NCBI RefSeq assembly: GCF_003935715.1
Contig: NZ_RHPP01000023.1
Location: 1-38,814 of the forward strand
DNA length: 38,814 nucleotides
Source of the DNA: Stenotrophomonas sp. 278
GTDB taxonomy: Bacteria > Pseudomonadota > Gammaproteobacteria > Xanthomonadales > Xanthomonadaceae
Reading direction: 5' to 3'
Positions 1-38,814 of the stretch are shown here, piece after piece. Under the pieces are notes generated by a model, which saw only the letters and a program-made list of their open reading frames with translations, searched no databases and was not told the DNA's origin. The position numbers and the translations under genes are program-made. Numbering within the stretch: position 1 is the first letter of the stretch; each line of letters starts with the position of its first letter.

Positions 1-172
1 GCCGGTCGCCCATCGCGGCAGCCGCCGCCACCGCGGCGGCAATCGCGCCGGCCGAAGTGCCGCCAATGTTCTTGAAGCGGTACTCGCGCGCCAGCGACAG
101 CACCGCGTTGGGATACACGATGCCGCTGGTGATACCGCCCTTCATGACCAGATCGCAATACTTGTCTGCCAC
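1..172 (-). CDS. Patatin-like phospholipase, N-terminal part (runs off left edge)
   Basis: The visible product begins (V/M)ADKYCDLVMKGGITSGIVYP and continues through FKNIGGTSAGAIAAAV. The glycine-rich GGITSG stretch is the patatin oxyanion region and GTSAG is the GxSxG nucleophile elbow, so this should be a serine lipid acyl hydrolase using a Ser-Asp dyad; the Asp lies beyond the window. I chose the GTG at 172; a second GTG sits at 175. The frame stays open upstream to about 318 but contains no ATG, and homologues of this type typically start near the DKYCDLVMKGG motif. A GGGGGC run just upstream may serve as ribosome-binding site. Only about 57 residues are visible, so substrate and full architecture cannot be judged. 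Confidence 0.75.
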   Translation of the reverse strand, partial: MADKYCDLVMKGGITSGIVYPNAVLSLAREYRFKNIGGTSAGAIAAAVAAAAAMGDR

Positions 173-175
173 CAC

Positions 176-315
176 ACTGCCCCCGCTGCCTGCGACGCCT
201 GGATGCGCCTGTGGCCGTCCCTGGATGGGTGTGACTTGCCTGTCATTGCCGCGCTGGTAGCGGCTGGGTTTGACGCTATAGGCCCAGTATGACGAAAGCG
301 TCTCTCACGGCTTGA
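176..315. other. Gene-poor stretch between patatin start and NadR remnant
   Basis: This is the rest of the roughly 320-base interval between the patatin start and the sstT stop. Nothing recognisable is coded here; the frame of the patatin gene stays open without a start codon. A promoter for the patatin gene would be expected here but I see no convincing -35/-10 pair. Confidence 0.4.
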
Positions 316-495
316 GACGCCGGACACGGATCACGCTGTTCAGTTGAGTCGTCCCTGACGTCTGGTGACCTCGTAGACCTGGCGGCAACGGCCCATCGGT
401 GGCTGGTGTGCGACACCACGCCACTCAGCACCCTGCTCTACTGCCAGGACATGTTCGGGCGAGCCGGGGCTGAACTACATGCGCTGGCAGAGCGT
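316..495 (+). pseudogene. Remnant of a NadR-type ribosylnicotinamide kinase (AAA/P-loop)
   Basis: The plus strand here translates without stops into LVDLAATAHRWLVCDTTPL followed by STLLYCQDMFGRAGAELHAL. The CDTTPLSTLLYC...MFGRA segment resembles the Walker-B-like section of NadR-type nicotinamide riboside kinases. No P-loop is visible, no start codon fits, and after about residue HALAERH the frame no longer resembles the family and runs into the antisense of sstT. About ten residues also seem to be missing between LVDLA and the HRW segment. I read this as a decayed, internally deleted fragment. It lies less than 3 kb from the NAD salvage genes at 3345 and 4462. The homology is recalled rather than searched, so the assignment is moderate. 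Confidence 0.5.
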
Positions 496-1724
496 CACCC
501 GGCTGACCGGCTCGATGCAGCGATGCGCTCGGCGCGTGCGCAGGCCGCAGCGGTAAACACCACGTCGGACGAGGAATTCAGCGCGGTTTCCGCCGAATCC
601 TGGACCACGCCGACCACGAAGCCCACCGCCACCACCTGCATGGCGACGCTGTCTTCAATGCCGAACAGTCCGCACGCCAGCGGCACCAGCAGCAGCGAGC
701 CACCCGGCACGCCGGAGGCCCCGCACGCCCCGATGGCAGCCACCACGCTCAGCAGCAGCGCGGTCGGCAGGTCGACCTGGATGCCCAAGGTATGCACCGC
801 CGCCAGCGTGAGCACGGAAATGGTGATCGCCGCACCGGCCATGTTGATCGTGGCCCCCAGCGGAATGGCCACCGAGTAGGTGCCCTCATGCAGGCCCAGG
901 CGCTTGCACAGGGTCAGATTGACCGGGATGTTGGCGGCAGACGAGCGGGTGAAGAAGGCGGTGATGCCGCTTTCGCGCAGGCAGGTCAGCACCAGCGGGT
1001 AGGGATTGCGGCGGGTGACCAGGAACACGATCAGCGGGTTGGCCAGCAGCGCCACCGCCAGCATCGCCCCCAGCAGCACCGCCAGCAGACGCGCGTAGTC
1101 GGCCAGCGCGCCCAGCCCGGCCCCGGCAATGGTGGAGGCGACAATGCCGAACACGCCGATGGGAGCCAGCAAGATCACCCACTGCACCACGCGGGTAAAG
1201 GCCGCAGAGACGTCCGCCAGCATGGCGCGGGTGGCCTCGCCGGCATGCCGCAGTACGAGGCCGAGCCCCACGCCCCAGGCCAGTACCCCGATGTAGTTGG
1301 CCTTGACCAGCGCATTGACCGGGTTGTCCACGATCTGCAGCAGCAGCGTGTGCAGCACCGCGCCAATACCGCTGGGGGCAGTCTGGGCGGCGGTGTCGGC
1401 CGCTTTCAGTACCAGCGTGGTCGGGAACAGGAAGCTGGCGGATACGCCGACCAGTGACGCGGCCACGGTGGCCAGCAGGTACAGCATCAGCACCGGCCGC
1501 ATGTGCGTGCCGCCGCCGCGGTGACCGGCGATGGAGGCCACCACCAGCACCAGCACAAGGACCGGCGCGACTGCTTTCAGCGCGCTGATGAACACCTCAC
1601 CCAGCAGACCGAGCGCCAGTGCGGTGGGTGGATGTGCCACCCCCACCACGATGCCCAGCAGCAGGCCGATGACGATGCGGGTGACAAGGGAAGTACGGCG
1701 GAGGAAGGCAGGTACGACAGTCAT
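495..1724 (-). CDS. sstT: Serine/threonine:Na+ symporter SstT
   Basis: A 409-residue member of the dicarboxylate/amino acid:cation symporter family, expected in the inner membrane and importing serine and threonine with sodium. Supporting sequence: a hydrophobic N-terminus ([15 protein letters not shown]), multiple membrane segments, the serine-rich hairpin [11 protein letters not shown], the NMAGAA segment and [19 protein letters not shown], all typical of SstT rather than of GltP or DctA. Length agrees with the usual ~410 residues. The frame is open 37 codons further upstream, but the ATG at 1724 gives the normal SstT N-terminus. It is divergent from the FAD oxidoreductase at 1850. Its C-terminus runs into the NadR-like remnant on the other strand. 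Confidence 0.93.
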
Positions 1725-1758
1725 GCAGGGATCACGTACGAAGCAGGAACCGTATGGT

Positions 1759-1784
1759 GCCTGCAATCGTCGGCGCTTGCAGGC
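1759..1784. repeat. Perfect 8-bp inverted repeat in the sstT/oxidoreductase divergent interval
   Basis: GCCTGCAA (1759-1766) and TTGCAGGC (1777-1784) pair perfectly around a 10-base loop. The hairpin lies in the 125-bp region between two divergent starts, 35 bp from sstT and 65 bp from the oxidoreductase. It could be a shared operator or a 5'-UTR hairpin. No GTAG end is present, so it does not fit the SMAG pattern seen elsewhere. Confidence 0.5.
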
Positions 1785-1849
1785 CCCGCGTCGCGCCTGG
1801 CTCACTGAACAGGCACAATCGGCCACACCTCGCATTGCCAGGAAGGCTG

Positions 1850-3265
1850 ATGACCTCTCGACGCCGCTTCATTGCCAGCTGCAGCACCGCGGCATTGCTG
1901 GGGGCCTGCGCACGTCAGGCTACGCCAACGGTGAATGACATCAGCCAGCTGGAACCCACCGATGTGGCCGCGGTGGTACCGATCCGCCATACCGCTGACG
2001 TGTCCGCCACCTTGGAGCGCCATACCGGGACCGTCTGCGTGGCCGGCGCGCGCTTCAGCATGGGCGGGCAGACCAGTGCGGCGCAGGCCGTGCAGCTGGG
2101 CATGAGCACCTGCAACCGGCTGGTGTTCCTGGACGTACCCGGCAAGGTGGTGCGGGTGCAGTCCGGCATGCGCTGGCGGGCGCTGCAGGAGCAGCTGGAC
2201 CGCCACGGATTGGCAGTGAAGGTGATGCAGAGCTTCAGCAACTTCAGCGTGGGCGGCTCGGTGTCGGTCAACTGCCACGGACGTTACGTGGGAAGCGGCA
2301 GCATCGCCGGCACCGTGCGTGCCCTGCAGATCGTGCTGCGCTCCGGAGAAGTGCTGGAGGCCTCGCGCACCCACAACAGCGACCTGTTCCGCGCCGCGCT
2401 GGGCGGCTACGGTCTGCTGGGGGTCATCACCGAGATGGAACTGGACGTCGTCGACGACGTGGCCATGGCCCGTAGCACCCAGCGCCTGTCGCTGGATGCG
2501 TACGTTGACTGGTTCGGCGAACACGTACTGGCCGACCCACGCGCAATCATGCACAACGCCGACCTGATGCCGCCGGATTTCAATGCACCGCTGGCGGTGA
2601 CCTGGTATCGCACGGACGCCGCGTTGACCGATACGGCGCGGCTGGTGCCGGTCGGGGCGCACTACGGTACCGAGCAGAATCTGATCTGGGCGGTGTCGGA
2701 ACTGCCCGGCGGTGCGCAGCTGCGCGAGCAACTTATGGTGGAAAAAACCCTGCGCGAGCCCCGGGTGGTTCGCCGCAATCTGGAAGCCAGCCTGGACGTG
2801 GCCGCGCTGGAGCCGCGCACACGCAGCATGTCCACGTATCTTCTGCAGGAGTATTTCATTCCAGTGGCGCACTTCCGCACCTTCGCGCGGATGTTGGCGA
2901 GCATACTGAAGGCACATCGCGTCAACGCATTGAACGTTTCGATTCGTCACGCACCGGCGGATCCGTTGGCCGTGATGTCGTGGGCGCGCGAAGACGTGTT
3001 CTGCTTTGTGCTGTACCACAAGCAGCGAAGACTGCCGTGGTCCGATGATCGTGCCGCGGAATGGACACGTGCACTGATCGACGCGGCCTTGCTGTGCGGC
3101 GGGCGTTACTACCTGCCCTACCGGCCGCATGCCACGCTGGACCAGTTCCAGCGCGCCTACCCGCAGTGGCCCCAACTTGTGGCGTGCAAGCGTCGATACG
3201 ACCCACGCCTGCAACTGGTCAACCATCTGTGGCAGCGCTACCTCGGTCCGTTGGCCGGCGCTTGA
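1850..3265 (+). CDS. FAD-linked oxidoreductase (PCMH/GlcD type), predicted Tat-exported lipoprotein
   Basis: A 471-residue FAD-binding oxidoreductase of the PCMH fold. The N-terminus [20 protein letters not shown] combines a twin-arginine SRRRF motif with a lipobox LGAC at residues 17-20, so export by Tat and lipid anchoring at Cys20 are likely. FAD-binding elements follow: GARFSMGGQ (~66-74) in the pyrophosphate loop and [13 protein letters not shown] (~132-144). The substrate is unknown; the C-terminal half has Tyr and Arg rich segments such as [11 protein letters not shown], reminiscent of aldonolactone-oxidase-like members. The start at 1850 has AGGAAGG just upstream and gives the signal sequence directly; the frame extends 32 codons further without that benefit. 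Downstream is the NMN adenylyltransferase gene, 79 bp away on the same strand. Confidence 0.8.
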
Positions 3266-3344
3266 CGTCCTGAACAGGAGGCGTAGCATTGCGTTCAAGC
3301 CAAGGGACAGACCCGCGGCACTCACAACGACATGAGGGATTCTC

Positions 3345-4394
3345 ATGGAATTCGACTACCTCGTCTTCATCGGGCGTTTCGAGCCCTTCCACAACGGCCA
3401 TGCCGCCGTTGCCCGCCTGGCCCTGAGCCGGGCCCGCAAGCTGATCTTCCTGGTTGGCTCTGCCGATACTCCCCGCAGCCTGCGCAATCCCTGGACGGTG
3501 GCCGAACGCGCCGTGATGATCCAGGCCGCCCTCGATGGCAACACCGATCGCCTGATCATCCAGCCGCTGCGCGACCACCTGTACAACGAAGCACAGTGGA
3601 TTGCTGGCGTGCAGCGCAACGTGGCCGAGGCGCTGCGTGCCGACGGTGCCGACAGCACTGCCAAGGTTGGCCTGGTCGGCATGGACAAGGATGCATCCAG
3701 CTACTACCTGCGCGAGTTCCCGCAATGGCCGCTGGTGGATGTGCAGCACACGGCCACGCTGTCGGCCACCGAACTGCGTCGCTACCTGTTTGAAGCCGGC
3801 GACGTGGATTTCCACGGTGCCCTGCTGATGCTGCGCGGCAATGTGCCGGCCCCCGTGTACGACATGCTGGAGGCGTTCCGCAAAAGCTCGCCCGCGTACG
3901 ATCAGCTGGTCGCCGAGTACCGCTTCATCGAACAGTACAAGGCGGCGTGGAAAGACGCGCCGTACGCGCCCACCTTCGTCACCACCGATGCGGTGGTGGT
4001 GCACTCGGGCCACGTGCTGCTGGTGCGCCGCCGATCGGAACCGGGCAAGGGCCTGTGGGCGCTGCCGGGTGGATTCGTCGGCCAGGACCAGACCCTGCTG
4101 GACAGCTGCCTGCGTGAACTGCGCGAGGAAACCCGGCTGAAGCTGCCGCTTCCCGTGCTGAAAGGCTCGCTGAAGGGCCAGCAGGTGTTCGACCACCCCG
4201 AGCGCAGCCAGCGCGGTCGCACCATCACCCACGCCTTCCACTTCGAGTTCCCGGCCGGTGAACTGCCGGCGGTGCGCGGCGGCGACGATGCCGACAAGGC
4301 GCGCTGGGTTCCGGTGAGCGAAGCGCTGGACATGGGCCCGCGCCTGTACGAAGACCACCTGCACATTCTGGAGTATTTCCTGGGTCGCGGCTGA
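3345..4394 (+). CDS. nadM: Bifunctional NMN adenylyltransferase / Nudix hydrolase
   Basis: A 349-residue fusion. Residues 1-~180 are a nucleotidyltransferase with GRFEPFHNGH at 10-19 (ATP-binding HxGH signature) and LSATELRR at 139-146 (second ATP-binding motif), expected to make NAD from NMN and ATP. Residues ~205-349 are a Nudix hydrolase domain; the box runs from Gly243 with RELREET at 257-263. In this box the first conserved Glu is Gln249. Such fusions in cyanobacteria and Francisella pair NMNAT with ADP-ribose pyrophosphatase-like activity. The ATG at 3345 follows GAGGGA at 3334-3339. The nicotinamide phosphoribosyltransferase gene starts 67 bp downstream on the same strand and supplies the NMN, so the two probably form an operon. 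Confidence 0.92.
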   Translation: MEFDYLVFIGRFEPFHNGHAAVARLALSRARKLIFLVGSADTPRSLRNPWTVAERAVMIQAALDGNTDRLIIQPLRDHLYNEAQWIAGVQRNVAEALRADGADSTAKVGLVGMDKDASSYYLREFPQWPLVDVQHTATLSATELRRYLFEAGDVDFHGALLMLRGNVPAPVYDMLEAFRKSSPAYDQLVAEYRFIEQYKAAWKDAPYAPTFVTTDAVVVHSGHVLLVRRRSEPGKGLWALPGGFVGQDQTLLDSCLRELREETRLKLPLPVLKGSLKGQQVFDHPERSQRGRTITHAFHFEFPAGELPAVRGGDDADKARWVPVSEALDMGPRLYEDHLHILEYFLGRG

Positions 4395-4461
4395 GCCCGA
4401 CCTGGTTCCATCACCGGTGGATAGACCGCCGGTGCCACTCGACGCGAAGGAGCTTCCCGTC

Positions 4462-5865
4462 ATGCATTACCTCGATAATCTTCTCCTCAATACCGACAGC
4501 TACAAGGCCAGCCACTGGCTGCAGTACCCGCAGGGTACCGATGCCACGTTCTTCTATGTGGAATCGCGCGGCGGCCTGCACGATCGCACCGTGTTCTTTG
4601 GACTGCAGTCGATCCTGAAAGACGCGCTTGCCCGTCCGGTCACCCACGCTGACATCGACGAGGCGCGCGATTTGTTCGCCGCGCACGGCGAGCCGTTCAA
4701 TGAAGCCGGCTGGCGCGACATCGTCGACCGCCTCGGCGGGCATCTGCCGGTGCGCATCCGCGCCGTCCCCGAAGGCACCGTGGTGCCCACCCACCAGGCA
4801 CTGATGACGGTCGAATCGACCGACCCGCGGGCGTACTGGGTGCCTTCGTACCTGGAAACGCTGCTGCTGCGGGTGTGGTATCCGGTGACCGTGGCCACGA
4901 TCAGCTGGCACGCCAAGCAGACCATTCGCGGCTTTCTGGAACTGACCAGTGACGATCCGGAAGGCCAACTGCCATTCAAGCTGCACGACTTTGGTGCGCG
5001 CGGCGTGTCGAGCCTGCAATCGGCGGCGCTGGGTGGTGCCGCGCACCTGGTCAACTTCCTGGGCACCGACACCGTGTCGGCGCTGTGCCTGGCACGTGCG
5101 CACTATCACGAGCCGATGGCCGGCTACTCGATTCCGGCCGCCGAGCACAGCACCATCACCAGCTGGGGCCGCGAGCGTGAAGTGGACGCCTATCGCAACA
5201 TGCTGAAGCAGTTCGGCAAGCCCGGCGCGATCGTGGCGGTGGTGTCGGACAGCTACGACATCTACCACGCGATCCGCGAGCACTGGGGCACCACGCTACG
5301 CAATGAGGTGATCGCCTCGGGGGCCACGCTTGTCATCCGTCCCGACTCGGGCGACCCGGTGGAGGTAGTTGCCGACAGCCTGGCATTGCTGGACGAGGCC
5401 TTCGGTCACACCGTCAATGGCAAGGGCTATCGCGTACTCAACCACGTACGGGTGATCCAGGGCGACGGCATCAACCCGGATACGATCCGCGCGATCCTGC
5501 AGCGCATCACCGACGCCGGCTACGCCGCCGACAACGTGGCGTTCGGCATGGGTGGTGCCCTGCTGCAGCGGCTGGACCGCGACACCCAGAAGTTCGCGCT
5601 GAAGTGCTCGGCGGCACGCGTGAACGGCGAATGGATCGACGTGTACAAGGATCCGGTGACCGACATCGGCAAGCAAAGCAAGCGAGGACGTCTGCAACTG
5701 GTGCGCAACCGGGAGGATGGCCGCCTGAATACGGTGCCGCTCAGTGATGGTGCCCTGCCCGCCGGACATGAAGACGCGATGGTCACGGTCTGGGAGAATG
5801 GCGATCTGCGGGTCGACGAGACATTTGCCATGATCCGCAGCCGCGCCGACCGCACCCGCGTTTGA
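4462..5865 (+). CDS. nadV: Nicotinamide phosphoribosyltransferase (NAMPT/NadV)
   Basis: A 467-residue enzyme that joins nicotinamide to PRPP to give NMN. The match to animal NAMPT is easy to see: HDFGARGVSSLQSA, HLVNFLGTD, PAAEHSTITSWG, VVSDSYDIY, RPDSGDPVEVV, RVIQGDGIN and the C-terminal KQSKRGRLQL. In this numbering the residues equivalent to human Asp219, His247 and Asp313 are Asp203, His229 (the catalytic phosphohistidine) and Asp295. The frame is open 15 codons further upstream, but the ATG at 4462 has GAAGGAG upstream and gives the normal N-terminus (LLNTDSYKASHW). Its product feeds the NMN adenylyltransferase encoded just before it. Confidence 0.95.
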   Translation: MHYLDNLLLNTDSYKASHWLQYPQGTDATFFYVESRGGLHDRTVFFGLQSILKDALARPVTHADIDEARDLFAAHGEPFNEAGWRDIVDRLGGHLPVRIRAVPEGTVVPTHQALMTVESTDPRAYWVPSYLETLLLRVWYPVTVATISWHAKQTIRGFLELTSDDPEGQLPFKLHDFGARGVSSLQSAALGGAAHLVNFLGTDTVSALCLARAHYHEPMAGYSIPAAEHSTITSWGREREVDAYRNMLKQFGKPGAIVAVVSDSYDIYHAIREHWGTTLRNEVIASGATLVIRPDSGDPVEVVADSLALLDEAFGHTVNGKGYRVLNHVRVIQGDGINPDTIRAILQRITDAGYAADNVAFGMGGALLQRLDRDTQKFALKCSAARVNGEWIDVYKDPVTDIGKQSKRGRLQLVRNREDGRLNTVPLSDGALPAGHEDAMVTVWENGDLRVDETFAMIRSRADRTRV

Positions 5866-5914
5866 GGCCGCAGGCCGTTCTTGACCTTCGCCCGCCCGAG
5901 GTCTACCTTGTGCG

Positions 5915-6122
5915 GGCCGAAGGTGTTTATCTCTTCATGCAGATGAAGGGATGAAATTAAACGGGAATCCGGTGAAAGCGCTCTGCGCTCATTCCGGAGC
6001 TGCCCCGCAGCGGTGAATGGAAACGACCCCCGCCACACAGCACTGGGCTTCGCGCCTGGGAAGCGGCGGGCATTAGGTGGGCCTGCCGGCCCGTGTCCAT
6101 CAGCCCGAATACCGGCCCCGGC
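5915..6122 (+). promoter_or_regulatory. Cobalamin riboswitch upstream of metE
   Basis: The AdoCbl/cobalamin aptamer landmarks are in order: AAGGTG near 5920, ACGGGAATCCGGTGAAA at 5961-5977, GAGCTGCCCCGCAGC at about 5997-6011, CACTGGGC...CCTGGGAAGC at 6041-6065, and a B12-box-like CAGCCCGAATACCGG at 6101-6115. The strand and the metE gene 225 bp downstream fit the known logic: with B12 present, the riboswitch shuts off B12-independent methionine synthase so that MetH is used. Several positions differ from the usual consensus, including the B12 box. Ends are approximate. Confidence 0.9.
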
Positions 6123-6144
6123 CAGAAAGCACGACCGCTTTCTG
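6123..6144 (+). promoter_or_regulatory. Hairpin just after the cobalamin aptamer (possible expression platform)
   Basis: CAGAAAGC (6123-6130) and GCTTTCTG (6137-6144) form a perfect 8-bp stem with a 6-base loop, immediately after the aptamer. No U-tract follows, so it is not a simple intrinsic terminator. It may act in the switch itself or in Rho-dependent control. Confidence 0.45.
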
Positions 6145-6238
6145 CTTCGACCTGGAACGTCCGCGGGGAGGTTGCCGGGGCCTGCCGCCATGCTGCACGC
6201 GTGGCGTTGTGCCCGTGCGTCCGCTTCACGGCATCCGG

Positions 6239-6256
6239 TTCGCCCGCGGGGGCGAA
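6239..6256 (+). repeat. Second hairpin in the metE leader
   Basis: TTCGCCC (6239-6245) and GGGCGAA (6250-6256) pair perfectly with a 4-base loop. It lies in the 225-bp leader between the aptamer and the metE start and lacks a U-tract. The rest of this leader shows no gene; in-frame upstream ATGs, for example at 6333, lack a suitable ribosome-binding site. Confidence 0.4.
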
Positions 6257-6347
6257 GGTCGCTGGTGAAGCGCACATGGCCGCAAGGGCGTGGTCGCTGC
6301 ACGGTTCCTTCGTTCCTCAATGCCGCCAAGCAATGAGGACATCTTTC

Positions 6348-8645
6348 ATGACTACGGTTACCAATCTGGGTTTCCCCCGCATCGGGGCCAAGCGCGAGCT
6401 GAAGCGTGCGCTGGAAGCGTTCTGGTCCGGCCAGAACAGCGCGCAGTCGCTGCTGGACACCGCCGCGACGCTGCGCGCCACGCACTGGCGGCTGCAGCAC
6501 GACGCTGGTGTGGATGTGCCGACCAGCAACGACTTCAGTCTGTATGACCAAGTGCTGGATGCCGCCTTCCTGTTCGACGCCATTCCGGCCCGCTACCGCG
6601 CCCTGGCCGACGCGGATCCACTGGCCGGTTACTTTGCGATGGCCCGCGGCCTGCAGCGCGACGGGCATGACCTGCACGCGCTGGAAATGACCAAGTGGTT
6701 CGACACCAACTACCACTACCTGGTGCCGGAACTACAGGCCGGCCAGGGCTTTGCCCTGCGCGGCAACAAGCCGCTGGCCGAGTACCGGCAGGCGCAGGGC
6801 CTGGGGATTGAGACGCGCCCGGTGCTGATTGGCCCGGTGACGTTCCTGCTGCTGTCCAAGACCACCGACGGCAGCCCTGCATTGGACCTGCTGGACGCGC
6901 TGCTGCCGGTATACGTGGAGCTGCTGGGCCAGCTGCGGGCAGCGGGCGCTGCGTGGGTGCAGCTGGACGAGCCCGTGCTGGTGCAGGACCTGGACGATGC
7001 CATCCGCGTGGCCTTCGTCCATGCATACGAAGTGCTGGCTGCGGCCCCCCGCCCCAAGGTGCTGGTGGCCACCTACTTCGGTGCGCTGGACGACAACCTG
7101 GCGCTGGCCGCTTCATTGCCGGTGGACGGCCTGCATGTGGACCTGGTGCGTGCACCGGAACAGCTGGACGCGGTGATCAAGGCACTGCCGGCCGGACGTG
7201 TCCTTTCTGCCGGTGTGGTCAACGGCCGCAATATCTGGCGCACCCATCTGGATAACGCGCTTCTGCTGGCGCGTTACGCGCACGGTCACGTCGGGGGCGA
7301 CCATCTGTGGCTGGCTCCATCGTGTTCGCTGCTGCACAGCCCGGTTGATCTGGCGCACGAAACCAAGCTGGATGACGAGCTGCGGGGCTGGCTGGCGTTC
7401 TCGAAGCAGAAGCTGGAGGAACTGCGGCTGCTGGCCAATGCCATCGACAACCCGGCCGTGGCCGAGAGGCCGCTGGCGGCGGCCCGCGAACGGCTGGAAG
7501 CGCGCCGTCGCTCGCCGCGCGTGCACAACTCAGCGGTTGCCGAACGCCTGGGTGCTATCACTGCCGCAGATTCGCAGCGGCACAGCCCCTACCCGCAGCG
7601 CCATCTGGCCCAGGCCGCCGCATTGAATCTGCCACTGTTCCCTACCACCACGATCGGCTCGTTCCCGCAGACGCTTGAGGTGCGCGAAGCACGTGCCCGC
7701 AACAAGTCCGGCAAACTGTCCGACGCCGACTACAATACCTTCCTCGCGACCCAGACCGAGCACTGCGTGCGCGCGCAGGAGCAGATCGGGCTGGACGTGC
7801 TGGTACACGGCGAGTTCGAGCGCAACGACATGGTGGAGTACTTCGGCGAACAGCTGGAAGGATTTGCCTTCACCAAGAACGGCTGGGTGCAGAGCTATGG
7901 CTCGCGCTGTGTGAAGCCGCCAGTGATCTTCGGCGATGTCAGCCGGCCACAGCCGATGACGGTGCGCTGGTCGCAGTATGCGCAGTCGCTGACCGAGCGC
8001 CCGATGAAGGGCATGCTGACCGGACCGGTGACGGTGCTGCAGTGGAGCTTCGTGCGCGATGACCAGGCGCGTGCCGACACCTGCCGGCAGATCGCCCTGG
8101 CGCTGCGCGATGAGGTGCTGGACATGGAAGCGGCGGGTATCGGCGTGATCCAGATTGATGAGCCCGCAATCCGCGAAGGCCTCCCACTACGCCGCGCGCA
8201 GTGGCGTGAGTATCTGGACTGGGCAGTGGAAGCGTTCCGCATAACCGCCAGCGGCGTGCGTGATGCCACCCAGATCCACACCCACATGTGCTATTCCGAG
8301 TTCAACGACATCATCCATTCGGTGGCAGCGATGGACGCCGATGTGATTTCCATCGAGACCTCGCGCTCACGCATGGAGCTGCTGGACGCGTTCGTGCGCT
8401 TCCAGTATCCGAACGAAATCGGGCCAGGCGTATACGACATCCACTCGCCACGCGTACCGGACAAGGAGGAGATGGTGGCGCTGCTGCGCAAGGCCGCCGA
8501 GGTGCTGCGGCCGGAGCAGATCTGGGTGAACCCGGACTGTGGGTTGAAAACCCGTGGCTGGGTGGAAACACGCCCGGCGCTGGAGGCGCTGGTAGCGGCT
8601 GCCCGGCAACTACGTGACGAATACGCCGACGCCAACGCGGCCTGA
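6348..8645 (+). CDS. metE: Cobalamin-independent methionine synthase
   Basis: A 765-residue 5-methyltetrahydropteroyltriglutamate-homocysteine methyltransferase, catalysing the last step of methionine synthesis without B12. The N-terminus ([22 protein letters not shown]) and the catalytic half ([42 protein letters not shown]) are typical. The zinc/homocysteine site is intact: His646 and Cys648 in HTHMCYSEF, Glu670 in SIETSRS and Cys731 in NPDCGLKTR, each five residues beyond the E. coli equivalents. The start at 6348 has GAGGA eight bases upstream; the frame remains open through the riboswitch but that is leader. Length is near the usual ~755. Expression should fall when cobalamin is available. 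Confidence 0.97.
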
Positions 8646-8663
8646 CCTTCCCTGCTGCATATC

Positions 8664-8696
8664 GTGCCCAGCTCCGCCGTTGCCGGCGCTGGGCAC
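8664..8696. terminator. 9-bp inverted repeat after metE
   Basis: GTGCCCAGC (8664-8672) and GCTGGGCAC (8688-8696) are perfect complements around a GC-rich 15-base loop that contains a smaller GCCG/CGGC stem. It lies 18 bp after the metE stop and ends 12 bp before queH. There is no T-run, so it may be a weak or Rho-assisted terminator, or an mRNA-stabilising hairpin. Confidence 0.5.
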
Positions 8697-8708
8697 ATTG
8701 GAACTGCC

Positions 8709-9371
8709 ATGAACGACTTTGTACGCCCCACCCTTGCCCTGCCCGATGGCCACACCAAACTATTGCTGCATTCGTGCTGTGCGCCGTGCTCGGGCGAAGT
8801 GATGGAGGCGATCACCGCTTCCGGGATCGACTACACCATCTTCTTCTACAACCCCAACATCCATCCGTCGCGCGAGTACCAGCTGCGCAAGGAAGAGAAC
8901 ATCCGTTTTGCGGAGAAGCACAACGTGCCGTTTGTGGATGCGGACTACGACACCCGTGAGTGGTTCGCCCGGGCGCGGGGCATGGAGCATGAGCCCGAGC
9001 GTGGCATCCGCTGCACGATGTGCTTTGACATGCGCTTCGTGCGCACGGCGTTGTATGCGCATGAGCATGGCTTCCCGGTGATCAGCAGTTCGCTGGGCAT
9101 TTCGCGCTGGAAGGACATGAACCAGATCAACGACTGTGGGCATCGTGCCGCAGCGCACTACCCGGGCATCCAGTACTGGGACTACAACTGGCGCAAAGGC
9201 GGCGGCGCGGCACGGATGGTGGAGATCAGCAAGCGCGAGCAGTTCTACCAGCAGGAGTACTGCGGCTGCGTGTACTCGCTGCGGGATACCAACCTGCACC
9301 GGCAGGCGTCCGGGCGCGGGAAGATCGAGATCGGGCTGCTGTACTACGGGGATGGAACCACGAACGAATGA
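8709..9371 (+). CDS. queH: Epoxyqueuosine reductase QueH
   Basis: A 220-residue QueH (DUF208), which performs the last step of queuosine tRNA modification in organisms using it in place of QueG. Visible motifs: [14 protein letters not shown] at about 18-31 with paired Cys23-Cys24, the YNPNIHP segment, [25 protein letters not shown] and the C-terminal EYCGCVYS. The conserved cysteines are the expected Fe-S and metal ligands. The frame is open 15 codons further upstream but that would overlap the inverted repeat after metE, so I use the ATG at 8709, which has only a weak upstream GGAA. The nicotinamidase gene starts 52 bp downstream on the same strand. Confidence 0.95.
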
Positions 9372-9423
9372 CCCGTCGTGGCCTGGGATAAACTGTCCTT
9401 CCCCCGCGCCCGTGACTGCCGCC

Positions 9424-10050
9424 ATGAACCGCTTCCCCGTTGATGTCGCCCTGATCGTGGTTGATCTGCAACCGGATTTCATGCCGGGCGGTGCGCTGGC
9501 CTGCGGGGACGGCGACGCCATCGTGCCCGGCATTGCCGAACTGCTGGCCCAGCGGCGCTATCACACCGTGGTGGCCACCCAGGACTGGCACCCGGCCGAC
9601 CACGCCTCGTTTGCCAGCCAGCATCCGGGGCATGTGCCGTTCGAGCAGGTCACCCTGCATGGCCACCCGCAGACCCTGTGGCCGGACCACTGCGTGCAGG
9701 GCACGCCCGGGGCAGCACTGCATACAGGCGTGAACTGGAACGCGGCCGATCTTATCCTGCGCAAAGGCACGCGCCGGCAGGTGGATTCCTACAGCGCCTT
9801 CCAGGAGAACTTCGGTCCGGATGGCACCCGCCCGGCCACGGGTCTGGCGGGCTGGCTGCGCGAGCGAGGCATTGCCGAGGTACATGTGTGCGGGCTGGCG
9901 CGGGATTACTGCGTGCTGTGGACGGCGCAGGATGCGGTGGCAGCGGGGTTCCGTGTGGGGTATCTGTGGGAGCTGACCCGGGCGGTGAGTGAGGACAACG
10001 ATGCGGCTACGCGCGATGCGTTGTTGGCGGCGGGGATTCAGGTGCGTTGA
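9424..10050 (+). CDS. pncA: Nicotinamidase/pyrazinamidase
   Basis: A 208-residue isochorismatase-fold amidase that hydrolyses nicotinamide to nicotinate for the Preiss-Handler route to NAD. The catalytic triad is visible: Asp14 in IVVDLQPDF, Lys114 in ILRKGTRR and Cys163 in GLARDYCVLWTA. Metal ligands are in DWHPADHASF (Asp54, His56, His60), and WPDHCVQGTPGA carries the downstream His. The ATG at 9424 gives the normal PncA start; the same frame is open far upstream inside queH, which is a shadow. With the NAMPT gene at 4462, this window encodes two routes that compete for nicotinamide. Confidence 0.95.
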   Translation: MNRFPVDVALIVVDLQPDFMPGGALACGDGDAIVPGIAELLAQRRYHTVVATQDWHPADHASFASQHPGHVPFEQVTLHGHPQTLWPDHCVQGTPGAALHTGVNWNAADLILRKGTRRQVDSYSAFQENFGPDGTRPATGLAGWLRERGIAEVHVCGLARDYCVLWTAQDAVAAGFRVGYLWELTRAVSEDNDAATRDALLAAGIQVR

Positions 10051-10057
10051 TGGTTCC

Positions 10058-10127
10058 GTATCGACCAACGGTCGATACCTACCGGTCGAAGCGAGTCGCC
10101 CGGTAGGTCACGACCGTTGGTCGTGAC
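10058..10127. repeat. Composite three-hairpin REP element (SMAG-like)
   Basis: Three adjoining inverted repeats: GTATCGACC/GGTCGATAC (10058-10066, 10070-10078), CTACCGG/CCGGTAG (10079-10085, 10100-10106) and GTCACGACC/GGTCGTGAC (10107-10115, 10119-10127). The outer arms form two REP hairpins in opposite orientation, joined by CTAC...GTAG ends. It sits between the convergent pncA and lysE-type genes, 8 bp after the pncA stop. A related element is at 22604. Confidence 0.8.
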
Positions 10128-10146
10128 CCGCGGACATGCAACGACA

Positions 10147-10785
10147 TCAGGCGACCAGAACCAGACGTATCGCAAATCCGATCAGCAACGCTCCCATCAG
10201 CCGCTCGAACCAATGACTCACGCGCAGGAACCGCTGCCGCACTGCCGCCGCTGACAGTGCCACGCTGACCAGCACGAACCAGGTGGCATTGACCACGCTC
10301 ATCCACAGGCCATAAAGGGCCTGCACCGCCAGCGGCGTCTGCGCGCTGACCAGCGTGGTGAAGGCCGCCAGGAAGAACAGCGTGGCCTTGGGGTTGGTGG
10401 CGTTGGTCATGAAGCCGATCGCGAACGACCGTCCTGCGGATTGTGTGGCCGCAACGGGTGCGCCCGCTTCCACAACGCTGCTGTCGGTGCCGGGCCTGCT
10501 CAGCAGGAAGCGGATTCCCAGGTAGAGGATGTAAGCGGCACCGATCCACCGGGCTGCCTTCATCAGCCACGGCGTGGTGTTCAACAATGCGGCGACGCCG
10601 ATCAGGGTGTAGATAAGATGCACCGACATCCCGGCTCCGATGCCCAGCGCGGTGTAGATGCCGGTTCGGCGACCGAAGCGCACCGTCTGCCGGACGGCCA
10701 CCGCGAAGTCGGGGCCGGGGGCGATGACGGCGAGCAGGTGAACGACGGCGAGGGTGAGGAATTCGGTCCAGTACGGGTGAAGCAC
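10147..10785 (-). CDS. LysE/RhtB-family amino acid exporter
   Basis: A 212-residue membrane protein with about six hydrophobic segments. AVIAPGPDFAVAVRQTVRFGRRTGIYTALGIGAG carries the family signature (PGPD...R.G...G.G.G), and FMTNATNPKATLFFLAAFT is the conserved second half. These proteins export amino acids or their analogues across the inner membrane; the substrate cannot be told from sequence. It starts with GTG at 10785, giving the usual N-terminus ahead of the first membrane segment. It lies 33 bp downstream of purU on the same strand, so it could be cotranscribed with it. It converges on pncA, with the composite repeat between them. Confidence 0.9.
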   Translation of the reverse strand: MLHPYWTEFLTLAVVHLLAVIAPGPDFAVAVRQTVRFGRRTGIYTALGIGAGMSVHLIYTLIGVAALLNTTPWLMKAARWIGAAYILYLGIRFLLSRPGTDSSVVEAGAPVAATQSAGRSFAIGFMTNATNPKATLFFLAAFTTLVSAQTPLAVQALYGLWMSVVNATWFVLVSVALSAAAVRQRFLRVSHWFERLMGALLIGFAIRLVLVA

Positions 10786-10818
10786 GTCAAATCCGGAGTG
10801 GCATGGTTGTGCCGGACA

Positions 10819-11670
10819 TTACCGGAACACGACGGTGCGGTGGCCGTTGAGGATGATGCGATGCTCGACGTGGCGGCGCACGGCGCGTGCCAGCACCTGC
10901 GATTCGGTGTCACTGCCGAGGCGCACCAGATCGCGCGGGGTCATGGCGTGATCGACCCGGGCGACGTCCTGCTCGATGATCGGGCCCTCGTCGAGGTCGG
11001 AAGTGACATAGTGCGCGGTCGCGCCGATGATCTTGACCCCGCGTGCGTGGGCCTGATGGTACGGCTGTGCACCCTTGAAGCTGGGCAGGAAGCTGTGATG
11101 GATGTTGATCGCGCGGCCGGCCAGTGCTTCGCACAGGCGCGGCGAGAGGATCTGCATGTAGCGCGCCAGCACCACCAGGTCGATGTTCTCGCGCTCGACC
11201 AGATCGATGATCTGCTGTTCCTGCACGGCGCGGTTGTCCGCGTTCACCGGCAGATGGTGGAACGGGATGCCGTAGGAGGTGGCCAGTGCACCAAAGTCCT
11301 CATGGTTGGAGGCCACGGCGGCAATATCCACCTGCAGCTGGCGGCTGTGCGCCCGGAACAGCAGGTCGTTCAGGCAGTGACCCTGTTTGCTCACCAGCAC
11401 CAGCAAGCGCGCCTTGCGCCGCGCGTCGTGCAGTTTCCAGTCCATCTGGAAGTCCGCCGCCAGCCCGGCCATGCGGGCCTGGATGGTCTCGATCGGCTGG
11501 GCGGCGTCGCGGTCGAAGTGCACGCGCAGGAAGAAGCGGCCGCTTTCGTCATCGCCGAACTGCTGGGCGTCGATGATGTTGCAGCCCTGCTCGAACAGCA
11601 GACCGGAGACGCGGTAGACGATCCCGGTACGGTCCGGGCATGACAGGGTGAGGATGGAATCGGGGCGCAT
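10819..11670 (-). CDS. purU: Formyltetrahydrofolate deformylase
   Basis: A 283-residue cytoplasmic enzyme that hydrolyses 10-formyl-THF to THF and formate, balancing one-carbon pools and feeding PurT. Residues 1-~85 form an ACT regulatory domain (LTLSCPDRTGIVYRVSGLL), where methionine and glycine act in E. coli. The remainder is the formyltransferase fold, with SKQGHCLNDLLFR, VVLARYMQIL and INIHHSFLPSFKGA. The catalytic set is Asn189, His191 and Asp227 (in SDLDEGP). The ATG at 11670 starts the ACT domain directly. The link to methionine and one-carbon metabolism echoes metE nearby. Confidence 0.95.
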   Translation of the reverse strand: MRPDSILTLSCPDRTGIVYRVSGLLFEQGCNIIDAQQFGDDESGRFFLRVHFDRDAAQPIETIQARMAGLAADFQMDWKLHDARRKARLLVLVSKQGHCLNDLLFRAHSRQLQVDIAAVASNHEDFGALATSYGIPFHHLPVNADNRAVQEQQIIDLVERENIDLVVLARYMQILSPRLCEALAGRAINIHHSFLPSFKGAQPYHQAHARGVKIIGATAHYVTSDLDEGPIIEQDVARVDHAMTPRDLVRLGSDTESQVLARAVRRHVEHRIILNGHRTVVFR

Positions 11671-11775
11671 GGTTTGAGTTTAACCGGCGCGGCCAAGCGC
11701 TGGCGGGGATGCTGTCAGATGCAACCTTTGGGGTGGTTGGCGCTACCGGCGATGCGTGGATGTGCGACGGCCTAT

Positions 11776-11888
11776 GTAGAGCCGGGCTTGCCCGGCTGCA
11801 TTTTGCGCGCGAACAACAGCCGGGCAACCCCGGCTCTACAAGGGAAGCGGGTTGGCCGCGAAAAGCAGCCGGGCAAGCCCGGCTCTAC
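11776..11888. repeat. Cluster of three SMAG-type REP hairpins
   Basis: Element 1, 11776-11799, runs in the GTAGAGCCGGGC(TT)GCCCGGCTGC sense. Elements 2 (11817-11839) and 3 (11865-11888) are in the reverse sense, ending CTCTAC. Each is a GC-rich inverted repeat with GTAG at one end, the hallmark of SMAG elements. They fill most of the 214-bp space between purU and the DUF2798-like gene, and element 3 overlaps the stop codon of the latter. Confidence 0.85.
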
Positions 11889-12145
11889 GGATGTACCGTC
11901 AGGGCCACCAGCCGCGTCACCAGCGGGCGCACCACCAGAACACAACAGAACGCGGTCGGCATGGCCAGCTGGTAGGCACCCAGCACCCGCATCGGGTAGT
12001 CGGCGTTGATACCGGCATTGGCGGCGGTGATCACCAGGCACATCAGCATGGCCATGATCGATGCCATGAAGAACGCAAAGACGAATGGCGTGGCGCGCGG
12101 CGTGAGTTTCCAACGGCTTCGCACAGCAACGGAAGATGCATTCAT
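11885..12145 (-). CDS. DUF2798-like small membrane protein
   Basis: An 86-residue protein with two hydrophobic segments: FVFAFFMASIMAMLMCLVIT (about 21-40) and, after NADYP-like GINADYPMRVLGAYQ, AMPTAFCCVLVVRPLVTRLV. The layout of two helices with FxxAFFM and WxxAYxxAFPxA-like motifs fits DUF2798, whose function is unknown. The start at 12145 gives the normal short protein; the frame is open much further upstream but that lies inside the antisense of lysR. Its TAG stop is provided by the GTAG end of a SMAG repeat, so the last residues may differ from relatives. It is divergent from a LysR regulator, a frequent partner arrangement. Confidence 0.75.
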   Translation of the reverse strand: MNASSVAVRSRWKLTPRATPFVFAFFMASIMAMLMCLVITAANAGINADYPMRVLGAYQLAMPTAFCCVLVVRPLVTRLVALTVHP

Positions 12146-12202
12146 GAGGGAAGTCCCAGTTCGCAGGCAACCCAGCGGTTGCGGGACCAGCACGATATGC
12201 AG

Positions 12203-12214
12203 CCCTGTACAGGG
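12203..12214. promoter_or_regulatory. 12-bp palindrome in the DUF2798/LysR divergent region
   Basis: CCCTGTACAGGG is a perfect palindrome 71 bp upstream of the LysR start and 58 bp upstream of the DUF2798-like start. Nearby imperfect dyads include GCAACC/GGTTGC at about 12169-12184 and CTTTG/CAAAG near 12234-12250. A LysR-type operator for autoregulation and the divergent gene is plausible but unproven. Confidence 0.4.
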
Positions 12215-12284
12215 ACGGTAGATCGCGCCCACTTTGCACAGCCCAAAGCAAAACTTTCGGATAAGCAGCGACAATAGCGGCATC

Positions 12285-13211
12285 ATGAACATTCTCCACT
12301 GCATCCGCAGCTTCATCCGCACCGCCGACGCCGGCAGCCTGGCCGCGGCCGCGCGCACGCTGGGTATCAGCTCCGCCGCTGTTGGCCAGAACATCGCCCG
12401 GCTGGAAACCCACCTGGGCGTGCGCCTGTTCAACCGCACTACCCGCCGGCTGGTGCTGACCGAGCGCGGTTCGCTGTACCTGGCCAAGGTGCGGCACGTC
12501 GAGGACGACCTGCAACGCGCGCAGGACGCGGTGACCGATCCGGAAGCAGAGCCGGACGGCCGGCTGCGCATTGCCAGCACCGCCGCGTTCGGCCGCCATG
12601 TTCTCGCACCGCTGCTGCCCTCGCTGCAGGCACGCCATCCGGGCCTGGACATCGAGCTGCTGCTCTCAGACCGCAGCGTGGACCACGCGCATGAGGAGGT
12701 GGACGTCAGCATCCGCATCGACCCGCAGCTGGAAGAGGGCCTGGTCGCGCGCCCCTTGGCGCAGGTGCCGTTCGTGGTGTGTGCGTCACCGGTGTACCTG
12801 GCCCAGGCGGGCGTGCCCGAGACTCCAGAAGATCTGGGCGATCACCGCTGTTTGGTATTCCGCTATCCGGTGGATGGTCGCCACCTGCGTTGGGGCTTCG
12901 TCCGCGACGGACAGCTTTTTGATGCGGACTTGAACCCGGCGCTGGTCAGCGACGACATCGACGCACTGGCCGCGATGGCCGCGGCCGGCGGCGGGATCGC
13001 CCGACTGGCTGCATTCGTGGCCGCACCCTGGCTGGTGCGCGGCAACCTGCAGGTGCTGTTCGCCTCCGATGATGATGCACACACCTCGCCCGAACCGATG
13101 CGCCTGTACCTGTGCGTGAGTGATCGCCGTGACCTGACGCCCAAGGTGCGGGTGCTGATGGAGCACGTGGTGGAGGGGCTGCCGGAGGCGTGGCGGGTCG
13201 GCGGCGGTTGA
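12285..13211 (+). CDS. LysR-family transcriptional regulator
   Basis: A 308-residue DNA-binding regulator. The N-terminal winged helix-turn-helix is clear: IRSFIRTADAGSLAAAARTL, then GISSAAVGQNIARLE and GVRLFNRTTRRLVLTERG. Residues from about 90 onward form the periplasmic-binding-like effector domain (GRLRIASTAAFGRHVLAPLL). The ATG at 12285 gives the usual LysR start; the frame is open 17 codons upstream but that would enter the divergent promoter. By position it probably controls the divergent DUF2798-like gene and itself. The inducer cannot be inferred. Confidence 0.92.
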   Translation: MNILHCIRSFIRTADAGSLAAAARTLGISSAAVGQNIARLETHLGVRLFNRTTRRLVLTERGSLYLAKVRHVEDDLQRAQDAVTDPEAEPDGRLRIASTAAFGRHVLAPLLPSLQARHPGLDIELLLSDRSVDHAHEEVDVSIRIDPQLEEGLVARPLAQVPFVVCASPVYLAQAGVPETPEDLGDHRCLVFRYPVDGRHLRWGFVRDGQLFDADLNPALVSDDIDALAAMAAAGGGIARLAAFVAAPWLVRGNLQVLFASDDDAHTSPEPMRLYLCVSDRRDLTPKVRVLMEHVVEGLPEAWRVGGG

Positions 13212-13230
13212 GGCGCGTATCGAGCGAAGA

Positions 13231-13252
13231 GCAGGGCAGAGCCCGGCTCTAC
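13231..13252 (-). repeat. SMAG-type REP hairpin, shortened
   Basis: The sequence reads GCAGGGCAGAGCCCGGCTCTAC, the reverse sense of the GTAGAGCCGGGCTCTGCCC type, with part of one arm (GCCGG) missing compared with copies at 14508 and 16931. It lies between the convergent lysR and old yellow enzyme genes. Confidence 0.7.
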
Positions 13253-13266
13253 AGGTGGGCCCGGCG

Positions 13267-14373
13267 TTACTTGCCGGGTGCGGCGAACACGCCGCGCGCT
13301 TCGCGTGGCTCGCAGCGCAGGTACTGCGGGGCCGGGGTAATGCTGTCGCCAAGTGCGGCCGCAGCATGCCACGGCCAGCGCGGATCGTAGAGGATGCCGC
13401 GCGCCAGCGCGACGGCATCGGCGTGACCGTGGCGCAGGATCGATTCGGCCTGCGACGGGTCAGTGATCAGACCGACGGCGATGACCGGCATGCGCACCTT
13501 GGCGGCCTTGATCGCCTGCGCGAACGGCACCTGGTAGCCCGGTTCCAGCGGAATCTTCTGGCGCGGGTCGAGGCCACCGCTGGAGACGTGCAGGAAGTTG
13601 CAGCCACGCAGGTCGAGGATCTGCGCCAGCGTGGTGGTCTGTTCGATGTCCCAGCCACCGCTGACCCAGTCGCTGGCGGAAATCCGCACGCCGACCGAGA
13701 TGCGCTCGGACACGGCTTCGCGCACGGCGTCGAACACGCGGATGAGCAGGCGCATGCGGTTCTGCAGCGAGCCGCCGTACTCGTCGTCGCGCTGGTTGCT
13801 CAACGGCGACAGGAACTGGTGCAGCAGGTAGCCGTGCGCGGCATGCAGTTCGATCAGGTCCAGGCCAATGCGTTCGGCGCGCTGGGCGGCGACGACGAAG
13901 GCGTCGACGATGGCGTCGATGCCGGCCTGGTCCAGGGCTTCCGGTTTCGGATGGTCGTTGAACGGCAGTGCCGAAGGAGCCACGGTGGTCCAGCCATTCG
14001 GGTCGGTGGCCGGCAGGCCGCCACCGCCTTCCCACGGCCGCGCCGAGGAGGCTTTACGGCCGGCATGGGCCAGCTGCACGCCCAGCGGCATCGGCGACCA
14101 GCGCTTCACCGAGGTGACCACCCCGGCAAGCGCGGCTTCGGTGGCGTCGTCCCACAGGCCGAGGTCAGCCCAGCTGATGCGGCCTTCGGGCAGCACGGCG
14201 GTCGCTTCCAGGATCAGCAGGCCGGCACCGGACTGGGATAACTGGCCCAGGTGCTGGCGGTGCCAGTCGTTGGCCTGGCCGTCCACGCAGGAGTACTGGC
14301 ACATGGGGGCGATGACGATGCGGTTGGACAGCTGCAGCGGCCCAAAGGAAACGGGGGAGAAAAGCTGGCTCAC
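13267..14373 (-). CDS. NADH:flavin oxidoreductase, old yellow enzyme (XenA/YqjM-like)
   Basis: A 368-residue FMN-dependent ene-reductase. The MCQYSC motif places Cys25 where XenA and YqjM have their redox-tuning cysteine, marking the thermophilic-like (class II) OYE group. VQLAHAGRKAS, LIELHAAHGYLLHQFLSP (the His pair that binds substrate) and SNQRDDEYGGSLQNRMR are diagnostic. The C-terminal VGLITDPSQAE and ARGILYDPRWPWHAA bind FMN phosphate and complete the barrel. These enzymes reduce activated C=C bonds or nitro groups; the native substrate is generally unknown. The start is GTG at 14373, which gives the typical LFSPVSFGPLQLSNRIVIAP N-terminus, though no strong ribosome-binding site precedes it. 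Confidence 0.93.
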   Translation of the reverse strand: MSQLFSPVSFGPLQLSNRIVIAPMCQYSCVDGQANDWHRQHLGQLSQSGAGLLILEATAVLPEGRISWADLGLWDDATEAALAGVVTSVKRWSPMPLGVQLAHAGRKASSARPWEGGGGLPATDPNGWTTVAPSALPFNDHPKPEALDQAGIDAIVDAFVVAAQRAERIGLDLIELHAAHGYLLHQFLSPLSNQRDDEYGGSLQNRMRLLIRVFDAVREAVSERISVGVRISASDWVSGGWDIEQTTTLAQILDLRGCNFLHVSSGGLDPRQKIPLEPGYQVPFAQAIKAAKVRMPVIAVGLITDPSQAESILRHGHADAVALARGILYDPRWPWHAAAALGDSITPAPQYLRCEPREARGVFAAPGK

Positions 14374-14466
14374 GGGAGGACTCGGACGTGGGGGGTTAAA
14401 CCGGTGGGTATTGCACTCTGAAGCGGGGTTGCAGGCAACAGTTTGTGTGGAACGGTGCGGGTGGCG

Positions 14467-14532
14467 GTAGAGCCGGGCTCTGCCCGGCTACAGGTGTCGC
14501 GCGAAGAGCAGCCGGGCAGAGCCCGGCTCTAC
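14467..14532. repeat. Head-to-head pair of SMAG-type REP hairpins
   Basis: GTAGAGCCGGGCTCTGCCCG... at 14467-14491 is followed after 16 bases by its inverted copy at 14508-14532, ending CTCTAC. The pair lies between the sirtuin stop (14572) and the old yellow enzyme start (14373), and could fold into one long stem as well as two hairpins. It may separate the nrd-linked transcript from the downstream gene. Confidence 0.85.
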
Positions 14533-14571
14533 GGGGTTCCAGACAGTCGTTTGGGCGGTGCAATGGGTGGG

Positions 14572-15375
14572 TTACAGGAGGAACGACAACGCCGGGGCGC
14601 AGGGCTGCTCGACCTTCAGGGTCAGCAGGTCATCGGCGCGGGTGCGGCCCAGGTTGAGCGCTGCCACCGGTAGGCCGGCCTTGGCGGCGGCCTGGACGAA
14701 GCGGAATCCGGAATAGACCATCAACGAGGAACCCACCACCAGCACCGCATCGGCACGGCCCAGGTGGTCGTGCACCGCGGCTACGCGCTCGCGCGGAACG
14801 TTCTCCCCGAAGAACACCACGTCCGGCTTGAGGATGCCGCCGCAGTGCGGGCAGGACGGGACGTTGAACGCGCCGAAGTCCACCCCCTCCAGATCAGCGT
14901 CGCCATCCGGGGCCTGGGCGGCATCCAGGTGTGCCCAGCCGGGGTTGAGCCCCAGCAGCACGTGCTGGAACTCCTCGCGCGGGCTGCGCGCCTCGCAGCC
15001 CATGCAGCGCACCTGGTCGAGGCGGCCGTGCAGGTCGATGACCGCGCGGCTGCCGGCCCGCTGGTGCAGGCAGTCCACGTTCTGGGTCAGCAGCACTTCC
15101 ATCTGGCCGCGATCTTCCAGCGCGGCCAAGGCGGCATGGGTACCATTCGGCAACGCCTGGCCAAAGCGCGGCCAGCCGAGCAGGCTGCGCGCCCAGTAGC
15201 GCTGGCGGGTGGCTGGCAGGGCCATGAAGTCCTGGAAGTTCACCGGCGGGGTGCGCTTCCACTGGCCGTTGGCGTCTCGGTAGTCGGGAATGCCCGAGTC
15301 GGTGCTGCAGCCCGCGCCGGTCAGCACGAACAGGCGACGGGCGCGGTGGATGAAGTCGGCCAGAGGGAGTGACAT
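14572..15375 (-). CDS. Sir2-family NAD-dependent protein deacylase (class II sirtuin)
   Basis: A 267-residue sirtuin. Visible elements: the NAD-binding GAGCSTDSGIPDYR (20-33), TQNVDCLHQRAG (97-108), catalytic His116 in IDLHGRLD, four zinc cysteines at 124, 127, 175 and 178, and VVGSSLMVYSGF for the cofactor ribose. The PPVNFQDF segment and NVD.LH form resemble class II (SIRT4-like) enzymes rather than E. coli CobB. Residue 102 is Cys where Gly or Ala is more usual. The start at 15375 is 43 bp after the thioesterase stop; ten further upstream codons are open but would give an atypical N-terminus. It cleaves NAD and releases nicotinamide, which the salvage genes at 4462 or 9424 can reuse. Confidence 0.92.
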   Translation of the reverse strand: MSLPLADFIHRARRLFVLTGAGCSTDSGIPDYRDANGQWKRTPPVNFQDFMALPATRQRYWARSLLGWPRFGQALPNGTHAALAALEDRGQMEVLLTQNVDCLHQRAGSRAVIDLHGRLDQVRCMGCEARSPREEFQHVLLGLNPGWAHLDAAQAPDGDADLEGVDFGAFNVPSCPHCGGILKPDVVFFGENVPRERVAAVHDHLGRADAVLVVGSSLMVYSGFRFVQAAAKAGLPVAALNLGRTRADDLLTLKVEQPCAPALSFLL

Positions 15376-15418
15376 GAAAAGCAGATGGGGGCACAGGGCC
15401 CCCATCGCAATTGCCGGT

Positions 15419-15832
15419 TCAGGGTCCGGCGATGTCGGCCGGCAGCGGCGGCACCGCGGTGGGCTGGTGGTTCTCGTCCAGCGCGATCATCACGAAGTGG
15501 CCGCGGGTGCACAGCTTGCGTTCGCCGCTGTGCAGGTCTTCGGCGATCAGTTCCACTTCGACCTTCATCGAGCTGCGCCCGACCTCGACGATGCGGCCCA
15601 CGGTTTCAACCATCTGGCCCACCGTGATCGGCAGCTTGAAGTCGACCTGGTCCGAGCGCGCGGTCACCACCGCGCGGCGCGAGTAGCGGGCGGCGGCCAG
15701 GAACGCCGCCTTGTCCATCCACGCCAACGCCTGGCCACCGAACAGGGTGCCCATGTGGTTGGTGTGGTTGGGGAAGACGATCTCGGCCATCCGGACTTCG
15801 GTAGGCGGAACGACTTCAGCAGCGGCGGTCAT
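15419..15832 (-). CDS. Hotdog-fold acyl-CoA thioesterase
   Basis: A 137-residue single hotdog domain. VFPNHTNHMGTLFGGQALAW includes the conserved N-x(n)-GG-x-A/L-x-x-W/M-D catalytic segment of YciA/BACH-type acyl-CoA thioesterases, continued by MDKAAFLAAARYS. VVTARSDQVDFKLPITVGQ and the C-terminal CTRGHFVMIALDE match the same family. It hydrolyses acyl-CoAs; chain specificity is not evident. The ATG at 15832 is 13 bp after the nrdB stop, so cotranscription with nrdB is likely. Confidence 0.9.
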   Translation of the reverse strand: MTAAAEVVPPTEVRMAEIVFPNHTNHMGTLFGGQALAWMDKAAFLAAARYSRRAVVTARSDQVDFKLPITVGQMVETVGRIVEVGRSSMKVEVELIAEDLHSGERKLCTRGHFVMIALDENHQPTAVPPLPADIAGP

Positions 15833-15845
15833 GGCAGCGTGGACC

Positions 15846-16865
15846 TCAGAAGTTCATGTCGAAGGCGACTTCGCCCTGCACGCCCACCTGGTAAGCCGAG
15901 GGGCGGCGTTCGAAGAAGTTGGTCAGCTCCTGCACGTCCTGCAGTTCCATGAACGGCAGCGGGTTGCGCACGTTGTACTTCTTTTCCATGCCGAGGCGGT
16001 GGAAATGGTTGTCAGCGCAGTGCTGCAGGTACTGGCGCATGTCGCGGGTGGAAATGCCGGCCACGCCGCCGGACAGCACGTCCTCGGCGAACTGCACTTC
16101 GCATTCGATGGCCTCAGCCAGCATGTCATAGACCTGCTGCTTCATTTCGTCGTCGAACAGGCCCGGCTCTTCCTCGCGGATCACGTCCACGCATTCGAAC
16201 GCGAAGTCCATGTGCGCGCTCTCGTCGCGGAACACCCAGTTGGTGCCCGAGGCCAGGCCGTTGAGCAGGCCGCGCGAACGGAAGTAGTACACATAGGCGA
16301 ACGCAGCGAAGAAGAACAGGCCTTCGATGCAGGCAGCGAAGCAGATCTGGTTGAGCAGGAACTGGCGGCGCTGTTCGCGGGTTTCGATGCGGTGCAGGTC
16401 CTGGATGGAGTCGATCCACTTGAAGCAGAAGTCGGCCTTCTTCTTGATCGAGTCGATGTTCTCCACCGCCGAGAACGCCTTGGCGCGCTCTTCCGGGTCC
16501 GGCAGGTAGTTGTCGAGCAGGGTCAGGTAGAACTGCACGTGCAGCGCTTCTTCGTACAGCTGGCGCGACAGGTACATGCGCGCTTCCGGCGCATTCAGAT
16601 GCTGATACAGGTTCAGCACCAGGTTGTTGGAGACGATCGAGTCGCCGGTGGCGAAGAACGCGACCAGACGGTGGATCAGGTGGCGCTCACCGGGCGACAT
16701 CTTGGTATGCAGGTCGCTGATGTCGATCTGGAAGTTGATTTCTTCCACGGTCCAGGTGTTCTTGATCGCATTGCGATACATGTCATAGAACTGGGGGTAG
16801 CGCATCGGGCGCAGGGTCAGTTCAAAACCGGGATCGAGCAGCATCTGCTTGCGGGTGTCGGCCAT
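15846..16865 (-). CDS. nrdB: Class I ribonucleotide reductase, beta subunit
   Basis: A 339-residue R2 protein that provides the radical for dNTP synthesis. The dimetal ligands can be placed: Asp75 (TGDSIVSN), Glu106 and His109 (EEALHVQFY), Glu181 (ACIEGLFF), and Glu215 and His218 (RDESAHMDF). Tyr113 sits four residues after His109, the radical tyrosine position of class Ia/Ib enzymes, so this is not the Phe-containing class Ic type. The C-terminal tail QGEVAFDMNF ends in the hydrophobic residues that dock to NrdA. It follows nrdA by 105 bp with two hairpins in between. Confidence 0.96.
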   Translation of the reverse strand: MADTRKQMLLDPGFELTLRPMRYPQFYDMYRNAIKNTWTVEEINFQIDISDLHTKMSPGERHLIHRLVAFFATGDSIVSNNLVLNLYQHLNAPEARMYLSRQLYEEALHVQFYLTLLDNYLPDPEERAKAFSAVENIDSIKKKADFCFKWIDSIQDLHRIETREQRRQFLLNQICFAACIEGLFFFAAFAYVYYFRSRGLLNGLASGTNWVFRDESAHMDFAFECVDVIREEEPGLFDDEMKQQVYDMLAEAIECEVQFAEDVLSGGVAGISTRDMRQYLQHCADNHFHRLGMEKKYNVRNPLPFMELQDVQELTNFFERRPSAYQVGVQGEVAFDMNF

Positions 16866-16888
16866 GGTGTTTCGTCCTTCAAATGGTT

Positions 16889-16909
16889 GTGCCGACCAGG
16901 GGTCGGCAC
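16889..16909. repeat. 9-bp perfect hairpin in the nrdA-nrdB intergenic region
   Basis: GTGCCGACC (16889-16897) and GGTCGGCAC (16901-16909) pair perfectly with a 3-base loop. It lies 24 bp upstream of the nrdB start and belongs to the same family of compact REP-like hairpins seen at 10058 and 22604. Confidence 0.7.
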
Positions 16910-16930
16910 GAACCGGGTGTTTTGGGTGGT

Positions 16931-16955
16931 GCAGCCGGGCATGGCCCGGCTCTAC
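16931..16955 (-). repeat. SMAG-type REP hairpin between nrdA and nrdB
   Basis: GCAGCCGGGCATGGCCCGGCTCTAC is a full SMAG-like element whose CTAC end faces the nrdA stop at 16971. It lies inside the presumed nrdAB transcript together with the hairpin at 16889, so it could modulate the ratio of the two subunits by attenuation or mRNA processing. Confidence 0.85.
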
Positions 16956-16970
16956 GCGTTGGGGTGCCGC

Positions 16971-19382
16971 TTATTGGCAGGCTTCGCAGGCTTCCGGGTT
17001 TTCCAGCGAGCAGGCGATGGCCTCTTCCGGGCTGAACACCTTTTCCGGAGCCGCCGTCGCGGTGTGGCTGACCGTGGTCTTGGCAATCTTGGTAGCCGGA
17101 CGCGAACGCAGGTAGTAGGTGGTCTTGATGCCCTGCTTCCAGGCGTACATGTACATGGACGACATCGCACCAATGCTCGGGCTTTCCATGAACAGGTTGA
17201 GCGAGGCGGACTGGTCGATGAACGCGCCACGGTCGGCGGCCATGTCGATCAGCGAGCGCATCGGCAGTTCCCAGGCGGTGCGGTACACCTGGCGCAGGCT
17301 TTCCGGGATCTGGCTGATGCCCTGGATGGAGCCTTCGGCCATCTTGATGGTGTCGCGCATTTCCGGGGTCCAGTGGCCGAGCTTCTTCAGCTCGTTCACC
17401 AGGTAGCGGTTGACCTGCAGGAAGTCGCCCGACAGGGTTTCGCGCTTGAACAGGTTGGACACCTGCGGTTCCACGCACTCATAGCAGCCGGCAATGGAGG
17501 CAATGGTCGCGGTCGGCGCGATCGCGATGATCAGCGAGTTGCGCAGGCCGTGTTCCTTGATGCGGGCACGCAGGGCGTCCCAGCGCGCGCCGTCTTCCGG
17601 CACCACGTTCCAGGCGTCGAACTGCAGCTCGCCGCTGGCAGCACGGGTGTCGTTGAACGACGGGTGCTTGCCGCGTTCCTGCGCCAGTTCGACCGAGGTT
17701 TCCAGGGCGTGGAAGTAAATGGTCTCGGCGATCTTCTTCGACAGCGCGCGCGCTTCGGCGCTGTCGAACGGCAGGCGCTTGCGGAAGAACACGTCCTGCA
17801 GACCCATGCAGCCCAGGCCGACCGGGCGCCAGCGCATGTTGGCGCGGCGGGCGGTTTCGATCGGGTAGAAGTTCAGGTCGATGACACGGTCGAGCTGGCG
17901 CACGGCCAGCCGCACGGTCTCGGCCAGCTTCTCGTAGTCGAACTCGTTGTGCTCGTCGAAGTGGTTGCCCAGGTTGATCGAACCCAGGTTGCACACCGCG
18001 GTTTCATCGTTGGAGGTGACCTCCAGGATTTCGGTGCACAGGTTGGACAGGTGGATCACGTTGCCCGGACGCAGGGTCTGGTTGCTGGCGCGGTTGCACT
18101 TGTCCTTGAAGGTCATCCAGCCGTTGCCGGTCTCGGCCAGGGTGCGCATCATCCGCGAGTACAGCTTGCGCGCGGAGATGGTGCGGTTGGCCTTGCCCTG
18201 GGCTTCGGCCTGCAGGTAGGCCTGCTCGAAGGCTTCACCGAACAGATCGGTGAATTCCGGCACCACGCGCGGATCGAACAACGACCATTCCTGGTCGGCC
18301 TCGACACGCTTCATGAACAGATCCGGCACCCAGTTGGCCAGGTTCAGGTTGTGCGCACGGCGCGATTCGTCGCCGGTGTTGTCGCGCAGCTCGAGGAAGT
18401 CCTCGATATCGGCGTGCCAGGTTTCCAGGTACACGCAGGCTGCGCCCTTGCGCTTGCCGCCCTGGTTCACCGCGGCCACGGACGAGTCCATGGTCTTCAG
18501 CCACGGCACGATGCCGTTGGAGTGGCCGTTGGTCGACTTGATCAGCGAACCACGCGAACGCACGCGGGTGTAGCTGACGCCGATGCCGCCGGAGAACTTG
18601 GACAGCTGGGCGATGTCGCCATACTTGGAATAGATGGATTCCAGCGAGTCCTGCGGCGAATCCAGCAGGAAGCACGAGGACAACTGCTCGTGGGTGGTAC
18701 CGGAGTTGAACAGGGTCGGGCTGGACGGCAGGTAGTCCAGGTTGCCCATGCGCTTGTACAGCGACAGGGTTTCCGGCACGTCCTCGCTCAGCGCGCTGGC
18801 GATGCGCAGGAAGAACTGCTGCGGGGTCTCGATCACCTTGCGGGTGTGCGGGTGGCGCAGCAGGTAACGGTCGTACAGGGTGCGCAGACCGAAGTAGTCG
18901 AAGTTCAGGTCCAGCGAGATGTCGATGGCGTCGTTGAGCTTGCGCGCGTTGGTCTGCACGAAGTTCAGCAGGCGGTCGTTGATCAGGCCGACTTCATGGC
19001 CGCGGCCGACCGACTGCGAGAAGGCGTGGATTTCCTGCCCCGACACTTCCTTGGCGATGTAGTTGGCCAGCAGGCGTGCGGCCAGACGGCCGTACTCGGG
19101 CTCTTCACCGATCAGCAGGGCGGCGGTGCGGATCGACAGTTCGTCCAGCTCCTGCGTGGTGGCCCCGTTGTACAGGCCGGAAATGGTCCGCGTGGCCACG
19201 CGCATCGGATCGACCGCGTGCAGGCCTTCGGCCGAACGCTGCACCGCACGCACGATCTTGTTCAGGTCAACCAGTTCGGTCGACCCGTTGCGCTTGGTCA
19301 CGCTCATCGCGTTGGACGTCGGCGGCGAGGTCAGCAGGAACTCGCTTTCCTTCTCGATGGTGGCGTGGGTTTCGGTGCTCAC
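16971..19382 (-). CDS. nrdA: Class I ribonucleotide reductase, alpha subunit
   Basis: An 803-residue catalytic subunit that reduces ribonucleoside diphosphates. Residues ~27-115 are an ATP-cone (VTKRNGSTELVDLNKIVRAV), so allosteric dATP inhibition is expected. The barrel carries SSCFLLDSPQDS and AVCNLGSINL with the redox cysteine pair, HLSNLCTEILEV with the thiyl-radical cysteine, and YVPTATIA-like AIAPTATIASIAG. The C-terminal EACEACQ provides the re-reducing CxxC. Translation starts at GTG (19382), preceded by AGAGGA at a suitable distance. The following genes nrdB, thioesterase and sirtuin lie on the same strand with short gaps and may share its promoter. Confidence 0.96.
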   Translation of the reverse strand: MSTETHATIEKESEFLLTSPPTSNAMSVTKRNGSTELVDLNKIVRAVQRSAEGLHAVDPMRVATRTISGLYNGATTQELDELSIRTAALLIGEEPEYGRLAARLLANYIAKEVSGQEIHAFSQSVGRGHEVGLINDRLLNFVQTNARKLNDAIDISLDLNFDYFGLRTLYDRYLLRHPHTRKVIETPQQFFLRIASALSEDVPETLSLYKRMGNLDYLPSSPTLFNSGTTHEQLSSCFLLDSPQDSLESIYSKYGDIAQLSKFSGGIGVSYTRVRSRGSLIKSTNGHSNGIVPWLKTMDSSVAAVNQGGKRKGAACVYLETWHADIEDFLELRDNTGDESRRAHNLNLANWVPDLFMKRVEADQEWSLFDPRVVPEFTDLFGEAFEQAYLQAEAQGKANRTISARKLYSRMMRTLAETGNGWMTFKDKCNRASNQTLRPGNVIHLSNLCTEILEVTSNDETAVCNLGSINLGNHFDEHNEFDYEKLAETVRLAVRQLDRVIDLNFYPIETARRANMRWRPVGLGCMGLQDVFFRKRLPFDSAEARALSKKIAETIYFHALETSVELAQERGKHPSFNDTRAASGELQFDAWNVVPEDGARWDALRARIKEHGLRNSLIIAIAPTATIASIAGCYECVEPQVSNLFKRETLSGDFLQVNRYLVNELKKLGHWTPEMRDTIKMAEGSIQGISQIPESLRQVYRTAWELPMRSLIDMAADRGAFIDQSASLNLFMESPSIGAMSSMYMYAWKQGIKTTYYLRSRPATKIAKTTVSHTATAAPEKVFSPEEAIACSLENPEACEACQ

Positions 19383-19645
19383 GGCGGTGTCCTCTTGGCG
19401 TGATAGGGGCGGGCACTACGGTTGCCGGCAGGGCTGGCAACCGGCCGGTGCGCACGGTCCTCAGGGTGGCAGAAGGGCGTCTCACGGGACGCGACGGACG
19501 CGGTTCCCCTGGTGACACCTGCCTGCTCCCCCCGGAGGCTGTCGCAACCGGCACCGTCTGCGATGGGCAGGCGGCTCGTCGGCGGGAAGCTCGATCCGGC
19601 TTCCCTGTGGTTCCGCCCGCCCCGTCTTGGGGTCGGCGAAACCGC
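19383..19645 (-). other. Long structured 5' leader of nrdA
   Basis: About 260 bases without a recognisable gene lie between the predicted promoter and nrdA. Reading the minus strand, several hairpins can be drawn: GGGAAGC/GCTTCCC near 19590-19611, GCGTC/GACGC near 19475-19494, and GGTTGCC/GGCAACC near 19419-19445. A GC-rich segment with CCGGGGGGAG lies in the middle. It does not match a riboswitch class I can name. The remaining bases up to zapE (19682-19880) hold no gene I can support. Confidence 0.45.
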
Positions 19646-19652
19646 CAGCCAC

Positions 19653-19681
19653 AAGATAGTGGGGGTGTCAGGGATCGTCAA
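19653..19681 (-). promoter_or_regulatory. Predicted sigma-70 promoter of nrdA, with an NrdR-like dyad
   Basis: On the minus strand, TTGACG (19681-19676) and TATCTT (19658-19653) are separated by exactly 17 bases. The -10 is bracketed by CCAC/GTGG arms (19649-19662), which with the internal bases resembles a shortened NrdR box. A full 16-bp NrdR box pair is not visible. The transcript would have a leader of about 260 nt before the GTG of nrdA. Confidence 0.5.
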
Positions 19682-19880
19682 CGCTAAATGTAGGTAAATC
19701 GACCAATCCCTTGTGGCGTAAGGACTGACCTTGGACAGCGTCCGACGAACGGTCGGAACCTGTCGAAATGGACTGCGCTGTCAATGGGGGAAGGCGACTT
19801 CCGGCGACGAAAACAGTGTGTGAAAAACGGAACGGCACGCATCACGTGGGCGTAACAAACGTCGCCTCGGTCGGGGTTGC

Positions 19881-19904
19881 GCAGCCGGGCAAGCCCGGCT
19901 CTAC
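19881..19904 (-). repeat. SMAG-type REP hairpin after zapE
   Basis: GCAGCCGGGCAAGCCCGGCTCTAC, reverse sense, ends one base before the zapE stop codon on the minus strand. It probably forms the 3' end or stabilising hairpin of the zapE transcript. Confidence 0.85.
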
Positions 19905-19905
19905 G

Positions 19906-21006
19906 TCATGCGCGATGGGGGGTGCCCAGGTATTCGGCGCTCTGCATCTCGATCAGGCGCGATGCGGTGCGCTCGAAGGCCCCCTGCAGGCGGGTGCCGG
20001 TATACAGCGCCACGGGGGTGTCGGTGGCGGTGCAGACCAGGTTGACGTGGCGGTCGTACAGCTCGTCGATCAGATTGACGAAGCGACGTGCAGCGTCCTC
20101 GTTGGTGCGGTCGAAGTGCGGGATGTCGCCCAGCAGCACCGTGTTGAACTCATGCGCGATCTCGATGTAGTCCGAAGGACCGCGCGGACCCTCGCACAGG
20201 GCCGCGAAGTCAAACCAGGCAATGCTCTTGCCACGGCCACGCACCGGAATCTTGCGGCCTTCGATCTCGATGTTGCCAGGCTTGGCCGGCTGGCCACCGC
20301 TGAGCTCGGCCCAGCGCGTGCCCAGCCACGCATCACTGCTGGCGTCGCGCGGAGACTGGTACACCGGCGAGCGGGTCAGCGCGCGCATGCGGTAGTCCTC
20401 GGTGCCCTCCGCATACAGCTCCACGCAGTAGGTCTGCAGCAGGCCGATGGCGGGCAGGAAACTGTCGCGCTGCAGGCCGTTCAGGTACAGGTTCTCCACC
20501 GCCGTGTTGGAGGTGGTGACCAGGGTCACCCCTTCGGCGAACAGACGTTCGAGCAGGCGCGCCAGCAGCATCGCGTCGCCGATGTCGGTGACGAAGAATT
20601 CGTCCAGCACCAGTACGCGCAGCTTGTTGCGCCATTCCTGGGCGATGCGCGCCAACGGGTCGCTCTGGCCCTGGTGTTCGCGCAGACGCTCGTGGATGCC
20701 GCGCATGAAACGGTGGAAGTGAGTGCGGTACTTCTGCTGGATTGGCAGTCCGTCATAGAACAGGTCGACCAGGAAGGTCTTGCCACGCCCCACCCCACCC
20801 CAGAAGTACAGGCCCTTGACCGGCTCGGGCTTCTTCCAGAAGGCAGACAGACGGTCCAGCCAGCCGTCCTGGTCGCTGTCGAGCAGGGCGGTGTGGATGC
20901 GGTCCAGCTCGGCCAGGGCGGCGTGCTGGGCGGGGTCGTTCTGCCATTCGCCCCGCGCTGCGCCTTCGGCGTAACGCTGGGACGGGGTCAACACGGCGGA
21001 ACTCAT
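19906..21006 (-). CDS. zapE: Cell division protein ZapE (AFG1-like ATPase)
   Basis: A 366-residue AAA-type ATPase; the family acts at the FtsZ ring in constricting cells. GLYFWGGVGRGKTFLVD holds the Walker A (Gly70-Thr77), VLVLDEFFVTDIGDAML the Walker B (Asp135-Glu136), and VTTSNTAVENLYLNGLQRD the sensor region, all typical of AFG1/ZapE. Length is close to the usual ~375. The ATG at 21006 overlaps the TGA stop of the preceding hydrolase gene in an ATGA, so translation is probably coupled. The frame extends upstream inside that gene but this start matches the family. Confidence 0.94.
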   Translation of the reverse strand: MSSAVLTPSQRYAEGAARGEWQNDPAQHAALAELDRIHTALLDSDQDGWLDRLSAFWKKPEPVKGLYFWGGVGRGKTFLVDLFYDGLPIQQKYRTHFHRFMRGIHERLREHQGQSDPLARIAQEWRNKLRVLVLDEFFVTDIGDAMLLARLLERLFAEGVTLVTTSNTAVENLYLNGLQRDSFLPAIGLLQTYCVELYAEGTEDYRMRALTRSPVYQSPRDASSDAWLGTRWAELSGGQPAKPGNIEIEGRKIPVRGRGKSIAWFDFAALCEGPRGPSDYIEIAHEFNTVLLGDIPHFDRTNEDAARRFVNLIDELYDRHVNLVCTATDTPVALYTGTRLQGAFERTASRLIEMQSAEYLGTPHRA

Positions 21007-21692
21007 GCGGCCGGGCTGCCGGGTTCGCTGCTGCCGGCGGCCGGTAGCCATTGCTTCAGGCCATGGGTCAGCGCGCCGCGCAGGTCGATCAGCTTGCGGT
21101 GGAAGAAGTGGCTGGTTTCCGGCATGCGCACCAGCTCGTGCGGCAGCTTCAGCTGTTCCAGCCAGTCGTACACGGCCTGCGGGTCGACGATCTCGTCCTG
21201 CTCGCCCTGGATCACCAGCCACTGCGCCGGCGGCTGTACGCCGTCGAAGTCCCAGCGTCCGGCCGGCGGAGCGATGGAAACCAGCACCTGCGGCTGCAGC
21301 TCGGCCGACGCGCGCAGCGAGACGAACGCGCCGAAGCTGAAACCGGCCAGCCACAGCGTGGCCTGCGGGTTGCCCTCGCGCGCCCAGGCCACCACGGCCT
21401 TCAGGTCGTCCTGTTCGCCCACGCCGTGGTCGAAGTCACCGGCAGAGCCGCCGACGCTGCGGAAATTGAAGCGCACCGTGGTGATGCCCATCTCGCGCAG
21501 GGTGGTGGCCAGCATGGTCACCACCTTGTTGTGCAGGCTGCCGCCCTCGGTGGACAGCGGGTGGCAGATCACGGCGATGACCGGCACGGTGGGCACATCG
21601 GCCTTGGGCAGGTCGACAGCGACTTCGAGCGGGCCGACCGGGCCGGCCAGGGTGAGCGTGCCGGATTCGGCGGGGAACGGGGGATTTTGCAT
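21003..21692 (-). CDS. Alpha/beta hydrolase (COG2945-type)
   Basis: A 229-residue serine hydrolase fold. The nucleophile elbow GFSFG places Ser119; likely acid Asp166 or Asp170 in GEQDEIVD and base His195 in ETSHFFH complete the triad. ICHPLSTEGGSLHNKVVTMLA and VRFNFRSVGGSAG are typical of the small COG2945 hydrolases, whose substrate is not established. The ATG at 21692 was chosen because the frame further upstream overlaps the divergent transporter gene. It ends in a 4-base overlap with zapE. Its start codon is 46 bp from that of the divergent EamA gene, so the two must share a compact promoter region. Confidence 0.88.
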   Translation of the reverse strand: MQNPPFPAESGTLTLAGPVGPLEVAVDLPKADVPTVPVIAVICHPLSTEGGSLHNKVVTMLATTLREMGITTVRFNFRSVGGSAGDFDHGVGEQDDLKAVVAWAREGNPQATLWLAGFSFGAFVSLRASAELQPQVLVSIAPPAGRWDFDGVQPPAQWLVIQGEQDEIVDPQAVYDWLEQLKLPHELVRMPETSHFFHRKLIDLRGALTHGLKQWLPAAGSSEPGSPAA

Positions 21693-21738
21693 GGCACCAT
21701 GATAGCGTCCCCTGCCCCCGACCTGCCCTGCCTCGCTC

Positions 21739-22596
21739 ATGACATATCTGCTGTTGGCCGTGATCTGCTCGGTGCTGGTCTCGGTGTTGCTCAAGCTGGC
21801 CGCGCGCCGGCAGCTGGACGTGGCGCAGATGGTGACCTGGAACTACCTGGTCGCCGCCACTCTGACCGCGGTGGTCCTGCGGCCGCCGCTGGCCTCGCTG
21901 CAGTCCGGGCATGCGCCGTGGCTGGCGCTGCTGGGGCTGGCGGTGGTGCTGCCGACCATTTTCCTGGTGCTGGGACGGGCTGTGGCCGAAGCCGGGATCG
22001 TGCGCAGCGACGTGGCGCAGCGGCTGTCCCTGCTGCTCAGCCTGCTAGCGGCCTTCCTGTTCTTCGGCCAGACCGCCACCTCCTTGAAGCTGGTTGGACT
22101 GGGGCTGGGCCTGGTGGCGATGCTGATGATCAGCCTGCGCCCGCGCGGCCCTTCGGTGACCGCCACACCGGGCAGCTGGCGCTGGCTGCTGGGGGTGTGG
22201 GTGGGTTTTGCGGTGGTGCACATCCTGCTCAAGCAGGTGGCGCTGTCGGGGACGCCGTCGATGGCCGCGCTGCTGGCCTGCTTCAGCATCGCCTTCATGC
22301 TGATGCTGGCGCTGCAGCTGTGGCGGCACTTCAGCGGACGCAGTCGGTTGAACCTGCGCAACCTGGGTGCCGGGGCGCTGCTGGGCCTGCTCAACGGCGG
22401 CAACATCCTGTTTTACGTGCACGCCCACCAGGCCCTGCCGGACAGCCCCGCGACCGTGTTTGCCGGGATGAACATCGGCGTGGTGGTGCTGGGCGCGCTG
22501 GTGGGGGTGCTGGCGTTCGGGGAGCCGACCTCGCGCTGGAACCGGGTGGGGTTGGGGTTGGCGGTGGTGGCGATTTCGTTGATTGCGTGGGGGTGA
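21739..22596 (+). CDS. EamA/DMT-superfamily transporter
   Basis: A 285-residue membrane protein with about ten hydrophobic segments in two similar halves, the drug/metabolite transporter layout. The first helix begins right at the start (MTYLLLAVICSVLVSVLLKLAA), and the second half includes FAGMNIGVVVLGALVGVLAFGEPTSRWNRVGL, where the GE-P element is typical of the EamA repeat end. The substrate is unknown. It is divergent from the hydrolase-zapE pair. A composite REP element follows its stop by 7 bp and separates it from the convergent nuclease gene. Confidence 0.88.
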   Translation: MTYLLLAVICSVLVSVLLKLAARRQLDVAQMVTWNYLVAATLTAVVLRPPLASLQSGHAPWLALLGLAVVLPTIFLVLGRAVAEAGIVRSDVAQRLSLLLSLLAAFLFFGQTATSLKLVGLGLGLVAMLMISLRPRGPSVTATPGSWRWLLGVWVGFAVVHILLKQVALSGTPSMAALLACFSIAFMLMLALQLWRHFSGRSRLNLRNLGAGALLGLLNGGNILFYVHAHQALPDSPATVFAGMNIGVVVLGALVGVLAFGEPTSRWNRVGLGLAVVAISLIAWG

Positions 22597-22603
22597 TGGT
22601 GCC

Positions 22604-22657
22604 GTACCGACCAACGGTCGGTACCTACCGGCGGTAGCGCACGACGGTTGGTCGTGC
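22604..22657. repeat. Composite REP element, second copy of the 10058 type
   Basis: GTACCGACC/GGTCGGTAC (22604-22612, 22616-22624) is followed by CTACCG/CGGTAG (22625-22637) and GCACGAC/GTCGTGC (22639-22645, 22651-22657). The order and AAC loop match the element at 10058, with a shorter middle section. It lies between two convergent genes, as the other copy does. Confidence 0.8.
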
Positions 22658-22696
22658 GGCGATTCGGTCGTGCGACGGATCGGTCATGCGGCGTTG

Positions 22697-24136
22697 TTAA
22701 CGGTCAAACCCCAACAACAACGGATCATGGTCCGAACTGCGCCACGGGCCGGCTTCGTTGCGGTCGCGATAGCCGACGTCATCGGCCTCGTCCGCATTGA
22801 TATGCCACTCGGCCGCGCCACGCAGGCGCTTGGCCATGCCCGGGCTGAGCAGTGCATGGTCCAGCCGGCCAGTCATGCCGTTGTACACGTAGCTATACGG
22901 CTGCTGGATCTTCGCCACGGCGAAGGCGTCCCGCCAGCCGGCGTCATGCAGGGTGCGGATCGGCGCTTCCATCGCATAGGCATTGAAGTCGCCCAGCAGC
23001 ACTGCGTCCGAGGTACCGGCATGAGTCGGATCGGTCGCCAGCCACTGGTCGAGCAGCCTGGCCGAGGTCACCCGGGTCGCGTTCCAGCAGGCCTGGCCGT
23101 CCTTCTGGTCGGCGTCGGCCCCGCTGGCTTCCGAGCAGCCCTTGGACTTGAAGTGGTTGGCCACCACCACGAAGGGCGCACCCTTGCCGGCGCGGAACGC
23201 CTGCGCCAGCGGCACCCGGCTGTGCGGACCGAAGGGCGCGGTTTCCAGTACCGCCGGGGCACCCACCGGGGTCACCTTCGAGGCACGGTAGATGATGCCG
23301 ACCCGGATCGGGTTCTCACCCGGGCCCTTGCTGGCATCAACGAAGCGCCAGTCGCCCTTCGCGCCACGATCGGCATTCAGTGCATCGACCAGTTGGGCGA
23401 TGGCCGAGTTGGGACCGTAGCCGTCGTTCTCCAGTTCCATCAGCGCGGCGACGTCTGCGCCCAGCGCATTGATGGTGGTGACCAGCTTGGCCTTCTGCGC
23501 CTGGTGTTCGGCCAAGGTGCGCGCGCCACGCAGGGTCGGGAAACCGCCGCCCTGGCCATCGCCGTTGAAGAAGTTCTCCAGATTGAAAGCTGCCACCTGC
23601 AGGCTGCCGGCGACCTTGGGCACCGCCGGGCGGGCCAGCGCGGGCAGTTTCAGCGGGGTGGTCACCTGCAGGCGGGCCACGCCTTTGTCATCCACCCGCA
23701 CGATGCCTTCCACGTTGCGCAGCACGGTTCCGGTGCGCAGGTCCGCGCCCGCCGGCAGATAGGCCACCGGGCCGGGGTCACGGGCGCTGCTGCCGTCATC
23801 CAGCAACAGGCGGCGGCGCTGGTTGTCGGCGATCACCTTGGCGTGGGCTTCGGTACCCGGCTGGGCGACTTCGCTGGGCTGCCACAGGCGTCCGTCGAAG
23901 GCGACGGTGAGTTCGCCGAAGCGGGTCAGGCCATCGGTGCCGGCCAGGGTCAGGGGTGCAGCGATGCGGACCTTCTGACCGTCCAGCGCACGCCAGTCCG
24001 CCGGGACGGTGGTCAGGATGACCGGTGCGCTTGCGGCGGTTGCGACCGGTGCCGGCTGGGCCTGCGGTTGGGCCTGGGCGAAGGCGGTGACGGGCAGCAG
24101 CAGCGACAGGGCAAAGGCGAGAGGACGGCGGCGCAT
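22697..24136 (-). CDS. Secreted endonuclease/exonuclease/phosphatase-family protein
   Basis: A 479-residue protein with a clear Sec signal peptide (MRRRPLAFALSLLLPVTAFA, cleavage before QAQ). Residues ~40-175 form a beta-rich region resembling the OB-like domains of extracellular nucleases of the ExeM/NucH type. The catalytic domain starts at VAAFNLENFFN and includes LMELENDGYG, VANHFKSKG, VLLGDFNAY and the final SSDHDPLLLGF, the Asn, Glu, His, Asp-x-Asn and SDH motifs of the EEP fold. It is probably an extracellular or periplasmic DNase or phosphodiesterase. The ATG at 24136 gives the signal peptide; the frame upstream lacks one. Confidence 0.9.
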   Translation of the reverse strand: MRRRPLAFALSLLLPVTAFAQAQPQAQPAPVATAASAPVILTTVPADWRALDGQKVRIAAPLTLAGTDGLTRFGELTVAFDGRLWQPSEVAQPGTEAHAKVIADNQRRRLLLDDGSSARDPGPVAYLPAGADLRTGTVLRNVEGIVRVDDKGVARLQVTTPLKLPALARPAVPKVAGSLQVAAFNLENFFNGDGQGGGFPTLRGARTLAEHQAQKAKLVTTINALGADVAALMELENDGYGPNSAIAQLVDALNADRGAKGDWRFVDASKGPGENPIRVGIIYRASKVTPVGAPAVLETAPFGPHSRVPLAQAFRAGKGAPFVVVANHFKSKGCSEASGADADQKDGQACWNATRVTSARLLDQWLATDPTHAGTSDAVLLGDFNAYAMEAPIRTLHDAGWRDAFAVAKIQQPYSYVYNGMTGRLDHALLSPGMAKRLRGAAEWHINADEADDVGYRDRNEAGPWRSSDHDPLLLGFDR

Positions 24137-24412
24137 CGGCGGGCACGGGCAGGTAAGAGACGCACAGGGTATCGCCAGATTGTGGCGGGATGCGTCATGT
24201 GATGACGGTTGCCCGCGTTGGGCAAAGGGCGGAACCCCGCCGGGCATGCGCCCGGCGAACAGCGCGATCGTCCTGCGCACGTAGCAATTCGTAGGTACCA
24301 CGCCATGCGTGGTACCCGCGCGCAGCGCGGCACAAGCGTCCGAAACCCGCATCCACCACGTTGCGACACGCCGACCAACGTTTAGAGGTGGCCGAAAAGG
24401 CCGGGGGCAGGG
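24137..24412. repeat. Intergenic region with three REP-like hairpins
   Basis: No gene is visible between the nuclease start and the cytochrome stop. It holds TTGCCC/GGGCAA (24209-24225), GCCGGGC/GCCCGGC (24239-24256), and a GTAG-tipped hairpin GGTACCACG/CGTGGTACC (24291-24316), the last fitting the SMAG pattern. A small GGCC/GGCC stem with a GAAAA-type loop at 24390-24402 lies just past the cytochrome stop and may help termination. Confidence 0.65.
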
Positions 24413-24931
24413 TTACTTCAGATTCGCCAGCATCCAATCCACGGTGGCGTGGATCTGCTCCTCGGTGAGCGCCGGGTTGCCGCCCTTCGGCGGCATGATG
24501 CCGCCGTCCGGGCCGGTGTAGCCCTCGATGGCGTGCTTGTACAAGGTGTCCTTGCCCTGCCCCAGGCGCTGGTCCCAATGCGCGTGGTCCAGGGTGGGAG
24601 CCTGGCCGACACCGGTGGTGTGGCAGGCGGTGCACAGGTTGTCGAAGATCACCTTGCCGTCGGTCGTGCCGCCATAGGCAACCTGCGCGGCGGCCTTGGC
24701 CAGTGCGGCCGCCTTGGCGGCGGCCTGTTCGGCGGCACCGGTGGCACCCGCATAGACAGCACCGGCGGGGGCGATGCGCATTTCGGTGCGCTTGGCCGCC
24801 TGCGGCGATACTTCCGCCGGGATCCGGGTGTGCACATACGCAGCGAGCAGGATCAGTCCGAGCGTGATGGCCATCAACAGCGCGATGACCATGGAAAAGC
24901 GTTTCAGGAACTCGAGGTCGTAATTCCGCAC
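24413..24931 (-). CDS. Membrane-anchored c-type cytochrome (cytochrome c5-like)
   Basis: A 172-residue protein with one N-terminal membrane segment (about 13-33, SMVIALLMAITLGLILLAAYV), a long Ala/Lys-rich linker (~53-85) and a C-terminal heme domain. The heme site is CTACH at Cys100-Cys103-His104 and the probable axial Met is 146 in GGIMPPKGG. This c5-like (class ID) pattern suggests an electron carrier tethered to the periplasmic face of the inner membrane. It starts with GTG at 24931. The adjacent genes do not reveal its partner. Confidence 0.92.
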   Translation of the reverse strand: MRNYDLEFLKRFSMVIALLMAITLGLILLAAYVHTRIPAEVSPQAAKRTEMRIAPAGAVYAGATGAAEQAAAKAAALAKAAAQVAYGGTTDGKVIFDNLCTACHTTGVGQAPTLDHAHWDQRLGQGKDTLYKHAIEGYTGPDGGIMPPKGGNPALTEEQIHATVDWMLANLK

Positions 24932-25046
24932 TCTCTATACCCCTGGCTGATAGTCGTTGGACCACGGCTTGTCGGGCGAGTATGACCAGCGGCGGCAAGC
25001 CTGTGCAAGCCGCATTCAAGTGCCGCAATGCAGCAATGGCAAGGCC

Positions 25047-25652
25047 TCAGCCGCCGGCAGCACGCAGGCAGACCTGGCAGATCGACGCTACCAGCGCGTC
25101 TTCGTCGCCGACTGCGTCACGACTGGGCGCCGTTGGCCCCACCAGCGCTTCGGTAAAGGCCCCGACGATGCAGGCGGCGGTCACCCGGGTGTCCTGGGCG
25201 GGAAAGCTGCCAGTTGCGACACCGTCTGCCACGATGCGATGGAACACGTCTCCGAACAGCCGCCGACAGCGAATGCGCTCGGCTTCCACTTCCGGGTCCA
25301 CCGGTTCGGCGATGAAGGCATAGGCCAGCCCAGGGCCGGCCAGCGCGCGGCGCACGAAGGCGGTGATCGCCCGGCGCAGACGCTCCGGTGCGGGCAGGGC
25401 TTCCGCGGCAATGCCCTCGAAGATACGCAGTTCGTGCTCCACGGCGGCGGTCAGCACCTCCACGAACAATTCGGCCTTGGACGGGAAGTGACGGTAGATC
25501 AGCCCGGTGGAGACCCCGGCCTCGGCGGCCACGGCGGTCACCGGGGCATTGCGGTAGCCGCCGGCGGCAACCAGGGCGCGGGTCGCCAGCAGGATCCGCT
25601 CGCGGGCCCCGGCCAGGCGTTCTTCCATCAATGCGGAGCGTTTATAGGCCAT
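25047..25652 (-). CDS. TetR-family regulator, probably of the liu operon
   Basis: A 201-residue repressor-type protein. The helix-turn-helix is visible in VTAVAAEAGVSTGLIYRHFPSKAELFVEVL (about 38-67), and the C-terminal part is the variable ligand-binding domain. It lies divergent from liuA with 85 bp between starts and a palindrome in the gap, so it most likely controls the leucine/isovalerate genes. TetR-type LiuQ regulators are described for this pathway in other proteobacteria, but I have not compared sequences. The inducer would then be a branched-chain acyl-CoA. Confidence 0.85.
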   Translation of the reverse strand: MAYKRSALMEERLAGARERILLATRALVAAGGYRNAPVTAVAAEAGVSTGLIYRHFPSKAELFVEVLTAAVEHELRIFEGIAAEALPAPERLRRAITAFVRRALAGPGLAYAFIAEPVDPEVEAERIRCRRLFGDVFHRIVADGVATGSFPAQDTRVTAACIVGAFTEALVGPTAPSRDAVGDEDALVASICQVCLRAAGG

Positions 25653-25666
25653 TTTCTGATTCTATG

Positions 25667-25679
25667 TTCAATTTTTGAA
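25667..25679. promoter_or_regulatory. Candidate TetR operator between the regulator and liuA
   Basis: TTCAATTTTTGAA is a perfect 5-bp inverted repeat with a 3-base centre, in an AT-rich stretch that stands out against the GC-rich surroundings. It lies 15 bp from the regulator start and 59 bp from liuA, where it could repress both. The larger dyad boundaries are unclear. Confidence 0.55.
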
Positions 25680-25737
25680 TTTGTATTCACTTTTACCCCG
25701 GAGCGGGCTAGGCTGGCGAAAATCGTGGAGCCCGCCC

Positions 25738-26901
25738 ATGCACGTCCCAACCCTGAACTTCGACCTCGGCGAAGAGATCGACCTGCTGCGCCAGAGCGTG
25801 GCCCATTTTGCCTCGGCCGAGGTCGCCCCGCTGGCGGCAAAGGCGGATGAGGAGAATCTGTTCCCGCACGCGCTGTGGCGCAAGCTCGGCGAGCAGGGGC
25901 TGCTCGGCCTGACCGTGGAGGAGGAATACGGCGGCAGCGGCATGGGCTACCTGGCCCATGTGGTGGCGATGGAGGAAATCTCGCGGGCCTCCGGCGGTAT
26001 CGGCCTCAGCTATGGCGCGCACTCCAACCTGTGCGTGAACCAGCTGCGCAAGAACGGGACCGAAGAGCAGAAGCAGCGTTTCCTGCCCGACCTGTGCAGC
26101 GGCACCAAGGTCGGCGCGCTGGCGATGAGCGAACCGGGCGCGGGTTCTGACGTGGTGTCGATGAAGCTGCGCGCCGACAAGCGCGGCGACCACTACGTGC
26201 TCAACGGCAACAAGATGTGGATCACCAACGGGCCGGACGCCGACGTGCTGGTGGTCTACGCAAAGACCGACCCGGAGGCGGGTGCCAAGGGCATCACCGC
26301 CTTCCTGGTGGAGAAGGGCATGAAGGGCTTCTCCACCGCCCAGAAGCTGGACAAGCTGGGCATGCGCGGCTCCAACACCTGCGAACTGGTGTTCGAGAAC
26401 TGCGAGGTACCTGAGGAAAACGTGCTCGGCACGGTCGGCGGCGGTACCAAGGTGCTGATGTCCGGGCTGGACTACGAGCGGGTGGTGCTGTCCGGCGGCC
26501 CGCTGGGGCTGATGGCGGCCGCGCTGGACGTGGTGATGCCCTACGTCCACGAGCGCAAACAGTTCGGCGAGGCGATCGGCACCTTCCAGCTGATCCAGGC
26601 CAAGCTGGCCGACATGTATGTCGGTCTGAATGCATGCCGGGCCTATGTCTACGCGGTGGCACGCGCCTGCGATCAGGGCCGCACCACCCGCCAGGATGCC
26701 GCCGGTGCCATTCTGTATTCGGCCGAGAAGGCCACCTGGTTGACCGGCCAGGCGATCCAGATCCTCGGTGGCAACGGCTACATCAACGAGTACCCCACCG
26801 GCCGGCTGTGGCGCGATGCCAAGCTGTACGAGATCGGTGCGGGCACCTCGGAGATCCGCCGCATGCTGATCGGCCGCGAACTGTTCCAGCGCACCAAGTA
26901 A
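25738..26901 (+). CDS. liuA: Isovaleryl-CoA dehydrogenase
   Basis: A 387-residue FAD acyl-CoA dehydrogenase that converts isovaleryl-CoA to 3-methylcrotonyl-CoA in leucine breakdown. [16 protein letters not shown] and [10 protein letters not shown] are the FAD/substrate motifs; [20 protein letters not shown] and the C-terminal [18 protein letters not shown] are family signatures. The catalytic base is Glu247 in [18 protein letters not shown], the position used by isovaleryl-CoA dehydrogenase and unlike most other family members, which fixes the substrate assignment. The ATG at 25738 gives the normal N-terminus; 21 further codons are open upstream but run into the operator. liuB follows after 10 bp. 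Confidence 0.95.
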
Positions 26902-26911
26902 GGGTCCTGCG

Positions 26912-28522
<1,611 letters not shown>

Positions 28523-28536
28523 CCCGGAAGATGACC

Positions 28537-30519
28537 ATGTTCACCAAGATCCTGATCGCCAACCGCGGCGAAATTGCCTGCCGCGTCATCGCCACCTGCC
28601 AGCGCCTGGGCATTGCCACGGTGGCGGCGTATTCCGACGCCGACCGCAACGCACGGCATGTGCGGCTGGCCGACGAAGCGGTAGCGATTGGTCCGGCCCC
28701 GGCGCGCGAGAGCTATCTGCGCGCTGACGCGATCCTGGCCGCCGCGCGCCAGACCGGTGCACAGGCGATCCATCCGGGCTACGGCTTCCTTTCGGAAAAC
28801 GCGGACTTTGCCCAGGCGTGTGCCGATGCCGGGATCGTGTTCATCGGCCCGTCGGCGTCGGCGATCCGGGCGATGGGTGACAAGAGTGCGGCCAAGGCGC
28901 TGATGCAGCAGGCCGGCGTACCGCTGACCCCGGGTTACCACGGCGATGCCCAGGCACCGGATTTCCTGCGAGACCAGGCCGACGCCATCGGCTACCCGGT
29001 GCTGATCAAGGCCAGCGCCGGTGGCGGCGGCAAGGGCATGCGCCGGGTCGACGACAGCGCCGCCTTTGTAGATGCGCTGACCAGCTGCCAGCGCGAGGCA
29101 CAATCCGCGTTCGGCAATGCGCACGTGCTGGTGGAGAAGTACGTGGAGCGCCCGCGCCACATCGAGATCCAGGTGTTCGGCGACAGCCACGGCAACGTCG
29201 TATACCTGTTCGAGCGCGACTGCTCGGTGCAGCGTCGTCACCAGAAAGTGCTGGAAGAAGCGCCCGCGCCCGGCATGACGCCGGAGCGCCGCGCGGCAAT
29301 GGGCACTGCGGCGGTCAATGCCGCGCGCGCGGTGAACTATGTTGGCGCGGGCACGGTGGAGTTCATCGCCGGCCCGGATGGCGATTTCTACTTCATGGAA
29401 ATGAACACCCGCCTGCAGGTGGAACACCCGGTAACGGAATGCATCACCGGCACCGACCTGGTGGAGTGGCAGCTGCGCGTGGCCAGTGGTGAACCGCTGC
29501 CGCTGCAGCAGGAACAGCTGCAGATCCACGGTCATGCACTGGAGGCGCGTCTGTATGCGGAGGACGCAGACCGCGGATTCCTGCCCTCCACCGGCACGCT
29601 GCGGCACCTGCATCTGCCCGCGAACGGCACGCACGTGCGCGTGGACGCTGGCGTCGAACAGGGCGATGCGATCACCCCGTACTACGACCCGATGATCGCC
29701 AAGCTGATCGTCTGGGACGTGGACCGCGAGGCCGCGCTGCGGCGCATGCAGCAGGCGCTGGCCGAGTGCGAAGTGGTCGGCGTGACCACCAATGCCGCGT
29801 TCCTGCGCCGACTGGTGATGACCGACTCGTTTGCCGGTGCGAAGCTGGACACCGCGCTGATCGAGCGTGAGCACAGCGCCCTGGCACCGCCAACGGCGGT
29901 GGCCGACCCCGCTGTCTGGGCGCTGGCGGCGGTCGCCGTGATTGGAACCGAGGCGGCCGCGCACAGCGATGCGCACGACCCGCATTCCCCGTGGCAGGCC
30001 CGCGATGGCTGGCGACTCGGCCAGCGCGCGGGACGCGCGCTCACCCTGGAGCATGCGGGCACCCAGACCCGGGTCGACGTCACCGCCGACGGCGATGTGT
30101 GGACCGTCCAGGTGGAAGGACACGCCTTGCAGGCGCGCGGCAGCCTTGCTCGCGAATGGCTCTCCCTGCAGGTCGGCGACACCCTGCATCGTGCCCACAT
30201 CGTGCGCGACGGTGCGGACGTGTATCTGTTCGGCGGAGAAGGCGTACGCCGCCTCACCCTGCATGATCCGGTCAGCGAAGCGGACCAGAGCGTCGCCGAC
30301 GCCGGCAGTCTGCTGGCACCCATGCCCGGGCGCGTTGTCGCCACGCTGGTGGCGGCGGGCACCGCGGTGGCACGCGGCACGCCGCTGCTGGTGCTGGAGG
30401 CAATGAAGATGGAGCATACGCTGCAGGCTCCGGCTGACGGCACCGTGCAAGGCTACCGGGTCAAGGCGGGCGACCAGGTGGGCGATGGAGCCGTTCTGGT
30501 CGATTTTGAGGCGACCTGA
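28537..30519 (+). CDS. liuD: 3-methylcrotonyl-CoA carboxylase, alpha (biotin carboxylase) subunit
   Basis: A 660-residue biotin-dependent subunit. Residues 1-~445 are biotin carboxylase (KILIANRGEIACRVI, GYGFLSENADFAQ, KASAGGGGKGMR, ERDCSVQRRHQKVLEEAPAP, EMNTRLQVEHPVTE). A linking domain follows, and the C-terminal biotin carrier domain has the biotinyl lysine 624 in EAMKMEH. An ATG also occurs at 28531, but the GGAAG at 28526-28530 is spaced correctly only for the ATG at 28537, giving the family start MFTKILIANRG. It closes the liuABD operon and is followed by a hairpin terminator. Confidence 0.95.
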   Translation: MFTKILIANRGEIACRVIATCQRLGIATVAAYSDADRNARHVRLADEAVAIGPAPARESYLRADAILAAARQTGAQAIHPGYGFLSENADFAQACADAGIVFIGPSASAIRAMGDKSAAKALMQQAGVPLTPGYHGDAQAPDFLRDQADAIGYPVLIKASAGGGGKGMRRVDDSAAFVDALTSCQREAQSAFGNAHVLVEKYVERPRHIEIQVFGDSHGNVVYLFERDCSVQRRHQKVLEEAPAPGMTPERRAAMGTAAVNAARAVNYVGAGTVEFIAGPDGDFYFMEMNTRLQVEHPVTECITGTDLVEWQLRVASGEPLPLQQEQLQIHGHALEARLYAEDADRGFLPSTGTLRHLHLPANGTHVRVDAGVEQGDAITPYYDPMIAKLIVWDVDREAALRRMQQALAECEVVGVTTNAAFLRRLVMTDSFAGAKLDTALIEREHSALAPPTAVADPAVWALAAVAVIGTEAAAHSDAHDPHSPWQARDGWRLGQRAGRALTLEHAGTQTRVDVTADGDVWTVQVEGHALQARGSLAREWLSLQVGDTLHRAHIVRDGADVYLFGGEGVRRLTLHDPVSEADQSVADAGSLLAPMPGRVVATLVAAGTAVARGTPLLVLEAMKMEHTLQAPADGTVQGYRVKAGDQVGDGAVLVDFEAT

Positions 30520-30527
30520 GTGCTGAC

Positions 30528-30544
30528 GACGCGCAATGCGCGTC
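30528..30544. terminator. Hairpin between convergent liuD and the peptide maturation dehydrogenase
   Basis: GACGCGC (30528-30534) and GCGCGTC (30538-30544) form a perfect 7-bp stem with an AAT loop. It fits exactly in the 26-bp gap between two convergent stop codons, so it is likely a two-way terminator even though T-runs are lacking. Confidence 0.65.
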
Positions 30545-30545
30545 G

Positions 30546-31706
30546 CTAGGCGGGCCAGACCACGCGGTTGGGATCGAACTCGGTGGTGGTCAGGGTCCCG
30601 CTCCGCCAACCGACGCCGACCACGGCAACCGGTCCCTGGGTGATGCCATCCAGTCCAAACGCCTGCTCGATGTCCACGTCGTTGATGGCGGCAGTCACGA
30701 ATGCCGCCAGTCCACGTTCGGTGGCCGCCATGTACAGCGCCTGCGAGATATGGCCGATATCCAGAAGCAGCGCGCGATACGCCTTGGCGTGATTGCGGTA
30801 CTTCCACTGCGTGCGCGCAAAGCGCGGCACCAGTACCAGATGCGCGGCGGCATTGGAAAACCAGTCCTGCCCGGACACCATGCGTTCGGCGATCTCCTGT
30901 AGCGGCCGGTCAGATGGTCGCGGCAGGGCCGCCAGCGCATGCCTGATCGGATGATAGTGATACAGCCCGGGTTCCAGCCCCTGCACCCGCTGCACCAGCA
31001 GATAGGTTTCGGTGGCGTGGAGCCCGCCGCCTGAAGGCACGTGCTTCTTGAGGAACTGCGTGTCAGCGTCCACCTGCACCACCGCCTGTGCTTTCACCGT
31101 GCGCTGCAGCAGCTGTGCCAGCAGCTCGCTGCTGATGCTTCGTTCCGCGTCGAAGTTGCGGCAGGTGGTACGGCGCTCAAGCAGCCGGTCGTACTCCGTT
31201 GTCTCCACTGCCGGCAGCGCCTGGTAAGGCCCGGTCCGCTCCTGCACCGCCGGTGGAGGAACACCGAGCTGCTGACGCAGCTCCCTGGCGGTCACCATGT
31301 GGTTGTCGCGCATCTCCGCCGCACTGTTCACGCCTTGCCAGCGACCGTGACGGTGTGCCAACGCTGCAAGCGGCCACCAGTGCCCGTCGCGCACCGCTTC
31401 ATCGCGCTGGCGATGCGCGTGGTGCTGCGCGGCGTCGGATATCAGCAGGCCGGCTTCCAGCAGGCCCAGCCAGTCCCCTGACGAGTGGCTGACCTCATCT
31501 ACGGGTGTCCATTGGCGCGGGCTCAGCGCACCGAGCAGTTCACGCTGCGATGCCGTCACCGGCACGGGCTGCTCCAGGTGCGCGGCAAGCGCGAACCACG
31601 CAGTGGTCGAGGACAGTTCGGCGCGGCCGGCCAGAATCGCCGTAAGGTCCACGCTGACCTGTTCCCGGGGCTCGAACATGACAGTGGTGCAACGGCGCAG
31701 TTTCAT
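30546..31706 (-). CDS. Putative peptide maturation dehydrogenase (SagB-type flavoenzyme)
   Basis: A 386-residue protein in two parts. Residues 1-~160 are an uncharacterised N-terminal region that may bind the substrate peptide. Residues ~165-386 are an FMN nitroreductase fold of the SagB type: RRTTCRNFD (178-186), PSGGGLHATETYLLVQ (224-239), WKYRNHAKAYRALLLDIGHI (301-320) and GVGW near the end. I recall a family, 'putative peptide maturation dehydrogenase', restricted mainly to Xanthomonadaceae and found with the partners seen here. SagB enzymes oxidise azolines to azoles on ribosomal peptides. A GTG at 31721 is also open; the ATG at 31706 gives the MKLRRC start I consider more typical. It is divergent from the precursor peptide gene. 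Confidence 0.8.
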   Translation of the reverse strand: MKLRRCTTVMFEPREQVSVDLTAILAGRAELSSTTAWFALAAHLEQPVPVTASQRELLGALSPRQWTPVDEVSHSSGDWLGLLEAGLLISDAAQHHAHRQRDEAVRDGHWWPLAALAHRHGRWQGVNSAAEMRDNHMVTARELRQQLGVPPPAVQERTGPYQALPAVETTEYDRLLERRTTCRNFDAERSISSELLAQLLQRTVKAQAVVQVDADTQFLKKHVPSGGGLHATETYLLVQRVQGLEPGLYHYHPIRHALAALPRPSDRPLQEIAERMVSGQDWFSNAAAHLVLVPRFARTQWKYRNHAKAYRALLLDIGHISQALYMAATERGLAAFVTAAINDVDIEQAFGLDGITQGPVAVVGVGWRSGTLTTTEFDPNRVVWPA

Positions 31707-31887
31707 CAGGGAACCGACCACGGTGGGGTAGGCACATTCTAGAGGGCAGGAATGCAGGTGCGTGCCGCGTGTCCGGACGACGGCGGTTTCTGCGTTGGCC
31801 CGGAATCGCCAGGCGTCGCGGCGTCCGGAACTACATTACCGACCCCGTCGGCCGATAACCCTGACTCCTCCTACTGGATCAACTGCA
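31707..31887. promoter_or_regulatory. Divergent control region of the RiPP locus
   Basis: This 181-bp interval separates the dehydrogenase start from the precursor peptide start and must hold both promoters. I see no clear -35/-10 pair and only a weak ribosome-binding site (GGATC) before the peptide ATG. The frame of the peptide gene is open from 31762, but the preceding codons do not resemble leader sequence. Confidence 0.4.
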
Positions 31888-32190
31888 ATGAGCAGCGACA
31901 CCCCGGAACCGAACAAGATCGCCCCCGAAGCCGCCGCGCGCCTGGTGTCCCGTCTGATTGACGACGCCGGTTTCCGGGAGTTGTTCCAGAAGGACGCCAC
32001 CCGGGCACTGGCCGAGGTCGGCATTGACGTGGAGGCCCATCCGGACTGCTGCGATATCCAGCAGCTGGCCAGCGTGGAGGAGCTGCGCGCGGTGCAGGCG
32101 CAGCTGGAGAAGTACCTGAGCACGTCCTATCAGTCGATGCTGGTGCCGCATTGCTTCGAAGCGGGCAAGGCCAGCGACGCGCTGGAATGA
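31888..32190 (+). CDS. RiPP precursor peptide, nitrile-hydratase-leader-like (putative modified peptide)
   Basis: A 100-residue peptide. Residues ~14-47 (AARLVSRLIDDAGFRELFQK, then DATRALAEVGID) have the 'xxFRxxFxxDAxxALxExGI' pattern of nitrile hydratase alpha-like leaders used by RiPP precursors. A following stretch with Cys54-Cys55 leads to a helical segment, and the C-terminus (STSYQSMLVPHCFEAGKASD) with Ser/Thr/Tyr residues and Cys89 could be the core. No GG cleavage site is obvious. It is divergent from the SagB-type dehydrogenase and converges with the cyclase gene 24 bp away. I recall a matching family, 'putative modified peptide', in Xanthomonadaceae; this was not checked by search. 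Confidence 0.75.
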   Translation: MSSDTPEPNKIAPEAAARLVSRLIDDAGFRELFQKDATRALAEVGIDVEAHPDCCDIQQLASVEELRAVQAQLEKYLSTSYQSMLVPHCFEAGKASDALE

Positions 32191-32214
32191 ACCGGGTGCC
32201 AGCCTGCGTCCGGC

Positions 32215-34695
32215 CTACCGGGAACGCAGGCTGGCGTCAGCCAGAATGTCGTGCACGTTCAGCGGCTGCATCAGCTGCATGGATGCCAGTTCGGCGATCG
32301 CGCCGCCGCGATGGTCGAACAGCCACTCGTTCTGCTTCTGGAATGCTTCGGCATTGCCCAGCCGGCGCTGCACATCGCGCAGTACCACCCGCGCCTGCAC
32401 CGGCTCGGTACCATCCAGCAGAGGCCGCAGCAGCGCTTCGGCCTGGGCTGGCTGGTTCCTTCCCAGTTGCTGCATGGCCAGCACGATGGTGTGCCACTTG
32501 CCGATGACCGGACTCTTCTGGGCCCGGATGAGGGCCTCATGGTCGCGCAGCAGTTGATCAGCGCGCGCGAGGTCACCCTGGCGCTGGGCGAGATACGCAA
32601 GCGACAACACGCGCAGCAGGCGGTCGGACAGATTGGGACTGGCGGTGTCCTTCAGCAACGGCAGCAGCTGATTGGCCACGGCCGCCAGTGCAGCGGGGTT
32701 GCGTCGCTCACAGGCGGTATCCACGACCGCGTGCATCAGCAGCACATGCGTGCGGAAGTCGACTGACTCCGTTGGAGCGTCCTCGCTGGACAGGGCATCG
32801 GCCATGCCGGTGCAGTCGTCCTGGTCGGCGGCAAGCAGCACGCGAACGCGCTGGTGCATGATGGTCTGCAGCTCGTCGCGGGCCTTGGGCAGCTTTGCCA
32901 GCAGTGCCTGCGCATCCTTGTAGCGACGCTGGGCGATCAGCACGTCCACCCGTGTATCGCTGGCATCGCGACCGGTCAGCTGCTCGGCGGTCTGGAAACT
33001 GCGCAGCGCTTCGTCGTACCGGTTCGTGCCCAACTGGATCCAACCGGTGTAGCCGATCGGATAGGCACGCAGCGGAGCCTGCGGCACCGAGGCGGCTCGG
33101 GCATAGCGCTCGGCTTCCGCGTAGCGGTTGTCCATCAGCAGGAAGCCGGCGGTGTTGGCCTGTCCCGCGAACGAGTCGGGATAGACTTCGGCCAGCACGC
33201 GCCAGTCTTCCAGCGGCCAGCCGTCCGGGCGCAACTCGCTGTTCCAGGCTTTCAGGTACAGGCGCTCGCGGTGTGGCAACCGCTCATTGAGAGCGAGCGC
33301 CCGATGCAGGTGCGGCAGCGCTTCGGCGCGCTGGTCCATCCGCACGAGCAGCCTGGCCAGGCCCATGTGTGCCATGGCGAAGTCGGGATCAGCGTCCAGT
33401 GCGGCCTCGTAGAGCTTGGCGGCCTCGGTGAACCGGCGTCGGCCCAGCGCATTTTCCGCGAGGGCGAACGATTTGAGTGCCTGCAGATTGTCAGTGGACG
33501 CCTGCGGCAGCGGCACTGACTGCTGCACCGACGCCACGGTTTCGCCAAGGCCGGCACGCAGACGTCCGACCACGTCATCCACCGCGCCGACCACGGCGTC
33601 AGGGGTCTGTGCATTGGCGTGATAGCTGCGTACCACCGCGCGGCTGACCGGGTCGACCAGGTCCACTGCCACCCGATAATGCCCGTTTGACCGATGGATG
33701 CTGGGAGCCAGGACCATGCGCGCGCCCTCGCGCGAGGCCACGTCGCCGGCGAGGTTGCGGTCCAGTGCGCGTTCGACGGGCACGCGCAGCAACTCGCGCG
33801 ACTCCTTGACCTTGCTGTCGGCCAACACGTTCACGTAGCGCGACTGCTCCAGGCTCAGCTGCAGGGCACGCCGAAGGCTGTCATCGAACAAGGTGTCGCC
33901 GCTGGCGTTGTCGACATCGGCCAGCACGACCCAGTCGCGCTCGGCGAAGGCGATGGCCGGCTCGGGCCGCAGCAGGATCCACCCGCCAATACCCAGCACC
34001 GCCAGCAACGCCATTTCGGCAGCCAGCGCCGCCGGCCTGCGCCAGAGCGGCAGCTTGCGTTGCGCCTTGGGGGTGTGCCTGGGCATGCGCAGTGGGGCAA
34101 AACCCGGCTCGCCGACCTCGAACACCTCCTGGGGAGCGGGCACGCCCTTGAACAGCCATGGACCATGGGAGCGCCACTGAAGCTTCCCGGCCCGTTCGCC
34201 CAGTTCACTGCTGGCACGGCGGGAGAGCGACTCGGCGACCGAGGAGAGCAGGATCTGGCCCGGCCGGGCCAGCGCCATCAGGCGCGCCGCCATCGGCTTG
34301 GCCAGCCCTTCCACTTCCACCGGCTTGGCCCCGGCCTGGATCGCCTCGGGGCTGTTGTCCCAGATCAGCACTTCGCCCACGTGCAGCCCGGCACGGGCGC
34401 GCAGCGGAAGATTGCGCTGCTGCGCCAGCTTGTGCACTTCACGCTGGTAGTCCAGCGCGAAGCCCAGGCCATCAATGGCACGGTCGAACAGCAGGAACAG
34501 GCCATCGGACCGGTCGATCTGCTGGCCGTTCCACTGCTGCTGAAGTGCCAGCACCAGACGGTCGTGATGCTGGAACAGCTCGGCGGCGGCGGCATCGCCG
34601 ATGCGCTCGACCAGCACCAGCGAATCGCACAGGTCGGTGAACAGCAGGGCGCGAAGCTGCGGGGCCTGGGTCGACGTTCCGATGTCGCCGTTCAT
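32215..34695 (-). CDS. Putative peptide modification system cyclase (nucleotidyl cyclase, TM, TPR)
   Basis: An 826-residue protein. Residues ~12-195 are a class III nucleotidyl cyclase domain: metal Asp21 in LLFTDLCDSL, Asp64 in RSDGLFLLFD, and GLHVGEVL, MAARLMALARPGQILLSS. The expected catalytic Asn is Pro134 and the purine-specifying positions are non-canonical, while Arg137 is kept. A membrane helix follows at ~222-242 (ALAAEMALLAVLGIGGWILL), then a domain with WVVLADVDN and TPR-like helices from ~370 to the C-terminus. The family usually called 'putative peptide modification system cyclase' has this layout. The start at 34695 gives the cyclase N-terminus; upstream codons lie in the neighbouring gene. 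The CNB-GGDEF gene ends 13 bp upstream, so both are probably cotranscribed. Confidence 0.8.
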   Translation of the reverse strand: MNGDIGTSTQAPQLRALLFTDLCDSLVLVERIGDAAAAELFQHHDRLVLALQQQWNGQQIDRSDGLFLLFDRAIDGLGFALDYQREVHKLAQQRNLPLRARAGLHVGEVLIWDNSPEAIQAGAKPVEVEGLAKPMAARLMALARPGQILLSSVAESLSRRASSELGERAGKLQWRSHGPWLFKGVPAPQEVFEVGEPGFAPLRMPRHTPKAQRKLPLWRRPAALAAEMALLAVLGIGGWILLRPEPAIAFAERDWVVLADVDNASGDTLFDDSLRRALQLSLEQSRYVNVLADSKVKESRELLRVPVERALDRNLAGDVASREGARMVLAPSIHRSNGHYRVAVDLVDPVSRAVVRSYHANAQTPDAVVGAVDDVVGRLRAGLGETVASVQQSVPLPQASTDNLQALKSFALAENALGRRRFTEAAKLYEAALDADPDFAMAHMGLARLLVRMDQRAEALPHLHRALALNERLPHRERLYLKAWNSELRPDGWPLEDWRVLAEVYPDSFAGQANTAGFLLMDNRYAEAERYARAASVPQAPLRAYPIGYTGWIQLGTNRYDEALRSFQTAEQLTGRDASDTRVDVLIAQRRYKDAQALLAKLPKARDELQTIMHQRVRVLLAADQDDCTGMADALSSEDAPTESVDFRTHVLLMHAVVDTACERRNPAALAAVANQLLPLLKDTASPNLSDRLLRVLSLAYLAQRQGDLARADQLLRDHEALIRAQKSPVIGKWHTIVLAMQQLGRNQPAQAEALLRPLLDGTEPVQARVVLRDVQRRLGNAEAFQKQNEWLFDHRGGAIAELASMQLMQPLNVHDILADASLRSR

Positions 34696-34708
34696 GAGGG
34701 GATTCCCG

Positions 34709-35752
34709 TCAGGGCTTGGCGGTCGCGGCACGCGACCAGTGCAGGCGGTTACCGCCCAGGCGCTTGGCCTGGTAAAGCGCGTTGTCGGCGCGAGCGTACC
34801 ACTCGCTCCAGTCGGTGTGGGGCTCGAGCAGGCAGACCCCGATGCTGACCGGGCAGATGTTGGGGTGTGCGGTGACGCGGCCGAGCAGACCCTGGACGGC
34901 ACTGAGGACGAACTCGGCCGCATGCTGCAGGCTGTCGCGGTCGGCATGGCGCAGCAGCAGACAGAACTCGTCCCCGCCAAGGCGGCAGGCACGGTCGTCC
35001 TCGGTGGCGACCGACCGCAGGATGTTGGCCACGCTCTGCAGGACCCGGTCACCGGCCTGGTGGCCGTGCTCGTCGTTGACCTGCTTGAACTGGTCGCAGT
35101 CGATCAGCAGCAGGCCCTGGGGCGCACCGTGGTCGGTGCTGCGGCATTCCTGCAGGTACAGGGCCAGGCCGCGGCGGTTGTGCAGGCCGGTCAATTCGTC
35201 GGTGCGCACCAGTTCACGGGTGTGGGTGAGCTGGTGGGTGGTGACATACAGATTGTCGAGCGCGGCTTCGAGGTCGTGATTGCGACGGCGCAGCTGGCGG
35301 ATCAGGACCTGTTCATTGCTGACCACGCGCATGATGGTGCGGCGAAGGAAGTAGGCGACCATCCCCGGGTCGCGGTCGACCAGGCGCTGGAACTGGTCGT
35401 GGCCCAGTTCCAGCACGATGCTGTCGACGGTGGCGCGGGCGTCCGCGCTGCGCGGGTGGTCACCGATGAGCAGGCCGAGTTCGCCGAAGAATTCCTGCGG
35501 GCCAAGCGTCTTCACGACAAGGTCTTCGCCGAAGTCGAGCTCGATGCTGCCACTGACGATGACGTACATGGTGCCGCCGGCCTGACCACTGTGGAACAGG
35601 TAGTCGCCACTGCGCAGCTGCAGCTGCTGGCCGAATTCAGCGAAAAGTGCGAATTCACCGGCGCTCAGCACGGCATGCACGATGTCAGCCATCGCGGTTT
35701 CCGCGATGCCTGGTTCCTGCGCGCACACTTGCGTTGCAAACTTGCCGGTCAT
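34709..35752 (-). CDS. Cyclic-nucleotide-binding domain/GGDEF diguanylate cyclase
   Basis: A 347-residue cytoplasmic signalling protein. Residues ~25-145 are a CRP-like cNMP-binding domain; its phosphate-binding cassette FFGELGLLIGDHPRSADARA keeps Glu91, Arg101 and Ser102. A helical linker (~145-180, rich in Arg and Leu) joins the GGDEF domain (~180-340): DELTGLHNRRGL, DCDQFKQVNDEHGHQAGD and the active site GGDEF at 259-263. No RxxD product-inhibition site precedes it (TEDD occupies that place). It should make c-di-GMP in response to a cyclic nucleotide. The ATG at 35752 follows GGGAAG; an internal ATG at 35692 is also possible. The peptide-system cyclase gene follows 13 bp downstream. Confidence 0.88.
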   Translation of the reverse strand: MTGKFATQVCAQEPGIAETAMADIVHAVLSAGEFALFAEFGQQLQLRSGDYLFHSGQAGGTMYVIVSGSIELDFGEDLVVKTLGPQEFFGELGLLIGDHPRSADARATVDSIVLELGHDQFQRLVDRDPGMVAYFLRRTIMRVVSNEQVLIRQLRRRNHDLEAALDNLYVTTHQLTHTRELVRTDELTGLHNRRGLALYLQECRSTDHGAPQGLLLIDCDQFKQVNDEHGHQAGDRVLQSVANILRSVATEDDRACRLGGDEFCLLLRHADRDSLQHAAEFVLSAVQGLLGRVTAHPNICPVSIGVCLLEPHTDWSEWYARADNALYQAKRLGGNRLHWSRAATAKP

Positions 35753-35839
35753 CCCGTGCACCCGCTTCCCAGCGTCCCCCGGTGAGCAGACGAGGATAGC
35801 ACTCCTGAAAAGTGTGCGCCTCATCCCAGTTCCATTAAA

Positions 35840-35868
35840 AACGGCCAAAATTTCGGGTGTTGGCCGTT
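35840..35868. repeat. 9-bp inverted repeat upstream of the CNB-GGDEF gene
   Basis: AACGGCCAA (35840-35848) and TTGGCCGTT (35860-35868) pair perfectly around an 11-base spacer, in an unusually AT-rich patch. It lies 88 bp upstream of the CNB-GGDEF start and downstream of aceA. It may be an operator or a terminator. Confidence 0.45.
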
Positions 35869-35930
35869 GGCCCGTGGTGGGTGGAACGCGGGTTCGGGGG
35901 AGGAGCGGCCAGCGGATCATGTGAAGACGA

Positions 35931-35957
35931 AGGGTCCGGGCCATGCCCGGCACCCCC
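35931..35957 (-). terminator. REP-like hairpin after aceA
   Basis: CCGGGC (35936-35941) and GCCCGG (35945-35950) pair around a CAT loop, with flanking GGT/ACC pairs. On the minus strand it lies 18 bp after the aceA stop. It lacks GTAG but otherwise resembles the REP hairpins of this window, and probably ends or stabilises the aceA message. Confidence 0.6.
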
Positions 35958-35974
35958 GAGGCGTTGCGTGAAGA

Positions 35975-37267
35975 TCAGGCGGCTTGGCCGGCGCTGAACT
36001 GTTCTTCTTCGGTGGAGCCGGTCAGGGCGGTGGTGGAGGACTGGCCCTGCTGGATGGCCTGGGTGACCGCGTCGAAGTAGCCAGTGCCGACCTCGCGCTG
36101 GTGCTTCACCGCGGTGAAGCCGCGGTCGGCGGCGGCGAATTCGGCTTCCTGCAACTCCACGAAGGCGCTCATCTGGCGGCGGGCGTAGCCGTGGGCCAGG
36201 TTGAACATCGAGTAGTTCAAGGCGTGGAAACCCGCCAGGGTGATGAACTGGAACTTGTAACCGTAGCTGGCGATTTCCTTCTGGAACTTCGCAATCGTGG
36301 CGTCGTCCAGGTTCTTCTTCCAGTTGAAGCTCGGCGAGCAGTTGTAAGCCAGCAGCTTGCCCGGGAACTTTGCGTGGATCGCCTCGGCGAACTTCCGCGC
36401 GAACTCCAGGTCCGGCTTGCCGGTTTCACACCAGATCAGGTCAGCGTAGGGCGCATACGCCAGGCCGCGGCTGATCGCCTGGTCCAGGCCGTTGCGGGTG
36501 CGGTAGAAGCCTTCGGGGGTGCGCTCACCGGTGGTGAACGGCTGGTCGTTGCCGTCGATGTCGCTGGTCAGCAGGTCGGCGGCCTCGGCATCGGTACGCG
36601 CCACCAGCAGGGTCGGCACGCCCAGCACATCGGCAGCCAGGCGCGCGGCGTTCAACTTCTCGATCGCCTCGCGGGTCGGCACCAGCACCTTGCCCCCCAT
36701 GTGACCGCACTTCTTCACCGAGGCCAGCTGGTCCTCGAAATGCACGCCGGCTGCGCCCGCTTCGATCATGGCCTTCATCAGTTCGAAGGCATTGAGCACG
36801 CCACCGAAGCCCGCTTCGGCATCCGCCACGATCGGCTGCAGGAAGTCGATCTCGTCCTTGCCTTCCGCGTGGTGCAGCTGGTCGGCGCGCAGCAGCGTGT
36901 TGTTGATCCGCTTCACCACCGCCGGCACCGAATCGGCCGGATACAGCGACTGGTCCGGATACATCTGGCCGGCCAGGTTGGCATCGGCCGCCACCTGCCA
37001 GCCCGACAGGTAGATCGCATTCAGACCCGCCTTCACCTGCTGCATCGCCTGGTTGCCGGTCAGCGCGCCGAGTGCGTTGACGAAATCCTTTTCATGCAGG
37101 TACTTCCACAGCTTTTCCGCGCCCAACCGGGCCAGCGAGTGCTCCACGTGCACCGTGCCGCGCAGGCGCACCACGTCGGCGGCGGTGTAGTTGCGGGTGA
37201 TGCCGGCCCAGCGCGGGTCGGTGTTCCATTCGTGCTGGATCTGTTCGGCGGTCTGCAGCTTGCTCAT
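35975..37267 (-). CDS. aceA: Isocitrate lyase
   Basis: A 430-residue glyoxylate-shunt enzyme that splits isocitrate into succinate and glyoxylate. The catalytic signature KKCGHMGGK is intact, with [10 protein letters not shown] just before it; [11 protein letters not shown] and [14 protein letters not shown] are further conserved segments. Length matches the usual ~430 of the E. coli type. The ATG at 37267 follows an AGGTGA-like site. aceB lies upstream on the same strand, 89 bp away, with a pair of REP hairpins between, so it is likely an aceBA operon. Confidence 0.97.
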
Positions 37268-37290
37268 GTCGGTTCTCCAGGTGATGGGAC

Positions 37291-37350
37291 AGCGGGGCAG
37301 AGCCCCGCTCTACAAGTGATCGTGGGTGTAGAGCGGGGCTCTGCCCCGCT
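37291..37350. repeat. Head-to-head pair of SMAG-type REP hairpins between aceB and aceA
   Basis: AGCGGGGCAGAGCCCCGCTCTAC (37291-37313) is followed by its inverted copy starting GTAGAGCGGGGCTCTGCCCC (37328-37350). The CTAC and GTAG ends face each other, and the two units could pair into one long stem. It differs from the other copies by GCGGGG arms in place of GCCGGG. Confidence 0.85.
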
Positions 37351-37356
37351 GGCGGA

Positions 37357-38814
37357 TCAATCCAACCGGTCGTAAGCCGGCAACGTCAGAAAATCGGTCA
37401 ACTGATCGCGCCGGCTCAGCTCGCCCAGCAGCGCAATCGCCTCTTCAATCCGCGCCCCTCCGGGCAGCGCGCTGCGATCACCCAGCCGCGCCGGGAGGCC
37501 GGCCAAGGTTGCGTCCAGCAGCGCCAGATCAATCGCGGTGCCGTCGTCCAGGTGCTGGCCTGGCACGTGCAGCCACTGCCACAACTGGCTGCGGCTGATC
37601 TCGGCGGTGGCGGCGTCTTCCATCAGGTGATGGATCGGCACGCAGCCATTGCCGTCCAACCACGCGGCCAGATAGCGCACGCAGACTTCCACGTTGCCCT
37701 CGAAGCCGGCGCGGGTGATCGTGCCGGCGGGCGTGGCAATCAACGCATCGCGATTCACCTTCACGTCCCGGCGCAGCACGTCATGCTGATTCGGCCCGGG
37801 CATGTGCTCGTCGAAGATCGCCTGCGCCACCGGAATCAGCGCCGGGTGCGCCACCCAGGTGCCGTCATGGCCGGCGGTGACTTCGCGCAGCTTGTCCGCC
37901 CGCACCCGCGCCATCGCCTGCTCGTTGGCGGCGGCATCGTGGTTGATCGGAATCTGCGCGGCCATGCCGCCCATCGCATGTGCACCACGGCGGTGGCAGG
38001 TCTGGATCAGCAGCTCCGAATACGCCTTCAGGAACGGCTGGGTCATGGTCACCTGGCCACGCTCGGGCAGCACCTTGTCCGGGTGCGCGCGGAAGGTCTT
38101 GATGTACGAGAAGATGTAATCCCAGCGCCCGCAGTTCAAACCGACGATCCGGTCGCGCAGCGCGTGCAGGATCTCGTCCATCTCGAACACCGCCGGCAGG
38201 GTTTCGATCAGCACCGTCACCTTGATCTGCCCGTGCGGCAGGCCGAGCATGCCTTCGATGTGCGACAGCGCGGTCTCCCACAGCGCGGCCTCCTCCATCG
38301 ACTGCAGCTTGGGCAGGTAGAAGTACGGGCCACGCTGGCGGCACATCAGGGTGCGGGCGTTGTGGAAGGCGAACACCGCCGCGTCGAACAGACCACCGGC
38401 CAGCGGCTGGCCGTCGATACGCACGTGCTTCTCGTCCAGGTGCCAGCCGCGCGGACGCACGATCAGCACTGCCTGTTCCTGCAGCGGGCGCAGCGCGTAG
38501 TGCTTGCCCGGCTTGCCGTCCACGCCGGGGCCGGTGAAGGTCAGGTCGCCGCGCACCGCGCCGATCAGGGCCTGCTGGCCGGCCAGCACGTTGCGCCAGG
38601 CCGGGGCGGTGGAATCCTCGAAGTCGGCCATGAACACCTTGGCCCCGGAGTTCAGCGCGTTGATCACCATCTTCGGGTCGGTCGGCCCGGTGATCTCCAC
38701 GCGGCGGTCCTGCAGGGCGTCCGGAATCGGGGCGACCTTCCAGTCGTCGGCGCGGATATGCGCGGTGTCGGCGCGGAAGTCCGGCAGCTCGCCGGCGTCG
38801 AAACGCGCCTGGCG
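37357..38814 (-). CDS. aceB: Malate synthase A, C-terminal part (runs off right edge)
   Basis: The frame runs to the window edge without a stop, so the N-terminus lies outside; about 485 residues are visible of the usual ~530. VEITGPTDPKMVINALNSGA, MADFEDSTAPAWRN and VRPRGWHLDEKH mark malate synthase A, and TVLIETLPAVFEMDEILHAL and LNCGRWDYIFSYIKT are the magnesium-binding and acetyl-CoA segments. It condenses glyoxylate with acetyl-CoA to malate, taking the product of the aceA enzyme encoded downstream. An internal GTG or ATG within the frame should not be taken as the start. Confidence 0.95.
   Translation of the reverse strand, partial: RQARFDAGELPDFRADTAHIRADDWKVAPIPDALQDRRVEITGPTDPKMVINALNSGAKVFMADFEDSTAPAWRNVLAGQQALIGAVRGDLTFTGPGVDGKPGKHYALRPLQEQAVLIVRPRGWHLDEKHVRIDGQPLAGGLFDAAVFAFHNARTLMCRQRGPYFYLPKLQSMEEAALWETALSHIEGMLGLPHGQIKVTVLIETLPAVFEMDEILHALRDRIVGLNCGRWDYIFSYIKTFRAHPDKVLPERGQVTMTQPFLKAYSELLIQTCHRRGAHAMGGMAAQIPINHDAAANEQAMARVRADKLREVTAGHDGTWVAHPALIPVAQAIFDEHMPGPNQHDVLRRDVKVNRDALIATPAGTITRAGFEGNVEVCVRYLAAWLDGNGCVPIHHLMEDAATAEISRSQLWQWLHVPGQHLDDGTAIDLALLDATLAGLPARLGDRSALPGGARIEEAIALLGELSRRDQLTDFLTLPAYDRLD

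Follow-up and report, generated by a model that had tools for sequence, protein, structure and literature searches.

The question raised by this locus is what a short ribosomal peptide, a SagB-like dehydrogenase and a "cyclase", encoded side by side, do together. The window, meaning the whole stretch of DNA analysed, comprises 38,814 nucleotides from Stenotrophomonas sp. 278. The original prediction had described a RiPP locus of precursor, dehydrogenase and cyclase, drawn from three families that accompany one another in Xanthomonadaceae. All three genes are present as it placed them: the gene for the 100-residue peptide is divergent from the dehydrogenase gene, with 181 bp between the two, and convergent with the cyclase gene, the stop codons being 24 bp apart. 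The features of the region are listed below.

30546..31706, minus strand: SagB-type FMN dehydrogenase gene (386 aa; TIGR04511, 526 bits, cut-off 240)
30798..30803, minus strand: Lys302-Tyr303 pair in the dehydrogenase (no variation among 25 aligned sequences; lines up with WKY of ThcOx/CyaGox)
31707..31887, no strand: intergenic region from which the peptide and dehydrogenase genes diverge (181 bp, from gene coordinates)
31888..32190, plus strand: precursor peptide gene, candidate signal (100 aa; TIGR04509, 75.9 bits, cut-off 34)
32047..32049, plus strand: conserved Cys54, in the segment ahead of the LASKE-like motif (83% of the 109 non-redundant peptides have Cys here)
32146..32160, plus strand: tail motif P87-H-C-F90-E91 with predicted modification site F90 (conserved column; site by analogy with PflD)
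32191..32240, no strand: strong hairpin in and past the gap between the convergent stop codons, a possible bidirectional terminator without a U run
32215..34695, minus strand: membrane class III nucleotidyl cyclase with TPR sensor, XC_0250-type (826 aa; TIGR04510, 1024.1 bits, cut-off 400)
32218..33513, minus strand: TPR sensor region of the cyclase, residues about 395-826, predicted extracytoplasmic (TPR models, all-helical model, correlation with peptide tail)
33970..34035, minus strand: predicted membrane helix of the cyclase, residues 221-242, with basic N side, KAQRKLPLWRRP (model helix H221-242 and sequence)
34084..34668, minus strand: catalytic domain of the cyclase, residues 10-204
34709..35953, minus strand: cNMP-binding and GGDEF gene, XC_0249-type cGMP receptor (PF00990, 140 bits; PF00027, 72.5 bits; start codon uncertain)
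35975..37267, minus strand: isocitrate lyase, conserved upstream neighbour outside the peptide system (NF011645, 817 bits)
37357..38700, minus strand: malate-synthase-like ORF, conserved upstream neighbour (putative name, from the ORF alone; ORF list)

The three families of the original prediction exist in NCBIfam under the descriptions given, and each of the three proteins encoded in the window scores above its curated cut-off. TIGR04509 is an NHLP-related RiPP peptide, TIGR04510 a putative peptide modification system cyclase and TIGR04511 a putative peptide maturation dehydrogenase; the models name no product or mechanism. Of 151 genomes from the order, one identical set of 32 scored above cut-off for every family, and none of the 151 carried only one or two of them, so that the co-occurrence is not due to chance. 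The families thus do travel together in Xanthomonadaceae/Lysobacterales, and the peptide has leader-family homologues, the two points on which the original prediction had staked itself. The trio genes are neighbours across the 32 genomes, being divided between two contigs in one of them (G025). A wider search with the dehydrogenase alone gave a match above cut-off in 236 of 395 sampled family genomes. Peptide, cyclase and cNMP-GGDEF genes were present in 80/80 further regions, a non-random draw chosen from the strongest of these 236. Stenotrophomonas, Xanthomonas, Lysobacter and related genera thus commonly carry the system.

The conserved unit is larger than the three genes of the original prediction, which omitted the XC_0249-type cGMP receptor gene, and it extends up to this cNMP-binding GGDEF gene at 34709-35953. 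The name "modification system cyclase" also hides a nucleotidyl cyclase. The window protein combines a class III cyclase fold, a membrane helix and TPRs, which is the plan of XC_0250-type proteins, and a peptide-cyclising role for TIGR04510 was therefore rejected. Residues from about 250 to 383 may be FlgO/TolB-like. A Pfam profile search of the window cyclase gave no match to PF00211, the class III model. The six residues of An et al. (D41, D71, L73, A150, L157 and A161) are all found in the window cyclase at a shift of 7, and are exact in 10 of 16 named relatives. The window cyclase is the orthologue of XC_0250, which has been reported as a guanylate cyclase in Xanthomonas. The neighbouring protein has 5h5o as its best PDB match, with an Asn-Glu pair at the guanine site of its cNMP domain aligned with NE of 5h5o and with GGDEF present; its gene matches XC_0249, the reported cGMP receptor of the same pathway.

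XC_0250 of the Xanthomonas campestris pathway belongs to the same cyclase family, with the same residues in register. It is reported to make cGMP, and cGMP to activate XC_0249 (PMC3770947), to which the adjacent window protein, as a near-identical match to 5h5o, corresponds. The window orthologue is a predicted guanylate cyclase. The available text of that paper leaves the input signal open and makes no mention of the peptide or dehydrogenase. This work comes from one group, and no independent replication was found in the literature searched. An et al. report, in the part available, restoration of biofilm by the cyclase domain on its own; basal output therefore does not require the sensor, which counts against a signal acting through it. 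The locus is no plain three-gene RiPP locus: the co-occurrence of the families stood, and the peptide-maturation pair is joined to a known second-messenger relay. Likewise, the cyclase of the supposedly undescribed system had already been described, while no product of the trio, or of its peptide and dehydrogenase, was found in the literature searched.

The dehydrogenase has an FMN oxidase fold, nearest to McbC, ThcOx and BmdC, and matches the SagB family model TIGR03605 (120.2 bits, cut-off 78.4). We take its Lys302-Tyr303 to match the Lys-Tyr pair that is catalytic in azoline oxidases. The fold is shared with these azoline oxidases and with the cyclodipeptide oxidase AlbAB; the window locus lacks their partner cyclodehydratase or substrate class. 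Another parallel is offered by the Pseudomonas pfl/pos clusters, including Os1348-1351 of strain Os17, in which, according to the available text, a SagB/nitroreductase-type enzyme acts on an NHLP precursor with no YcaO involved, and dehydrogenation of Phe, by PflD, is reported (PMC12636437; PMC7726476). Those clusters differ, as far as their published descriptions were available, in having the nitroreductase fused to an MNIO, in containing GNAT and HEXXH enzymes and transporters, and in having no cyclase.

Peptides (138, of which 131 distinct) were reduced to 130 by removing one with an internal stop, and to 109 at 85% identity. In the 109, the column of F90 is F or L in 81% and the following column is E in 49% and D in 7%. 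By analogy with PflD, dehydrogenation of the conserved tail Phe/Leu (F90 in the window peptide) is the favoured candidate modification. F/L is missing at the proposed site in about a fifth of tails, which counts against it. Both release of a core and modification of the window peptide as a RiPP are predictions.

What is new here is that the peptide tail co-diversifies with the sensor of the cyclase and not with its catalytic or post-membrane domain. Two locus sets were used. Set 1 was taken from the best 80 of 288 relatives, of which 61 had all five genes and 47 were retained at <92% cyclase identity. Set 2 was taken from 80 regions, of which 55 had <98% cyclase identity to set 1 and 47 were retained; its L269 rows are to be disregarded for the enzyme, as a second dehydrogenase lies nearer the cyclase of L269 and the compared copy is distal. 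The peptide used was the one adjoining the cyclase (L126 carries paralogues). Note that error rates of partial Mantel tests are inflated, and that pairs share loci. Partial r between tail and TPR sensor was 0.49-0.63, versus -0.08 to 0.04 between tail and catalytic or post-membrane domain; the segment around the membrane helix gave 0.11 (set 1). Using the best-scoring peptide per locus instead gave 0.546 for the sensor, versus 0.49-0.56 with the cyclase-adjacent peptide. Between close pairs, sensor and peptide, with or without the enzyme, are swapped between conserved flanks; change of sensor and tail without change of enzyme rests on L173/L176 and L129/L130. The pattern is pherotype-like, with peptide and sensor alleles co-varying and the output half constant, and the variable peptide end and sensor half changing together between relatives points to a modified peptide as the missing signal of the cGMP pathway.

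We put at about even the chance that the two-gene peptide-maturation unit supplies the signal to the membrane guanylate cyclase. As we infer them, modification of the peptide, its site, its export, its binding and its effect on the cyclase would run as follows. The dehydrogenase would bind the 100-residue precursor by its folded leader and remove two electrons from the C-terminal tail without a YcaO cyclodehydratase, most likely by alpha,beta-dehydrogenation at F90. The tail, released or still joined, would reach the TPR sensor beyond the membrane and alter cGMP output; cGMP would bind the adjacent cNMP-GGDEF protein, raising c-di-GMP. Matching alleles of sensor and peptide, in many cases together with the dehydrogenase, would be swapped with the cytoplasmic output half left unchanged, as in agr/ComQXPA pherotypes. 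In agr, the modifying enzyme, peptide and sensor part co-vary and the output part is conserved; the same is described for ComQXPA in the available text of PMC4408185. Here, by contrast, the candidate receptor is a guanylate cyclase rather than a histidine kinase, the host is Gram-negative, the leader is a folded NHLP domain, and signalling is a prediction. The full reading as a Gram-negative pherotype, in which a folded-leader peptide, oxidised by a SagB-type enzyme independently of YcaO, is an allele-specific cyclase ligand driving cGMP and c-di-GMP, is a little less probable than an even chance. If true, two questions, the role of the orphan TIGR04509-04511 families and the signal of the Xanthomonas cGMP pathway, would become one hypothesis: a RiPP acting as signal to a class III cyclase and as the missing input of XC_0250/XC_0249, an allele-specific peptide feeding straight into cyclic nucleotide, and a new context in which ribosomal peptides are dehydrogenated independently of YcaO.

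The main rival, which we consider unlikely, is that peptide and sensor are merely linked, the sensor reading something else and the peptide having another role. The 3' ends adjoin tail to tail, only 24 bp separating the stop codons, so that one recombination tract can move both, and the replaced tracts are contiguous; the leader also correlates with everything tested (0.25-0.55), the sensor included. Both the adjoining ends and the leader correlation count against a signalling role, as do the correlation of the tail with dehydrogenase residues 101-165 (0.52 and 0.46) and, in set 2 close pairs, with the post-membrane domain (rho 0.73). Linkage alone fits poorly with a correlation that shows no decay with distance, being 0.50 at sensor residues 475-525, about 1 kb off, and 0.41 at the adjacent end, before a step down to near 0 where the domain ends, a step seen in both locus sets. 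The catalytic domain also diverges at only about half the rate of sensor and tail (mean distance 0.23-0.28 versus 0.60-0.78).

Somewhat less probable again is an ordinary RiPP product, such as an antimicrobial; the cyclase would then only monitor or control its production, and the co-diversification would reflect toxin-immunity-style pairing or self-sensing. NHLP precursors usually yield secreted products, the peptides are multi-copy with diverse tails, and six actinomycete genomes carry peptide and dehydrogenase without a TIGR04510 match, which also counts against the signalling role; in Pseudomonas Os17, according to the available text, antibiotic activity falls when Os1348 is lost. Against such a product, the maturation unit adjoins the second-messenger operon in 28/32 genomes, and no exporter or protease was found among the conserved neighbours. 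The latter, together with the absence of any exporter, protease or signal peptide found in the locus, weighs on the signalling role as well, and favours a folded peptide that acts inside the cell, as regulator or redox partner of the dehydrogenase, and is never cut to a small product. In relatives the leader forms a folded domain, and the available text reports full-length precursor in Os17 lysates, while a fast-evolving tail that tracks a predicted extracytoplasmic sensor makes this reading improbable. Least probable by far, and largely refuted, is a classical TOMM, in which the dehydrogenase oxidises azolines to a thiazole/oxazole peptide. The SagB match and invariant Lys-Tyr pair are what it would predict. 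No YcaO was found at the locus, and none above cut-off in 31/32 trio genomes, including that of the window, with an E. coli control detected; one genome has YcaO. Cys is missing after the LASKE-like motif in 74/131 tails, and no tail column of the 109 peptides is mainly Cys, Ser or Thr. An azole is therefore unlikely, and a TOMM product was rejected.

Returning to the layout of the preferred signalling locus, the segment 32175-32240 folds at -38.3 kcal/mol (z -4.68), and a terminator scan found 0 intrinsic terminators in 30400-38200. No CRP-like site with ≤2 mismatches was found in 31707-31887, and the whole window holds 5, versus 12.45 expected. Upstream of the unit, isocitrate lyase lies in the region in 24/32 trio genomes, and the malate-synthase-like ORF belongs to the same cluster in 22 genomes.

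The predicted arrangement of peptide, dehydrogenase and cyclase genes was borne out, with coordinates and strands as described, and in a profile scan all three proteins lay far over the curated cut-offs of the families proposed for them.

30546-31706, minus strand: SagB-type dehydrogenase, TIGR04511
31888-32190, plus strand: peptide, TIGR04509
32215-34695, minus strand: cyclase/TPR protein, TIGR04510

When co-occurrence was checked in 151 genomes of the order, those over cut-off formed three identical sets of 32; the chance that two random 32-genome subsets of 151 coincide is ∼10^-33, ignoring relatedness. Within one genus, genome G001 has all three families and G111 has none, so both presence and absence of the three are linked, and in G110 the entire unit is present twice, in tandem. 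The dehydrogenase exceeded its cut-off in 236 of 395 genomes (family sample) and in 8 of 398 (phylum-wide sample), all eight belonging to this order. A strong hairpin (32191-32240) covers the space separating the two convergent stop codons and runs into the cyclase coding sequence at its 3′ end. Directly past the dehydrogenase, outside the unit, is an acyl-CoA carboxylase-like pair (26912-30519; 536-aa ORF and 662-aa biotin carboxylase), a conserved neighbour in 10 genomes.

Partial correlations of distances for the peptide C-terminal part (the tail) were controlled for cNMP-GGDEF and isocitrate lyase distances. All five genes were present in 61 of 80 named loci (the best 80 of 288 relatives), and 47 with <92% cyclase identity were kept (set 1). 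For the TPR region (the sensor), split into thirds, the correlation with tail distances was 0.55, 0.49 and 0.56 (5,000 permutations; P at the floor of 0.0002), versus −0.03 for the catalytic domain, 0.11 for the membrane segment and −0.08 for the post-membrane domain. Values for dehydrogenase residues 1-100, 101-165 and the remainder were 0.29, 0.52 and 0.36. A sliding scan along the cyclase placed the correlation step near column 375-400, with no rise toward the peptide-proximal end. For set 2, 80 regions were fetched, 55 fresh loci were among them and 47 were kept, giving 0.63, 0.62 and 0.60 for the sensor, −0.03 for the catalytic domain, 0.04 for the post-membrane domain, and 0.15, 0.46 and 0.33 for the same dehydrogenase parts. 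Note that set 2 is a repeat rather than an independent phylogeny, because the two sets have genera in common.

In 24 close pairs of set 1 (catalytic domains at least 90% identical), tail identity tracked that of the sensor (Spearman 0.86) and the dehydrogenase (0.65), versus 0.11 for the post-membrane domain and −0.08 for the GGDEF protein. In 124 overlapping close pairs of set 2, the values were 0.88 (sensor), 0.82 (leader), 0.73 (post-membrane domain), 0.50 and 0.38 (dehydrogenase), 0.30 (GGDEF) and 0.16 (catalytic domain); the 0.73 counts against a sharp border at the post-membrane domain. DNA of loci L173 and L176 is 88-100% identical as far as the sensor, 51-70% across the sensor and most of the peptide, and mostly 92-99% in the dehydrogenase that follows. 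L129/L130 show the same pattern (sensor 62-76%), while in L137/L178, L145/L172 and L138/L140 the divergent stretch includes the dehydrogenase and identity is restored past it. In five pairs of set 2, identity starts to drop close to the membrane helix, ∼1.7-2.1 kb ahead of the cyclase stop codon. The window follows this pattern too: between it and L128, identity is 92-96% for GGDEF, mostly 86-94% for the catalytic domain, 58-78% for the sensor and 54-82% for peptide and dehydrogenase.

The agr system has ligand-receptor pherotypes in which the output half is constant and the input half variable. Here, cNMP-GGDEF and the catalytic domain make up the constant output half, and the input half that varies consists of sensor, peptide and often the enzyme; this is the same pattern, and it resembles ComQXPA as described in PMC4408185. 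Given this likeness, we propose the modified tail as a candidate ligand of the TPR sensor; modification, export, binding and an effect on cGMP are all putative. In open-access literature, with subscription journals largely outside the search, no paper was found tying peptide or dehydrogenase to XC_0250 (a reported Xanthomonas guanylate cyclase), and the TIGR names and model titles gave a single match, on a different system.

Peptide conservation was computed on 109 non-redundant sequences. The leader carries an L-D-D-F-R-F core, and the LASK-like motif has Ala in 91%. Cys54 (32047-32049) sits before the LASKE-like motif and is kept in 83%, though the tail has no conserved Cys. F90 is the most conserved tail column, with Phe in 44% and Leu in 37%; the next residue is Glu in 49% or Asp in 7%, and the preceding one is Cys in only 22%. 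According to Ouyang et al. (2025, PMC12636437), the PflD nitroreductase domain dehydrogenates a Phe of an NHLP precursor without YcaO, the following Asp is hydroxylated by a fused MNIO, and other YcaO-free nitroreductases are suggested to form dehydroamino acids. By analogy, PflD-type Phe dehydrogenation is predicted at F90.

For the cyclase (window residues concerned: D21, D34, D64, R138, L150, A154), An et al. (PMC3770947) place the metal ligand at D41 and name L157/A161 as the transition-state pair that is replaced. This mapping may be shifted, since the canonical positions are matched in our alignment by D28 (window D21) and by the Arg of AARL (window R138), both invariant.

Six actinomycete genomes (Streptomyces loci L136, L141, L142, L144 and L148; Kribbella locus L143) have the peptide-dehydrogenase pair without the cyclase, which means that it can have a different role in them; transfer of the pair between phyla is likely. 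Kribbella has as many as five peptides, and in L136 and L143 the dehydrogenase has a putative MFS-like gene beside it.

A second cyclase-family gene, close to the unit or elsewhere, was seen in L110 (G096:C1:419530-421332), L104 (G073:C175), L189 (10888-13005), L125 (10659-13634) and L127 (11013-13634). In genomes G096 and G073 its match begins at profile position 206 or 213, covering the membrane helix and the TPR part but no cyclase domain. L111 (G091:C2:524764-530965) has five near-identical peptide genes in tandem and a cyclase match from profile position 126; no cNMP-GGDEF gene was found nearby. Extra peptides adjoin the unit in L126, L128, L145, L242 and L269, some with a second dehydrogenase and none with an extra cyclase.
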